From Thermus arciformis (GTDB lineage: Bacteria; Deinococcota; Deinococci; Deinococcales; Thermaceae): 62,570 nt of DNA. Below the pieces are notes generated by a model. The model did no database searches. It saw only the letters and a list, made by a program, of their open reading frames with translations, and was not told the DNA's origin. Position 1 is the stretch's first letter; every line of letters begins with the position of its first letter. This document shows positions 1 to 62,570 of the stretch, one piece after another. The position numbers were made by a program, and so were the translations under genes. The DNA lies in assembly GCF_900102145.1 (NCBI RefSeq), contig NZ_FNBC01000012.1, forward strand, positions 1-62,570. Direction: 5' to 3'.

Positions 1-247
1 ACCGAGGCTTAAGACCGGCAAGGCCCTCTTCCTTGAGGCGTTTCCGCCAGCGGTAATAGGTGGCCCGGCTGATCCCCAAAAGCTCCTGGATCTCGGGCCA
101 GCCCATCCGGTATTTCCTGAGCGCCTCCACCTGTTTGAGCTTCCGTAAGCGGTCCTGAACCGTGGGATCGCCGGCCCCGGCCTCTTGGAGTTCCCGGGCC
201 TTCCGCGCTCCCCGCAAAACCTCTTTGCCAACCGTGGTAAGCTGCAT
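1..247 (-). CDS. IS transposase, N-terminal part (runs off the left edge)
   Basis: The ATG is at 247 and the frame stays open to the first base, giving 82 codons. The peptide has a basic N-terminal stretch and then a clear helix-turn-helix (YRMGWPEIQELLGISRATYY, about residues 45-64), followed by a second basic segment. This is the DNA-binding head of an insertion-sequence transposase of the IS630/IS481/IS3 type; the catalytic DDE domain lies outside the window. The gene is truncated only by the window edge, not visibly broken. Family assignment is tentative because just the HTH part is visible. Confidence 0.7.
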   Translation of the reverse strand, partial: MQLTTVGKEVLRGARKARELQEAGAGDPTVQDRLRKLKQVEALRKYRMGWPEIQELLGISRATYYRWRKRLKEEGLAGLKPR

Positions 248-250
248 CCG

Positions 251-283
251 TGGGGACCCCCTCTCTTCTGGAGTGGTCCCCAC
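251..283. repeat. Inverted repeat at the outer end of the left IS
   Basis: TGGGGACC at 251-258 is mirrored by GGTCCCCA at 275-282, just upstream of the transposase start. Read on the minus strand the outer copy begins TGTGGGGACCACTCC, which looks like an IS terminus. The element boundary is therefore probably near 283-284, and the DNA to its right is host chromosome. The other end of the element cannot be seen. Confidence 0.45.
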
Positions 284-352
284 ATTTTTACTCGTCCAGT
301 CTCACATGTGTCTGTCCGGGTTCAGCCTCCCCGGAAGGCCTTTCCAGGGGAG

Positions 353-358
353 TACAAT
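353..358 (+). promoter_or_regulatory. -10 element of purH (leaderless type)
   Basis: TACAAT ends 7 nt before the purH ATG, so transcription would start at or next to the start codon. There is no good Shine-Dalgarno sequence and no convincing TTGACA-like -35. Confidence 0.5.
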
Positions 359-365
359 CCCTCTC

Positions 366-1856
366 ATGTGGGCGCTCCTTTCCGTTTCGGACAAGCGGGG
401 GCTTGTGGACTTCGCCAGGGGGCTCCTCGCCCTGGGCTTCCGCCTCCTCGCCACCGGGGGGACCTATAAGGCCCTTCGGGAAGCGGGGCTTCCCGTCACC
501 TACATCTCCGAGTTCACGGGCTTCCCGGAGGTTCTGGAGGGAAGGGTCAAGACCCTCCACCCCAAGGTCCACGCCGCCCTCCTTGCCCGGCCCGACCAGG
601 AGGAGGAGCTTAAGGCCTTGGGGTTGGAGCGCATCGGGGTCTTGGCGGTGAACCTCTACCCCTTCCGGGAGACGGTGGCCCGGGGGGCCTCTTTGGAGGA
701 GGCCCTGGAGCAGATTGACATCGGGGGGCCCGCCATGCTCCGGGCGGCGGCCAAGAACCACCTGGCGGTGCTTCCCGTGTGCGACCCCGAGGACTACCCC
801 CGGGTTCTGGAGGCGCTCAAGGCGGGGCCCTCCCCGGAGTTCCGCCGGGCGCTCGCCCGCAAGGCCTTCGCCCACACCGCGGCCTACGATGCCGCCATCG
901 CCGAGTGGCTTTCTGGGGAGAAGTTCCCCGAGGAGAAGTTTTTGGTCCTCAAGCGGGAGGCCTCCTTGCGCTACGGGGAAAACCCCCACCAGGAGGCGGC
1001 GCTTTACCGGGTGGCGGGGGAGGAGGGGCCTCTCCTCGAGGCCCAGGTGCTTCAGGGCAAGGCCATGAGCTTCAACAACTACCTGGACGCGGAGGCCGCC
1101 TGGAACCTGGTCTCCGAGTTCCAGGGGCCCGCCTGCGTGGCCGTGAAGCACCAGAACCCCTGCGGGGTGGCCCTGGGGGAAACCCCTCTGGAGGCCTACC
1201 GCAAGGCCCACGCGGCCGACCCCGTCTCCATCTTCGGGGGGATTGTGGCCCTCAACCGCCCCGTGGACGGGGCCACGGCCGAGGCCATGGCGGAGGTCTT
1301 CTTGGAGGTGGTCCTGGCCCCCTCCTTTAGCCCCGAGGCCCTGGCGGTCTTCGCTAAGAAGAAGAACCTTCGCCTCCTCCAGGTGCCCTTCCCCGGCCAG
1401 GGGGCCTACCTGGACCTGAGGCGGCTAAGGGGTGGGGTCCTCCTCCAGGACGCGGACACCGAGGACCCCGTGGCGCTTAAGGTGGTCACGCAAAGGGCCC
1501 CCACCCCAGAGGAGTGGCCCGACCTCCTCTTCGCCTGGAAGGTGGTGAAGCACGTCCGCTCCAACGCCATCGTGGTGGCCAAGGAGGGCCAGACCCTGGG
1601 CATCGGGGTGGGGCAGACGAACCGCCTGGCCGCCGCCCGGCACGCCCTCGAGGCCGCCGGGGAAAGGGCCAGGGGCGCCGTCTTGGCCTCGGACGCCTTC
1701 TTCCCCTTTGACGACGTGGTGCGCCTTGCCGCCTCCTACGGCGTCGCCGCCATCATCCAGCCCGGGGGAAGCGTGCGGGACGAGGATTCCATACGGGCGG
1801 CGGACGAGGCGGGGATGGCCATGGTGTTCACGGGCGTGCGCCACTTCCGCCACTAG
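366..1856 (+). CDS. purH: Bifunctional AICAR formyltransferase / IMP cyclohydrolase PurH
   Basis: Catalyses the last two steps of de novo IMP synthesis: formylation of AICAR with 10-formyl-THF, then ring closure. The 496-residue protein has the usual order: an N-terminal MGS-like cyclohydrolase domain (starting [13 protein letters not shown], with [11 protein letters not shown] and [15 protein letters not shown]), then the AICAR formyltransferase domain with the KHQNPCGVA catalytic motif and RYGENPHQ. The frame is open further upstream to 162, but homology begins at ATG 366. The 3' end overlaps the convergent desaturase gene by 29 bp. No other purine gene is nearby. Confidence 0.96.
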
Positions 1857-2880
1857 CGAGCCTCTCCCTTTCCCGCAGGCGCCTTCGGGCCTCCTTAAAG
1901 CCCACCAGCTTGCGGCTCTCCTCGTCGTGGAGGTGAAGGTCGGCGAAGGCCATCTTGAGGGCGTCCTTCAGGGTCACGGTGGGGGCCACCTTCACCAGGT
2001 CCACCTCCTCCTGCACCTTGGGCAGGAGGTAGTTGGGGATCTTGGGGGCCAGGTGGTGGATGTGGTGGAAGCCGATGTTCCCGGTGAGCCACTGGAGGAC
2101 CTTGGGGAGCTTCAGGTAGGTGCTCCCCTCCATGGCCGCCTTCAGGTGCTCCCAGCGGGGGTCGTGCTCCCAGTAGGCGTCCTCAAACTGGTGCTGCACG
2201 TAGAAGAGGAAGATGCCCACCATTCCGGCGAGGTACTGGATGGGGAGGTAGACCAAAAGGAGGGTCTTGAGGCCGAAGGCCAGGTAGAGGCCCACCCAGA
2301 GCAGGACCAAAAAGAGGTTGGTGAGGGCCACGGAGTTCCGCACCGAGGGCTTTTCCGAGCCGTAACCCAGGGGCAGGCGGTAGGAGAGCATGAAGACGTA
2401 GATGGGCCCCAGGAGGAACATGACGAAGGGGTTGCGGTAGAGGCGGTACTGCAGGCGTTGCCAAGGGGTGGCCTTGAGGTACTCCTCCAGGGTCATGGTG
2501 TAGATGTCCCCCACGCCCCGCTTGTCCAGGTTGCCGCTCGTGGCGTGGTGGCGGGCGTGGGAGAGCTGCCAGTGGTGGTAGGGGACCAGGGTCAGCACCC
2601 CGGCGAAGAAGCCCAGGGCATCGTTCATCCACTTCTTGGGGAAGAAGGAGCCGTGCCCGGCGTCGTGCTGGAGGATGAAAAGCCGCACCAGGAAGAGGGC
2701 GGCCAGGAGGTCCAGGGCCAGGGTGAGGAGCAAGGAGACCTCGAGGGCCTTGTGGGCCAGGTAGAAGAGGAGGAGGAGGGGCAGGAGGGTATCCGCCACC
2801 TGGCGGAGGCTTCGGGAGAGGTGGGGCTTGGTGTAGGGCTTGATGAGGGGGATCCAGTCTTTGGGTTCTACTTTTTTCAT
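1828..2880 (-). CDS. Membrane fatty-acid desaturase
   Basis: A 350-residue integral membrane di-iron desaturase that introduces a double bond into membrane acyl chains. All three histidine boxes are present and correctly ordered: HDAGH at 72-76, HARHH at 108-112 and HHIHH at 272-276. Hydrophobic segments lie around 31-70, 84-102, 151-168 and 185-230. This spacing is typical of the DesA/omega (delta-12 or acyl-lipid) class, but the regiospecificity cannot be read from sequence. The start is ATG 2880. Its last 29 bp are also the antisense end of purH. Confidence 0.88.
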
Positions 2881-2964
2881 GCCTATCCCGCGCTTTTTAG
2901 GGCGCGCTTTAGCCTATGCCCTTTCCCCATGAGGCGGGTGAGAGCCCTCCCGGGGCCCAGGGGG

Positions 2965-3423
2965 TCACCGGGGTCTAAGCCGCTCCTCCGAGTCCAAGAG
3001 GAGGGTCACGGGGCCGTCGTTCACCAGGTGCACCCGCATGTGGGCCCCGTAGACCCCCGTTTCCACGTGCACCCCTTGTTGCAGGAAGGCCTCTATGGCC
3101 GCCTCGTAGAGCCTTTTTCCCTGGTCGGGGGGAGCGGCCTTGACGAAGGAGGGGCGGTTGCCCTTGCGGGTGTCGGCGTAGAGGGTGAACTGGCTCACCA
3201 GAAGCACCTCCCCTCCCACGTCCTTGAGGGAGAGGTTCATCTTCCCCGCCTCGTCGGGGAAGACCCGCAGGGCCACGATTTTGCGGGCCAGGTAGAGGGC
3301 GTCCTCGAGGGTGTCCTTCTGCCCCACCCCGAGGAGGACCAGAAGGCCCAGCCCGATCCTCCCCACCACCTCCCCCTCCACCTCCACGAAGGCCTCGGAG
3401 ACCCGCTGCACCACCGCCCGCAC
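2965..3423 (-). CDS. dtd: D-aminoacyl-tRNA deacylase
   Basis: Hydrolyses D-amino acids (and Gly mischarged on tRNA-Ala) from tRNA, a proofreading function. The 152-residue protein starts [20 protein letters not shown] and carries SQFTLYAD, with the catalytic Thr, and [11 protein letters not shown], the family GPVT signature. It starts at GTG 3423 with AGGAGG five bases upstream and is 2 bp from the preceding degV gene, so all three minus-strand genes form one operon (degV-degV-dtd). Confidence 0.95.
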
Positions 3424-3425
3424 GC

Positions 3426-4250
3426 CTACCTCCTGGGCCCGGCGAAGAGGGCCACGGTCCCGGGCCCCGCGTGCACGCTCACCGCCGCCCCCGCCTGGAG
3501 GGTGGCCAGGACCTCCACCCCCTCGGCCTGCACCAGGGCCTTTAGGGCCTCCACCCCTTCGGGGTTTCCCGCGTGGGCCAGGTGGACCAGGCCCCCTTCT
3601 GGGAACTCTTGTCGGAAAAGCTCGGCCACCTTGCGCAGGCCCTCCCCGAAGCCCCGCACCTTGCGCCCGGCCTCCACCCGGCCTTCCCGAAAGGTGAGGA
3701 TGGGCAGGATCCGGAGGAGCCCCCCCACGAAGTGGGCCAGGCCCCCGATGCGCCCCGAGCGGTGGAGGTAGGTGAGGGTCTGGGGGAGGACGTACCCCCT
3801 GACCCTCTGGCGGTAGGGGGCGAGGGCCTCCTCCAGCCGCTCCCAGGCCACCCCAAAGCGCAAAAGCCGCCGGGCCTCCTCCAGGACCAGCCAGAGCCCC
3901 CCGTTCAAGGACCAGGAGTCCAGCACCTTCACCCGGGAACCGAAGGCCCGGGCCACCCCTTGGGCCGTGGCCACGGTCCCGGAAAGCTTCCCGGAGACGT
4001 GCACGGAGACCACCCGGTCGTGGGTGGCGAGGAGCCTTTCGTAGGTTTCCCGTAGGTCCTCCGGGGCCACCTGGCTGGTGGTGAGCCTTTCCCCCTTCGC
4101 CAGGAGGGCCAGCACCTCCTCCGGGGAGATGTCCAGGAGGTCGCGGAAGCTCCTTCCCCCGTGGACCACCTGCTGGGGCACCAGGTGGATGCCGTGGGCC
4201 AGGGCCTCCTCCGGGGAAAGCCCCAGGGTGGAGTCGGCCACGAAGGCCAC
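3426..4250 (-). CDS. DegV family fatty-acid-binding protein (second paralog)
   Basis: DegV-fold protein of about 274 residues; bacterial members bind a single fatty acid and some (FakB) present it to the fatty-acid kinase FakA. I place the start at GTG 4250, one base after the stop of the upstream paralog, because this aligns [11 protein letters not shown] with VTDSTADLPK of that paralog. An ATG at 4277 would add nine residues that do not align. [13 protein letters not shown] and the HVSGKLSGT element match the family's ligand-binding loops. No FakA gene is in view. Confidence 0.85.
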
Positions 4251-4251
4251 G

Positions 4252-5094
4252 CTAGAGGCTGTAGGCGTAGAAGCCATAGGTTCCCGGTCCCGTGTGGCTC
4301 GCGATCACCGCCCCGAGCTCGCTCACCAGGGCCTCTTCCACGGGAAGCCCGGAGGCGAGGACCATCTCCTTGAGCTCCTTCACGGCCCCTTCCTCGGCGC
4401 TGTAGAGGAAGAAGGCCCGGATTTTTCCCCGCCCCTTTCCCCAGGCGCGGAAGTCCTCGAGGATCGCCTCCCGGGCCTTCCTCTCCCCCCGGGCCCGGCC
4501 CGCGGTTTCCACCCGGCCGTCCTTGAGGGTGAGGATGGGCTTGATGTTGAGGAGGGTGCCCAGGAGGGCCTGGGCCCCGCCGATGCGCCCTCCCCGCCTG
4601 AGGAACTCCAGGGTGGCCACGGTGAAGCGGACGAAGTGGTCCTGCCGGATCCGCTCAAGCTCCGCCACCACGCCCTGGAGGTCCTGGCCCTGGTCCAGAA
4701 GCTCCTTGGCCCTGAGGACCATCATGCCGAGGCCCAAGGAGGCCGCCCGGCTGTCAAAGAGGGTGATCCTGCCGGGGAAGCGGCTTGCGGCCAGCTCCGC
4801 CGACTGCAGGGTGCCGGAAAGCCGGCTGGAGATGTGGAGGGAGAGGACGTGGTCCGCTTCCCCCAGGGCCTCCTCGTAGACCCGGGCGAAGTCCTCGGGG
4901 GAGGGCTGGCTGGTGCTGGGGAAGGCCTCCCCGGAGCGCACCCTTTGGAAGATCTCCTCGGGGGTGATCTCCTCCCAGTCCCGATACACCCGGCCCCCCA
5001 GGTTCACGTAAAGGGGGACCACCCGGACCCCCAGTTCCCTCTGAAGGGGCTTGGGCAGGTCGGCGGTGGAGTCGGTTACCAAGGCTACCTTCAT
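4252..5094 (-). CDS. DegV family fatty-acid-binding protein (first paralog)
   Basis: A 280-residue DegV protein, normal length, with the N-terminal VTDSTADLP motif, GEAFPSTSQPSPEDF and LHISSRLSGTLQSA, which form the fatty-acid site. The ATG at 5094 follows a strong AAAGGAGG three bases away. It heads the degV-degV-dtd operon and is divergent from serA. The two DegV proteins are clearly paralogs but diverged enough to bind different acyl chains; that is inference. Confidence 0.87.
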   Translation of the reverse strand: MKVALVTDSTADLPKPLQRELGVRVVPLYVNLGGRVYRDWEEITPEEIFQRVRSGEAFPSTSQPSPEDFARVYEEALGEADHVLSLHISSRLSGTLQSAELAASRFPGRITLFDSRAASLGLGMMVLRAKELLDQGQDLQGVVAELERIRQDHFVRFTVATLEFLRRGGRIGGAQALLGTLLNIKPILTLKDGRVETAGRARGERKAREAILEDFRAWGKGRGKIRAFFLYSAEEGAVKELKEMVLASGLPVEEALVSELGAVIASHTGPGTYGFYAYSL

Positions 5095-5192
5095 AGGCCT
5101 CCTTTTGCTCTGGGCCAGGATACCACAAGGCCCCGTGTAGTGTACCGGAACCCTTGCCCAAGGGCCTTTTCCCGTGCTAGGGTCAAGGGTAT

Positions 5193-6758
5193 ATGTGGCG
5201 GGTGCTGGTTTCCGACGACATGCGGCTTGGGGACGTGAGGTACCCGGGGGTCGTCCTGGACTACCGCCCGGGGATCGGGCGGGAGGAGCTTTTGGAGGTC
5301 ATCCCAGCTTACGATGCCCTCATCACCCGAAGCCGCACCCAGGTGGACGCCGAGCTCCTGAGGCGGGGGAAGCGCCTCAAGGTGGTGGGCCGGGGCGGGG
5401 TGGGGGTGGACAACGTGGACCTCGAGGCGGCAAGCCGCCTCGGGATCCTGGTGGTGAACGTCCCCGAGGCCAACACCCGTTCCGCCGCCGAGCTCGCCTT
5501 CGGCCTCCTCCTCGCCGCCGCCCGGGGCATCGCCCTTTCCGACCGGAAGATCCGAAGCGGGGAGTGGGACCGGAAGTTTTTGGGTCTGGAGCTCAAGGGG
5601 AAGACCCTGGGCATCGTGGGCCTAGGCCGCATCGGCAGCCAAGTGGCCCGCTTCGCCAAGGGCTTTGAGATGCGGGTCTTGGCCTACGACCCCTACATCC
5701 CCAAGACCCGGGCGGAAAGCCTCGGGGTGGAGCTTCTGGAGCACCTGGAGGACCTCCTTCGGCAGAGCCACTTCCTCACGGTCCACACCCCCCTCACGGA
5801 GGAGACCCGGGGGATGATCGGCCGGAGGGAGCTTTACCTCCTGCCCCGGGGGGCGGTGGTGGTGAACGCGGCCCGGGGCGGGATCATTGACGAGAAGGCC
5901 CTCCTCGAGGTCCTGGAGGAGGGCCACCTCTTCGCCGCGGGCCTGGACGTCTTCGCCGAGGAGCCCCCGCCCAAGGACCACCCCCTCGTCCACCACCCCA
6001 GGGTGGTCCACACCGCCCACCTGGGGGCGAACACCCTCGAGGCCCAGGAAAGGGTGGGGGAGGCCATCTTGGAGAGGGTGGTGCGCACCCTGGAGGGGGA
6101 CCTCTCCTACGCCCTGAACACCGGGTTTGACCCCGAGGCCCTGGAGGCCCTCCGGGGCTTCCTCCCCCTGGGGGAGGCCTTGGGCAAGCTCCTCGCCCAG
6201 ATCACCCGGGGCCGCCCCCAGGCCCTGGAGGTGCGCTTCCTGGGCCGGTTTGAAAAGGACCCCGAGCCCGTGGCCAGCGCCGTGGCCAAAGGGCTTCTCT
6301 CCAGGGTCCTGGGGGAGGGGGCGGTGAACCTGGTCTCGGCGAGGCCCCTCCTCAAGGACCGGGGCATCGCCCTCACCACCTTGCGCTCCGAGGAGGCGGG
6401 GGAGTACACGAGGCTTCTGGAGGCGAGGCTCACCACGGACCAGGAGGAGCGCCGGGCCCGGGGAGTGGTGATCGGGGGGAAGCCCCGCCTGGTGGGCATT
6501 GACGGCTACGCCCTGGAGGTGGTGCCCGAGGGGTACATGCTGGTCTGCGTCAACTACGACCGCCCCGGGGTGGTGGGCCAGGTGGGGACCCTCCTGGGGG
6601 AGGCCGGGGTGAACATCGCCGGGATGCAGCTCGGGCGGGACGTGCCCGGCGGCCGGGCCCTTTTCGTGCTCACCGTGGACCAGAAGCCCTCCCCCGAGGT
6701 CCTGGAGGCCCTGAGGGCCCTTCCCGTGCTGGAGCGGGTGGACGTGGCGGAGCTTTAG
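5193..6758 (+). CDS. serA: D-3-phosphoglycerate dehydrogenase
   Basis: First enzyme of serine synthesis, oxidising 3-phosphoglycerate with NAD. The 521-residue protein is the long form: substrate/NAD domain with GLGRIGSQVARFAKG (Rossmann loop), NAARGGIIDE (catalytic Arg), DVFAEEPP (Glu) and HTAHLGANT (His), then an intervening domain and a C-terminal ACT domain from about residue 450 (YDRPGVVGQVGTLLGEAGVN) for probable serine feedback. TTGCCC at 5154-5159 and TAGGGT at 5178-5183 make a plausible promoter. AAGG lies just before the ATG. Confidence 0.95.
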   Translation: MWRVLVSDDMRLGDVRYPGVVLDYRPGIGREELLEVIPAYDALITRSRTQVDAELLRRGKRLKVVGRGGVGVDNVDLEAASRLGILVVNVPEANTRSAAELAFGLLLAAARGIALSDRKIRSGEWDRKFLGLELKGKTLGIVGLGRIGSQVARFAKGFEMRVLAYDPYIPKTRAESLGVELLEHLEDLLRQSHFLTVHTPLTEETRGMIGRRELYLLPRGAVVVNAARGGIIDEKALLEVLEEGHLFAAGLDVFAEEPPPKDHPLVHHPRVVHTAHLGANTLEAQERVGEAILERVVRTLEGDLSYALNTGFDPEALEALRGFLPLGEALGKLLAQITRGRPQALEVRFLGRFEKDPEPVASAVAKGLLSRVLGEGAVNLVSARPLLKDRGIALTTLRSEEAGEYTRLLEARLTTDQEERRARGVVIGGKPRLVGIDGYALEVVPEGYMLVCVNYDRPGVVGQVGTLLGEAGVNIAGMQLGRDVPGGRALFVLTVDQKPSPEVLEALRALPVLERVDVAEL

Positions 6759-6816
6759 CCCCCTCCGGGCCTACCTTCCTTTGCGGGAGGGGGGCTTGGG
6801 TTTTTGGAGTTCACGC

Positions 6817-6845
6817 TTGACCAAACTTTCCGAACCCCGTAGGCT
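6817..6845 (+). promoter_or_regulatory. Promoter of the gbsR-like/ABC operon
   Basis: TTGACC at 6817-6822 and TAGGCT at 6840-6845 are separated by exactly 17 bp. The -10 ends 6 nt before the ATG at 6852, so the transcript should be leaderless. This is one of the best -35/-10 pairs in the window. Confidence 0.65.
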
Positions 6846-6851
6846 AAGGCC

Positions 6852-7295
6852 ATGCGTCCCGCCCTCGAGGCCTGGGTAGAGGAAACCGCCCTCCTCTTTG
6901 AGGGCGCGGGGCTTCCCCGCATGGCGGGCCGGGTGCTGGCCTGGCTCCTGGTGGCCCACCCCCCTGAGCAGACCGCCAGGGAGATCGGGGAGGCCTTGGG
7001 GGTAAGCAAGGGAGCCCTAAGCCCCGCCTTGCACCTCCTGGTGCGCCTGGGCTTGGCGGAGCGCCTACGCCGCCCCGGGGAGCGGGCGGACCGCTACGCG
7101 GTGCGCCCTGGGGCGTGGCGGCGCCTCCTTTTGCAGAAGGTGCAGGCCTTGGGCCTCTTTCGGGAGCAGGCGGAAAGGGGCCTGGCCCTCGTGGGAGAGG
7201 GGAGGGGGGAGCGGCTTCGGGCCATGCGGGACCTCTACGCCTTCTTTGAGGAGGAGCTTCCCAAGCTCCTGGAGCGCTTTCGGGAGGAAGGATGA
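6852..7295 (+). CDS. GbsR/MarR-type transcriptional regulator
   Basis: A 147-residue winged-helix protein. The reading head EQTAREIGEALGVSKGALSP and the wing LAERLRRPGERADRYAV lie at about residues 38-85, followed by a helical C-terminus resembling GbsR-like proteins. Its last 4 bp overlap the first permease gene, so it is the first gene of the export operon and most likely its local, autoregulating control protein. No ligand can be inferred. Confidence 0.82.
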   Translation: MRPALEAWVEETALLFEGAGLPRMAGRVLAWLLVAHPPEQTAREIGEALGVSKGALSPALHLLVRLGLAERLRRPGERADRYAVRPGAWRRLLLQKVQALGLFREQAERGLALVGEGRGERLRAMRDLYAFFEEELPKLLERFREEG

Positions 7296-8476
7296 CCCTG
7301 CTTCGCCTCGCCTGGCGCAACGTGCTCCGCCACAGGCGGCGCGCCCTCCTCCTTTCCCTGGTGGTGGGCTACGTCACCTTAGCGGTGCTTTTCATGCTGG
7401 GCTTTCTGGACGGGTACGGGGAAAGCCTGGTGGAAAGCTACGCCCGGTACGTGGAGGCCCCCGTGGTGGTGGCCCCGAAGGCCTGGTGGCAGGACCCCGA
7501 CCCGCAAAGCGGCTTTAAGGCGCCCTTCCGGGTGGACCACCCCGGGGTCCTGGCCCAGACCCCCAGGCTCGCCCTCCCCGTCCTCCTCCGCTCCCCCTAC
7601 AAGGCCCATGGGGCAGAGGCGCTGGGGGTGGACCCGGGGGGCGAGCGGGCCCTTTCCCGGGTGCCCTCCAAGGTGGCCGAGGGGCGTTTTCTTGCGGGGC
7701 CGGGGGAGGTGGTCCTGGGGTACCGCCTGGCGGAGAGGCTGGACGTGCGTTTGGGCGAGCGGCTGGTGGTGGAGACGGGCCGGAAGGCCTTGGGCCTTCG
7801 GGTGGTGGGGATCCTCAGGGCCGGGGTTTCCAACGTGGACTTCGCCGGGGTCTACCTCCACCTGGAAGACGCCCGGAGCCTCACCGGGGTCTGGGCCACC
7901 CACCTGGCCCTCGAGGCCCCGAGGGGGCAGGAGGAGGCCCTGGCCCAGGAGCTCAACCGGCGCCTGCCCCCGGGCCTCGAGGCCCGGGGGATCTGGTCCC
8001 TCATGGGGCCCATCCGCGCGGACTACGAGGCGAGCCGCCTCTTCTACCTTCCCCTCCTGGGCCTCTTCCTCTTCCTGGCGGCCATCGCCGTGGCCAGCAC
8101 CGCCTACGTGAGCGTCCGGGAGCGGCTCAGGGAGTTCGCCGTGGCCGAAAGCCTGGGCCTCGCCCCTTGGCGGCTCGCCGGCCAGGTGGCCCTGGAGGCC
8201 GCCTTGGCCAGCGGCCTTGGCCTCGCCGCGGGCCTCCTTGGGGGCTACGCCCTTTTGTGGTACACCGCCACCCACGACGTCTTCGGCCCCCTGATGCGCC
8301 TCTCGGCGGAGCTTCTGCCCGAGGCGGGCCTGGCGGAGCACCTTTACACCGCCGTCCGTCCCGGCTACGCCCTGGTGGCCGCTTTGGTGGTGGGGCTTTC
8401 CGCCCTCCTCGCCCTCCTCTTCCCCGGGCGGCTTTTGCTCCGGATGGAGGTTTCCGCTTACCTCAAGGAGGTGTGA
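7292..8476 (+). CDS. ABC transporter permease, FtsX/MacB/LolC-like (first)
   Basis: A 394-residue permease of the four-helix MacB/FtsX type: TM1 at about residues 16-35, a large extracytoplasmic domain to about 240, then three helices near 250-275, 300-325 and 355-380. The FtsX-family stretch VRERLREFAVAESLGL follows TM2. Works with the second permease (9170-10366) and the ATPase (10377-11060). The LolA-like gene between them points to lipid or lipoprotein traffic across the periplasm. The next ATG follows its TGA directly. Confidence 0.87.
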   Translation: MTLLRLAWRNVLRHRRRALLLSLVVGYVTLAVLFMLGFLDGYGESLVESYARYVEAPVVVAPKAWWQDPDPQSGFKAPFRVDHPGVLAQTPRLALPVLLRSPYKAHGAEALGVDPGGERALSRVPSKVAEGRFLAGPGEVVLGYRLAERLDVRLGERLVVETGRKALGLRVVGILRAGVSNVDFAGVYLHLEDARSLTGVWATHLALEAPRGQEEALAQELNRRLPPGLEARGIWSLMGPIRADYEASRLFYLPLLGLFLFLAAIAVASTAYVSVRERLREFAVAESLGLAPWRLAGQVALEAALASGLGLAAGLLGGYALLWYTATHDVFGPLMRLSAELLPEAGLAEHLYTAVRPGYALVAALVVGLSALLALLFPGRLLLRMEVSAYLKEV

Positions 8477-9169
8477 ATGGCGAGGCTCTTGGCGGCGTTG
8501 CTCTTCTTGGCTTGGGCCTGGGGGCAAAGCCCCCTGGAGAAGCTGAAAGCGGCCCTGGACCACCTGAGGGGCCCGGCCCACCGGGCGGTCTACGTCCTGA
8601 AGGTGGAGCGGCCTGGCTTTAGCAAAACCTACCGCCTCCAGGTCTTCACCGACGGGGAAAGGGCCCACGTGCGGGTGCTGGAGCCCAAGAGCGAGGCGGG
8701 GCAGGCCTACTTGTCCTTGGGCCAGGACCTGTACCTCTTTGACCCCCGCTTGGGCCGCACCCTGCGCCTGCCTCCCACGGGGCGGTCGGAGCGGTTTCTG
8801 GGCTCCGACCTCACCTACCAGGACCTCATGGGCCGGGACCTGGAGGCCCTCTTTGAGGTAGCGGAGGAGGGCGGGGTGCTGCGCCTTTTCCCCAAGCCCG
8901 GGGCCCCCACGCCCTACGGCAAGGTGGAGGTGTACCTGCGGGAGGGGTTGGTGGAGCGGGTGGTCTACTACGATCAGCGGGGGGAGGCGGTCCGGGAGCT
9001 TCTCCTTAGGGCCTACCAGCGCCTGGACGGGGCCCATTTGCCTCGGGAGATGGAGCTTAAGGACCTCCTCCGCCCGGGCTACCGCACCTTGGTCCAGGTC
9101 CTCGAGGCCCAGGTGGGCCCGGTGCCCGAGCGGTGCTTCCAGCCCCTTTACCTGGAAAGGGGGTGCTAG
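8477..9169 (+). CDS. LolA-like outer-membrane lipoprotein/lipid carrier
   Basis: A 230-residue secreted protein. It has a signal peptide of about 17 residues (MARLLAALLFLAWAWGQ), then a LolA/LppX-type half-barrel sequence including RFLGSDLTYQDLMGRDLE, a motif typical of the outer membrane lipoprotein-sorting group. Such proteins hold an acyl chain and pass it onward. It sits between two permease genes with no gap on either side, so the complex probably hands cargo to it. There is no lipobox Cys after the signal. Confidence 0.78.
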   Translation: MARLLAALLFLAWAWGQSPLEKLKAALDHLRGPAHRAVYVLKVERPGFSKTYRLQVFTDGERAHVRVLEPKSEAGQAYLSLGQDLYLFDPRLGRTLRLPPTGRSERFLGSDLTYQDLMGRDLEALFEVAEEGGVLRLFPKPGAPTPYGKVEVYLREGLVERVVYYDQRGEAVRELLLRAYQRLDGAHLPREMELKDLLRPGYRTLVQVLEAQVGPVPERCFQPLYLERGC

Positions 9170-10366
9170 GTGCTGCGCCTGGCCTGGCGCAACCTCCTGC
9201 GCACCCCCGGGCGGAGCCTGACCACGGGGGGCGTGGTGGCCCTGGTGGTCTTCCTTTCCATCCTCTTCCTCTCCGTGTACGGGGGGGCGATGGACGCCTT
9301 CTTCCGCCTCCTCCTGGAGCGCACCGGGCACCTGGTGGTGCGGGTTGCGGGCTACCGGGACCTCGAGGACCTGGACCGCCTGGCCTTCGTTCCCCCCGCT
9401 TTGGACCTCCCCCCGGGGGCCCAGGTGGAAGGGGTGCTGGAGGGCGTCGCCTTGGTCATCGCCGGGGATCGGAGCCGCCCCGCCTCCCTCACCGGCCTCA
9501 CGGAGCCGGGCTTTCTTAGGCAGAAGCGCCTCCTCAAGGCGGGCCGGCTTCCTCAAGGTCCTGGGGAGGCCCTTTTGGGGGAGGCCCTGGCCCGGGCGTT
9601 GCGGGTGGGCCTGGGGGAGGAGGTGGTGGTCTACGCCCCCGGGGGGCTTGGCCTGGGGATCGTGGCCCTCCGGGTGGTGGGGTTGCTGGACCTCCCCGAG
9701 ACCTCCTTGGAGGCCCGCACCCTTCTCCTGCCCCTGGCCGACGCCCAGGCCCTCCTGGCCCCGGGGCGGGTGACCCGGCTGGAGGTGCGGCTTCCCGAGG
9801 TGGGGCTTTACCAGCTCGCCCCCCTGGAGGCGCTCAAGGCCAGGCTCGCGGCCGGTCTTCCCGGCCTCTCCGTGGAGACCTGGCTGGAGGCCAACCCCAC
9901 CTACGCCGCCATCCTCCCCCTTTACGACGTGGTGATGGCGGTCTACCTGGGGTTTTTCTTTGTCCTGGCGGGCCTCATCCTCCTCAACGCCCTGTACCTC
10001 TCCCTGGTGGAGCGGGTCCGGGAGTTCGGGCTCATGGCCGCCCTTGGCCTTAGCGGCTCCCAGGTCATGGCCCTCGTCTTCTGGGAAAGCCTCCTTTTGG
10101 TGGGAGGGGCGGCCCTGGTGGGGCTTGGGCTCGGCCTTCTTCTCTACCTGGAGCTCAAGGAGGGCTTCCGGCTTCCCTTTCCCCAGTGGATCCTGGAGCA
10201 GTACCGGGAGTTCGGTTTGCCCGAGGTGCTCTACGGCCGCCTTGGGGTGAAGGAGGTTCTCCTCACCCTGGGCTACAGCGTGGGGGTGGCCTTGGGGGCG
10301 GCCTTGTGGCCCGCCTGGCTCGCCCGGAGGCTGGAGCCCGTGGAGGCCATGCGCTACGTGCCCTAA
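9170..10366 (+). CDS. ABC transporter permease, FtsX/MacB/LolE-like (second)
   Basis: A 398-residue partner permease with the same plan as the first: TM1 near 15-40 (TTGGVVALVVFLSILFLSVYG), a periplasmic domain, and three C-terminal helices (about 255-285, 295-325, 360-385), with VERVREFGLMAALGLSGSQV as the FtsX-type coupling segment. It starts at a GTG directly after the TAG of the LolA-like gene. The two permeases are diverged, suggesting a LolC/LolE-like heterodimer. Confidence 0.87.
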   Translation: MLRLAWRNLLRTPGRSLTTGGVVALVVFLSILFLSVYGGAMDAFFRLLLERTGHLVVRVAGYRDLEDLDRLAFVPPALDLPPGAQVEGVLEGVALVIAGDRSRPASLTGLTEPGFLRQKRLLKAGRLPQGPGEALLGEALARALRVGLGEEVVVYAPGGLGLGIVALRVVGLLDLPETSLEARTLLLPLADAQALLAPGRVTRLEVRLPEVGLYQLAPLEALKARLAAGLPGLSVETWLEANPTYAAILPLYDVVMAVYLGFFFVLAGLILLNALYLSLVERVREFGLMAALGLSGSQVMALVFWESLLLVGGAALVGLGLGLLLYLELKEGFRLPFPQWILEQYREFGLPEVLYGRLGVKEVLLTLGYSVGVALGAALWPAWLARRLEPVEAMRYVP

Positions 10367-10376
10367 AGGAGGAAGT

Positions 10377-11060
10377 ATGCCCATCCTAGAGGCCAAAGGC
10401 GTGCGCAAGGTGTACCGGGGGGACGGGGTGGAGACCGAGGCCCTGAGGGGGGTGGACCTGAAGGTGGAGGCCGGGGAGTTCACCGCCTTGGTGGGGCCTT
10501 CGGGAAGCGGCAAGAGCACGCTCCTCCACCTTCTCGCCGGGCTGGACGTGCCCACGGAAGGGGAGGTTTTCCTGGACGGGGTGCGGGTGGACCGGCTTTC
10601 CCGGGCCGCCCGGGCCCGGCTCCGGCTGGAGAAGGTGGGGCTCGTCTTCCAGGCCTACAACCTCCTCCCGGTCCTCACCGCCTTGGAAAACGCCGCCTTC
10701 GTCCTGGAGGCCCGGGGGGTGGAGAGGCGGGTGCGGGAGGCCAAGGCCCTGGAGGCCTTGGCGGCCCTGGGCCTGAAGGACAAGGCCCACCGCTACCCCC
10801 GGCAGCTTTCCGGGGGGGAGCAGCAAAGGGTGGCGGTGGCCCGGGCCCTGGCCGCCGAGCCCCTCATCGTCTTGGCCGACGAGCCCACGGCCAACCTGGA
10901 CTCCCGCACGGGCCTGGCCCTGGTGGAGCGGATGAAGGCCCTGAACGAGGAGCGGGGGGTGACCTTCCTCTTTTCCACCCACGACCCCCGCCTTCTGGCC
11001 CACGTGCGGCGGGTGGTCCGCCTGGAGGACGGGCGGGTCGTGGGGGAGGAGAGGGCTTGA
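10377..11060 (+). CDS. ABC transporter ATPase, LolD/MacB-like
   Basis: A 227-residue nucleotide-binding subunit. Walker A is GPSGSGKST at residues 40-48, the signature is LSGGEQQRVAVARAL near 140, Walker B is LIVLADEPTANLDS near 165, and the switch His is in STHDPRL. This is the LolD/FtsE/MacB subgroup that pairs with four-helix permeases. AAAGGAGG lies just upstream of the ATG. Energises the two permeases of this operon. Confidence 0.92.
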   Translation: MPILEAKGVRKVYRGDGVETEALRGVDLKVEAGEFTALVGPSGSGKSTLLHLLAGLDVPTEGEVFLDGVRVDRLSRAARARLRLEKVGLVFQAYNLLPVLTALENAAFVLEARGVERRVREAKALEALAALGLKDKAHRYPRQLSGGEQQRVAVARALAAEPLIVLADEPTANLDSRTGLALVERMKALNEERGVTFLFSTHDPRLLAHVRRVVRLEDGRVVGEERA

Positions 11061-11836
11061 TCCGGAGGGCCTTGGGCTTCCTCTTGGGGTTTTCCTTGGC
11101 CCTGGCCCAGGGTCTGGAGCTTGGGGTCTGGGGTGGGGAGGGGAGGGCCGCCTTTTACCTGCGCCTGGCCGGGCTTTCCTCCTGGGAGGGGGGGCGGGTG
11201 GCCTTCTCCTTGGTCCCCTACCTGGGGTTGCCCGGCGGGGAGGGTGGGGTCAGCTTGGAGCGCCTTTCCTTGACCCTCTGGGAAGGGCCCTGGGGGCTGG
11301 AGCTCGGCCGCTTCCCCCTCTCCCTCGGGCAGGGGCGGCTTTACCCCTACACCTGGAACAGGCCCTCCCCGGCCGGGGGAGAGGAAGGGGTGTGGGGCGG
11401 GGCCCTTTCCTGGTACGGGGAAGGGGTCGTGGCGCGGGCGGGCTGGGTGAGGGAGCGGGGAGGGTTCGCCGAGGTGCGGGGCCAGGGGGTGCGGGCTTAC
11501 CTCTTCCGGGGCGGGGCGGGGGTGGCCGCGGAGGGGCGCCTGGGAGAGGCGCTTTTCTACGGGGAAGGGCGGTGGGAGGGAGGGTTTTCGGGGCTCCTTG
11601 GAGCCTCCTGGGCGGCGGGGGGCCTCCTCTTCACCCTAGAGGGGGTTTACCCCTGGGGGTTTGGCCTGGGGGTGGAGGGCGCCCTCGAGGCCCTGGGCTT
11701 CTCCGGAAGGGTCCTGTATAGGGAGGGGATGGGCTTTGGCCTGGCCTTCGGGCTTGGGGGAGAGGGGTGGCGGTTCCTTTGGGGGAGGATGGGAGGTGTG
11801 GGCTTCTGGGGGGCGGCTTTATGGGGAGAGCTTTAG
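11057..11836 (+). CDS. Predicted outer-membrane beta-barrel protein, unrecognised
   Basis: A 259-residue protein starting at TTG 11057, overlapping the ATPase stop by 4 bp, so translationally coupled. A signal peptide (MIRRALGFLLGFSLALAQ) is followed by alternating glycine/aromatic amphipathic strands throughout (for example AAFYLRLAGL, ALSWYGEGVVARAGW, GFGLAFGLGGEGWRFLWG). This pattern indicates a barrel of 12 or more strands. It ends ALWGEL rather than with a terminal Phe. I do not recognise the family. Position suggests it is the outer-membrane acceptor or exit of the ABC system. Confidence 0.6.
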   Translation: MIRRALGFLLGFSLALAQGLELGVWGGEGRAAFYLRLAGLSSWEGGRVAFSLVPYLGLPGGEGGVSLERLSLTLWEGPWGLELGRFPLSLGQGRLYPYTWNRPSPAGGEEGVWGGALSWYGEGVVARAGWVRERGGFAEVRGQGVRAYLFRGGAGVAAEGRLGEALFYGEGRWEGGFSGLLGASWAAGGLLFTLEGVYPWGFGLGVEGALEALGFSGRVLYREGMGFGLAFGLGGEGWRFLWGRMGGVGFWGAALWGEL

Positions 11837-11869
11837 CACAAGCGGGTGAAATCGTGAAATAAATCACTT
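11836..11869 (+). repeat. 34-bp dispersed repeat, copy 1
   Basis: Starts GCACAAGCGGGT, then GA, then AATCGTGAAATAAATCACTT, a GTGA-N6-TCAC palindrome in an AT-rich island. It lies between two convergent genes and its right edge supplies the TGA stop of the minus-strand gene. A copy matching at 28 of 34 positions is at 48771-48804, and a 20-bp core copy in the opposite orientation is at 62322-62341. Could be a terminator, a protein-binding site or a solo IS end. Confidence 0.7.
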
Positions 11870-12289
11870 GCTTTTCCCGAAGGCGTACACCAGCTCGTCC
11901 CCCTTGCGCACCACCAGGAGCAAGGCCGTCCTCCCGAGTCCGTCCTTGAGCACGTACTTGGTCCGGACCTCCCCGCCCACCACCTTCTCCTCCTGGCCCT
12001 CCAGGAAGTAGCCGGCGGCGGCCAAGTGGGTGAGGACCTGTTGCACGAAGGCGGCGTGGAGGCGGCTTGCGATTCCCTTGGCGGCGAAGGCCTCCAGGGC
12101 GTACCCCTTGGCCTCGGGGAAGCGGAGGAGGATGGGCTCGAGGCTCCTCGCCTTGTAGCTTCCCGCGGGGAGGCGCACGGCGGGGTCCAAGCTCGAGGCC
12201 AGGGCGGCCACGGCGGTGGCCTCCACCAGGGTCTGGGCCAAGGCGGCCCCAATACAAAGGACCAGGAGCAGGCTCAAGGGTTTTTTCAT
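11864..12289 (-). CDS. Small secreted protein, unrecognised
   Basis: A 141-residue protein with a signal peptide (MKKPLSLLLVLCIGAALAQ, cleaved near residue 19). The mature part is mixed helix/strand and ends in a strand-rich segment (TALLLVVRKGDELVYAFGK) with no cysteines and no motif I know. TAGAAT (12296-12301 on the minus strand) ends 6 nt before the ATG, so it looks leaderless. It is convergent with the export operon and separated from it only by the dispersed repeat. Function unknown. Confidence 0.7.
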   Translation of the reverse strand: MKKPLSLLLVLCIGAALAQTLVEATAVAALASSLDPAVRLPAGSYKARSLEPILLRFPEAKGYALEAFAAKGIASRLHAAFVQQVLTHLAAAGYFLEGQEEKVVGGEVRTKYVLKDGLGRTALLLVVRKGDELVYAFGKSK

Positions 12290-12311
12290 GCCCTCATTCT
12301 ACGGGGGGCCC

Positions 12312-13685
12312 TTAGCCCAGGAGGAGCTCCCGCGCCCTCAGGGCCAGGTGGACCCGGGCCAAGGTCTCGGGCTGGGAGAGGGGGCCGAGGAGGGCCTCCA
12401 TGCGCTTCAGGCGGTAGCGCAGGGTGTTGGGGTGGACGTTGAGGCGGGAGGCCGCCTCCTCCAGGGTGCGGGTCTGGAGGTAGGCCTCGAGGGTCTTCAC
12501 CCACTTGGGGGGCAGGGGAAGGTACCGCTCCACCAGGGCCTTGAGGTCCTCGGGGGACTGCTGGAGGAGCACGAAGGCCACGGGGTCAAGGCCGGTGAAG
12601 GAGAGGGCCTCGCCGGGGCGGGCGGCCTTGAGGGCGATGAGGGCCTCCCGGTAGGCCTCCTGCACCCCGCCGCCGGCGTGCACCGCCGAGTAGCCCAGGC
12701 GGCTTCCCGGGGGTAGGGCCTCGAGGAGGGCCTCCGCTTCCCGCCTCGGGTTGTGCACCTGCCACATGGCGGCCACCCGGTTCCCCCGGGCCGTGAGGAG
12801 GTAGGGGACGCCGAGCCGGTCCAGGTAGGCCCCGGCCCGGCGGCGAAGCTCCAAGGTGGCCTCCCGCCGCTTCTCCTCCGCCAGGCGGTGGCGGCCGGGG
12901 ACGGCCGGGGGCTCCACCAGGGCCAAGACCCACTCCACCCCCTCGGTGAAGCCGAAGGCGAAGAGGCGCTCGGGCTCGGCCTCCCCCAGGATGAGGCCTT
13001 CCAGAAGGGCCCCGCCCAAGGACTCCTCCTGCATCCTCTCCAGGCCCCGCTCCAGGGCCCTTAGGCGGAGGAGGTGGGAGGCCACCTGCAAAAGCCCGAA
13101 GGCCCGCCGGAGAAGGCCCTCCTCCCCGTAGGCCACCAAGACCCCTTCCCCCGCCTCCAGGGCCAGGTACCCCCGGCCATCCCCCGGCTCCTTGGGGTGC
13201 TGTGGGGGCACGGGGCCGGCGAAGGCCAGGACCTCCCCCCAGGAGGCCACCTGGGCCAGGGCCAGGCCCGTGGCCTGGTGGAGCACTTCCAGGAGGGGCC
13301 TTGGGGGAAGCTTCAGGAGGAGGTCCAAAAGCCCCGCCAGGGCGAGCCCGGGACCCAGGGCGAAGAGCCTCGAGGCCAAGGCGCTTTCCACCTCCTCCTT
13401 CCGCAGCCAAGGCGGGTAGAGGGCCAGGCCCATTCCTTCCCTTCGGCAGAAGGCCTCCACCTCCGGGTCGGGCCCGGGGAGGAGGAAGCCCGAGGCCGAG
13501 CGGTGGCGGAAGAGCCCCCCCTCCGGGCGGAAGAGGAGGAGGGCCCCCTCCTGGGAGAGGAGGGGCCTCGCCTCGGGGAGGAGGTAGAGGACGGGCCTCT
13601 CCGAGGGCACCAGGACCTTTAGGCCCAGGTCCCGGCAGAGGGCGGTGAAGCCCAGGGGGGTTTCTCCAAAAACTCCCGCGGCCAT
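12312..13685 (-). CDS. PucR-family transcriptional regulator
   Basis: About 457 residues: an N-terminal PucR-like sensor domain, a central GGDEF-like/unknown region, and a C-terminal helix-turn-helix of the PucR type (LEAYLQTRTLEEAASRLNVHPNTLRYRLKRMEALLG, about residues 395-435). Family members control purine, allantoin or aromatic catabolism. It is divergent from the 4-hydroxyphenylacetate operon, which it very probably regulates. Start: ATG 13685, or TTG 13700 with AAAGGAGG placed 8 bases upstream; both remain possible. Confidence 0.82.
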   Translation of the reverse strand: MAAGVFGETPLGFTALCRDLGLKVLVPSERPVLYLLPEARPLLSQEGALLLFRPEGGLFRHRSASGFLLPGPDPEVEAFCRREGMGLALYPPWLRKEEVESALASRLFALGPGLALAGLLDLLLKLPPRPLLEVLHQATGLALAQVASWGEVLAFAGPVPPQHPKEPGDGRGYLALEAGEGVLVAYGEEGLLRRAFGLLQVASHLLRLRALERGLERMQEESLGGALLEGLILGEAEPERLFAFGFTEGVEWVLALVEPPAVPGRHRLAEEKRREATLELRRRAGAYLDRLGVPYLLTARGNRVAAMWQVHNPRREAEALLEALPPGSRLGYSAVHAGGGVQEAYREALIALKAARPGEALSFTGLDPVAFVLLQQSPEDLKALVERYLPLPPKWVKTLEAYLQTRTLEEAASRLNVHPNTLRYRLKRMEALLGPLSQPETLARVHLALRARELLLG

Positions 13686-13686
13686 T

Positions 13687-13705
13687 GTGTATTTAAACAA
13701 TACAC
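13687..13705. promoter_or_regulatory. Palindrome over the PucR-type gene start (candidate operator)
   Basis: GTGTAT at 13687-13692 and ATACAC at 13700-13705 form a perfect inverted repeat around TTAAACA. It begins 2 bp upstream of the ATG and covers the likely -10 region of the regulator gene, as expected for an autoregulatory site. Confidence 0.5.
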
Positions 13706-13765
13706 TCCCCTCCTTTCCCCGGCAAGCGGGGCCTGCTTTGTTATAAAGTCCAAAAAATCCCGATG

Positions 13766-13788
13766 AGTTGTCTAAATCTCCAGTTGTC
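13766..13788 (+). promoter_or_regulatory. Direct repeats upstream of the hpa operon (candidate activator site)
   Basis: AGTTGTC occurs at 13766-13772 and again at 13782-13788, 16 bp apart, within an AT-rich patch between the two divergent genes. The position fits a regulator site for the hpa operon, whose promoter I could not place with confidence. Confidence 0.35.
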
Positions 13789-13831
13789 CCCCCTCCGCCC
13801 CCGGGGCATCCTGGAGGGCGAAAGGAGAAGC

Positions 13832-14728
13832 ATGTTCCGCGGCTCCATACCGCCCCTACCCACACCCTTTCGGCGAGGCCGGTTGGACGAGGAGGCCCTA
13901 AGGCGCCTCGTGGAGCGGGCCGTCCAGGGGGGCTCCCACGGCGTGAGCGTGGGGGGCACCACGGGCGAGCCCGGCGCCCAGACCCTGGAGGAGAGGAAGC
14001 GGGCCATGGAGGTGGTTCTGGACCAGGTGGCGGGCCGCGTCCCCGTGATCCCGGGGACCGGGGCGCTTCGCCTGGAGGAGACCCTGGAGCTCACCCGCTT
14101 CGCCCAGGAGGCCGGGGCCCAGGGGGCCATGGTCATCGTCCCCTACTACGTCAAGCCCAACCAGGAGGGGCTTTACCGCTACTTCGCCGAGGTGGCGAGG
14201 GCCGTCCCCGACTTTCCCCTCCTCATCTACAACATCCCGGGAAGGGCCGGGGTGGAGATCGCCCCCAAGACCGTGGGGCGCTTGAGGCGGGACTTCCCCA
14301 ACATCGTGGGCCTCAAACACTCCTCCAAGGACCTGGAGTACCTCTCCCACCTCTTTTTGGAGGCGGGGCGGGACTTTCTCGTCTTCTGCGGCCTGGAAAG
14401 CCTCACCCTCCCCATGATGAGCCTGGGGGCGGTGGGGACCATCGCCGCCACCGCCAACTGGCTCCCCAAGGAGGTGGCCCTCCTCTGCGAAAGGGCGTTG
14501 GCGGGGGACTACCAGGGGGCGCGGGAGATGCACTTCTACCTCCTCGAGGCCAACGAGGCCATCTTCTGGGACACGAACCCCATCCCCTTAAAGACCGTCC
14601 TCTCCTGGATGGGGCTACTGGAAAAGGAGTGGCGGCCCCCCTTGGGCTCCACCACCCCGGAGGTGGAGGAGAGGCTTAGGCGGATGGCCGAGCGCTACGG
14701 CCTCATCCCCCAGAAGGAGGTGGCGTGA
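13832..14728 (+). CDS. DapA-family aldolase of the hpa operon (HpaI-type step)
   Basis: A 298-residue N-acetylneuraminate lyase/dihydrodipicolinate synthase-fold enzyme. GGTTGEPGAQTLEERKRAM is the phosphate/carboxylate loop, YNIPGRAGVEI carries the catalytic Tyr, and GLKHSSKDLEY the Schiff-base Lys. First gene of a pathway whose last step is aldol cleavage of 2,4-dihydroxyhept-2-ene-1,7-dioate, so it probably does that job rather than lysine synthesis; this is inference from context. AAAGGAG lies five bases before ATG 13832. An in-frame upstream extension to 13763 lacks homology. Confidence 0.82.
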   Translation: MFRGSIPPLPTPFRRGRLDEEALRRLVERAVQGGSHGVSVGGTTGEPGAQTLEERKRAMEVVLDQVAGRVPVIPGTGALRLEETLELTRFAQEAGAQGAMVIVPYYVKPNQEGLYRYFAEVARAVPDFPLLIYNIPGRAGVEIAPKTVGRLRRDFPNIVGLKHSSKDLEYLSHLFLEAGRDFLVFCGLESLTLPMMSLGAVGTIAATANWLPKEVALLCERALAGDYQGAREMHFYLLEANEAIFWDTNPIPLKTVLSWMGLLEKEWRPPLGSTTPEVEERLRRMAERYGLIPQKEVA

Positions 14729-15465
14729 AGCTCGCCCGGTTTCTCGCCAAGGGAAGGGTCCACCAGGGGGTCTACCGGGAAGGCCTCCTCCTGGACGAGG
14801 CGGGGGAGGCCCACAGGCCCGAGGACGTCACCTGGCTCCTCCCCTTCGCCCCGGGGAAGGTCCTGGGCGTGGCCTTGAACTACGCCGATCACGCCGAGGA
14901 GCTTGGCCTAGCGCGCCCCGAGGAGCCCGCCCTCTTCTGGAAGCCCAACTCCAGCCTCCTCCCCCACAAGGGGGTGGTCCTCTACCCCAAGGGGGCGAGG
15001 TTCGTCCACTACGAGGTGGAGCTCGCCGTGGTGGTGGGCCGCCCCATGAAGCGGGTGAGGGCCAAGGACGCCCTGGACTACGTCCTGGGCTACACCATCG
15101 CCAACGACCTCGTGGCCCGGGACTACGTGACCAACACCTTCCGCCCCCCCATCCGGGCCAAGGGGCGGGACACCTTCCTCCCCCTGGGGCCCTTCCTCGT
15201 GGTGGAGGAGGTGGAAGACCCCCAGGACCTTTGGCTTCGGGCCTACGTGAACGGGGAACTTAGGCAGGAGGGGCACACCTCGAGGATGCTCTACTCCGTG
15301 GCGGAGCTATTGGAGTTCATCTCCGAGTTCATGACCCTGGAGCCCTACGACGTCCTCCTCACCGGCACCCCCAAGGGGATCAGCCAGGTGCGGCCCGGGG
15401 ACGTGATGCGTTTGGAGATTGAGGGCCTTGGGGCCCTGGAGAACCCCATAGAGGAGGAGCCATGA
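14725..15465 (+). CDS. hpaG: Fumarylacetoacetate hydrolase-family isomerase/decarboxylase HpaG
   Basis: A 246-residue FAH-fold protein that would decarboxylate and isomerise 5-oxopent-3-ene-1,2,5-tricarboxylate in homoprotocatechuate breakdown. The metal-binding acidic residues are visible in HYEVELAVVVGRPMKRV and YTIANDLVARDY, and the family GTPKGI turn is near the C-terminus. Single-domain, whereas E. coli HpaG is a tandem duplication. It starts at a GTG overlapping the previous stop (GTGA) and ends overlapping hpaE by 4 bp. Confidence 0.85.
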   Translation: MKLARFLAKGRVHQGVYREGLLLDEAGEAHRPEDVTWLLPFAPGKVLGVALNYADHAEELGLARPEEPALFWKPNSSLLPHKGVVLYPKGARFVHYEVELAVVVGRPMKRVRAKDALDYVLGYTIANDLVARDYVTNTFRPPIRAKGRDTFLPLGPFLVVEEVEDPQDLWLRAYVNGELRQEGHTSRMLYSVAELLEFISEFMTLEPYDVLLTGTPKGISQVRPGDVMRLEIEGLGALENPIEEEP

Positions 15466-17009
15466 GGTACGCGGACCGGGTGGCCGGGATTTCCTGGGAG
15501 ACGATTGAGGAGGTGCGCCGGCGCCTCAAGGAAAGGCCCGCCCTCCACTTCATCGCCGGGGAGTTCGTCCCCTCGGAAAGCGGGGAGACCTTTCCCTCCT
15601 TAGACCCCGCCACGAACGAGGTCCTGGGCGTGGCGGCAAGGGGCGGGGAGAGGGAGGTGGACCGGGCGGCCAAGGCGGCCCACGAGGCCTTCCGGAGGTG
15701 GAGCCGCACCAAGGCCAAGGAGAGGAAGCGCTACCTCTTAAGGATCGCCGAGCTCATAGAGAAGCACGCCGACGAGCTCGCCGTGATGGAGTGCCTGGAC
15801 GCGGGGCAGGTCTTGAGGATCGTCCGGGCCCAGGTGGCCCGGGCGGCGGAGAACTTCGCCTTCTACGCCGAGTACGCCGAGCACGCCATGGAGGACCGGA
15901 CCTTCCCCGTGGACCGGGACTGGCTCTACTACACCGTGCGGGTTCCCGCAGGCCCCGTGGGAATCATCACCCCTTGGAACGCCCCCCTGATGCTCTCCAC
16001 CTGGCGCATCGCCCCCGCCCTCGCCTTCGGGAACACCGTGGTCCTGAAGCCCGCGGAGTGGAGCCCCTTCACCGCCACGAAGCTCGCGGAGATCCTAAGG
16101 GAGGCGGACCTTCCCCCGGGGGTCTTCAACCTGGTCCAGGGCTATGGCGAGGAGGCGGGGGCGGCCCTGGTGGCCCACCCCCTCGTCCCCCTCCTCACCC
16201 TCACCGGAGAGACGGAGACGGGGAAGATCGTCATGCGCAACGCCGCAGACCACCTCAAGCGCCTCTCCCCGGAGCTCGGCGGCAAAAGCCCCGCCCTGGT
16301 CTTCGCCGACGCCGATTTGGAGAGGGCCCTAGACGCCGTGGTCTTCCAGATCTTCTCCTTCAACGGGGAAAGGTGCACGGCAAGCTCCAGGCTCCTCGTG
16401 GAGGAGAAGATCTTTGAGGACTTTGTGGGGAAGGTGGCGGAAAGGGCCAGGGCCATCCGGGTGGGCCACCCCCTGGACTCCGAGACGGAGGTGGGGCCCC
16501 TGATCCACCCCGAGCACCTTCAAAGGGTCCTGGGCTACGTGGAAACGGGGAAGCGGGAAGGGGCGAGGCTCCTCGTGGGCGGGGAGCGGGCCAGGGTCTC
16601 CTTCCGGGGGGAGGACCTCTCCCGGGGGAACTACCTCCTCCCCACGGTCTTCGTGGGGGAGAACCACATGAAAATCGCCCAGGAGGAGATCTTCGGGCCC
16701 GTCCTCGTGGCCATCCCCTTCAAGGACGAGGAGGAGGCCTTGAGGAAGGCGAACGACACCAAGTACGGCCTCGCCGCCTACGTCTTCACCCGGGACCTGG
16801 AAAGGGCCCACCGGCTCGCCCTGGAGCTCGAGGCGGGGATGGTCTACCTGAATAGCCACAACGTCCGCCACCTGCCCACGCCCTTCGGCGGGGTGAAGGG
16901 AAGCGGGGACCGGAGGGAGGGGGGCACCTACGCCCTGGACTTCTACACCGACCTCAAGACCGTCGCCCTTCCCCTCCGCCCCCCGCACGTGCCGAGGTTC
17001 GGAAAGTAG
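15462..17009 (+). CDS. hpaE: 5-carboxymethyl-2-hydroxymuconate semialdehyde dehydrogenase
   Basis: A 515-residue NAD-dependent aldehyde dehydrogenase. PWNAPLMLSTWRIAPALA, the ELGGKSPALVFADAD cofactor segment, FNGERCTASSRLLV with the catalytic Cys and QEEIFGPVLVAIPF are all intact. In this operon it oxidises the ring-cleavage product made by HpaD. The extra N-terminal 30 residues match the HpaE subgroup. Overlaps hpaG by 4 bp. Confidence 0.93.
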   Translation: MRYADRVAGISWETIEEVRRRLKERPALHFIAGEFVPSESGETFPSLDPATNEVLGVAARGGEREVDRAAKAAHEAFRRWSRTKAKERKRYLLRIAELIEKHADELAVMECLDAGQVLRIVRAQVARAAENFAFYAEYAEHAMEDRTFPVDRDWLYYTVRVPAGPVGIITPWNAPLMLSTWRIAPALAFGNTVVLKPAEWSPFTATKLAEILREADLPPGVFNLVQGYGEEAGAALVAHPLVPLLTLTGETETGKIVMRNAADHLKRLSPELGGKSPALVFADADLERALDAVVFQIFSFNGERCTASSRLLVEEKIFEDFVGKVAERARAIRVGHPLDSETEVGPLIHPEHLQRVLGYVETGKREGARLLVGGERARVSFRGEDLSRGNYLLPTVFVGENHMKIAQEEIFGPVLVAIPFKDEEEALRKANDTKYGLAAYVFTRDLERAHRLALELEAGMVYLNSHNVRHLPTPFGGVKGSGDRREGGTYALDFYTDLKTVALPLRPPHVPRFGK

Positions 17010-17019
17010 GAGGTGCCGT

Positions 17020-18471
17020 ATGGCCAGGACCGGAGCGGAGTACATGGAGGCCCTTAAGGAGCGTCCCCCCAACCTCTGGTACAAGGGGGAGAGGGTGCAA
17101 GACCCCACCACCCACCCCGTCTTCCGGGGGATCGTGCGCACCATGGCCGCCCTCTACGACCTGCAGCACGACCCCCGCTACCGGGAGGTCCTCACCTACG
17201 AGGAAGGGGGCAAGCGGCACGGGATGAGCTTCCTCATCCCCAAGACCAAGGAGGACCTGAAGCGGCGAAGCCGGGCCTACAAGCTCTGGGCCGACCAGAA
17301 CCTGGGGATGATGGGGCGGAGCCCCGACTACCTCAACGCCGTGGTCATGGCCTACGCGGCGAGCGCCCCCTACTTCGGGGAGTTCGCCGAGAACGTCCGG
17401 AACTACTACCGCTACCTCCGGGACCAGGACCTCGCCACCACCCACGCCCTCACCAACCCCCAGGTGAACCGGGCCAAGCCCCCCTCCGCCCAGCCCGACC
17501 CCTACATCCCCGTGGGGGTGGTGAAGCAGACGGAGAAGGGGATCGTGGTCCGGGGGGCCCGGATGACGGCCACCTTCCCCCTGGCGGACGAGGTCCTCAT
17601 CTTCCCCTCCACCCTCCTCAAGGAGGGCCCCGGGGCGGAGAAGTACGCCGTCGCCTTCGCCCTGCCCACCTCCACCCCGGGCCTCCACTTCGTCTGCCGG
17701 GAGGGCCTGGTGGGGGGGGACAGCCCCTTTGACCACCCCCTCTCCAGCCGCCTCGAGGAGATGGACTGCCTGGTGGTCTTTGACGACGTCCTCGTCCCCT
17801 GGGAGAGGGTCTTCATCCTGGGGAACGTGGAGCTCTGCAACAACGCCTACGCGGCCACGGGGGCCCTCCACCACATGGCCCACCAGGTGGTGGCCCTGAA
17901 GACGGCGAAGACCGAGGCCTTCCTTGGGGTGGCCGCCCTCATGGCCGAGGGCATCGGGGCGGACGTCTACGGCCACGTCCAGGAGAAGATCGCCGAGATC
18001 ATCGTCTACCTCGAGGCCATGCGGGCCTTCTGGACGAGGGCGGAGGAGGAGGCCAAGGAGAACGCCTACGGCCTCTTGGTCCCGGACCGGGGGGCCCTGG
18101 ACGGGGCCAGGAACCTCTACCCGAGGCTTTACCCCAGGGTCCGGGAGATCCTGGAGCAGATCGGGGCCTCCGGCCTCATCACCCTCCCCTCGGAGAAGGA
18201 CTTCAAGGGGCCCCTCGGCCCCTTCTTGGAGAAGTTCCTCCAGGGGGCGGCCCTCGAGGCCAAGGAGCGGGTGGCCCTCTTCCGCCTGGCCTGGGACATG
18301 ACCCTCTCCGGCTTTGGGGCGAGGCAGGAGCTCTACGAGCGCTTCTTCTTCGGCGACCCCGTGCGCATGTACCAGACCCTCTACAGCGTCTACGACAAGG
18401 AGCCCTACAAGGAGAGGATCCGCGCTTTCCTCAAGGAAAGCCTCAAGGTCTTTGAGGAGGTCCGGGCGTGA
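17020..18471 (+). CDS. hpaB: 4-hydroxyphenylacetate 3-monooxygenase, oxygenase component
   Basis: A 483-residue flavin-dependent hydroxylase of the acyl-CoA dehydrogenase fold. It uses FADH2 from HpaC to hydroxylate 4-hydroxyphenylacetate to homoprotocatechuate. It begins MARTGAEYMEALKERPPNLWYKGERV, typical of HpaB, and includes RSPDYLNAVVMAYA and ALPTSTPGLHFVCRE. The T. thermophilus HB8 enzyme is a known crystal structure. AGGAGG lies 6 nt upstream of the ATG. Overlaps hpaC by 4 bp. Confidence 0.95.
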   Translation: MARTGAEYMEALKERPPNLWYKGERVQDPTTHPVFRGIVRTMAALYDLQHDPRYREVLTYEEGGKRHGMSFLIPKTKEDLKRRSRAYKLWADQNLGMMGRSPDYLNAVVMAYAASAPYFGEFAENVRNYYRYLRDQDLATTHALTNPQVNRAKPPSAQPDPYIPVGVVKQTEKGIVVRGARMTATFPLADEVLIFPSTLLKEGPGAEKYAVAFALPTSTPGLHFVCREGLVGGDSPFDHPLSSRLEEMDCLVVFDDVLVPWERVFILGNVELCNNAYAATGALHHMAHQVVALKTAKTEAFLGVAALMAEGIGADVYGHVQEKIAEIIVYLEAMRAFWTRAEEEAKENAYGLLVPDRGALDGARNLYPRLYPRVREILEQIGASGLITLPSEKDFKGPLGPFLEKFLQGAALEAKERVALFRLAWDMTLSGFGARQELYERFFFGDPVRMYQTLYSVYDKEPYKERIRAFLKESLKVFEEVRA

Positions 18472-18932
18472 CCTCAGGGGAACCCCAGAAGGCCTTCAAG
18501 GAGGCCCTCGCCCGCTTCGCCAGCGGGGTCACGGTGGTGGCGGCCAGGCTTGGGGAGGAGGAGCGGGGGATGACGGCCACGGCCTTCATGTCCTTGAGCC
18601 TCGAGCCCCCCCTCGTGGCCCTGGCGGTGAGCGAGCGGGCCAAGCTCCTCCCCGTCCTCGAGGGGGCGGGGGCCTTCACCGTGAGCCTTCTCCGCGAGGG
18701 GCAGGAGGCGGTCTCCGAGCACTTCGCGGGAAGGCCCAGGGAGGGGGTCTTCCTAGAAGGGGGCCGGGTGAAGGGGGCCCTCGCCGTCCTCCGCTGCCGC
18801 CTCCAGGCCCTCTACCCCGGGGGGGACCACCGGATCGTGGTGGGCCTGGTGGAGGGGGTAGAGCTCGGGGAGGAGGGGCCTCCTTTGGTCTACTTCCAAA
18901 GGGGCTACAGGAGGTTGGTATGGCCATCGTGA
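18468..18932 (+). CDS. hpaC: 4-hydroxyphenylacetate 3-monooxygenase, flavin reductase component
   Basis: A 154-residue short-chain flavin reductase that supplies reduced flavin to HpaB. FASGVTVVAARLGEEERGMTATAFMSLSLEPPLVALAV is the family core, with the flavin-binding loop. It starts at GTG 18468 within GTGA of hpaB. Its end overlaps hpaD by 13 bp. Confidence 0.93.
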   Translation: MTSGEPQKAFKEALARFASGVTVVAARLGEEERGMTATAFMSLSLEPPLVALAVSERAKLLPVLEGAGAFTVSLLREGQEAVSEHFAGRPREGVFLEGGRVKGALAVLRCRLQALYPGGDHRIVVGLVEGVELGEEGPPLVYFQRGYRRLVWPS

Positions 18933-19876
18933 GGGTGGGGTTCATAGAGCTTTGGGTGCGGGACCTGGAGAAAAGCCTAGAGTTCTACCAGGGGCTTCTG
19001 GGCTTCCGCCTGGAGCACCGGGAGGAAGGGGCGGCCTACCTCCGGGGCTATGAAGAGCTGGAGTGGAGCCTCAAGCTCACCCAGGCCCCCTTCCCCGCGG
19101 TGCGCGCCCTGGGCTTCAAGGTGGACGAGAAGGGCCTGGAGCAGGGCCTGGCCTGGGCCAGGCAGGAAGGCGTTCCCTATCGCCTCGAGTCCGACTGGGG
19201 CAGGCCTGAAATCCTCCGCCTCCAGGACCCCTTCGGCTACCCCTTGGCCTTCTACTTCAAGGCGGAGAAGCTCCCCCGGGTCCTCCAGAACTACCACGAG
19301 CACCGGGGGCCCGGCATCCTGCGCATAGACCACCTCAACGTCTTCTCCCCCCGGGTGGGGGAGGCCACGCGGTTCTACCAGGAGGTCTTCGGCTTCCGCC
19401 TCACGGAGTACACGGAGGACGACCAAGGGAGGCTTTGGGCGAGCTGGCTCCACCGCAAGGGCAACGTCCACGACATCGCCTTCACCAACGGAGAAGGCCC
19501 CAGGCTCCACCACTTCGCCTACTGGCTCCCCGACCCCCTCGCCGTGCTGAAGGCGGCGGACATCCTGGCGGGGGCCATGCGCACGGACCAAATAGAACGG
19601 GGCCCCGGGCGGCACGGGATCTCCAACGCCATGTTCCTCTACCTCAAGGACCCCGACGGGCACCGCATAGAGCTCTACACCTCCGACTACCTCACCGTGG
19701 ACCCCGACCTGCCCCCGGTGCGCTGGAGCCTGAACGACCCCCGCCGCCAGACCCTCTGGGGGCACCGCACCCCCAAGAGCTGGTTCCTGGAGGGAAGCCC
19801 CCTCCTGGACCTGGAGGACCGCCTTGTGCCCACGGAGGCCCCGGCCCTTCAGGGCCTGCCCGAGCACGTGACCTAA
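18920..19876 (+). CDS. hpaD: Homoprotocatechuate 2,3-dioxygenase (extradiol)
   Basis: A 318-residue ring-cleaving dioxygenase made of two vicinal-oxygen-chelate domains. The metal ligands fall in the second domain: His138 (DHLNVF), His197 or 198 (LHHFAYW) and Glu251 (HRIELYT). This is the VOC-type HpaD rather than the LigB type of E. coli. ATG 18920 has AGGAGG at 18909-18914; the longer open frame upstream is the hpaB/hpaC region in another frame. Last gene of the hpa operon. Confidence 0.93.
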   Translation: MAIVRVGFIELWVRDLEKSLEFYQGLLGFRLEHREEGAAYLRGYEELEWSLKLTQAPFPAVRALGFKVDEKGLEQGLAWARQEGVPYRLESDWGRPEILRLQDPFGYPLAFYFKAEKLPRVLQNYHEHRGPGILRIDHLNVFSPRVGEATRFYQEVFGFRLTEYTEDDQGRLWASWLHRKGNVHDIAFTNGEGPRLHHFAYWLPDPLAVLKAADILAGAMRTDQIERGPGRHGISNAMFLYLKDPDGHRIELYTSDYLTVDPDLPPVRWSLNDPRRQTLWGHRTPKSWFLEGSPLLDLEDRLVPTEAPALQGLPEHVT

Positions 19877-19904
19877 GCCGAAGGCCCCGGTCCCAGCCCG
19901 GGCC

Positions 19905-19933
19905 TTGACGGGACAAAGGTCCCTCCCTAGACT
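19905..19933 (+). promoter_or_regulatory. Promoter of the liv-paaK operon
   Basis: TTGACG at 19905-19910 and TAGACT at 19928-19933 with a 17-bp spacer. Transcription should begin near 19940, leaving a leader of about 66 nt, in contrast to the leaderless genes of this window. Confidence 0.65.
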
Positions 19934-19944
19934 GGAAGCCGAGC

Positions 19945-19958
19945 CAAACGGCTGTTCG
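19945..19958 (+). promoter_or_regulatory. PaaR-like operator in the liv-paaK leader
   Basis: CAAACGGCTGTTCG matches the PaaR consensus I recall from T. thermophilus HB8 (CNAACGNNCGTTNG) at every fixed position but one (T for C). It lies just downstream of the predicted transcription start, where a bound TetR repressor would block transcription. Confidence 0.5.
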
Positions 19959-20005
19959 TTAGCCCCAACCCGGGCCCAGGCCCGGTGGGAGAAAGGAGGA
20001 AAAGG

Positions 20006-21178
20006 ATGAGGCGTTGGTTGGTACCCCTTTTGGCCCTGGCCCTATCCGCGTGGGCCCAGGGCACCTTGAAGGTGGGGGTGGTGGTCTCGGCCACGGGGCC
20101 CGCCGCCTCCTTGGGCATCCCCGAGCGGAACACCTTCCTCATGCTCCAGGAGCTTTTGGACCGCCAGGGGGGCGTGGCCGGGCGGAAGGTGGAGTTCGTC
20201 ATCCTGGACGACGCCTCCGACACCACCCAGGCGGTGCGGAACACCCGGAGGCTCGTGGAGGAGGGCGTGGTGGCCGTCGTCGGCACCACCACCACCCCGG
20301 CCTCCTTGGGCATGATCCCCGTGGTGGCCGAGGCCAAGGTGCCCATGATCTCCCTGGCCGCCAGCAAGGACATCATCCACCCCGTGGACGCCCAGCGCTT
20401 CTGGGTCTTCAAGACCCCCCAGACGGAGGAGCTCATGGCCCGGGCCATCGTGGCCGACATGGTGGCCCGCGGGGTGAAGACCGTGGGCTACATCGGCTTC
20501 AACGACGCCTACGGGGAGGGCTGGGCCCGCTTCTTTGAGGCCGAGGCCAAGGCCAAGGGGCTCCAGGTGGTGGCGAGCGAGCGCTACAACCGCACGGACA
20601 CCAGCGTCACCGGCCAGGCCCTGAGGATCATCGCCCGCAGGCCCGACGCCGTGCTCATCGGCGCGAGCGGCACCCCGGCGGTCTTTCCCCAGCGCACCCT
20701 GAAGGAGAGGGGCTACCCTGGGCTCATCTACCAGACCCACGGGGTGGCCAACCCCGACTTCCTGCGGGTGGGGGGCAAGGACGTGGAGGGGACCCTCCTT
20801 CCCGCCGGGCCCATCCTGGTGGCCGAGCAGCTTCCCAGCGCCTTCCCCTCCAAGCGGGTCGCCCTGGACTACATCCAGCGCTACGAGGCCCGGTACGGCA
20901 TCGGCAGCTACTCCACCTTCGGCGCCCACGCCTGGGACGCCTGGCTCATCCTGAAGCCCGCCCTGGAGCGCGCCCTCAAGAAGGCCGACCCCGGCCGCGA
21001 CCTCGCCGCCTTCCGCGCCGCCCTCCGCGACGAGCTCGAGGCCACCAAGGGCCTCGTGGCCACCCACGGCGTCTTCACCTTCAGCAAGGAGGACCACCTG
21101 GGCCTCCGCTTTGAGGACGCCGCGGTGATGGTGCAGGTGGAAGGGGGCCGCTGGAAGCTCGTCCGCACCTTCCGCTAG
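20006..21178 (+). CDS. Branched-chain amino acid/aromatic acid ABC transporter, binding protein
   Basis: A 390-residue LivK-type periplasmic binding protein: signal peptide MRRWLVPLLALALSAWAQ, then the type I fold starting LKVGVVVSATGPAASLGIPE, with VVAVVGTTTTPASLGMIPV as the ligand hinge. The start is ATG 20006 with AAAGGAGG seven bases upstream; an in-frame GTG at 19985 would put the SD inside the gene. First of a four-gene transporter running into paaI-paaK, so its substrate may be phenylacetate or a related aromatic acid rather than leucine. Confidence 0.9.
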   Translation: MRRWLVPLLALALSAWAQGTLKVGVVVSATGPAASLGIPERNTFLMLQELLDRQGGVAGRKVEFVILDDASDTTQAVRNTRRLVEEGVVAVVGTTTTPASLGMIPVVAEAKVPMISLAASKDIIHPVDAQRFWVFKTPQTEELMARAIVADMVARGVKTVGYIGFNDAYGEGWARFFEAEAKAKGLQVVASERYNRTDTSVTGQALRIIARRPDAVLIGASGTPAVFPQRTLKERGYPGLIYQTHGVANPDFLRVGGKDVEGTLLPAGPILVAEQLPSAFPSKRVALDYIQRYEARYGIGSYSTFGAHAWDAWLILKPALERALKKADPGRDLAAFRAALRDELEATKGLVATHGVFTFSKEDHLGLRFEDAAVMVQVEGGRWKLVRTFR

Positions 21179-21181
21179 GCC

Positions 21182-22159
21182 ATGGACGCCACCATCCTCG
21201 GGTTCCTCCTCCTGGACGCCCTGCAAAACGGGGTGATCTACGGCCTCCTGGCCGTGGCCATGGTCCTCGTCTTCGCCGTGACCCGGGTGATCCTGGTGCC
21301 CATCGGGGAGCTCATGATGTTCGCCCCCCTCTCCCTCGTCTGGCTCCAAGGGGGGAAGCTTCCTGGGACCCTGGGCCTCGCCCTGGCCCTGGGGGCCCTT
21401 TGGGCCCTTTTGGAGCGGGGAAGGGGCCGGGGGCTCCCTCTCCTGGGAGGGGTGGGGCTTCTTCTTCTCTTCCTCCTCGCCCGGGGAAGCCCCGCCCTCG
21501 CCTACCCCGCGGCCATTTTCCTCGTGGTCTACCTCGGGGTGGCCAGCTACCGGGTCTTCTTCCAACCCCTTAGGGAGGCCACGGTGCTCGCCTACCTCAT
21601 CATGGCCGTGGGGCTCCACGTGGCCTACCAGGGCCTGGGCCTCGTCTTCTTTGGGCCGGAGCAGTACCGCCCCGAGCCTCTCCTTTCGGGGGAGGTCTTG
21701 GCGGGGCTCTCCTGGCAGGGGGTGCTCGTCCTCCTCTTCGCCCTTTTGGCCGTGGGGGGGCTTTACCTCTTCTTCCGCCTTTCCCTCTTTGGGAAGGCCC
21801 TCTTGGCGGCGGCGGAGAACCGGCTCGGGGCGAGGCTTTGCGGCATCCGTCCGGAGGAGGCGGGGATGGTGGCCTTCGCCATCGCGAGCCTTCTTGCGGC
21901 CCTTGCGGGGCTTCTCCTCGCGCCCCTCATCAACGCCGCCTACTTCATGGGCTTCATGCTGGGGCTCAAGGGCTTTGTGGCGGCGATTCTGGGGGGGCTT
22001 TTGAGCTATCCGGTGGCCTTTCTGGGGGCGCTCTTGGTGGGTCTCTTTGAGAGCTTCACCAGCTTCTACGCCAGCGCCTACAAGGAGGCCTTGGTCTTCT
22101 TGCTCCTGGTGCCCGCCCTCTTCTTCCAGAGCCTCAGGGCGCGGGCGGTGGAGGAGTGA
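21182..22159 (+). CDS. ABC transporter permease, LivH type
   Basis: A 325-residue inner-membrane permease with about eight hydrophobic segments. It begins with the LivH signature LLDALQNGVIYGLLAVAMVLVFAVTRVI and contains AAAENRLGARLCGIRPEEAG, the EAA-like loop that contacts the ATPase. It is longer than typical LivH because of an inserted hydrophobic stretch near 70-115. Follows the binding protein after 3 bp. Confidence 0.9.
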   Translation: MDATILGFLLLDALQNGVIYGLLAVAMVLVFAVTRVILVPIGELMMFAPLSLVWLQGGKLPGTLGLALALGALWALLERGRGRGLPLLGGVGLLLLFLLARGSPALAYPAAIFLVVYLGVASYRVFFQPLREATVLAYLIMAVGLHVAYQGLGLVFFGPEQYRPEPLLSGEVLAGLSWQGVLVLLFALLAVGGLYLFFRLSLFGKALLAAAENRLGARLCGIRPEEAGMVAFAIASLLAALAGLLLAPLINAAYFMGFMLGLKGFVAAILGGLLSYPVAFLGALLVGLFESFTSFYASAYKEALVFLLLVPALFFQSLRARAVEE

Positions 22160-23907
22160 TGCGCTACGGCTGGTTTCTCCTGCTCCTTCTGCCCTTTCTC
22201 CTCGCCCCCTTTCCCTTCTACCTGACCCTCCTCAACTTCTTCGCCCTCTCGGGCCTGGTGGCCCTCTCCCTCTACGTCCTCACGGGCCTCGCCGGCATGA
22301 CCAGCTTCGCCCAGGCGGCCTTCATGGGCATGGGGGCCTACGCCACCGCCCTCCTCACGGTGAAGGCGGGGCTTTCCCCCTGGTTCGGCCTGGCGGCGGG
22401 GCTCGCCCTTTCCCTGCTTTTGGCCCTGGTCCTCGGGGGGCTCACCGTGCGGCTTAAGGGGCACTTCCTCCCCCTTTCCACCATCGCCTGGCAGGTGGCC
22501 CTCTACATCCTGGCGGGGAACCTGGTGGGGCTTACCGGGGGGCACACGGGGCTCACGGACCTCCCCCCCTTGGTCCTCCTGGGGTTTCCCCTGGACAACG
22601 CCTTCCGCTACGGCCTGCTTAGCCTTTTGGTCCTGGTCCTCGCTGTGCTCGCCCTCCACAACCTGCGCTTTAGCCGCCTGGGCCGGGCCCTTCTCGCCCT
22701 GCGGGGGGATGCCCTGGCGGCGGCGAGCTTCGGGGTGGACCCGGCGGCCCTGCGCCTCAAGGCCTTCCTCCTGGCGGGGGCCATGGCGGGCCTGGCGGGC
22801 TTCCTCTACGCCCACTTCCTGCGCTTCGTGAACCCCACGCCCTTTTCCCTCGAGGCCTCCATCAAGTACCTGGTGATGGCCGTGGCCGGGGGCGTGGGGA
22901 CGATCCCCGGGGTTTTGCTGGGGGCGGCCCTCTTCACGGGCCTGGAGGACTGGCTCAAGGACCTCCTGCCCCTCCTCCTTGGGCGCCAGGGGAACTACGA
23001 GACCATCGCCTACGGCCTGGTGCTGGCGGGGATCCTCCTTCTCGCCCCCCAGGGGCTTTTCCCCCTCCTGGCCCGCTTTTTGCCCAGAAAGGAGGGAAGC
23101 CTTCCCCGGGCCGAGCCCCTACCCCTTCCCGCCCCTTCCGGCGCCCGGGGGGAGGTGGTCTTGGAGGCCCAAGGCCTCAGGAAGGCCTTCGGAGGGCTCC
23201 TTGCGGTGAACGGCGTGTTCTTCGCCTTGAGGCGGGGGGAGATCCTCGCCCTCATCGGCCCCAACGGGGCGGGGAAGAGCACCACCTTCAACCTCCTCAC
23301 CGGGGCCATCCCCCCGGACGGCGGGAGGGTGTTCCTCTTCGGGAAGGAGATCACCGGCCTGCCCCCTCACCGGATCCATCCCCTGGGCCTGGGGCGGACC
23401 TTCCAGCACCCCCACCTCTTCCCCGAACTCTCCGTGCTGGAAAACGCCGCCTTGGGCACCTACGCCCGGACCCGGGCGGGGTTTTCCCGGGTGCTTCTGG
23501 GCCTCCACGGGGAGGAGGAGGCGCGGGCCCTGGCCACCGCCTACCGGGCCCTGAAGCGGGTGGGCCTGGAAGGGCTTGCCCTGGAGCCTGCGGCCAGGCT
23601 CACCGCCGGGCAGCAGCGCCTCTTGGAGATCGCCCGCCTCCTCGCCTCGGGGGCGGAGGTCCTCCTTCTGGACGAGCCGGCGGCGGGGCTTAGGGCGGGG
23701 GAAAAGCGGGAGCTCGCCCGCCTCCTGAAGGCCCTCGCCCGGGAGGGCTACACCGTGCTTATCGTGGACCACGACATGGACCTCATCATGGGCCTGGCGG
23801 ACCGGGTGGTGGTGATGAACTACGGGGAGAAGATCGCCGAGGGGACGCCCGAGGAGGTGCAGAGGAACCCCTTGGTGCGGGCGGCCTACCTGGGGGAGGC
23901 GGCATGA
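22159..23907 (+). CDS. Fused ABC permease (LivM) and ATPase (LivG)
   Basis: A 582-residue fusion. Residues 1-310 are a LivM permease (about eight TM segments, ALRGDALAAASFGVDPAALRLKAF coupling loop). After a Pro-rich linker near 315-330, residues 335-582 are a LivG ATPase with GPNGAGKST near 367, LTAGQQRLLEIARLLA and VLLLDEPAAGL. The reading frame is continuous, so this is a real fusion rather than a sequencing join. ATG 22159 overlaps the livH stop by one base. Confidence 0.92.
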   Translation: MRYGWFLLLLLPFLLAPFPFYLTLLNFFALSGLVALSLYVLTGLAGMTSFAQAAFMGMGAYATALLTVKAGLSPWFGLAAGLALSLLLALVLGGLTVRLKGHFLPLSTIAWQVALYILAGNLVGLTGGHTGLTDLPPLVLLGFPLDNAFRYGLLSLLVLVLAVLALHNLRFSRLGRALLALRGDALAAASFGVDPAALRLKAFLLAGAMAGLAGFLYAHFLRFVNPTPFSLEASIKYLVMAVAGGVGTIPGVLLGAALFTGLEDWLKDLLPLLLGRQGNYETIAYGLVLAGILLLAPQGLFPLLARFLPRKEGSLPRAEPLPLPAPSGARGEVVLEAQGLRKAFGGLLAVNGVFFALRRGEILALIGPNGAGKSTTFNLLTGAIPPDGGRVFLFGKEITGLPPHRIHPLGLGRTFQHPHLFPELSVLENAALGTYARTRAGFSRVLLGLHGEEEARALATAYRALKRVGLEGLALEPAARLTAGQQRLLEIARLLASGAEVLLLDEPAAGLRAGEKRELARLLKALAREGYTVLIVDHDMDLIMGLADRVVVMNYGEKIAEGTPEEVQRNPLVRAAYLGEAA

Positions 23908-24629
23908 GCCTTCTTGCGGTGCGAAACCTCACGGTGCGCTACGGGGCCCTGGAGGCGGTGCGGGGGGTCTCCTTGGCCCTGGAGGCGGGAGAGGCCCTGG
24001 CCGTCATCGGGCCCAACGGGGCGGGGAAGACGAGCCTCCTCCGGGGCCTCTTGGGCCTCGCCCGGGCCGAGGGGGAGGTGCGCCTTCAGGGGGAGCCCCT
24101 CTCCCATAGGACCCCCGAGGCTCTCCTCCAGCGGGGGGTGGTCCTCGTCCCGGAGGGGCGGGCCCTCTTCCCCGGCCTTTCCGTGGAGGACAACCTCCTC
24201 CTCGGGGGGTTCACCCGCCTGCGGAAGGGCCTCCGGGAGGATCTGGAGCGGGTTTACCGCCTTTTCCCGAGGCTTCTGGAGCGGAGGCGCCAGCCCGCGG
24301 GGACGCTTTCCGGGGGGGAGCAGCAGATGCTCGCCATCGGCCGGGCCCTCATGGCCCGGCCCCGCCTCCTCCTCCTGGACGAGCCCTCCTTGGGCCTCGC
24401 CCCCCTGATGGTGCGGGAGATCTACCGGATCCTGGGGGAGCTCAAGGGGGAGGGGGTGACCCTCCTCCTCGTGGAGCAAAACGCCAAGGTGGCCCTTTCC
24501 TTGGCGGACCGGGGGCTGGTGGTGGAGGCGGGGGAGGCGGTGCTGGAGGGGAAGGCGGAGGAGCTTCGCCAAGACCCCCGGGTGGTGGAGGCCTACCTGG
24601 GCCTGGCGCGGGAGGTGGAGGAGGGGTGA
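23904..24629 (+). CDS. ABC transporter ATPase, LivF type
   Basis: A 241-residue nucleotide-binding subunit with GPNGAGKTSLLRGLLG (Walker A), LSGGEQQMLAIGRALM (signature) and LLLLDEPSLGLAP (Walker B), as in LivF. It pairs with the ATPase half of the fusion upstream. Overlaps the fusion gene by 4 bp and paaI by 4 bp. Confidence 0.92.
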   Translation: MSLLAVRNLTVRYGALEAVRGVSLALEAGEALAVIGPNGAGKTSLLRGLLGLARAEGEVRLQGEPLSHRTPEALLQRGVVLVPEGRALFPGLSVEDNLLLGGFTRLRKGLREDLERVYRLFPRLLERRRQPAGTLSGGEQQMLAIGRALMARPRLLLLDEPSLGLAPLMVREIYRILGELKGEGVTLLLVEQNAKVALSLADRGLVVEAGEAVLEGKAEELRQDPRVVEAYLGLAREVEEG

Positions 24630-25036
24630 GGGACCCTTTCATGGAGGCCTTGGGCCTAAAGGTCCTCCGCCTCGCCCCGGGGGAGGCGGTGGTGGCGGGG
24701 GAGGTGGGGGAGGCCCACCTGAACCTCCACGGCACCGCCCACGGGGGCTTCCTCTACGCCCTGGCGGACAGCGCCTTCGCCCTGGCCAGCAACTCCCGGG
24801 GGCCTGCGGTGGCCCTCTCCTGCCGCATGGACTACTTCCGGCCCCTTGGGGCGGGGGCGAGGGTGGAGGCGAGGGCGGCGGAGGTGAACCTCTCCCGGCG
24901 CACGGCCACCTACCGGGTGGAGGTGGTCTCCGAAGGGAAGCTCGTGGCCCTTTTCACGGGAACGGTCTTTCGCTTGGGAGGTGATGGGGATGATGTACCA
25001 GCCGGAACTGGAAACCCTGCCCAGGGAGAAGCTTAG
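24626..25036 (+). CDS. paaI: Phenylacetyl-CoA-type thioesterase PaaI
   Basis: A 136-residue hotdog thioesterase that hydrolyses hydroxyphenylacetyl-CoA and similar dead-end esters to recycle CoA. NLHGTAHGGFLYALADSAFA contains the HGG motif and the catalytic Asp, and SCRMDYFRPLGAGARV is the second family strand. The HB8 protein of this length has been crystallised. It starts at a GTG overlapping livF; its last 47 bp overlap paaK in another frame, an unusually long same-strand overlap. Confidence 0.93.
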   Translation: MRDPFMEALGLKVLRLAPGEAVVAGEVGEAHLNLHGTAHGGFLYALADSAFALASNSRGPAVALSCRMDYFRPLGAGARVEARAAEVNLSRRTATYRVEVVSEGKLVALFTGTVFRLGGDGDDVPAGTGNPAQGEA

Positions 25037-26327
25037 GGCGCTTCAGGAAGAAAGGCTTCGCCGCGTGGTGGCCTACGTCTACGAGCGGGTTCCCTTCTAC
25101 CGGAGGCTACTTGACGAGGCCGGGGTGGACCCCAAGCGGTTTAGGGGCCTTCAGGACCTCCCCAAACTCCCCTTCACCAAGAAGACGGACCTCCGCGACC
25201 ACTACCCCTTCGGCCTCTTCGCCGTGCCCCGGGAGGAGGTGGCGAGGATCCACGCTTCTAGCGGCACCACCGGCAAGCCCACCGTGGTGGGCTACACCAG
25301 GGCCGACCTCGAGGTCTTCGCCGAGGTGGTGGCCCGCTCCTTGGCCGCGGCCGGGGCGAGGCCCGGGATGATGCTCCACAACGCCTACGGCTACGGCCTC
25401 TTCACCGGGGGCCTCGGCCTCCACGGGGGGGCGGAGGCCTTGGGGATGACGGTGGTGCCGGTCTCCGGGGGGATGACGGAAAGGCAGGTGATGCTCATCC
25501 AGGACTTCCGCCCCGAGGTGATCTCCTGCACCCCCTCCTACGCCCAGACCCTGGCGGAGGAGTTCCGAAAGCGGGGGGTCTCCCCGGAGGAGCTTTCCCT
25601 GGAGTACGCCGTCCTTGGCGCCGAGCCCTGGACCGAGGCCATCAGGAAGCAGGTGGACGAGGGCCTTGGGGTGAGGAGCACCAACATCTACGGCCTCTCC
25701 GAGATCATCGGCCCCGGGGTTTCCAACGAGTGCGTGGAGGAGCGCCAGGGCAGCCACATCTGGGAGGACCACTTCCTCCCCGAGGTGGTGGACCCGGAAA
25801 CCGGAGAGCCCCTCCCCGAGGGGAAGGTGGGGGTTCTGGTCTTCACCACCCTCACCAAGGAGGCCATGCCCCTCCTCCGCTACTGGACCGGGGACCTCAC
25901 CTTCCTCACCTACGAGGCCTGCACCTGCGGCCGCACCCACGTGCGCATGGGGCCCATCCTCGGCCGCACCGACGACATGCTCATCATCCGGGGGGTGAAC
26001 GTCTACCCCACCCAGGTGGAGGCGGTGCTTTTGGACATCCCCGAGGTGGAGCCCTACTACCAGATCGTGGTGCGGCGGGAGGGCACCCTGGACGAGGCCG
26101 AGCTCAAGGTGGAGGTCTCCGAGGCCTTCTTCCGGGAGATCGGCCAGAAGGCCCTCTCCGACGAGGTCATTGAGGCGGACCATCGGCTCCACGCCCTAAG
26201 GGAGCGGATCGCCCGCAAGATCAAGGACAACATCGGCGTCACCATGAAGGTCACCCTCCTCCCCCCGGGCCAGGCCCCAAGGAGCGAGGGGGGGAAGCTC
26301 AGGCGGGTCCTGGACCTGAGGAAGTGA
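24990..26327 (+). CDS. paaK: Phenylacetate-CoA ligase
   Basis: A 445-residue adenylate-forming ligase that activates phenylacetate to phenylacetyl-CoA. Key motifs are ASSGTTGKPTVVGYT (phosphate loop), YGLSEIIGPGVSNEC and IIRGVNVYPTQVE (C-terminal A10-like region). I chose ATG 24990 because GGAGGT lies 7 nt upstream; GTG 24981 and ATG 24984 are in frame but overlap that SD. Makes the effector of PaaR and the substrate of PaaABC. Confidence 0.95.
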   Translation: MMYQPELETLPREKLRALQEERLRRVVAYVYERVPFYRRLLDEAGVDPKRFRGLQDLPKLPFTKKTDLRDHYPFGLFAVPREEVARIHASSGTTGKPTVVGYTRADLEVFAEVVARSLAAAGARPGMMLHNAYGYGLFTGGLGLHGGAEALGMTVVPVSGGMTERQVMLIQDFRPEVISCTPSYAQTLAEEFRKRGVSPEELSLEYAVLGAEPWTEAIRKQVDEGLGVRSTNIYGLSEIIGPGVSNECVEERQGSHIWEDHFLPEVVDPETGEPLPEGKVGVLVFTTLTKEAMPLLRYWTGDLTFLTYEACTCGRTHVRMGPILGRTDDMLIIRGVNVYPTQVEAVLLDIPEVEPYYQIVVRREGTLDEAELKVEVSEAFFREIGQKALSDEVIEADHRLHALRERIARKIKDNIGVTMKVTLLPPGQAPRSEGGKLRRVLDLRK

Positions 26328-26749
26328 TGCGTCCCATCCCCGAAGGCTACGAGGCGGTCTTTGAGACCGTGGTCACCCCCGAGATGACGGTGCGCTTTGA
26401 GGAGCTGGGCCCCGTGCACCCCGTCTACGCCACCTACTGGATGGTCAAGCACATGGAGCTCGCCGGGCGCAAGATCATCCTCCCCTTTCTGGAGGAGGGG
26501 GAGGAGGGGATCGGGAGCTACGTGGAGGCCCGGCACCTGGCCTCCGCCCTCCCCGGGATGCGGGTGAGGATCGTGGCCCGCCACGAGAAAACCGAGGGGA
26601 ACCGGGTCCACGCGCGGGTGGAAGCCTACAACGAGCTCGGGGACCTCATCGGGGTGGGGCGCACGGAACAGGTGATCCTCCCCAAGGCCAAGGTGGAGGC
26701 CCTCTTTCGCCGCCTGAAGGAGCGCTGGGAGGCCCTCCAGTCGCCCTAG
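26327..26749 (+). CDS. Hotdog-fold thioesterase, FlK-like
   Basis: A 140-residue protein resembling fluoroacetyl-CoA thioesterase-type hotdog proteins: VTPEMTVRFEELGPVHPVYATYWMVKHMELAGRKIILPFL contains the conserved start of the hotdog helix, and ARHEKTEGNRVHARVEAYN the central strands. ATG 26327 overlaps the paaK stop by one base, so it belongs to the liv-paaK operon and presumably acts on a CoA ester of the pathway. Substrate not determinable. Confidence 0.78.
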   Translation: MRPIPEGYEAVFETVVTPEMTVRFEELGPVHPVYATYWMVKHMELAGRKIILPFLEEGEEGIGSYVEARHLASALPGMRVRIVARHEKTEGNRVHARVEAYNELGDLIGVGRTEQVILPKAKVEALFRRLKERWEALQSP

Positions 26750-26765
26750 CCCTACCCCCGCGGTG

Positions 26766-26771
26766 TAGACT
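26766..26771 (+). promoter_or_regulatory. -10 element of the SDR gene (leaderless type)
   Basis: TAGACT ends 6 nt before the ATG at 26778. No clear -35 is seen. Confidence 0.5.
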
Positions 26772-26777
26772 GAGGCC

Positions 26778-27584
26778 ATGCGCCTGGCGGGGAAAGTGGT
26801 GGTGGTCACCGGCGCGGGAAGCGGCCTGGGCCAGGCCCTGGCCTTGGAGCTTTTAAGGCGGGGGGCGAGGGTGGCGGCGGTGGACCTCAGGGCGGAGGGC
26901 CTCCAAGAAACCCGGGCCAAGGCGGGAAGCTTAGGGGAGGGCTTAAGCCTCCACCCCCTGGACATCACCGACAAGGAGAAGGTGGCGGCCCTGCCCGAGG
27001 AGGTGGAGAGGGCTCATGGCCAGGTGGACGGCCTCATCAACAACGCCGGCATCATCCAGCCCTTTAAGCGCCTCTTGGACCTGGACGAGGCGGCCATGGA
27101 GCGGGTGATGCGGGTGAACTTCTGGGGTACCCTCCACATGACCCGGGCCTTTCTGCCCAGGCTCCTCAAGCGCCCCGAGGCCCACCTGGTGAACGTCTCC
27201 AGCATGGGGGCCTTCGTGCCCGTGCCGGGGCAGGCCCTTTACGGGGCCTCCAAGGCGGCGGTGATGCTCCTCACCGAGGCCCTTTGGGCGGAGCTTCAGG
27301 GAACCCCGGTGCGCGTCACCCTGGTCCTGCCCGGGGCCATGCGCACGGGGATCGCCGAGCACTCGGGGGTGGAAGCCCCGAGGGCGGAGGGGGCGAAGGT
27401 GCCTGTCCTCGAGCCCGAGGTGGCGGCCAAGCGCCTCCTGGACGCCGTGGAACGGGACGCCTTCCGGGTGCTCCTGGGCCGGGACGCCCAGACCATGGAC
27501 CTCCTCCATCGCCTAAGCCCCGCCCTGGCTGCCCGGATCGTCCAGCGGCGGATGGCCCACTTGCTTGTTTACTCGTTGCTATAG
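26778..27584 (+). CDS. Short-chain dehydrogenase/reductase
   Basis: A 268-residue classical SDR. TGAGSGLGQ (about residues 12-20) binds the cofactor, DLINNAGI-like LINNAGI is near 88, and the catalytic Ser (VNVSSMG), Tyr and Lys (YGASK, near 156) are intact. Asp after the second strand (AAVDLRAEG) suggests NAD preference. It has its own leaderless-type promoter and is not clearly part of the paaK operon. Substrate unknown. Its last 16 bp overlap the convergent gene. Confidence 0.88.
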   Translation: MRLAGKVVVVTGAGSGLGQALALELLRRGARVAAVDLRAEGLQETRAKAGSLGEGLSLHPLDITDKEKVAALPEEVERAHGQVDGLINNAGIIQPFKRLLDLDEAAMERVMRVNFWGTLHMTRAFLPRLLKRPEAHLVNVSSMGAFVPVPGQALYGASKAAVMLLTEALWAELQGTPVRVTLVLPGAMRTGIAEHSGVEAPRAEGAKVPVLEPEVAAKRLLDAVERDAFRVLLGRDAQTMDLLHRLSPALAARIVQRRMAHLLVYSLL

Positions 27585-28501
27585 TCCCCCCACTCATGGA
27601 GGAGGCCTGAAGGGCCTTCCCAATAGAGGTTTCCGGCCTCGTCCTGGTACGTGGGTTCTGGGGTTTCCCCAGAAAGGAGCTGGCTCCACTCCTCCGCCAT
27701 CCAGGTGTTGAAGTTCTCCCCTTCCTGCCAGCTTTCCCAGAAGTCCCCTGCAGGCCCGTAGGGGCCTTCGGGGTACTCCCCCCAGGGGGAGGACTCGGGT
27801 GCTGGAACAGAAAAGGGGGTTTCTGGGCCTGGAATCCCAGGGGGGTTTGGCCCCGCCGGGTAGCCTTCCCAGGGATTGGAACCGGGGGCTGGGATGGGGG
27901 AGGGGCTTCCTGGGCTCATGGAGGGGGTGCTCCCGGGAGCCAGAGCTTCAGGGGGTAGCTGGACCGTGGCCAGGGCCCCCTGGACGGCGTCCCAAAGGCC
28001 CGTGAGTTTCCCGGGTTCTGCGGTCAGGGTGATCTGGTATCCCTCTTGGCCCAGGACGAAGGCGTAAACCAAGAACTCCAGGGGCCGCCCCTGGTAGCTT
28101 CCCCGGGCGCTGAAGGCCACGGCCTGCGCGTTTCCAAGCCGCACCGGGGCTAGCTTTCCGGGGACGAACCCCTCGAGGCCTTGGGCGTTGCGCTGGGCCA
28201 CCACCTGGGCGTACTGCGGGGTGGAAAGGGGCTTGGGAAGGGGTTCCCGCAAAAGGGTGAGGTTTTCCCGGAAGCGGTCCCCCCCTCCTTCCAAGGGGCT
28301 CAGGAGGGCATAACCCCCTTGAACCTCCCGGACTTCCCAACCCGCGGGCACCTTAAGCCGAACCACCCCCACCTGAACCTCGGAGGGGCTTTCGGGAAGG
28401 AGTTTTCCCAGAATGCCCAGCGCCAGAACGGTTCCCAAAAGGAGGAGAAGCCAGTCCCGTCCCCTCCTAGGCCAAAGGATTTGGACGCGGGGTTTTTCCA
28501 T
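27569..28501 (-). CDS. Membrane-anchored protein with Pro/Gly-rich tail, unrecognised
   Basis: A 310-residue protein: one N-terminal membrane anchor (about residues 17-38, LLLLLGTVLALGILGKLL), then about 150 residues of globular sequence resembling PsbP/DcrB-like folds (VPAGWEVREVQGGYALLSP), then about 110 low-complexity residues rich in Pro, Gly, Trp, Tyr and Glu with repeated PWEGYPAGP/PWGEYPEGP units. Start ATG 28501 has AGGAGG six bases upstream. Envelope location is likely; function unknown. Confidence 0.7.
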   Translation of the reverse strand: MEKPRVQILWPRRGRDWLLLLLGTVLALGILGKLLPESPSEVQVGVVRLKVPAGWEVREVQGGYALLSPLEGGGDRFRENLTLLREPLPKPLSTPQYAQVVAQRNAQGLEGFVPGKLAPVRLGNAQAVAFSARGSYQGRPLEFLVYAFVLGQEGYQITLTAEPGKLTGLWDAVQGALATVQLPPEALAPGSTPSMSPGSPSPIPAPGSNPWEGYPAGPNPPGIPGPETPFSVPAPESSPWGEYPEGPYGPAGDFWESWQEGENFNTWMAEEWSQLLSGETPEPTYQDEAGNLYWEGPSGLLHEWGDYSNE

Positions 28502-28523
28502 ACCTCGCCTCCTCACCCTCAGC

Positions 28524-29684
28524 CTAGGAAGAGGGCCTTACAGGTTCCTTAAACCCCCGCATTCCGTAAGCGGCAAGCCCCATGAGGGCCGTGAGGAGAA
28601 GCGCGGTGGCGGCGAAGGCCAGGCCGTGGCCGGGAAGGAGGCGGTAGAACAGGCCAAGGCTTCCCCCGGCGAGGGCGCTCCCCAGGGCCTGGCCCAGGGC
28701 CCGGGCCACGGAGAGGGCCCCCGAGGCGAGGCCCTCCGTCCCCCTGGGGGCGAGGGAGAGGACGAGGGCGTTGTTCGCCGCCTGGAAGAGGGCCCGCCCC
28801 ACCCCGAGGAGGAGAAGGGCGAGGGCGCTTCCCCAAAAGGGGTGGAGGAGGGGTAGAAAGGCGAAGGCCAGGCCCGCGGCCACGAGGAGGTAGGCCCCGA
28901 GGAGGGCCACCCGGCGGTAGCCCATCCGGTCCGCCCTCCGCCCCGCCCAGGCCCCGAGGAGGAGGAGCTCCAAGGGCCCGAGGAGGAGGAGGCCCCCGAT
29001 GGCCCTCGGGGAGAAGCCCTCCTTTCCCAGGTGGAAGGCGAGGGCCACGGTGGTCCCCAGGGTGTGGAGGAAGTAGAGGCCGGTGGCGAGGAGGGCCGGG
29101 AGGAACCCGGGCGCCCGGAGGAGGCCTGGGAGGGTGCCCTCCTGCCTGGGAAGCTCTGGGAGGTTCCCCGAGAGGAGGAGGGCGAGGAAGGCGGCGGGGA
29201 GGGGAAGGAGGAAGACATAGGGAAGCCCCCACCCCGCGGCGAGCCCCCCGAGGGCCGGGCCCAGGAGGGTGCCCGCGGCCACGGTGCTCGCCACCATGCC
29301 CAGGGCGTAGCCCCGGGCCTTGGGGAAGGCGTTCGCCGCAAGCCCAGGCACCAGGCCCACCACCATGGCCGTGGCCACCCCCTGGAGGAGGCGGAGGAGG
29401 TAGAGCGCCAAGAGGCTTGGGGCCAGGGCGAGGAGGAGGGCCAAGAGGGCGTGGAGGACTAGCCCGGTGCGGAAGAGCCTCGCCGCCCCCACCCGCCCGG
29501 CGAGGCCCGCCAGGGGGAGGTAGGCCAGGGCCGCCCCCAAAAGCCCCAGGGAGACCACCCCCTGGGCCGCCTCCGGCCCCACCCCGAAGGCCCGCTCCAG
29601 GACGGGGAGGGCCGGGGCCAGGCTGCTTTCGCTCACCGTGCCGAGGAGGACCCCGGAGAGGAGGGCGAGGAGCCTCCGGTCCAT
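28524..29684 (-). CDS. MFS transporter (12-TM, drug/metabolite exporter type)
   Basis: A 386-residue major-facilitator protein with about 12 hydrophobic helices. It opens LLALLSGVLLGTVSESSLAPALPVLERAFGVG, typical of the DHA1 family. GRRADRMGYRRVALLGAY is the loop 8-9 motif and GLVPGLAANAFPKARGYALGM corresponds to the motif C region. The upstream open frame to 30272 is not coding. TAGACT on the minus strand (29692-29697) ends 7 nt before ATG 29684, so the gene looks leaderless. Substrate unknown. Confidence 0.88.
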   Translation of the reverse strand: MDRRLLALLSGVLLGTVSESSLAPALPVLERAFGVGPEAAQGVVSLGLLGAALAYLPLAGLAGRVGAARLFRTGLVLHALLALLLALAPSLLALYLLRLLQGVATAMVVGLVPGLAANAFPKARGYALGMVASTVAAGTLLGPALGGLAAGWGLPYVFLLPLPAAFLALLLSGNLPELPRQEGTLPGLLRAPGFLPALLATGLYFLHTLGTTVALAFHLGKEGFSPRAIGGLLLLGPLELLLLGAWAGRRADRMGYRRVALLGAYLLVAAGLAFAFLPLLHPFWGSALALLLLGVGRALFQAANNALVLSLAPRGTEGLASGALSVARALGQALGSALAGGSLGLFYRLLPGHGLAFAATALLLTALMGLAAYGMRGFKEPVRPSS

Positions 29685-29701
29685 GGGGGCCAGTCTAAGT
29701 A

Positions 29702-29729
29702 CCCCGCGCTGGCTTGCGCCAGAGCGGGG
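29702..29729. other. 12-bp hairpin with TTGC loop, near the MFS promoter
   Basis: Arms at 29702-29713 and 29718-29729 pair over 12 positions with one G.A mismatch around loop TTGC, followed by GGCCCC. The same design, with a perfect 12-bp stem, the same loop and the same flank, occurs at 43348-43375 in the thiamin operon. Here it lies just upstream of the MFS -10 element. Confidence 0.6.
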
Positions 29730-29858
29730 GCCCCAAAAGAGCCTTCGCAAAGCCCTACCCCCGGCGTCCCATGTGGCGAAATCAAGGCGCGGGCACTTAG
29801 CCCCTCCAGGGTGAGGGGCCTCCTTGCGCCTTTCCCTTAGGCCCAGGAGGATGGGGCC

Positions 29859-30335
29859 ATGCTCGAGGCCCGCTACCTGGAGGGGCTCCCCTACGAGGGG
29901 CTCCTTCCCCGCCTGCGGAGGAACCGGGACCAGGTGGAGGCCTTCTACGCCGGGCTTCCTCCCCTCGCGCCGCTTCCAAGGGCCCAAAGGGCCCTCGCCC
30001 TGGTGGAGGACTGGTGCCCGGACTCCGTCCAGGCCATCCCCGTTCTCGCCCGGCTTCCCCTCGAGGTCCGCTTCTTCTTCCGGGACGAGAACCCCGACCT
30101 CGCCGAGGCCTACGCCAAGGAGGGGAAGCGCATCGTCCCCACCGTGGTCTTCCTGGACGGGGCCTATGGGGAGCTCGCCCGCTGGCACGGGCCCCCCGAG
30201 GCGGCCCGGGCCTTCCTGCGGGAGAAGAGGGCGGAGGGGCTTTCCCCGAAGGCCCTCCTCCTCGCCTACCACGGGGCCTTTCCCCGCTTCGCCGAGGCCA
30301 TGCTCGCCGAGTGGCGGGCCCTCCTTTCCCCTTAG
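29859..30335 (+). CDS. Thioredoxin-like protein with WCPDS motif
   Basis: A 158-residue thioredoxin-fold protein. DWCPDSVQAIPVLARL replaces the usual CXXC by a single active-site Cys (WCPDS), and RIVPTVVFLDG carries the cis-Pro loop. Members of this group (BH3147-like) are small cytoplasmic proteins of unknown thiol role, able to act as mono-thiol reductases or bacilliredoxin-like proteins. Start ATG 29859 has AGGAGG eight bases upstream; an out-of-frame ATG at 29851 is ignored. No signal peptide. Confidence 0.8.
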   Translation: MLEARYLEGLPYEGLLPRLRRNRDQVEAFYAGLPPLAPLPRAQRALALVEDWCPDSVQAIPVLARLPLEVRFFFRDENPDLAEAYAKEGKRIVPTVVFLDGAYGELARWHGPPEAARAFLREKRAEGLSPKALLLAYHGAFPRFAEAMLAEWRALLSP

Positions 30336-30341
30336 GCGAAC

Positions 30342-30366
30342 GGTGTAGCTTTCCCTTGGCTACACC
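30342..30366. other. Perfect 8-bp inverted repeat between the thioredoxin-like gene and ppdK
   Basis: GGTGTAGC at 30342-30349 and GCTACACC at 30359-30366 flank a 9-nt loop. It starts 6 bp after the stop of the upstream gene and ends 24 bp before the ppdK -10. It could be a weak terminator, as only a short T run follows, or a ppdK operator. Confidence 0.45.
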
Positions 30367-30402
30367 TTTCCACGCTTCCACGGGTGGGGCCAGACTGGGA
30401 GC

Positions 30403-33000
30403 ATGGCGAAACGCGTCTACTTGCTCTCCGAGGCCCGGGGGCTTTCCCGGGACCTCCTGGGCGGCAAGGGCCATGGCCTTGCGGAGATGGCGGGGGCGGG
30501 CCTGCCCGTCCCCCCGGCCTTCATCGTCACCACGGAGGCCTGCCGCCAGTACCTGAAGGCGGGGGAGGTGCCGGGGCTTTGGGAGGAGGTACGGGCGGGG
30601 ATGGCGGCCCTCGAGGGCCTAACGGGCAAGCGCTTTGGCCAAGGGGAGGGGAAGGCCCCTCCCCTCCTCGTTTCCGTGCGGAGCGGGGCCCCGGTCTCCA
30701 TGCCCGGGATGATGGACACCGTGCTCAACCTCGGCCTCACCCTGGAGGGGGTGGAGGCCCTCTCCCGGGCCACGGGCAACCCCCGCTTCGCCTGGGACAG
30801 CTTCCGCAGGCTCCTCGCCATGTACGGGGAGGTGGTCTTGGGGGAGGGGCCCGAGGTCTTTGAGGGGATGCTCTCCGCCCTCAAGGCGAAAAGGGGAGTG
30901 GAGACGGACGCGGCCCTTGGGCCCGAGGACCTGGAGGAGCTGGCCTTCCGCTACCTCCGCCACCTCGAGGCCCGCGGCATCCCCTTCCCCCTGGACCCCT
31001 GGGCCCAGCTCCAAGGGGCCATAGAGGCCGTCTTCAGAAGCTGGCTGAACCCCAGGGCCAGGACCTACCGCCGCATCTACGGCATCCCCGAGGACCTGGG
31101 CACGGCGGTGGTGGTCCAGGCCATGGTCTTCGGCAACCTGGGGGAGGACTCGGGCACCGGGGTGGGCTTCACCCGCAACCCCGCCACCGGGGAGAAGGGC
31201 CTCTACGGGGAGTACCTGAGGAACGCCCAGGGGGAGGACGTGGTGGCGGGCCTCCGCACCCCCGAGCCCTTGGCCCGCCTCCAGGACTACGCCCCCGAGC
31301 TCTACCGGGAACTCCTGCAGGTGGCGGAGAAGCTGGAGCGGCACTTCCGGGACATGCAGGACTTTGAGTTCACCGTGGAGTGGGGAAGGCTTTTCCTCCT
31401 CCAGACCCGCTCGGGCAAGCGCACGGCCCAGGCGGCGGTGCGGATCGCCGTGGAGATGGCCGAGGAGGGGCTCATCTCCCGGGAGGAGGCGGTCATGAGG
31501 GTGGAGGCCAACGCCCTCCCCGGCCTCCTCCGGCCCAGCGTGGACCGGGACAAGGCCCCAAAGCCCCTCCTCAAGGGCCTCCCCGCAAGCCCCGGGGCCG
31601 CGGTGGGCCACGCCGCCTTCACCAACGAGGCCGTGGAGCGCTTCCACGCCCAGGGGCTTCCCGCCATCCTGGTGCGCCCCGAGACCACCCCCGAGGACAT
31701 CACCGGGATGTACCTCGCCAAGGGGATCCTCACCGCCCGGGGCGGCCTCACCTCCCACGCGGCGGTGGTGGCCCGGGGCCTCGGGGTGCCCGCGGTGGTG
31801 GGGGCGGAGGCCCTTAGGGTCTTCCCCGAGGAGGGCCGGGCCCTAGCGGAAGGGGTGGAGATCCGGGAGGGGGACCTCCTCACCCTGGACGGGGGCACGG
31901 GGGAGGTGTACCTGGGGGCGGTGCCCCTGGTGGAGGCCGCAGGGGAGGCCCTTTTGGAAAAGCTCCTCGCCTGGGCCGAGCCCCATCGGCGCCTCGGGGT
32001 CAGGGCCAACGCCGACACCCCCGAGGACGCCCGAAGGGCCAGGGCCTTCGGGGCTGAGGGCATCGGCCTTTGCCGCACGGAGCACATGTTCTTCCAGGAA
32101 GAGCGCCTTCCCTGGGTGCGCCGCCTCATCCTGGCGGAGACCCCCGAGGAGGAGGCCGAGGCCCTGGAGCGCCTCTTCCACTTCCAGAAGGAGGACTTCA
32201 AGGGGATCCTCCTCGCCATGGACGGCCTCCCCGTCACGGTGCGCCTTCTGGACCCGCCGCTTCACGAGTTCCTCCCCCCCCTGGAGGAGCTCGCCCGCCG
32301 GGCGGAGGAGGGGGACGAGGAGGCGGGGCGCCTCCTCAAGCGGGCGGAGGCCCTAAAGGAGGCGAACCCCATGCTGGGGTTCCGGGGAGCGAGGCTCCTC
32401 CTCCTCAGGCCCGCCGTCTTCCGCATGCAGCTTAGGGCCCTCCTCGAGGCCGCGAGGGAGCTCAAGGAGGCGGGGCACGACCCCAGGCCCGAGGTCATGG
32501 TCCCCCTGGTGGCCGACCCCAAGGAGGTGGCGAGGGCGCGGGCCCTCGCCGAGGAGCTTTTCCGGAAGTATGGCCCCATCCCCTTCGGCACCATGGTGGA
32601 AACCCCCCGGGCCGCCCTCCTCGCCGCCGAGATCGCCCCCCTGGTGGACTTCTTCAGCTTCGGCACCAACGACCTCACCCAGATGGCCTTCGGCCTCTCC
32701 CGGGACGACGCGGGGAAGTTCCTCCCCCGGTACGTGGAGGAGGGGCTTTTCCCCTTTGACCCCACGGAGCGCCTGGACGAGAAGGGGGTGGGGCGGCTTC
32801 TCAGGATGGCGGCGGAGGAGGGGAGGCGGGCGAACCCCAGGCTCAAGCTCGGCCTCTGCGGGGAGCACGGGGGGGAGGCGGGGAGCGTCCGCTTCGTGGC
32901 GGACCTCTTGGACTACACCTCGGCGAGCCCCTTCCGGGTCCTCACCGCCCGCCTCGCCGCGGCCCAGGCGGGGCTTTCCCGGGCGCCCGAGCCCGCCTAG
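30403..33000 (+). CDS. ppdK: Pyruvate, phosphate dikinase
   Basis: An 865-residue enzyme interconverting pyruvate + ATP + Pi and PEP + AMP + PPi, here probably for gluconeogenesis. Order: ATP-grasp N-terminal domain (SVRSGAPVSMPGMMDTVLNLG), the swivelling phospho-His domain with GGLTSHAAVVARGLGVPAVVG (His452), and the PEP/pyruvate barrel with GAEGIGLCRTEHMF and GLCGEHGG (catalytic Cys819). CAGACT at 30391-30396 ends 6 nt before the ATG, so probably leaderless. The stop overlaps the convergent qor stop by 4 bp. Confidence 0.97.
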   Translation: MAKRVYLLSEARGLSRDLLGGKGHGLAEMAGAGLPVPPAFIVTTEACRQYLKAGEVPGLWEEVRAGMAALEGLTGKRFGQGEGKAPPLLVSVRSGAPVSMPGMMDTVLNLGLTLEGVEALSRATGNPRFAWDSFRRLLAMYGEVVLGEGPEVFEGMLSALKAKRGVETDAALGPEDLEELAFRYLRHLEARGIPFPLDPWAQLQGAIEAVFRSWLNPRARTYRRIYGIPEDLGTAVVVQAMVFGNLGEDSGTGVGFTRNPATGEKGLYGEYLRNAQGEDVVAGLRTPEPLARLQDYAPELYRELLQVAEKLERHFRDMQDFEFTVEWGRLFLLQTRSGKRTAQAAVRIAVEMAEEGLISREEAVMRVEANALPGLLRPSVDRDKAPKPLLKGLPASPGAAVGHAAFTNEAVERFHAQGLPAILVRPETTPEDITGMYLAKGILTARGGLTSHAAVVARGLGVPAVVGAEALRVFPEEGRALAEGVEIREGDLLTLDGGTGEVYLGAVPLVEAAGEALLEKLLAWAEPHRRLGVRANADTPEDARRARAFGAEGIGLCRTEHMFFQEERLPWVRRLILAETPEEEAEALERLFHFQKEDFKGILLAMDGLPVTVRLLDPPLHEFLPPLEELARRAEEGDEEAGRLLKRAEALKEANPMLGFRGARLLLLRPAVFRMQLRALLEAARELKEAGHDPRPEVMVPLVADPKEVARARALAEELFRKYGPIPFGTMVETPRAALLAAEIAPLVDFFSFGTNDLTQMAFGLSRDDAGKFLPRYVEEGLFPFDPTERLDEKGVGRLLRMAAEEGRRANPRLKLGLCGEHGGEAGSVRFVADLLDYTSASPFRVLTARLAAAQAGLSRAPEPA

Positions 33001-33905
33001 AGCCGCACCACCACCTTCCCCGTGTGCCCCCGGTCCAGGAGGGCCCGGAAGGCGGCCTCCGCCTCGGCGAAGGGGAAGACGGGGCCCACCACGGGCCTAA
33101 GCTCCCGCCCAAGCCTGGGGAGGAGGAAGCCCAGGGCCTCCTCCACCAGGGCGGCCTCCCGCAGGAGGGGGGTGAGCCAGAAGCCAAAGACGGCCAGGTT
33201 GCGGCGCATGAGGCGGAGGGGCGGGATGGGGGCCACCTCCCCCTCGGCGGCCCCGATGTAGACGAGCCTTCCCCCGTGGGCGAGGAGGCCGAGGCTTTCC
33301 TCCACCTCCTTGCCCCGCACCTCCAGCACCAGGTCCAGCCCGCCCCAGGCCTTGGCCCTTTCCGGCACCTCGGGGTAGGTCACGGCCTCCTCGGCCCCCA
33401 GGGCGAGGGGGAGGGCGAGCTTCTCGGGCCTCGAGGCCGCGGCCAAGACCCGGAGGCCCATGGCCCGGGCCACCTGGACCGCCGCCGTCCCCAAGGCCCC
33501 CGCCGCCGCCTGGACCAGGACCTTTTCCCTGGGCCGGGCCTGGGCCCGCTTCAGGGCCAGGTAGGCGGTGAGGAAGGAGACGGGAAAGGCGGCGGCCTCC
33601 TCGGGGGAGAGGCCCTCGGGCAGGGGGAGGAGGGCCCCCTTGGGGACGGCGACCCGCTCGGCGAGGCCGCCTTGGGGGAGGAGGGCGGCGTAGCGCCTTC
33701 CCTCCACCACCCCCACCACCTCCATCCCCGGGACGAAGGGGGGGTGGAGCCGGGTGAGGTAGGCCCCAAGGCGCATCAGGTGGTCGGCGAAGTTGAGGCC
33801 CACCGCCTCCACCCGAAGGACCGCCTCCCCTTCCTTGGCCTCGGGCTCGGGCAGTTCCGTTAGCTCCAGGGGGCCGCCAAGCCGCTTTAGCACCCAGGCC
33901 TTCAT
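32997..33905 (-). CDS. qor: NADPH:quinone oxidoreductase-type medium-chain reductase
   Basis: A 302-residue zinc-free MDR-family protein, the length of the structurally known T. thermophilus quinone oxidoreductase. VLVQAAAGALGTAAVQVARAMG is the NADPH-binding loop, and EAVGLNFADHLMRLGAY belongs to the catalytic domain; no structural-zinc Cys cluster is present. On the minus strand TAGACT (33912-33917) ends 6 nt before ATG 33905, a leaderless-type start. Divergent from the LLM oxidoreductase. Confidence 0.93.
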   Translation of the reverse strand: MKAWVLKRLGGPLELTELPEPEAKEGEAVLRVEAVGLNFADHLMRLGAYLTRLHPPFVPGMEVVGVVEGRRYAALLPQGGLAERVAVPKGALLPLPEGLSPEEAAAFPVSFLTAYLALKRAQARPREKVLVQAAAGALGTAAVQVARAMGLRVLAAASRPEKLALPLALGAEEAVTYPEVPERAKAWGGLDLVLEVRGKEVEESLGLLAHGGRLVYIGAAEGEVAPIPPLRLMRRNLAVFGFWLTPLLREAALVEEALGFLLPRLGRELRPVVGPVFPFAEAEAAFRALLDRGHTGKVVVRL

Positions 33906-33991
33906 GGGGGGAGTCTACCCCTTCGTGCGCCCGGGGGGGAAGGGTGGCCCCACATACTTTAAGAAATAAAGCCCTGGCCTACCCTTAGGCC

Positions 33992-36776
<2,785 letters not shown>

Positions 36777-36784
<8 letters not shown>

Positions 36785-37517
36785 GGGCCACCCCCCGGTA
36801 GATGAGCTGGCCTCCGACGAAGAGGAGCCAGAGGAGGAGGGCGAGCCTTAAGGGCTCCTTGGGAAGCCGGGTGGCGAAGAGGGCCCCGAGAAGCCCCCCC
36901 GCCACCCCGCCCGAGGCCAGGGCGAGGAGGAGGCCTGGGGCCACCTGGCCGAAGGCGAGGTGGACCCCGCCCCCCAGGAGGGCGAGGACGAGGCCGAAGA
37001 GGAGGTCGGTGCCCACCACCTTCTGGGGGGAAAGCCGGGTGGCGTGGAGGAGGAGAAGGGTCCCCAAGGCCCCGGCCCCGGCGGAGGAGAAGCCCACCTC
37101 GAGGCCGATGCCGAAGGCCGCCGGGGGGAGAAGCCAAGGCCTTTCCCTCCCTCGTCCGACCCCCTTCAGGCCCCGCCAAAGCCCAAGCCCCGCCGAGAGG
37201 ACCACGGTGAGGCCCACGAGGAGGAGGACGAGGTCCTTCGCCCCCTTGAGCTGCGTGAGGAGGAGGCTTCCCAGAAGCACCCCCGGGACCCCGCCCAAAA
37301 GGAGCCGGAAAAGCGCCCTGGGGTCCACCTGCCCCTTGAGGAGGTAGACCCCTCCCGCGGGGATCTTCACCAGGAAGCCGAAGAGGAGGGCCGTGCCCAC
37401 GGCCACCTCCGGGGGAAGCCCCAGGGCGAGGATGAGGAGGGGCGCCGTAACCGTCCCCGCCCCCACCCCCGTGACCCCGATGGCGAAGGCGATGAGAAAG
37501 CCCAGAAGAAAGGCCAT
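36777..37517 (-). CDS. TauE/SafE-family membrane transporter
   Basis: A 246-residue membrane protein with about 7-8 hydrophobic helices and the two-fold repeat of TauE/SafE (DUF81) permeases: TGVGAGTVTAPLLILALGLPPEVAVGTALLFG in the first half and SSAGAGALGTLLLLHATRLSPQKVVGTDLLFG in the second. Members move sulfite, sulfonates or sulfate. Lying between cysH and cobA in a sulfate-assimilation operon, it is probably the sulfate importer or a sulfite exporter; the direction is not shown by sequence. Confidence 0.88.
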
Positions 37518-38186
37518 CTACCCCTCCTTGCCGTGCAGGTGGATGCCGCACTCCAGCTTGCCCTTTCCCGCCCAGCGGCCCGAGCGGGGGTCCGAGGGGT
37601 CTAAGGGCTTCGCCGTGCAGGGGGCGCAGCCGATGGAGAGGTAGCCCTGGTCGTAGAGGGGGAGGTAGGGGAGGTCCTGCACGGCCAGGTAGGCGAAGAC
37701 CTCCTTAAACGTCCAGTCGTAGAGGGGGTTCACCTTCTTCAGGCGGTGGCCCGAGGGGAGGACAGCCTCTTCCAAGGGCTGGAGGTGGGCGCGGGTGGGG
37801 GACTGCTCCCGCCTAAGCCCCGTGAACCAGGTATCGTAGGCCTCCAGGGCGGCGAAGAGGGGCTCCACCTTGCGGAGGGCGCAGCAGCGGCCGGGGTCGG
37901 TCTCGTAGAGCCTGCCGTAGCGGGCTTCCTGCTCCTCCCGCGAGAGGCTTGGGGTGAGGTTGAGGAGGCGGAAGCCGAGCTTTTTTCGCATTTCGTCCCG
38001 GTAGGCGTAGACCTCGGGGAAGTGGTAGCCCGTGTCCAGGAAGAGGACGGGGATCTCGGGCTTTTCCTTGAGGAGGAGGTGGAGGACCACCACGTCCTCC
38101 GCCTGGAAGCTGCAGGTGAAGCAGGGGTTTCGGCTTTGGGCCAGGGCTTCTTGGATCAGGCTCCGGGCCGCCTTCACCTTGTCCAT
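37518..38186 (-). CDS. cysH: Assimilatory APS (PAPS) reductase CysH
   Basis: A 222-residue reductase giving sulfite. DRTRCC-type CC pair is seen as GRCCALRKVEPL and the second pair as SIGCAPCTAK; together these four Cys are the 4Fe-4S site of APS-specific enzymes. The active-site Cys is in KLECGIHLHGKEG near the C-terminus. With Sat but no APS kinase in the operon, direct APS reduction is likely. Overlaps the upstream gene by 13 bp; the next starts right after its stop. Confidence 0.93.
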   Translation of the reverse strand: MDKVKAARSLIQEALAQSRNPCFTCSFQAEDVVVLHLLLKEKPEIPVLFLDTGYHFPEVYAYRDEMRKKLGFRLLNLTPSLSREEQEARYGRLYETDPGRCCALRKVEPLFAALEAYDTWFTGLRREQSPTRAHLQPLEEAVLPSGHRLKKVNPLYDWTFKEVFAYLAVQDLPYLPLYDQGYLSIGCAPCTAKPLDPSDPRSGRWAGKGKLECGIHLHGKEG

Positions 38187-38824
38187 GCCGCCACCTCCTT
38201 TAGGGCCTCCTCGGCCTTCTCCTTGGCTCTCCCTAGGCCCTCCCTGGGGTCTAGGTCCAGCTCCTCCAGGGCCTGGTCCACGATGCGGTACCAGAGGCGC
38301 TTCCTTTCCTCAAAGCTCGGGATTTGGGCGATCCTGGGCCTCAGGGTGCGGAGGAAGGCCACGAGCTCCCCGTAGGCCTCGGGGAAAAGCCCCGCCAGGC
38401 GCTCCTTGAGCCGCACGGCGAGGGCGGGGGCGGCCCCCGAGGTGGAGAGGGCCACCAAGAGCTCCCCGCGCCTGAGGACGGCGGGGAGGATGGCGCTCGC
38501 GTTCTGGGGGTCGTCCACGGCCACGAGGAAGACGCCCCTCCGGTCGGCCTCCGCCTTGACCCTGGGGTGGATGGCCTTGTCCTTGGGGTGGCTCACCACC
38601 AGGAAGTGGCCTTCCAGGTCCCCTTCCCGATAGCCCCGCCTGAGCCAGCGGATCTTGCCTTCCCGTTCCAGCGCCTCCAGGCCGAAGGGGTCCTCTTCGG
38701 CGAGGACGGTGACGCGCGCCCCCGCCTCGAGGAGGGCCTTGAGCTTCACGGGGGTTTCGGGCCCCCCGGCGATGAGGAGGACGGGGCGGCCCTTTAGGTC
38801 CAGCATCAGGGGGAAGTAGGTCAC
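38174..38824 (-). CDS. Precorrin-2 dehydrogenase / sirohydrochlorin ferrochelatase domain protein (CysG N-terminal type)
   Basis: A 216-residue protein equal to the N-terminal half of CysG: YFPLMLDLKGRPVLLIAGGPETPVKLKALLEAGARVTVLA is the NAD-binding part and VDDPQNASAILPAVLRRGELLVALSTSGAAPALAVRLKERL the family core. It converts precorrin-2 to sirohydrochlorin and perhaps inserts iron. GTG 38824 overlaps the hemD stop (GTGA); upstream in-frame starts lie inside hemD. Confidence 0.93.
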   Translation of the reverse strand: MTYFPLMLDLKGRPVLLIAGGPETPVKLKALLEAGARVTVLAEEDPFGLEALEREGKIRWLRRGYREGDLEGHFLVVSHPKDKAIHPRVKAEADRRGVFLVAVDDPQNASAILPAVLRRGELLVALSTSGAAPALAVRLKERLAGLFPEAYGELVAFLRTLRPRIAQIPSFEERKRLWYRIVDQALEELDLDPREGLGRAKEKAEEALKEVAAWTR

Positions 38825-39593
38825 GCCACCTCCTTCTGCAGGGCGCGTTTGAAGCCCTGGAGCAGGCTTCCCAGCCGCTCGGCCTCGTCCACGTAGAAGG
38901 GCTTGACCCCCCACTCCCTTAGGGCGTCGGCGGTGACCCGGCCCACGGCGAGGGCCTTGACCCGGGTGTTGAGGGCTTCCCTCAGGGCCTCGGGGTCCTT
39001 CGCCCCCTCAAAGAGGAACTCCACCTGAATGGCGGCCACGAAGGCGAGGGCGTCCACCTCCCCTCCGAGGACGGCCTCCTCGAGGCGGAGGAGGCCCTCG
39101 GGGTCCGGGAGGTGGCGGTAGGGCATGAGGGGAAGGACCCGGTAGCCCCGTTCCGCCAGGGCGTTTTCCAGGAAGGGGATGGGCTTCCCGTAAAGCTGGA
39201 GGGCGGCCACGCCTCCTCCTTGGGGAAGGAGGGGGAGGAGGCTTTGGGAGGTGCCGTCCCCCACGGCGTGGGGGGGAAGGCCCGCCTCCTTGAGGGCCCG
39301 CGCCGCCTTGGCCCCCCGGGCCAGGCGGAGGGCCCCCTCCAGGGGCTTTTTCAGGTCCAGACCCAGGGCCTTGCCCGCCTCCAGGAGGTCCCTCACCCCC
39401 ACCCCGGTGGTGGCCAGGAAGAGGTCCACCCCTTGGGCGAGGGCCCGGACCTGGTCCCGGTACTCGGGGACGGGGACCTTCTCCGTGGCCTGGACGGGAA
39501 AGAGGAGGGGGGTGAAGCCGAGCTTCTCCGCCAGGGCTTTAAACGCGTCCTTTCGCCTGAGTCCCGCGTAGGCCACGCGCACGGCGTCCTCCT

Positions 39594-39606
<13 letters not shown>
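38821..39606 (-). CDS. hemD: Uroporphyrinogen-III synthase
   Basis: A 261-residue two-domain enzyme that closes the tetrapyrrole ring with inversion of ring D. VRVAYAGLRRKDAFKALAEKLG, FLATTGVGVRDLLEAGKALGL and LAVGRVTADALREWGVKP match the structurally known T. thermophilus protein, with several substitutions relative to the HB8 sequence I remember. It is placed here to feed siroheme synthesis. GTG 39606 overlaps the sulfite reductase end by 13 bp. Confidence 0.94.
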
Positions 39607-41351
<1,745 letters not shown>

Positions 41352-41394
41352 CCCTCACCTCCAACTCCGACCCCCGGTCCAGGGGGTTGGTGGG

Positions 41395-41425
41395 AATGGT
41401 ATACCATTGAGCACATGAAAGTCAA
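41395..41425 (-). promoter_or_regulatory. Promoter and palindromic operator of the sulfur operon
   Basis: On the minus strand TTGACT (41420-41425) and TATACC (41398-41403) are 16 bp apart. The -10 lies inside a perfect 14-bp palindrome, AATGGTATACCATT, at 41395-41408. A protein on that palindrome would control the promoter directly. The leader to the ATG is about 40 nt. Confidence 0.6.
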
Positions 41426-41561
41426 GGGTATAAGGCCCCCTGGCGAGGCCGCTGGCGGTGAGGAGGGCCCTCAGGAGCAGCGCCCCTGCCGCCCGGGAGC
41501 GGGAGGGCCCGCCGTGCGCCGTCCCCTAGGGCAGCGGCGTGGACGCTTAGTGTGGCCTGGC

Positions 41562-41592
41562 TTGCCTTCCCAGGTTCGGGGCGTGCTATAGT
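41562..41592 (+). promoter_or_regulatory. Promoter of the thiamin operon
   Basis: TATAGT at 41587-41592 is preceded by TG one base upstream (extended -10). TTGCCT at 41562-41567 is a possible -35 with a long 19-bp spacer. It lies about 12 nt before the TPP riboswitch. Between here and the sulfur promoter (41426-41561) I see only GC-rich DNA with no gene. Confidence 0.5.
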
Positions 41593-41603
41593 GGGGGGGC
41601 AGG

Positions 41604-41695
41604 CTAGGGGTGCCCGAATGGAAGGGCTGAGAGCTGGGTTTCTCCCAGCAACCCTTGGAACCTGATCCGGGTAATGCCGGCGGAGGGAAGCCTAT
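41604..41695 (+). ncRNA. TPP riboswitch (THI element)
   Basis: The conserved thi-box parts appear in order: GGGGTGCCC at 41607, GGGCTGAGAG near 41634, a variable stem around TTTCTCCC, then ACCCTTGGAACCTGATCCGG and GTAATGCCGGCGGAGGGAA ending near 41690. Binds thiamin pyrophosphate in the nascent mRNA and lowers expression of the thiE-thiD operon directly downstream. Confidence 0.96.
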
Positions 41696-41710
41696 GCGGA
41701 AGACCCGAAT

Positions 41711-41770
41711 CCCCCAAAACCTAGCCCCCTTCGGGCCGCGTGGGCCTTTCCCGCTGGCCTAGGGGGGGTG
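41711..41770 (+). promoter_or_regulatory. Expression platform: Shine-Dalgarno sequestering helix for thiE
   Basis: AGGGGGGG at 41761-41768 serves as the thiE Shine-Dalgarno sequence. CCCCCT at 41725-41730 can pair with it, and a second CCCCC run at 41711-41715 offers an alternative partner. No U-tract terminator is visible, so the switch probably acts on translation. Confidence 0.5.
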
Positions 41771-41775
41771 AAAGG

Positions 41776-42396
41776 TTGCTTGGAAGGCTCTACCTGGTGG
41801 TGACCCCAAGGCCCGGTTGGACCTTTGCGGAGACCCTGGACCGCACGGAAAGGGCCTTGGCGGGCGGCGTGGAGGTTTTGCAGCTCAGGGCCAAGGACTG
41901 GGAGGCGCGGCCTACTTTGGAGCTCGGGGAGAGGATGCTCGCCCTCGCCCGGCGCCACGGGGTGCCCTTCTTCCTGAACGACCGCCCCGACCTCGCCGCC
42001 CTCCTGGGGGCGGACGGGGTGCACCTGGGGCAGGGTGACCTTACCCCCGAGGAGGCGCGGCGCTTTTTCCGCGGGATGGTGGGCCGCTCCACCCACGCCC
42101 CGGAGCAGGCCCTGCGGGCCCTGGAGGAGGGGGTGGACTACCTCTCCGTAGGCCCCGTGTGGGAGACCCCCACGAAGCCGGGCAGGCCCGCCGCGGGGCT
42201 CGCCTACGTGCGCTGGGCGGCGGAGAACCTGGGGGAGAAGCCCTGGTACGCCATCGGGGGGATTGACCTGGGGAACCTGGACCGGGTCCTAGAGGCCGGG
42301 GCCAGGCGCATCGTGGTGGTCCGGGCCATCCTGGATGCCCCTGACCCCGAGCGGGCGGCCCGCGCCCTTAGGGAGAGGCTTTATGGTGTGGCTTAA
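41776..42396 (+). CDS. thiE: Thiamin-phosphate synthase
   Basis: A 206-residue TIM barrel that joins HMP-PP with thiazole phosphate. [57 protein letters not shown] and [17 protein letters not shown] are diagnostic. I place the start at TTG 41776 ([10 protein letters not shown]), which sits 5-7 nt after the GGGGGGG SD. GTG 41740 is in frame but lies in the switching region of the riboswitch. First gene of the operon. Confidence 0.93.
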
Positions 42397-42577
42397 CGGG
42401 GAGCCCAAGCCCTTGGAGGGAAAGACCCTCAAGGAGGTCTTGGAGGAGCTCGGCGTGGAGCTTAAGGGGGTCGCCGTCCTCCTCAACGGGGAGGCCTTCT
42501 TGGGCCTCGAGGCCCCGGACCGCCCCTTGCGGGACGGGGACGTGGTGGAGGTGGTGGCCCTGATGCAGGGGGGCTAG
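42383..42577 (+). CDS. thiS: Sulfur-carrier protein ThiS
   Basis: A 64-residue ubiquitin-like carrier. It starts [20 protein letters not shown] and ends LMQGG, the C-terminal Gly-Gly that is thiocarboxylated. Delivers sulfur to the thiazole made by ThiG. ATG 42383 overlaps the end of thiE by 14 bp; the longer open frame upstream lies in thiE. Next gene starts 1 bp after its stop. Confidence 0.95.
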
Positions 42578-42578
42578 C

Positions 42579-43385
42579 ATGGACACCTGGAAGGTGGGTC
42601 CCGTAGAGCTCAAAAGCCGCCTCATCCTGGGGTCCGGCAAGTACAAGGACTTCGGGGTGATGCGGGAGGCCATCGCCGCCGCGGGGGCCGAGGTGGTCAC
42701 GGTCTCCGTGAGGCGGGTGGAGCTCAAGGCCCCGGGGCACGTGGGGCTTCTGGAGGCTTTGGAGGGGGTTAGGCTTCTCCCCAACACCGCCGGGGCCCGC
42801 ACGGCCGAGGAGGCGGTGCGCCTCGCCCGGCTGGGCCGCCTCCTCACCGGGGAGAGGTGGGTGAAGCTCGAGGTCATCCCCGACCCCACCTACCTCCTCC
42901 CCGATCCCCTGGAGACCCTGAAGGCGGCGGAGAGGCTTTTGGAGGAGGATTTCCTCGTCCTCCCCTACATGGGGCCGGACCTCGTCCTCGCCAAAAGGCT
43001 CGCCGCCTTGGGCACGGCCACGGTGATGCCCCTCGCCGCCCCCATCGGCTCGGGCTGGGGGGTGCGGACGAGGGCCCTTCTGGAGCTTTTCGCCCGGGAG
43101 AAGGCAAGCCTTCCCCCGGTGGTGGTGGACGCGGGGCTCGGCCTCCCCTCCCACGCGGCCGAGGTGATGGAGCTCGGCCTGGACGCCGTCTTGGTGAACA
43201 CCGCCATCGCCGAGGCCCAAGACCCCCCCGCCATGGCCGAGGCCTTCCGGCTTGCGGTGGAGGCGGGGAGGAAGGCCTACCTCGCGGGGCCCATGCGGCC
43301 TAAGGAGGCGGCAAGCCCCTCTAGCCCGGTGGAGGGGGTGCCTTTTACCCCGACCGGGCTTGCGCCCGGTCGGGGGCCCCAGTAG
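42579..43385 (+). CDS. thiG: Thiazole synthase
   Basis: A 268-residue TIM barrel that condenses DXP, dehydroglycine and ThiS-thiocarboxylate. [38 protein letters not shown] (Schiff-base Lys) and [15 protein letters not shown] are intact. The C-terminal 20 residues ([19 protein letters not shown]) exceed the usual length and are largely encoded by a 12-bp hairpin at 43348-43375. Confidence 0.96.
43348..43375 (+). other. Perfect 12-bp hairpin with TTGC loop at the end of thiG
   Basis: CCCCGACCGGGC at 43348-43359 and GCCCGGTCGGGG at 43364-43375 flank TTGC. It is inside the thiG reading frame, 8 bp before the stop, and upstream of the thiO SD. No U tract follows, so it more likely shapes mRNA stability or thiO translation than ends transcription. 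Related hairpin at 29702-29729. Confidence 0.7.
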
Positions 43386-43393
43386 GAGGAGCC

Positions 43394-44332
43394 ATGAGGG
43401 CGGACGTGGCCGTGGTGGGGGCGGGGATCATCGGGGTCCTCGCCGCCTACGAGCTCGCCAAGCGGGGGGTGGCCGTGGCCCTCCTGGACGCGGAGAGGCC
43501 CGGGGCCGCCACCTTCGCGAGCGCGGGGATGCTCGCCCCTTACCCCGAGGGGCTTTCGGGGGAGCTTCTGGAGGCGGGGCTATACGGCCTCGCCCGCTAC
43601 CCCGAGCTCCTCGCCGAGCTTAAGGAAAGGGGCCTCGAGGTGGAGGCGGCCTTTTCCGGCACCTGGGTGGCGGCCCTCACCCCCTCGGAAAAGGAGGCCT
43701 GGGAGGCGGAGGCCCCCTCCCCCTACCCGGTCCGGGGGACCTTGGGGGCGAGGCGCTTCCCCGGGGGGTTCGTCCACCCCAGGAGGCTTCGGGAGGCCCT
43801 ACTCCAGGCCTTCCAGGACCTAGGGGGCACCTACCTCCGGGCCGAGGTGGAGGGGGTGGAGGGGGGGAGGGTCTATTGGGGGGAAGGGGCCCTTAGGGCC
43901 CGCTTCGTCCTCCTCTCCGTGGGGGCCTGGGGAGGGAGGTTCGGCCTAAGGGTCAGGCCCCTCAAGGGGGAGGCGTTGCTCCTAGAGGGCGAGGCCCCGC
44001 CCGGGCCCCTTTTCGCCGGGGAGGGGTACCTCCTCTCCCGGGAGGGCGGGGTCTACGTGGGGGCCACGCAGAGGGAGGGGTGGGAAGAGGGGGTGGACCT
44101 CTTCGGCCTCAGGTGGCTTGCGGACTACGCCCACGAGCGCTTTCCCCTCTTGGAAGGGGCCCGCTTTAGGGGGGTGGTCTGGGGGTATAGACCCGTGGGG
44201 GAGCTCTTCGTGGGCGAGGTGGGGGAAGGCGTGTACGCGGCCGTGGGGCACGGGAGGAACGGGGTCCTCCTCGCCCCTTGGACGGCAAAGAGGCTCTTAG
44301 GGCTTTTGGGGGTGGAAGATGACGCAGCTTGA
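43394..44332 (+). CDS. thiO: Glycine oxidase ThiO (FAD-dependent)
   Basis: A 312-residue D-amino-acid-oxidase-fold flavoenzyme that makes the iminoglycine used by ThiG. VAVVGAGIIGVLAAYELAKRG is the FAD-binding loop, TFASAGMLAPYPEG the family motif, and AAVGHGRNGVLLAPWTAK the C-terminal FAD contact. AGGAGG is six bases before the ATG. Overlaps thiC by 14 bp. With thiS and thiG this is the aerobic (ThiO) version of thiazole synthesis. Confidence 0.93.
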   Translation: MRADVAVVGAGIIGVLAAYELAKRGVAVALLDAERPGAATFASAGMLAPYPEGLSGELLEAGLYGLARYPELLAELKERGLEVEAAFSGTWVAALTPSEKEAWEAEAPSPYPVRGTLGARRFPGGFVHPRRLREALLQAFQDLGGTYLRAEVEGVEGGRVYWGEGALRARFVLLSVGAWGGRFGLRVRPLKGEALLLEGEAPPGPLFAGEGYLLSREGGVYVGATQREGWEEGVDLFGLRWLADYAHERFPLLEGARFRGVVWGYRPVGELFVGEVGEGVYAAVGHGRNGVLLAPWTAKRLLGLLGVEDDAA

Positions 44333-45626
44333 GGCGGCGAGGAAAGGGAAGATCACCGAGGAGATGGCCTACGTGGCCGAGAAGGAGGGGGTTTCCCCCG
44401 AGTTCGTGCGGGAAGGGGTGGCGGCAGGCCGGATCGTCATCCCCAGGAACCCCAACCACACGACCCTCACCGACTTCAAGGGGATCGGGGAGGGGCTTTC
44501 CGTCAAGGTGAACGCCAACCTGGGCACCTCCTACGACTACGTGGACGTGGAGGAGGAGGTGGAGAAGGCCAGGGTGGCCATCCGGTACGGGGCAGACACC
44601 CTCATGGACCTCTCCACCGGGGGAGACCTCAAGGCGATCCGCAAGCGGATCCTGGAGGTGGCCACCGTCCCCTTGGGCACCGTGCCCATCTACGAGGCGG
44701 AGTTTCGGGCGGCTAGGCGCAAGAACTTCTTTGACATGTCGGCGGACGAGCTCTTCCAGGTGATTGAGGAGCACGGCAAGGAGGGGGTGGACTACATCAC
44801 CGTGCACGTGGGGGTGACCCTGAGGAACCTCGAGGTCTACCGGAATAGCCCCCGCACCACGGGCATCGTGAGCCGGGGCGGGGGGCTCATGGCCGCCTGG
44901 ATGCTCCACCGCGGCGAGGAAAACCCCCTCTACGCCCGCTTTGACGACCTCCTCTCCATCGCCCGCACCTACGACATGACCCTCTCCCTAGGGGATGGCC
45001 TGAGGCCAGGCTCCCTCGCCGACAGCACCGACCGGGCCCAGATCGCAGAGCTCCTCACCATCGGCGAGCTCGTGGAAAGGGCCAGGAGGGCTGGGGTCCA
45101 GGCCATGGTGGAAGGCCCCGGGCACATCCCCTTGAACGAGGTGGCGGCCAACGTCCAGATCCAGAAGAAGCTCACGGGGCACGCCCCCTTCTACATCCTG
45201 GGGATGCTTCCCGTGGACACCGCCGCGGGGTTTGACCACATCGCCGGGGCCATCGGCGGGGCCTTGGCGGGGTGGTGGGGTGCGGACATGCTCTGCTACC
45301 TCACCCCAGCGGAGCACCTGGGCCTGCCCACCCCTGAGCACGTGAAGCAAGGGGTGATCGCCTTTAAGATCGCCGCCCACGCCGCCGACGTGGCCCGGGG
45401 GAACAAAAGGGCCCTGGAGAGGAACCGGAGGATGTCCGAGGCCCGCTACCGGTTGGACTGGGAGGGCCAGTTCGCCCTCGCCCTCTTCCCCGAGGAGGCG
45501 AGGCGCCTCAAGGAGGAACGGGGTTCCAAGACCAAGGCCTGCAGCATGTGCGGCCCCTTCTGCCCCATGAACCTGGTGGAGGCGGTGCTCAAGGGGAAGG
45601 GGCGGATGGAGCTTCCGGTAGCCTGA
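44319..45626 (+). CDS. thiC: Phosphomethylpyrimidine synthase ThiC
   Basis: A 435-residue radical-SAM enzyme that rearranges AIR to HMP-P. ANLGTSYDYVDVEEEVEKARVAIRYGADTLMDLSTGG is the family core, and KACSMCGPFCPMNL near the C-terminus supplies the CX2CX4C 4Fe-4S ligands. Length is that of the short bacterial form lacking the large N-terminal domain. Followed after 4 bp by the transporter. Confidence 0.97.
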   Translation: MTQLEAARKGKITEEMAYVAEKEGVSPEFVREGVAAGRIVIPRNPNHTTLTDFKGIGEGLSVKVNANLGTSYDYVDVEEEVEKARVAIRYGADTLMDLSTGGDLKAIRKRILEVATVPLGTVPIYEAEFRAARRKNFFDMSADELFQVIEEHGKEGVDYITVHVGVTLRNLEVYRNSPRTTGIVSRGGGLMAAWMLHRGEENPLYARFDDLLSIARTYDMTLSLGDGLRPGSLADSTDRAQIAELLTIGELVERARRAGVQAMVEGPGHIPLNEVAANVQIQKKLTGHAPFYILGMLPVDTAAGFDHIAGAIGGALAGWWGADMLCYLTPAEHLGLPTPEHVKQGVIAFKIAAHAADVARGNKRALERNRRMSEARYRLDWEGQFALALFPEEARRLKEERGSKTKACSMCGPFCPMNLVEAVLKGKGRMELPVA

Positions 45627-45630
45627 GGCC

Positions 45631-46932
45631 ATGGACGCCCTCGCCCGTCTGGAACGCCTGCCCTTGGGGAGGCCCCACCTTAGGCTCCTCTTCCTCCTCG
45701 GGTTCGGCTGGGCCCTGGACGCCATGGACGTGGGGCTCATCAGCTTCACCCTGCCCGCCCTTTCCCGGGAGTTCGGCCTGGACCCGGTGGGGGCGGGGCT
45801 TTTGGGGAGCGTGGGGCTTCTAGGGATGCTCTTTGGGGCCCTCCTCGGGGGAAGGCTCGCCGACCGGTTCGGCCGGAAGGCGGTGGTGGGGTATAGCCTC
45901 TTCCTCGCCGGGCTGGGAAGCCTCCTCACCGCTCTGGCCCCAAGCCTCCCTTGGGTTTTCGTTTTCCGCTTCTTCACGGGGCTTGGGCTAGGAGCGGAGC
46001 TTCCCGTGGCGGCAAGCCTCATGGGGGAGTTTAGCCCCAAGGCCCACCGGGGGCGGATGGTGGTCCTCCTCGAGGCTTTCTGGGCCGTGGGGTGGCTCCT
46101 CGCCGCCCTCATGGGCTACCTCCTGGTGCCCGCTTTCGGCTGGCGGGCCGCCTTCCTCGCCGGGGCCCTTCCCGCCCTTTACGCCGCCTACCTGAGGCTT
46201 TCCCTCCCTGAGTCCCCCCGCTGGCTCGTGGCCCGGGGCCGGGCGGCGGAGGCGGAGGCCCTGGTGGCCTCCTGGGAGCGGGCCTTTCCCGGGCCCCTGC
46301 CCGAGCCTCGCCCCGAGCCCGCCCCGCGCCCCCTCCCCTACGGGGCCCTCTTCCGCCCGCCCCTCCTCCGGCGCACCCTCTTCCTCGCCCTCGCCTGGTT
46401 CGCCCTGAACGCGGGCTACTACGGGGCCTTCATCTGGCTCCCCTCCCTCCTCGTGGCCCAGGGCTACACCCTGGTGCGCTCCTTGGAGTACGTCCTCCTC
46501 ATCACCTTGGCCCAGGTGCCGGGCTACCTCGCGGCGGCCTTCTTGGTGGAGCGCTGGGGGAGGCGGCCCGTGCTCGTGGGGTTTTTGGGCCTTTCCGCCC
46601 TCTTCGCCTGGCTCCTCTCCCGGGCTTCCTCCCCGGGGGAGGTGCTCCTTTTCGGGGCGCTCCTCGCCTTCTTCAACCTGGGGGCCTGGGGGGCGGTCTA
46701 CGCCTACACCCCGGAGCTCTTCCCCACGGCGCTTAGGGGAAGCGGGGCGGGCTTCGTGGCGGCGGTGGGCCGGGTGGGGGGGATCCTCGCCCCCTACGCC
46801 ACCGGAGCCCTCCTCCCCCTTTTGGGTCCGGGCGGGGTCTTGGCCCTCCACGGGGGGCTTCTTCTCCTCGCCGGGGTCTTCGCCTTCGCCGTGGGGGTGG
46901 AGACCCGGGGCCGGTCCTTGGAGGAAGCATGA
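45631..46932 (+). CDS. MFS transporter in the thiamin operon
   Basis: A 433-residue 12-helix transporter of the sugar/metabolite-porter group: [22 protein letters not shown] (motif A), [25 protein letters not shown] and [20 protein letters not shown] after helix 6, and the repeat of motif A in the second half ([13 protein letters not shown]). It is embedded between thiC and thiD with 4-bp spacings, under the TPP riboswitch, so a role in uptake of thiamin or a pyrimidine/thiazole precursor is likely. Substrate unproven. Confidence 0.88.
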
Positions 46933-47705
46933 GGGTGGCCCTCACCATCGCGGGCTCCGACTCGGGGGGCGGGGCAGGGGTGCAGGCGGACCTCAAGGTC
47001 TTCTTCCGCTTCGGGGTCTACGGGACGAGCGCCCTCACCCTGGTCACCGCCCAGAACACCCTGGGGGTGCAACGGGTGCACCTCCTGCCCCCCGAGGTGG
47101 TCTACGCCCAGATAGAGAGCGTGGTCCAGGACTTCCCCCTCCACGCCGCCAAGACGGGGGCCTTGGGGGACGTGGCCATCGTGGAGGCCGTGGCCGAGGC
47201 GGTGGGGCGCTTCGGGGTCCGGCCCTTGGTGGTGGACCCGGTGATGGTGGCGAAAAGCGGGGACCCCCTCCTCGCCCCGGAGGCGGTGAGGGCGCTCAAG
47301 GAGAGGCTTTTCCCCCTGGCGGCCCTCATTACCCCGAACCGCCTCGAGGCCGAAGCCCTCCTGGGGCATTCCATCCGCACCCTGGAGGAGGCGGAGGAGG
47401 CCGCCAAGGCCCTCCTGGGACTGGGCCCCGAGGCTGTCCTCCTCAAGGGGGGGCATCTGGAGGGGGAAAGGGCGGTGGACCTTTTGGCCACTCGGGAAGG
47501 GGTCTTGCGCTTCTCTGCCCCCCGGGTCCAAACCCGCAACACCCACGGCACCGGTTGCACCCTCTCCGCCGCCATCGCCGCCCTCCTCGCCAAGGGGAGG
47601 CCCTTGGCGGAGGCGGTGGCCGAGGCCAAGGCCTACCTCACCCGGGCCCTGAAGACGGCGCCTTCCCTGGGCCAGGGCCACGGGCCTTTGGACCACTGGG
47701 CTTAA
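46929..47705 (+). CDS. thiD: Hydroxymethylpyrimidine/phosphomethylpyrimidine kinase
   Basis: A 258-residue ribokinase-fold kinase making HMP-PP for Thi[38 protein letters not shown] and [20 protein letters not shown] (anion-hole GTGC) are typical. Overlaps the transporter gene by 4 bp and ends the operon. No thiL or thiamin kinase is present here. Confidence 0.96.
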
Positions 47706-47708
47706 GCG

Positions 47709-47726
47709 CCCCGCGTTTTCCCGGGG
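47709..47726. terminator. Short GC hairpin between convergent thiD and pxpA
   Basis: CCCCG at 47709-47713 and CGGGG at 47722-47726 flank CGTTTTCC. A weak candidate for a two-way terminator: short stem, no T tract. Confidence 0.3.
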
Positions 47727-47731
47727 TGGCC

Positions 47732-48484
47732 TCAGAAGGCCCGCACCTCCACCCCCGCCTCCTCCAGGGCCTTCCGCACCGCCCTCGCCACCTCGGGGGC
47801 GTTGGGGTTGTCTCCGTGGATGCAAAGCGTCTCGGCCCGCACCTCCACCTCTCCGCCGTCTAAGGCCTCCACCTTCCCCTCCAGCACCATGCGCAAGGCC
47901 CTCCGGGCCGCTTCCTCAGGGTCGGTGATCCAGGAACCCGGCATGGAGCGGGGAGCGAGCTGGCCGTTTCGCAGGTAGGCCCTTTCAGGGAAGGCCTCGA
48001 GGAGCACCCTTAGCCCCGCCTTCCGCGCCTCCTCCTCGTACACCGTCCCCGGGAGGACCACGAGGGGAAGCCCCGGGTCAAAGGCCTTCACCGCCAGGGC
48101 GATGGCCCTCGCCGTCTCCCGGTCGCGGCAGGCCTTGAGGTAAAGCGCCCCGTGGGGCTTCACGTGGTGGAGGGAAAGGCCCTCCGCCCTGAGGAAGGCG
48201 GAGAGGGCCCCGATCTGGTAGAGCACGTCGGCGTAGACTTCCTCCGGGGAAAGGGCCATCTCCCTTCGGCCGAAGCCCACGAGGTCGGGAAAGCCCGGGT
48301 GCGCCCCCACGGCCACCCCGTGGGCCTTGGCCAGGCGCACCGCCTCCAGGATCCGGCCCGGGCTTCCCCCGTGGAAGCCGCAGGCCAGGTTCGCCGAGGT
48401 GACCAGGGGGAAGATCTCCCGGTCGTGCCCGTAAGCGAAGGCCCCGTAGGACTCGCCCGCGTCCGCGTTCAGGTCCACCGTCAT
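47732..48484 (-). CDS. pxpA: 5-oxoprolinase subunit A (LamB/YcsF family)
   Basis: A 250-residue protein starting MTVDLNADAGESYGAFAYGHD, the LamB/YcsF signature, with ACGFHGGSPGRILEAVRLAKAHGVAVGAHPGFPDLVGFGRR. With PxpB and PxpC it hydrolyses 5-oxoproline to glutamate using ATP. ATG 48484 has AAAGGAGG four bases upstream. PxpB and PxpC are not in the window; directly upstream are only gene remnants, so pxpA may be stranded. Confidence 0.92.
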   Translation of the reverse strand: MTVDLNADAGESYGAFAYGHDREIFPLVTSANLACGFHGGSPGRILEAVRLAKAHGVAVGAHPGFPDLVGFGRREMALSPEEVYADVLYQIGALSAFLRAEGLSLHHVKPHGALYLKACRDRETARAIALAVKAFDPGLPLVVLPGTVYEEEARKAGLRVLLEAFPERAYLRNGQLAPRSMPGSWITDPEEAARRALRMVLEGKVEALDGGEVEVRAETLCIHGDNPNAPEVARAVRKALEEAGVEVRAF

Positions 48485-48495
48485 ACCGCCTCCTT

Positions 48496-48710
48496 TCAAA
48501 GTTTAAGCGCCACCTTGGCCCCGTGGGGAAGGGCGACCTCCAGGCAGGCCTCGCTCTGCCCCGAGGAGGCTTTGGCGGAAGGTGTCCAGGGAAAGCTCCC
48601 GGTTCAGGGCGCCCCCGCCACCCCGATGGCCGCCGCCTCCGTGGGGGTGGCCATCCCCAGGTAGATGGAGCCCAGGACCAGTAAGAGGATGGGAAGGACG
48701 CACTTTGGGG
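48496..48710 (-). pseudogene. Remnant of a TRAP-transporter large permease (DctM) and an unidentified gene end
   Basis: Reading the minus strand from about 48710, the frame gives KCVLPILLLVLGSIYLGMAT then PTEAAAIGVAGA, a DctM-type segment. It shifts frame in a G-rich run and continues LNRELSLDTFRQSLLGA, also DctM-like. It then breaks into an unrelated tail (SEACLEVALPHGAKVALKL, ending TGA at 48496). The start, most of the body and the end of dctM are missing. At least one frameshift and one deletion are needed. Region 48485-48782 holds no intact gene. Confidence 0.65.
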
Positions 48711-48770
48711 GGTGTGGGCCGGCCGGTGTTCTTTTGGCCGGGGTTCTGAATGCGTTTGTGGGGACAAAAG

Positions 48771-48804
48771 GCACGAGCAGGTTTAATCGTGAAAAAAATC
48801 ACTA
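48771..48804 (+). repeat. 34-bp dispersed repeat, copy 2
   Basis: GCACGAGCAGGT, TT, then AATCGTGAAAAAAATCACTA; 28 of 34 positions match copy 1 at 11836-11869. As there, it marks the 3' end of a minus-strand gene and in this case encodes the last residues (DFFHD and the TAA stop) of the YyaL-like protein. Confidence 0.7.
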
Positions 48805-50759
48805 GATTGTCCCCCTCCATACACCAAGCCCAGCTCCCCAAGAAGCCCCTCCACGTCCTCAACCGGCCTCCGGCAAGCCCCGCGAAGGCAGAGGTACGCC
48901 TTCCCCGCGGCCTTGCCCTTTAAGGAGGGAAGGGCTTCCTCTGGCCCTAAGACCACCTGGGTGAGGGGGAGGTAAAGCCTTAGCGCCTCCCCCGCCAGGG
49001 CGGAGGGAAGGGGGAGGATGAGCTCGGAGCCCTCCTCCAAGAGGCGGCGGGAGAGGAGAAAGCCCGGCAGGGCATGGGGGTGGCGGGAAAGCCAAAGCGC
49101 TTTGGCCTCTAGAAGCTCCCGCGCCCACTCCCGGTACCGCTCCTCGGCCAAAGGGCCTGCCAGGCGCCAAAGGGCCTCGGCCAGGGCGCTTTCCCCCGTG
49201 GGGATGGCCCCTTCCTCCACCTCGGCGGCGGGGAGGGGAAGCCCCTGGGAGGCCCGGTGTGGGCCGAAAGCCTCCCAAGCCCTCTCCGCCAGGAGCCTGG
49301 CTTGCTCCAGGTAGGGCCATTCCCCCGTGGCCCCGTAGACCTCCAAAAGGGCCAAGGCGGCGAAGGCCTGGTCGCTCAGGAAGGCTTCTTCCCCCAGGTC
49401 CCCCTCCCGCCAGACGTGGCGGAGGAGGCCTTCCCTGGCCATCCTCTCCAGGAGGAAGTGGGCTCCCTTCCGGGCGGCCTCCAGGTAGGCTCCATTCCCC
49501 AAAAGCCTCCCCGCCTCCGCCAGGGCCCTAACCGCCAGGGCGGACCAGTCGGCCAGGACCTTGTCGTCCAAGGCGGGAGGCATGCGCCGCCTACGGGCCC
49601 CTTGCAGCTTCGCCCGCACCCCTTCCCGCCAGGCGAAAAACCCCTCCCCCAGGGCTTGCCTCACCTCGGCCTCGCCCCAGGCGGTGAGGACGGACCTCTC
49701 TCCCAGGTCCTCCCCCAGGGCGAAGTAGCGCCGGGCCAGGGGGAAGTCCTCCCCCAGGGCCTCCCTAAGCTCCGCCTCGGTCCAGGTGTAGTAGCGCCCC
49801 TCCTCCCCCTCGCTTTCCGCGTCCAAGGCGCTGTGGAAGCCGCCCTCCCGGCGCTGCATGGAAAGGAGCCAGTCCAGGGTCTCCCGGGCCACCCGGAGGA
49901 AGAGGTCCTCGCCAAAGAGCTTGTAGGCTCCAAGGTAGACCCGGACGAGGAGGGCGTTGTCGTAGAGCATCTTCTCAAAGTGGGGTAGCCGCCAGAAGCG
50001 GTCCACGCTGTAGCGGTGGAACCCCCCGCCCACCTGGTCATAGAGGCCCCCCAGGGCCATAGCTCGGAGGGTCTTCCGGAGCATGGCCCCCGCCCTTTCC
50101 TCCCCCTCCCAGGCCCGGGCCAGGAGGTAGAGGAGGAGGGGCCCCTGGGGGAACTTGGGGGCGGGGAGAAACCCTCCCCACTCGGGGTCAAAGGCCCGCT
50201 CCAAGTGGTCCAAGGCCTCCTCCTCCGCGCCCTCGGGAAGGGGGCCGGGGGGCGGGGTGAGGCTTTTCCAGAGGGCCCGGGTCAGCCGCTCCGCCTCTTC
50301 CAGGACGGCCTCCCGCTTCCCCGCCCAGGCCTCGGCCACGGCCAAAAGGACCCGCCTGAAGCCGGGAAGGCCCATCCGGTCCTCCTTGGGGAAGTAGGTG
50401 CCCCCGAAGAAGGGCTTGCCCTCGGGGGTGAGGAAGAGGCTCATGGGCCAGCCCCCCTGGCCGGTGAGGCTAAGGAGGGCCCGCATGTAAGCGGCGTCCA
50501 CGTCGGGGCGCTCCTCCCGGTCCACCTTCACCGGGACGAAGTGGGCGTTGAGGAGGCGGGCCACCTCCTCGTCCTGGAAGCTTTCCCGGTGCATCACGTG
50601 GCACCAGTGGCAGGCGGCGTAGCCCACGGAGAGGAAGATGGGCTTATTCTCCCTTTGCGCCTTTTGGAAGGCCTCCTCGCCGAAGGGGTACCAGTCCACG
50701 GGGTCTTCCGCGTGGGCGAGGAGGTAGGGGCTGCGGGCGGCCTTTAGGCGGTTTCCCAT
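48783..50759 (-). CDS. Thioredoxin-domain protein of the YyaL/Spermatogenesis-associated 20 family
   Basis: A 658-residue cytoplasmic protein. The N-terminal thioredoxin-like domain has [22 protein letters not shown] (CXXC at about residues 47-50), followed by a six-hairpin glycosidase-like helical region (ALYDQ-type [17 protein letters not shown] and [12 protein letters not shown]). Length is normal for the family, whose biochemical role is not established. ATG 50759; minus-strand TAGCCT ends 7 nt upstream. The last seven residues come from the dispersed repeat, so the natural C-terminus may have been altered. Confidence 0.9.
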
Positions 50760-50805
50760 CCCCTTCAGGCTAAGGCGGGGGGGCCAAGGGGAAGGACCCC
50801 TTTCT

Positions 50806-50811
50806 TACAAT
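50806..50811 (+). promoter_or_regulatory. -10 element of nadC (leaderless type)
   Basis: TACAAT ends 6 nt before GTG 50818 and 9 nt before ATG 50821. The 6-nt distance seen at other genes here favours the GTG as the start. Confidence 0.5.
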
Positions 50812-50817
50812 GGGGGC

Positions 50818-51669
50818 GTGATGGGCGAAGCCTTTTGGGAAACCGGCTTGGAGGAAGCCCTAAAGGCCTGGCTCCAGGAGGACTTGGGGCACGGGGACCT
50901 CACGAGCCTCCTGGTGGTTCCGGAGGACCTCGAGGGCGAGGCCGTGATCCTCGCCAAGGAGGGGGGCGTCCTCGCGGGGCTTGGGGTGGCGGAGCGGGTT
51001 TTCGCCCTCGCGGACCCACGCACCGCCTTCACCCCCCTGGTGGCGGAGGGGGCGAGGGTGGCGGAGGGAACGGAGGTGGCCCGGATCCGGGGGGCCTTGC
51101 GGGGCATCCTCGCCGGGGAGAGGCTCGCCCTCAACCTCCTGCAACGCCTCTCCGGGATCGCCACCCTGACCCGGGCCTACGTGGAGGCCCTGGCGGGCAC
51201 CAAGGCCCAGATCCTGGACACCCGCAAGACCACCCCGGGGCTTCGCGCCCTGGAGAAGTACGCCGTGCGGGTGGGCGGGGGGAGGAACCACCGCTATGGC
51301 CTCTTTGACGGGATCCTCCTCAAGGAGAACCACGTCCGGGCGGCGGGGAGCGTGGGCGAGGCGGTGCGGCGGGCCAAGGCCCGCGCCCCCCACTACCTCA
51401 AGGTGGAGGTGGAGGTCCGGGACCTCGCCGAGCTGGAGGAGGCCCTGGAGGCCGGGGCCGACCTCATCCTCCTGGACAACTTCCCCCTCGAGGCCCTAAG
51501 GGAGGCGGTGCGCCGCGTGGGGGGGCGGGTGCCCTTGGAGGCGAGCGGGAACATGACCCTGGAGCGGGCGCGGGCCGCGGCGGAGGCCGGGGTGGACTAC
51601 ATCTCCGTAGGGGCCCTCACCCACTCGGCCAAGGCCTTGGACCTCTCCCTTCTGGTGGTGCGTCCATGA
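50818..51669 (+). CDS. nadC: Nicotinate-nucleotide pyrophosphorylase (carboxylating)
   Basis: A 283-residue quinolinate phosphoribosyltransferase, last of the three de novo NAD steps encoded here. [62 protein letters not shown] and [16 protein letters not shown] are diagnostic. The stop falls inside the first repeat of the vapB operator. Followed by vapBC and then nadA-nadB. Confidence 0.96.
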
Positions 51670-51697
51670 TGGCAACATGTGCTACCATGATGGCATG
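51665..51697 (+). promoter_or_regulatory. vapB promoter with direct repeats (candidate antitoxin operator)
   Basis: CATGATGGCA occurs at 51665-51674 and again at 51686-51695, 21 bp apart (two helical turns). TACCAT at 51683-51688 ends 6 nt before the vapB ATG. Such phased repeats are what a ribbon-helix-helix antitoxin binds to repress its own operon. Confidence 0.6.
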
Positions 51698-51943
51698 GTG
51701 CGCACCCAGGTGCAGCTCACCGAGGCCCAGTGGGCACGGCTCAAGGCCAAGGCCCGCGCGGAAGGGGTTTCCCTGGCGGAGCTGGTGCGCCGGGCAGTGG
51801 AGCGGTTTTTGGAGGAGGAGGAGGGCTACGAGGACAAGGCCAGGCGGGCCCTCCTCGCCCTGGGCCGCTTCGCCTCCGGCCAAGGGGATGTGAGCGAGGC
51901 CCACGACCGGTATCTGGAGGAGGCTTTTGGCCGTCTTCCTTGA
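51695..51943 (+). CDS. Ribbon-helix-helix antitoxin, VapB-like
   Basis: An 82-residue protein starting MVRTQVQLTEAQWARLKAKARAEGVSLAELVRRAVERFLEEEE, a CopG/Arc-type ribbon-helix-helix head (residues 1-42), then an acidic tail that would wrap the toxin. I chose ATG 51695; a GTG at 51677 would include the operator. Overlaps the PIN gene by 17 bp, as toxin-antitoxin pairs usually do. Confidence 0.85.
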   Translation: MVRTQVQLTEAQWARLKAKARAEGVSLAELVRRAVERFLEEEEGYEDKARRALLALGRFASGQGDVSEAHDRYLEEAFGRLP

Positions 51944-52343
51944 CACCTCGGCCCTCTACGCCCTTCTGGACCGGGACGACGCCCACCACCAGGAGGCCGC
52001 CCGGACCTTCCGGGAGCTCCTCGAGGCCCGATGGCCGCTGAAAACCCACGCCTACGTGGTGGTGGAGAGCGTGGCCCTGGTCCAAAGGCGGCTCGGCGTG
52101 GAGGCGGTCCGGGTCCTGGTCCACGACCTCATGGGGGTGGTGGAGGTAGCGCCCGTGGAGGAGGCCCTACACCGCGCCGCCCTCACGGCCCTCCTCGCCT
52201 CGGGCAGGCGGGAGGTGAGCCTGGTGGACTGGACGAGCTTCCTCTTCATGCGGGAAAGGCGGCTGGAAAAGGCCTTCGCCTACGACGAGCACTTCTGGGA
52301 ACAGGGCTTCGTCTCCGTAGGGGAGGCCCTGCATAATGGGTAG
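51927..52343 (+). CDS. PIN-domain ribonuclease toxin, VapC-like
   Basis: A 138-residue PIN protein. FLDTSALYALLDRDDAHH carries the first acidic metal ligand, HAYVVVESVALVQ the Glu, and SLVDWTSFLFMRERRLEKAFAYDEHFWEQGF the later Asp residues. Members cut tRNA or rRNA. It starts at TTG 51927 behind GGAGGAGG. Its end overlaps nadA by 8 bp, so toxin and NAD genes appear to be co-transcribed. Confidence 0.87.
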   Translation: MAVFLDTSALYALLDRDDAHHQEAARTFRELLEARWPLKTHAYVVVESVALVQRRLGVEAVRVLVHDLMGVVEVAPVEEALHRAALTALLASGRREVSLVDWTSFLFMRERRLEKAFAYDEHFWEQGFVSVGEALHNG

Positions 52344-53268
52344 GATGCGTGGGGAAGCCCTGGCGCAAGAGGTCCTCAGGCTCAAGCGGGAGCGGAACGC
52401 CGTCATCCTGGCCCACTCCTATCAGCTTCCCGAGGTGCAGGAGGTGGCGGACTTCGTGGGGGACTCCCTAGGCCTCGCCCGGGAGGCCCAAAGGACGCGG
52501 GCCGAGGTCATCGTCTTCTGCGGCGTCCACTTCATGGCGGAGACCGCCGCCATCCTGAACCCCGAGAAGACGGTGCTTCTGCCCGACCTGGAGGCGGGCT
52601 GCTCCCTCGCTGACAGCCTCCGGCCCGAGGACGTCCTGGCCTGGAAGGCAAAGCACCCCGACGGGATCGTGGTGGCCTACGTGAACACCAAGGCCGAGGT
52701 CAAGGCCCTGGCGGACGTCTGCGTGACGAGCGCGAACGCCGTGGAGGTGGTCTCCCGGCTTCCCCAGGACCGGCCCATCTACTTCGTCCCCGACATGTTC
52801 CTGGGGGCCCACGTGGCCCGGGTCACGGGGAGGAGGCTGGACCTCTTCCCCGGGGAGTGCCACGTGCACGCGGGGATCCGGGAGGAGCACCTGAAGGCCC
52901 TCCTGGAAGCCCACCCGGGGGCGGAGTTCCTCATCCACCCGGAGTGCGGCTGCGGCAGCGGATGCCTCTACCTCAAGCCCGACGCCAAGATGCTCTCCAC
53001 GGAGGGGATGGTGCGCTACGCCAAGGGGGCGGAGGCCCGGGAGTTCGTGGTGGCCACGGAGGTGGGGATCCTCCACCGCCTCAAGAAAGAGGCCCCGGAA
53101 AAAGCCTTCTTCCCGGTGAAGCCCGACGCCGTGTGCGAGTACATGAAGCGGATCACCCTGGAGAAGGTCTACCTCTCCTTGAAGGAGATGCGCCACGTGG
53201 TCCGGGTGCCCGAGGAGGTGGCGAGAAGGGCGCGCCGGGCCCTCGAGGCCATGGTGGCCGTGGGGTGA
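52336..53268 (+). CDS. nadA: Quinolinate synthase
   Basis: A 310-residue 4Fe-4S enzyme that condenses iminoaspartate and DHAP to quinolinate. RNAVILAHSYQLPEVQEVADFVGDSLGLA is the N-terminal signature. Cluster cysteines lie in FCGVHFMAET, VCVTSANAVE or the HPECGCGSG region, and MKRITLEKVYLSL is near the C-terminus. ATG 52336 is used; ATG 52345 (MRGEALAQEV) is equally plausible. Overlaps nadB by one base. Confidence 0.95.
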   Translation: MGRMRGEALAQEVLRLKRERNAVILAHSYQLPEVQEVADFVGDSLGLAREAQRTRAEVIVFCGVHFMAETAAILNPEKTVLLPDLEAGCSLADSLRPEDVLAWKAKHPDGIVVAYVNTKAEVKALADVCVTSANAVEVVSRLPQDRPIYFVPDMFLGAHVARVTGRRLDLFPGECHVHAGIREEHLKALLEAHPGAEFLIHPECGCGSGCLYLKPDAKMLSTEGMVRYAKGAEAREFVVATEVGILHRLKKEAPEKAFFPVKPDAVCEYMKRITLEKVYLSLKEMRHVVRVPEEVARRARRALEAMVAVG

Positions 53269-54749
53269 TGGAGCGCCGCAGCGCCGACCTCCTCGTCCTG
53301 GGCGCCGGGGTGGCGGGGGTCTACGCCGCCTTGGCCGCGGAGGAGAGGGGGGCCCGGGTCCTCCTCGTGAGCAAGGACCCTTTCCCTGCAGGCTCCACCC
53401 CCTGGGCCCAAGGGGGGGTGGCCTTCCCCGTGGGGGAGGAGGACCTCGAGGCCCACCTCCGGGACACCCTCGTGGCCGGCCGGGGCCTGGTGGAGGAAGG
53501 GGTGGCCCGCTCCATCCTGGAGGAGGCCCCCCGCCACCTGGAGAGGCTTCGCGCCTTCGGCCTCCCCTTCCACCCCGAGCCCACCCGGGAAGGGGGGCAC
53601 TCCCGCGCGAGGGTCTTCCACCTGGGCGGGGACCGGAGCGGGCTTCTCCTCCTGGAGGGGCTCCTTAAGCGGCTTTCCGCCCCCGTGGTTCCCGCCCAGG
53701 CCCTAAGCCTCCTCGCCTCCGGGAACCGGGTGACCGGGGCCCTCCTTTGGGGGCCGGAGGGGCTTTGGGAGGTCCGGGCCGGGGCCGTCCTCCTCGCCAC
53801 AGGAGGGTTTGGCCGCCTCTTCTCCGTGACCACGAACCCCCAAGGGGCCACGGGGGACGGGATGGCCCTCGCCTGGCGGGCGGGGGCGGGGCTTAGGGAC
53901 CTGGAGTTCGTCCAGTTCCACCCCACGGCCCTTCCCAACGGGGCCCTGGTCTCCGAGGCCTGCCGGGGGGAGGGGGCCATTCTCCTGAACGCCCATGGGG
54001 AGCGCTTCATGCCCCGCTACGACCCCCTGGCGGAGCTCGCCCCCCGGGACGTGGTGGCCCGGGCCGTCTTCCGGGAGAGGGAGCGCACGGGCGGGGTCTA
54101 CCTGGACCTGAGGCCCATCCCCCGCCTGGAGGAACGCTTCCCCACGGTGGTGGCCCAGGCCCGCACCCTGGGCCTGGACCCCCTGAGGGCGCCCCTTCCC
54201 GTGGCCCCGGCGGCCCACTACGCCATGGGCGGGGTGAGGACGGACGCCTTCGGCCACACGGGGATCCCCGGGCTCTTCGCCGCGGGGGAGGTGGCCTCCA
54301 CCGGCTTCCACGGGGCGAACCGCCTGGCCTCCAACAGCCTCCTCGAGGGCCTGGTGGTGGGGTGGCGGGCCGCCCTAAGGGCCCTGGAGGACCTGGCCTT
54401 TCCCCCAAAAGCCACCCCCCTCCCCGCCCTCGCCGCCCCGCCCGAGGCGGTGGCGGCCCTGAGGGAGGAAGCGGGGGAGGCCCTTGGGGTGGTGCGGCGC
54501 AAAGAGGCCCTCCTCGCCTTCCTCCGCCAGGCGGAGGCCGTGCCCCTGGAGGAGGTGGAAAGAGCCGGCAGGGAGCGGCTCGAGGCGGGAAGCCTCCTCC
54601 TCCTCATGCGCCTCCTCGCCCGGGCGGCCTTGGCCCGGGAGGAGAGCCGGGGCGCCCACTTCCGGGAGGACTTCCCCCTGGAAGATCGCCCCAGGCACAG
54701 CCTCTTCCAGGGATGGCGCCTCGCTTTCCTCCCCGTGGGTGTAGAGTAG
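53268..54749 (+). CDS. nadB: L-aspartate oxidase
   Basis: A 493-residue flavoprotein of the succinate-dehydrogenase family that makes iminoaspartate for NadA. LLVLGAGVAGVYAALAAEERGARVLLVSKD binds FAD, GSTPWAQGGVAF and EFVQFHPTALPNGALVSEACRGEGAILLN are family motifs, and the C-terminal helical domain is complete. ATG 53268 overlaps the nadA stop (TGATG). Completes the nadC-A-B pathway set. Confidence 0.95.
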   Translation: MERRSADLLVLGAGVAGVYAALAAEERGARVLLVSKDPFPAGSTPWAQGGVAFPVGEEDLEAHLRDTLVAGRGLVEEGVARSILEEAPRHLERLRAFGLPFHPEPTREGGHSRARVFHLGGDRSGLLLLEGLLKRLSAPVVPAQALSLLASGNRVTGALLWGPEGLWEVRAGAVLLATGGFGRLFSVTTNPQGATGDGMALAWRAGAGLRDLEFVQFHPTALPNGALVSEACRGEGAILLNAHGERFMPRYDPLAELAPRDVVARAVFRERERTGGVYLDLRPIPRLEERFPTVVAQARTLGLDPLRAPLPVAPAAHYAMGGVRTDAFGHTGIPGLFAAGEVASTGFHGANRLASNSLLEGLVVGWRAALRALEDLAFPPKATPLPALAAPPEAVAALREEAGEALGVVRRKEALLAFLRQAEAVPLEEVERAGRERLEAGSLLLLMRLLARAALAREESRGAHFREDFPLEDRPRHSLFQGWRLAFLPVGVE

Positions 54750-54763
54750 GGGAGGAGGCGATT

Positions 54764-55240
54764 ATGAAGGGGCACCCCGAGGTGATCCAGAGCTTGCAGG
54801 AACGGCTTTCCGAGGAGCTCGCCGCCATCCTCCAGTACATGGTCCACGCGGAGCTGGCGGAGAACTGGGGCTTCAAGGCCCTGGCCCGCCACCTCAAGGC
54901 CCACGCCATCACCGAGATGCGCCACGCCGAGAAGCACATTGAGCGCATCCTCTTCCTCGAGGGCTTCCCCGAGGTGAGCCGCATCGGGGAGATCAAGATC
55001 GGCCAAAGCGTGGAGGAGATCCTCTTCAAGGACTACGAGGGGGAGGTCCAGGCGGTGAAGGGCTACAACGAGACCATGAACCTGGCCCAACGCCTCGGGG
55101 ACAACGGCACCCGGGAGATGATCGCGGAGATCCTTAAGGACGAGGAGGCCCACGTGGACTGGCTGGAAAGCCAGCGGGAGCTTCTCCAGCAGATGGGCTT
55201 GGCCAACTACCTGCAGTACCTGGCCGGGGAAGCGGAGTAG
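54764..55240 (+). CDS. bfr: Bacterioferritin
   Basis: A 158-residue four-helix di-iron storage protein. EELAAILQYMVHAEL, HAITEMRHAEKHIERILFLEGFP and EILKDEEAHVDWLESQ supply the ferroxidase Glu/His ligands, and the Met in TEMRHAEK corresponds to the haem-ligand Met52 of E. coli, so this is a bacterioferritin rather than a plain ferritin. ATG 54764 has GGGGAGGAGG upstream. It stands alone behind nadB. Confidence 0.92.
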   Translation: MKGHPEVIQSLQERLSEELAAILQYMVHAELAENWGFKALARHLKAHAITEMRHAEKHIERILFLEGFPEVSRIGEIKIGQSVEEILFKDYEGEVQAVKGYNETMNLAQRLGDNGTREMIAEILKDEEAHVDWLESQRELLQQMGLANYLQYLAGEAE

Positions 55241-55259
55241 AGCCCCCCGCGTGGAGGCC

Positions 55260-55583
55260 TTAGGCCACCGGCGCCTTTAAGTGCTTGCGGGCCCAGCGGT
55301 CAATGGCGGCGATGACCGCCTCCAGCTCCCGCCCCGCCTCCGTGAGGCTATAGCGGGTACGGGGCGGCATGTAGGACTCCACCCGCTTCTCCACCACCCC
55401 CACCTCCACCAGGTGCTCCAGCCGCTGGGAGAGGGTGGCCGGGTTCACCCCGCCCACGGCCCGGGAAAGCTCGTTGAAGCCCTTGGGGCCTTCCAGGAGG
55501 GCGCGGACGATGTGGAGCGTCCACTTCTCCTGGAGGAGGTTCAAGGCGGCGTAGACCGGGCAGAAAGCGCCGTGCTCGCCCAT
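55260..55583 (-). CDS. HxlR-family transcriptional regulator
   Basis: A 107-residue winged-helix protein: CPVYAALNLLQEKWTLHIVRALLEGPKGFNELSRAVGGVNPATLSQRLEHLVEVGVVEKR is the HxlR core with the N-terminal Cys found in redox- or aldehyde-sensing members. On the minus strand TACCAT (55590-55595) ends 6 nt before ATG 55583, so it has its own leaderless promoter even though it lies 20 bp behind paaZ. May modulate the paa genes or bfr. Confidence 0.85.
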   Translation of the reverse strand: MGEHGAFCPVYAALNLLQEKWTLHIVRALLEGPKGFNELSRAVGGVNPATLSQRLEHLVEVGVVEKRVESYMPPRTRYSLTEAGRELEAVIAAIDRWARKHLKAPVA

Positions 55584-55603
55584 GACCCCATGGTAGCACG
55601 GGC

Positions 55604-57595
<1,992 letters not shown>

Positions 57596-57609
57596 CGCGC
57601 GTCCTTTCC

Positions 57610-58065
57610 CTAGACGGTCTTAAAGGCCTCAAAGACCTCGCCGCAAGCGGCGCACTGGTAGAACATCTTGCACAGGGTGGCCCCGAAGGGGTTCTTGAGG
57701 ACCACCTCCCGGCTCCCGCACCGGGGGCAGGGGGGGTCCTCCCCGGCCATGGGGAGGGGAAGGGGCGGGGCGACGCCGTAGCCGAGAAGCTTCGCCCGGG
57801 CCTCCTCGGCCATGGCCTCGGTGCTCCAGGGGGTGCGGGCCTCCTCCACCTCCACCTCCTCGGCCCCCGCCTCCTCGAGGGCCTTAACGATCTCCTCCCG
57901 GATGAGCCCAAGGGCCGGGCAGCCGGAGAAGGTGGGGCGGAAGCGCACCTTGACCCTTTTCCCCTCGGCCTCCACCCCCAGGACCATCCCCATCTCCACG
58001 ATGTTGAGGACGGGGATCTCCGGGTCCTTCACCCCCTTTAGGGCCTCCCAGTACCGGGCTACCAC
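57610..58065 (-). CDS. paaD: Phenylacetate-CoA oxygenase complex protein PaaD (MIP18/DUF59 type)
   Basis: A 151-residue protein with an N-terminal DUF59 domain (YWEALKGVKDPEIPVLNIVEMGMV) and a C-terminal zinc-ribbon-like tail with four Cys (CPRCGSREVV and YQCAACGEVFEAFK). PaaD is needed for Fe-S maturation of the epoxidase system. The start is GTG 58065, overlapping the paaC stop, with GGGAGG seven bases upstream; the longer frame lies in paaC. Confidence 0.92.
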   Translation of the reverse strand: MVARYWEALKGVKDPEIPVLNIVEMGMVLGVEAEGKRVKVRFRPTFSGCPALGLIREEIVKALEEAGAEEVEVEEARTPWSTEAMAEEARAKLLGYGVAPPLPLPMAGEDPPCPRCGSREVVLKNPFGATLCKMFYQCAACGEVFEAFKTV

Positions 58066-58820
58066 GCCTTCGCCTCCCGGTCCCACCGGGCCACGGACTG
58101 CATCTCCGCGAGGAGGGACCATAGGTACTCCGTGTGCTCCTTCCGGCTCCTAGGCACGTACCCCCCTTCCGGCGCCTTAAGCCCCGAGCGCTCCAGGTGG
58201 CGCGTGGTCTCCTCCAGGTAGCGGTCCCGAAGGGCGTTTAGGTCCGGCACGTACCCCGCCGCCCAAAGCTCCTCCTCCCCCGGCAAGGGCACGAAGAGCT
58301 GCTTGGCGTAGGGGAAGAGGGTCTCCAGGGCCTTCTGGGCCCGGGCGTGGCTCTCCTCCGTGCCCAGGCCCAGGCGCTCCACCCAGAGGGCGGAGTGCTT
58401 CAGGTGGAAGCGCTCCTCCTTGAAGATCCTCTCGGCCGCCTCCGCGAGGGGAGGGTAGGCGCTCTTCCTTGCCTCCTCCAGCCAGAGGTTCTCGTAGAGG
58501 TCAAAGAGGTACTGGCGGACCATGGTGAAGGCCCAGTCCCCCTTGGGAAGCTCCACTAGGACGGCGTTTTGGTACTCCAGGGGGTCGCGGAAGAAGACGA
58601 GCTCGTCGGGATCGGACCCGTCCAGCTCCCTTCTAAGCTCCAGGTAGAGCTTGGCGTGGCCCAGCTCGTCCTGAGCCAGGTTGGCGATGGCGATGTCCTC
58701 CTCGAGGATGGGCGCGTGGGCCACCCACTCCGAGAGGCGCTGGGCCAGGACCACCTCGTCGTCGGCCAGGGCCGTGAGCTTGGCGAGGAGGGCCTCTTGC
58801 AGGTAGGGGTCAGGCCTCAT
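58059..58820 (-). CDS. paaC: Phenylacetyl-CoA 1,2-epoxidase structural subunit PaaC
   Basis: A 253-residue helical ferritin-like subunit that scaffolds the catalytic Paa[28 protein letters not shown] and [20 protein letters not shown] are the family segments. ATG 58820 overlaps paaB by 11 bp. Acts in the cytoplasm as PaaA-PaaC heterodimers. Confidence 0.94.
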
Positions 58821-59334
58821 GCTCCACCTCCTTGGCGGTGACGAGCCCGTAGTAGCTCTGCAGGCGGTAGGTCTTCTCCCGGGCGGGGGCGAACCAGCTC
58901 TCCACCACCTCGGGCGTGGGCTCGGTGCCCGCCACGAGCCTCTCCGGAACCGCCCAGAAGGCCACCCCCTGGGCCTCGAGGAGGGCCTCTTTCACCGCCT
59001 CCCCCGGGCTTCTTGCCAGGAAGCGGCCCACCAGGTCCCCGTAGACCATGCTCCGGCGGTGGCTCTTCTTGGCGAAGACCCAGTAGGCCTCTTCTTCCCC
59101 CAGGGGTCCTTCCAGGGCCTTGGGGTCCTTCAGGGCCTCCTGGGTCACGTGGAAGAAGGCCTCCGCCGGGGCCACGAAGAGGGCGTAGGCCGAAGGCCTC
59201 CGCACGAAGACGTGCCGGGCCACGAGGAGGGCGTGCTCGGGGTCCGTGGCGTGCACCGAGCCCACCATCTGGGGCAGGCTCCTTTCCGTGTCCTGCTTGA
59301 TCACCTCAAACCGGGGCCACTCCGTCCCCCACAT
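58810..59334 (-). CDS. paaB: Phenylacetyl-CoA epoxidase subunit PaaB, with an internal duplication
   Basis: A 174-residue protein, nearly twice the usual PaaB length of about 95. Residues 7-60 ([20 protein letters not shown], then [11 protein letters not shown]) form the normal PaaB unit. Residues 84-135 ([20 protein letters not shown], then [12 protein letters not shown]) look like a diverged second copy. The C-terminal [19 protein letters not shown] matches the end of ordinary PaaB. PaaB bridges the PaaAC dimers. Starts ATG 59334, 9 bp after paaA. Confidence 0.9.
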
Positions 59335-59343
59335 GGCTCCTCC

Positions 59344-60315
59344 CTAGTCCGCCGCCTGGGCGAGCCGCCTCTTGGCGTAGGCCTCCATGGCCTCCCGCAC
59401 CCAGCGCCCCTCCTCGTGGGCCCTCCGCCTGGCCTCGAGGCGGTGCCGGTTCATGGGGCCTTCCCCCCCGATCACCTTCCAGAACTCGTCCCAAGGGATG
59501 GGGCCGTGGAGCCAGTTTCCGGTCTTCTCGTCGTAGCGGAGGTCGGGGTCGGGGATGCTAAGCCCCGCCTCCAGGAGCTCGGGGACGTGCTCGTTCAGGA
59601 ACTCCTGGCGGATCTGGTCGTTGGTCTTGGTCTTGATGCCCCAGCGGAGGAGGAGGGGGGTGTGGGGGGAGTCGGTGTCGTGGGGGCCGGCCATCATCAG
59701 GGTGGGCCACCACCAGCGGTTCAGGGCGTCCTGGACCATCTGCCTTTGCTTCCGGGAGCCTTTGGCGTAGAGGAGGACCGCCTCCTTCCCCTGCTTGTGG
59801 TGGAAGGTCTCCTCGGCGCAGATGCGCACCATGGCCCGGGAGTAGGGGCCGTAGGAGCACTGGGCCAGCATGGTCTGGTTCTTGATGGCCATGCCGTCCA
59901 CCAGCCAGCCGATGATGCCCACGTCCGCCCAGGTGAGGGTGGGGTAGTTGAAGATGTTGGAGTACTTGGCCTTCCCCGAAAGGAGGGCCTCCACCATCTC
60001 CTCCCGGGTGATCCCTAAGGTCTCGGCGGCGTGGTAGAGGTACTGGCCGTGCCCCGCCTCGTCCTGGACCTTGGCCAGGAGGATGAGCTTCCGCCTCAGG
60101 GAGGGGGCCCGGGGGATCCAGGCGCCCTCGGGGAGCATGCCCACCCATTCGCTGTGGGCGTGCTGGGAGATCATGCGGATGAGCTGGCGCCGGTACTCCG
60201 CGGGCATCCAGTCCCCGGGCTCAATCTTCTCCCCCCGGGCGATCCGGGCCTCAAACTCCTCCAACCTCTCCTGGTAGTCGGGGTCCTCGGGGTAGCCGAT
60301 CCTAAGCTTCGCCAT
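59344..60315 (-). CDS. paaA: Phenylacetyl-CoA 1,2-epoxidase catalytic subunit PaaA
   Basis: A 323-residue di-iron monooxygenase subunit that epoxidises the ring of phenylacetyl-CoA. [23 protein letters not shown] and [17 protein letters not shown] hold the Glu/His iron ligands. ATG 60315 follows GGAGG and lies 14 bp inside paaR, so the genes are coupled. No paaE reductase is seen in the window. Confidence 0.95.
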
Positions 60316-60913
60316 CCTCGCCTCCTTCCTCGCGGCGTTCCCCTTCCGGGGAAGCGGCCACGCCAAGGGCCCTAAGGACCAGCCTGGCGTAGGCTTCCGA
60401 GAGCTCTTCCAGGGAGAGGGGCCCCTCGGGGCGGTACCACTGGTAGGTCCAGTTGAGGGCGGAGAGGACGAAGAGGGTCGCGAGGCGCACGTTCTCCACC
60501 CGGAAGACCCCCGCCCTTACCCCCTCCTCCACCACGGCCTGCACCCCCTCCTCGTAGCGGCGCCTCAGGGCCCTGGCCTCCTCCAGGAGGGGAGGGGAGA
60601 GGTGCTTCCACTCGTGGAAGAAGACCGTGGCCCGGGGAAGCTCCTCGGCGATCACCCGGAGGTGGCCCTTGACCAGGGCCTTCATCCGGCTCACGGGGTC
60701 TCCTGAAGGCAGCGCCTCCAAGACCTTCTGGAACCTCTCCGCCGCCTGGCGCACCACCTCCAGGAGCAGCTCTTCCTTGGACTGGATGTGGGTGTAGAGG
60801 CTTCCCCCTTGGAGGTTCAGGTGACGGGCGAGCTCCCGCATGCTGGTGGCGTGGTAGCCCCGCTGGCTGAAGAGGCGCCCGGCCATGTGGAGGATCTCCT
60901 CGCGGCGGTCCAT
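60302..60913 (-). CDS. paaR: TetR-family repressor PaaR
   Basis: A 203-residue TetR protein; HTH at about residues 22-45 ([20 protein letters not shown]). In T. thermophilus HB8, PaaR represses the paa genes and is released by phenylacetyl-CoA (established work as I recall it). The start ATG 60913 puts the perfect operator 60916-60929 immediately upstream; ATG 60943 would place the operator within the gene. First gene of the paa operon. Confidence 0.92.
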
Positions 60914-60915
60914 AA

Positions 60916-60929
60916 CGAACGTTCGTTTG
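60916..60929. promoter_or_regulatory. PaaR operator (perfect match)
   Basis: CGAACGTTCGTTTG fits the recalled PaaR consensus CNAACGNNCGTTNG at all fixed positions and is nested in the wider palindrome ACGAACGTTCGT. It covers the predicted transcription start of paaR. Confidence 0.8.
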
Positions 60930-60931
60930 TC

Positions 60932-60960
60932 ACTATGCCACATCCCCGGGGAAGGGACAA
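60932..60960 (-). promoter_or_regulatory. paaR-paaZ promoter
   Basis: On the minus strand TTGTCC (60955-60960) and CATAGT (60932-60937) are 17 bp apart. Start of transcription would fall near 60925, inside the PaaR box, about 13 nt before the paaR ATG. Confidence 0.6.
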
Positions 60961-60977
60961 GTGTCCCGGCTCACCTT

Positions 60978-61904
60978 TTAGAGGTCAGGAAGCCTCGAGG
61001 CCGCCTCCTTAAGGCGCTCCCGGGAGGCGTGGAGGTAGATCTGGGTGGTGGCGATGGACTCGTGCCCCAGGAGGTCCTTCACCGCGTCCAGCTCCACCCC
61101 TTGCTCCACCAGGAGCGTGGCGTAGGCGTGGCGGAGCTTGTGGGGGGTGAAGCGTCTGGGGTCCAGGCCCGCCCTTAGGGCGGCCTCCCGGAACTTGGCC
61201 TCCACCCAGCGGGCTGAAGGGATGTGGCCCCGGCGCCTTCCCTCACGGAATGTGAAAATAGGTACGTTTCCCTGGGGAAGGCCCAGCCCTAGAAGCACTC
61301 CCTGGGCCGTTCGGGAAAGGGGCACCAGCCTTTCCTTGTTCCCCTTGCCCACCACCCGCACCGCCACGGGGTGGCCCCCTTCCAGGACCACGTTCCGCCC
61401 CTTCAGGGAGAGGGCCTCGGAGATCCTTAGCCCCGTGCCGTAGAGGAAGCGGGCCAGGGCCTCGAGGAGGGCCGCTTCCTTCTCCTCGCCGAAGGCCTGA
61501 AGGAAGCGTTTAAGCTCCTCGGGGTTCGGGTGCAGGGGAAGCCGCCTCCCGGCCTTGGGCCGGCCGATTCCCTCCGTGGGGTCCAAGGCCTCCTCCCCCT
61601 GAACCTCCCGCAGGTAGCGGTAGTAGCCCCTGAGGGCGGCGAGAAACCCCTGGACGCGCCTTGGGGCCCAGCGCTTGGCGAGGAGCAGGGCCCGCACCGC
61701 CTCGGGGCCCGAGGGGAAGCCTTCCTCCTCGAGGAAGCGGTGCCAGAGGGCCAGGTCCTGGAGGTAGCGCCGCACCCCCCGGGCCGAGTAGCCCCGCTCC
61801 AGGAGGAGGTATTCCGCATAGGGGGTGAGGCCTTCCAGGGCCTTTTCGGGCTTTTTAATGCCGAGGGTTTTCCAGATAGCTGCGGGGGTTTTTGGTGGGG
61901 CCAT
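60978..61904 (-). CDS. Tyrosine recombinase, XerC/XerD-like
   Basis: A 308-residue integrase with a SAM-like core-binding domain (about 30-115) and a C-terminal catalytic domain in which all active residues appear: Arg in GTGLRISEALSL, Lys in VVGKGNKERLVPL, HKLRHAYATLL, then His and the nucleophile Tyr in GHESIATTQIYLHAS. Length and lack of additional domains fit the chromosomal Xer type rather than a phage integrase. I place the start at ATG 61904; TATAAT on the minus strand (61911-61916) ends 6 nt upstream, so leaderless. Confidence 0.9.
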   Translation of the reverse strand: MAPPKTPAAIWKTLGIKKPEKALEGLTPYAEYLLLERGYSARGVRRYLQDLALWHRFLEEEGFPSGPEAVRALLLAKRWAPRRVQGFLAALRGYYRYLREVQGEEALDPTEGIGRPKAGRRLPLHPNPEELKRFLQAFGEEKEAALLEALARFLYGTGLRISEALSLKGRNVVLEGGHPVAVRVVGKGNKERLVPLSRTAQGVLLGLGLPQGNVPIFTFREGRRRGHIPSARWVEAKFREAALRAGLDPRRFTPHKLRHAYATLLVEQGVELDAVKDLLGHESIATTQIYLHASRERLKEAASRLPDL

Positions 61905-61910
61905 GGGGGC

Positions 61911-61940
61911 ATTATACAAGCGCGAAATGTACCTTTCGCG
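61911..61940 (-). promoter_or_regulatory. xer promoter with perfect palindrome (candidate operator)
   Basis: The -10 TATAAT (61911-61916, minus strand) is followed upstream by CGCGAAATGTACCTTTCGCG at 61921-61940, a perfect 7-bp inverted repeat with a 6-bp centre. It fills the spacer and the expected -35 position, so a bound protein would shut the promoter. Confidence 0.6.
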
Positions 61941-62407
61941 AAGATAGGGAAACCCGGAAGGACGCTCCCTGGGGGCCAGGCAAAGCCAAGGCCTCGAGGC
62001 CCGCCTTGGCCCTGGCTCAGAGGGGGCTCGGGGTGGCCGCCGGAGTTTCCGAGGGCGCCCCAGGGCGGGTCGGTCTGGGTGTCCAGGCGCGGGGGCTTTG
62101 GCCCCGCCTAGGGGGCCTGGGCTACCCTCGCTTGCCTGGTCCCCGGTGGGTTGTTCTCCGGAGTGGTCCGGCGTTGCCGGGCTCGCGAAGGCTTCCCGGG
62201 TTCCCGAAACTTCGGGTGGGCCTCGAGGCCGGTTGCCATTCGGGGGCCCCTCCTCTGTGGTTTCCGGGGCTTATGCCCTTGTTCAGATGCCTGCCCTTGT
62301 TGCGTCCGTCTAGGTGAAAGTAAGTGATTTTATTCACGATTCTACGAGCGCGCGAATTCTCTCTCGCCCCAACACTGGGCTTGCCTTGCAAAGGTCAGGA
62401 GGACGGG
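61941..62407. other. GC-rich gap without a recognised gene
   Basis: About 470 bp between the recombinase and the right-hand transposase. Open frames exist on both strands but show no homology, start signals or codon pattern I trust. Contents noted: a CCCGAA/TTCGGG hairpin at 62203-62216 and repeat copy 3 at 62322-62341. May be decayed coding DNA or the flank of the IS. Confidence 0.5.
62322..62341 (-). repeat. Dispersed repeat, core copy 3
   Basis: AAGTGATTTTATTCACGATT on the plus strand is the reverse complement of the AATCGTGA-N6-TCACTT core of the other two copies; the GCACRAGCRGGT part is not preserved. It lies about 70 bp upstream of the transposase start. Confidence 0.55.
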
Positions 62408-62570
62408 TGTATATCTCCCTCCTGATGGGCAAGCGCGGCTTCGTTCGCCGGGAGGCAAGCCCCAAGGAGGTCCTGGAACACTGCCTGCGCCTGGCCCGGG
62501 AGGTGGCCCCTCCCACCCCCAAAGGCAAGCGGGGCCGCCCCTGGCGCTACAGCCACGCCCTTTACCTGGC
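62408..62570 (+). CDS. IS transposase, N-terminal part (runs off the right edge)
   Basis: GTG 62408 (AGGAGG four bases upstream) or ATG 62426 starts a frame that is open to the window edge. The visible peptide, MGKRGFVRREASPKEVLEHC followed by LRLAREVAPPTPKGKRGRPW and RYSHALYLA, resembles the N-terminus of IS4/IS5-like DDE transposases with the basic KGKRGRPWRYS segment. The catalytic residues are beyond the edge, so the family is provisional. Unrelated to the transposase at the left edge. Confidence 0.6.

Follow-up and report, generated by a model that had tools for sequence, protein, structure and literature searches.

A MarR-headed operon of Thermus arciformis as a candidate exporter of hydrophobic molecules through a LolA-like carrier and a predicted outer-membrane barrel

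LPS and lipoproteins apart, how hydrophobic molecules pass through the periplasm is poorly understood, and a six-gene operon of Thermus arciformis raises the question in compact form: what does a cluster encoding a regulator, two permeases, a LolA-like protein, an ATPase and a barrel carry, and in which direction? The operon lies in a stretch of 62,570 nucleotides (contig NZ_FNBC01000012.1, positions 1 to 62,570; hereafter the window). An initial annotation had described it as a self-contained export unit resembling LolCDE plus LolA, with an outer-membrane barrel in place of LolB, possibly serving lipids or lipoproteins. Our analyses support the export unit, with its LolA-like carrier and an outer-membrane barrel that is predicted and conserved across the phylum, but neither the LolCDE plus LolA label nor the lipoprotein reading; a dedicated lipid pathway is possible. 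We consider that the operon probably encodes a regulated, envelope-spanning exporter in which a hydrophobic or lipidic molecule passes from the inner membrane through a carrier to a dedicated barrel under MarR control.

The six-gene run spans positions 6852-11836, and its open reading frames encode, in order, the MarR regulator, permease 1, the LolA-like protein, permease 2, the ATPase and the barrel. Their junctions consist of two 4-bp overlaps, two gaps of 0 bp and one of 10 bp, which agrees with the tight joining noted originally. The operon is flanked upstream by serA and downstream by a convergent gene of 141 aa and a gene for a PucR-like regulator; no cargo-linked enzyme was found within it, and none lies constantly beside it. 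The features are the following.

6809..6826, + strand: imperfect palindrome GTTCACGCTTGACCAAAC, resembling a MarR operator, that overlaps the -35 element; position conserved in Thermus, Meiothermus and Deinococcales
6817..6845, + strand: putative promoter, read from sequence, TTGACC, 17-nt spacer, TAGGCT; layout common to nearly all relatives examined
6852..7295, + strand: MarR-family regulator gene marR, 147 aa; PF12802 (MarR_2), 2e-10
7292..8476, + strand: permease 1, FtsX/MacB_PCD (Pfam), type VII ABC, 394 aa; 4-bp overlap with marR
8477..9169, + strand: periplasmic LolA-like carrier, 230 aa; PF17131, 5.7e-30; gap of 0 bp after permease 1
9170..10366, + strand: permease 2, FtsX/MacB_PCD (Pfam), 398 aa, GTG start; gap of 0 bp after the carrier
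10377..11060, + strand: ABC ATPase, 227 aa; ABC_tran, 2.7e-35; 10-bp gap after permease 2
11057..11836, + strand: predicted outer-membrane beta-barrel (AlphaFold2 model), 259 aa, TTG start, signal peptide; 4-bp overlap with the ATPase gene
11315..11389, + strand: longest barrel loop, aa 87-111; almost strand-free in the model and within the most conserved segment

Comparisons drew on 111 Deinococcota genomes, 27 of them from Thermus, in which genus labels other than Thermus were read from kinship and context. The -10 hexamer TAGGCT ends 6 nt before the ATG of marR, which heads the unit in Thermus and in most relatives, and the marR mRNA is probably leaderless, as judged from this spacing. One strong promoter had been claimed: the promoter itself stands, since the element recurs ahead of marR at other loci of Thermus, Meiothermus and Deinococcales and is therefore more than a chance match, but its strength does not, because the -10 agrees with the consensus at three of six positions and a strict consensus scan did not pick the promoter up. 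The palindrome, with consensus GTTCAGTATTGACTRAAC, overlaps the -35 element before many of the marR orthologues checked; its pairing is weak in the window (4 of 9 pairs) and amounts to 4-7 pairs in other copies. Of the 111 genomes, 20 contain the exact operator core pattern and none (0/111) the reversed control; every match inspected immediately precedes a marR gene. In five genomes the operator-bearing marR adjoins an ABC ATPase gene instead of the operon, with an ABC-2 permease confirmed in one of them. Because the same putative operator precedes marR beside these other ABC exporter genes, the regulator family, whose PF12802 match confirms the MarR part of the annotated regulator, appears tied to export, and the arrangement points to regulated export in the window as well.

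Both permeases carry the FtsX and MacB_PCD Pfam domains. Permease 1 has four hydrophobic segments and LolF, LolE and LolC as its nearest solved chains; permease 2 is about 30% identical to it, with LolF nearest, and the ATPase shows the motifs GPSGSGKST, LSGGEQQR and LADEPTANLD. FtsX domains, a MacB-like periplasmic domain, four transmembrane segments (a count that is clear for permease 1 and comes from rough hydropathy for permease 2) and an ATPase partner place the pump among type VII ABC transporters, a class in which YbbAP has been proposed to extract hydrophobic molecules (PMC12646458).

The protein encoded between the permeases has a signal peptide that lacks a lipobox, two near-invariant C-terminal cysteines in the alignment (C220 and C230) and a PF17131 (LolA_like) score of 104.8 bits, above the cut-off of 30; the classical LolA family PF03548 gave no match, PF17131 being the only family reported at E values up to 1. 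The structure predicted for 8477-9169 (pLDDT 88.5) has the LolA fold, with 3buu, 9tp6 (Porphyromonas gingivalis LolA3), 3bk5 and 4z48 (a DUF1329 protein) as the best Foldseek matches and a TM score of 0.75-0.80 to the nearest structures, versus about 0.45 to classical LolA. This model and the family match assign the carrier to the PF17131/LolA3 type, distinct from classical LolA, and annotations of PF17131 members as 'outer membrane lipoprotein-sorting protein' are probably misleading. Deletion of lolA3 in Flavobacterium left gliding and amylase secretion unaffected (PMC11885536). LolA3 of P. gingivalis and the MMPL-linked LolA_like operons share the carrier family and fold, and the latter also unite exporter and regulator in one operon; they differ in their MMPL exporter with ABC ATP-binding proteins, their TetR gene and their up-regulation under low iron (PMC10434189, PMC13103446).

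For 11057-11836 the AlphaFold2 model, built from an alignment of 20 homologues, gave a barrel rather than a non-barrel fold, with 18 strands after the signal helix and a pLDDT of 93.9. All its best Foldseek matches are outer-membrane barrels (porins, OprD/Occ channels and AlgE), and in VIA-align the top structure was Wzi (2ynk; Z 18.4, 235 residues, 3.0 A), followed by OprD/Occ proteins at Z about 17 and AlgE at about 16. The barrel is thus predicted to belong to the Wzi/OprD-Occ/AlgE class of 18-stranded single-chain folds, which it resembles in fold (Z 16-18 over about 235 residues); it differs in sequence (8-15% identity), in its much shorter length, in its operon context and in having no Pfam match. 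No solved relative was found by sequence searches, and the window barrel does not match the Wzi profile PF14052, to which only barrel-like proteins of related loci gave weak matches. The description of an unrecognised outer-membrane barrel therefore holds as a prediction; its placing as a substitute for LolB is not borne out, the fold being one shared by porin-like exporters and by uptake channels. AlgE is a known exporter.

Among Thermus the barrels are only 42-57% identical, versus 80-88% for the ATPase, 74-81% for permease 2 and mostly 72-83% for the carrier, a divergence like that of surface-exposed proteins, which often evolve fast. Within them, conservation reaches 0.86 at aa 84-114 versus about 0.6 elsewhere, and the loop that this segment contains may fold inward like the constriction loop of porins.

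Permease 1 orthologues occurred in 51 of the 111 Deinococcota genomes; a LolA_like gene lay within 2.5 kb in 48 of these, and the barrel was present in 43, of which 38 have it within 6.5 kb (Fisher p 4e-16 for co-occurrence, with kinship ignored and some misses due to contig breaks). Barrel orthologues sit after the ATPase gene across the phylum, and Meiothermus, Deinococcales and an Oceanithermus-like genome share the full gene order (MarR, permease, LolA-like, permease, ATPase, barrel), so that the barrel does accompany the ABC genes in relatives, as had been supposed.

Retention within Thermus is uneven. Carrier and barrel stand together at the locus in 12 of the 27 genomes; three have ABC genes without a barrel, two of them visibly damaged (a broken carrier gene in one, a transposase gene after permease 2 in the other); three have a barrel or barrel remnant without a complete pump; and nine have neither. 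In two of these nine a scrap of the ATPase gene or of marR separates serA from the 141-aa gene; in five these neighbours are nearly adjacent. About half of the Thermus species have lost the unit or keep it in broken form. Because permeases are kept without a barrel in the three Thermus genomes with ABC genes only and in one further genome, the barrel may be replaceable. The barrel remnant of one relative has no in-frame start codon.

Concerning descent, the Thermus copies of permease 1 form one clade (100/99), all at the same serA site, and a recent foreign island in this genus was rejected on these grounds. Strict vertical descent across the phylum was not supported either: Meiothermus copies group with Deinococcales and not with Thermus, which implies transfer or an old duplication within the phylum. 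Neither this tree nor the co-occurrence statistic is proof of function. We regard the unit as old and dispensable, yet of enough use to have been retained widely.

The regulated exporter that we favour would work as follows. With its ligand absent, MarR bound to the palindrome over the -35 element would keep the operon off; once expressed, the type VII pump would extract a hydrophobic molecule from the inner membrane, the LolA-like carrier would shuttle it across the periplasm and presumably hand it to the 18-stranded barrel, and the barrel would place it in the outer membrane or release it outside, if transport indeed runs outward. An inducible, non-essential cargo, such as a toxic hydrophobe, a secondary lipid or a pigment-like molecule, fits best.

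If the operon instead served routine construction of the envelope by delivering a structural outer-membrane lipid, for instance a carotenoid glycoside or a glycolipid, it would employ the same carrier fold and outer-membrane barrel and would suit the wide spread in the phylum. An analogue in E. coli is also suggestive: 369 of 5426 genomes contain most of a fatty-acid/polyketide-type island with an ATPase, a permease, a LolA_like gene and a hypothetical protein, which may be a barrel. Possession of its own MarR switch, dispensability with decay at a fixed Thermus site, and the absence of any lipid biosynthesis gene found adjoining the operon nevertheless make this role unlikely.

Lipoprotein sorting, in which the pump would extract triacylated lipoproteins, the LolA-like protein would carry them and the barrel would replace LolB or expose them at the surface, is somewhat more doubtful still. 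The operon shares with LolCDE-LolA-LolB two FtsX/MacB-type permeases (with Lol proteins as nearest solved chains), a separate ATPase, for which LolD is the best NCBIfam model, and a carrier of LolA fold. Against this, the permeases score 43 and 64 bits with the LolCE model TIGR02212 (cut-off 362) and the ATPase 222 bits with the LolD model TIGR02211 (cut-off 308). Another permease elsewhere in the genome reaches 178 bits with the LolCE model, so that the operon is not the organism's best Lol candidate. The carrier is of the PF17131 family, outside PF03548, and its relative LolA3 of P. gingivalis barely binds LolB (PMC13103446); in addition, the operon has a barrel and its own regulator and no LolB. 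Since it is dispensable, being absent or broken in many Thermus and not essential in the genus, it is not an essential lipoprotein pathway. The scores, the closer LolCE relative and the pattern of loss led us to reject a housekeeping Lol pathway; the proposed lipoprotein route and the likeness to LolCDE plus LolA are not supported.

A MacAB-TolC-like tripartite drug pump, forming a continuous channel with the LolA-like protein as adaptor, would accord with MarR control, with the MacB_PCD domain of both permeases and with the adaptor role suggested for the LolA-superfamily protein AmeB (PMC6394551). It is highly improbable: the operon contains no MacA-type adaptor or TolC, its predicted barrel is a single chain of 18 strands, and its ATPase is not fused to a permease. 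Least credible is uptake or retrograde transport, with the barrel admitting a hydrophobic or sugar compound that the ABC system moves inward. The barrel fold does match OprD/Occ proteins, which are uptake channels, but LolA-type carriers move outward and type VII ABC transporters (Lol, MacB, YbbAP) are not known to import.

The exporter of hydrophobic molecules favoured here offers a small but complete natural set of extractor, shuttle, barrel and switch, encoded in a genus whose proteins favour structural work and whose close relatives provide natural knock-outs. No report on the operon in Thermus was found in the literature searched, where its nearest analogues appear to be AmeABCD of Castellaniella defragrans (PMC6394551) and Borrelia BBJ23-29 (PMC13078400). 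The AmeABCD cassette encodes an inner-membrane exporter, a periplasmic protein of the LolA superfamily and an outer-membrane barrel; it acts in hydrophobe efflux, and its deletion lowers monoterpene tolerance. Its differences are an RND (HAE3) engine, a DUF1329 carrier, a DUF1302 barrel and an extra protein, AmeC (PMC6394551); with an ABC transporter as engine, the operon falls outside the AmeABCD-type RND exporters. The Borrelia cluster likewise unites a type VII ABC transporter, a LolA-like protein and an outer-membrane barrel, with a non-polar cargo proposed, but it has one permease (a homodimer), an Omp85-type barrel and two TPR chaperones, and no MarR gene is reported (PMC13078400). The operon, with its Wzi/Occ-like barrel of 18 predicted strands and no TPR gene, is of a different make.

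Related clusters, which also speak for the export reading, lead us to propose, tentatively, a broad, largely undescribed class of envelope exporters. Each would pair a soluble shuttle of LolA-like type with its own 18-stranded barrel and a one-component regulator, while the engine (type VII ABC, ABC-2 or RND) could be exchanged; cargo would travel by carrier and not through the tube of a tripartite pump. A second cluster of the same genome holds an ABC-2 ATPase and permease, a weak LolA_like gene and a barrel-like protein of 244 aa, whose homology to the window barrel is not detectable by sequence. Beyond the phylum, sampled through plasmid and E. coli records only, a plasmid search with permease 1 gave no match, and one plasmid of Bacteroidota carries a LolA_like gene, two permeases, an ATPase and a barrel-like gene; the E. 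coli island described above is of a similar kind and likewise favours export. Elsewhere in Deinococcota, LolA_like lies beside TetR and MMPL (RND) genes, and one such locus continues with a barrel-like protein that matches Wzi and the window barrel profile weakly.

The T. arciformis genome that carries the six-gene operon may hold a second exporter of the carrier-barrel type, formed by an ABC-2 cluster and a neighbouring LolA_like gene, both on contig C59; weak matches comparable to the latter were found across many Thermus genomes. The features considered are as follows (L numbers denote the loci inspected).

C59 of T. arciformis, L163 5606-8513: ABC-2 ATPase, ABC-2 permease and 244-aa barrel-like protein
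C59, L002 1438-2154: weak LolA_like gene (25.9 bits) adjoining the L163 cluster
C30 of T. arciformis, L050 709-1893: permease that scores 178 bits against the LolCE model, more than any other found in this genome
Window 9134-9136 and 9164-9166: two near-invariant cysteines close to the C-terminus of the LolA-like carrier, pattern CF...L..GC
L194 1428-6518, other Deinococcota: TetR and MMPL (RND) genes adjoining LolA_like
L173, L174, L175, L176 and L177, about position 1501: predicted window-type MarR operator upstream of marR
E. coli NZ_CP062824.1, L199 8080-12920: fatty-acid/polyketide-type island

On sequence grounds, the C30 permease is the likelier lipoprotein-releasing permease of T. arciformis; no ATPase partner was located for it. 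The carrier's cysteine pair, absent from the aligned solved relatives 3buu, 3bk5 and 9tp6, perhaps forms a disulfide.

LolA_like genes also occur beside RND genes, the arrangement of L194 recurring at L193 and L195, likewise from other Deinococcota; at L194 these genes are followed by a barrel-like one that matches Wzi weakly. The E. coli island, which adjoins ycdU with curli genes nearby, encodes an ABC ATPase, a permease, LolA_like and a hypothetical protein that is possibly a barrel, and the greater part of its searched stretch recurs in 369 genomes out of 5426 from this species. Separately, the 4.9-Mb E. coli record NZ_CP134663.1 (L093) is labelled 'plasmid' in PLSDB; judging by its size and content, it is a mislabelled chromosome.

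The genomes of L173-L177 lack the six-gene operon, and their operator-preceded marR adjoins an ABC ATPase; an ABC-2 permease at such an operator-marR-ABC locus was confirmed for L198.
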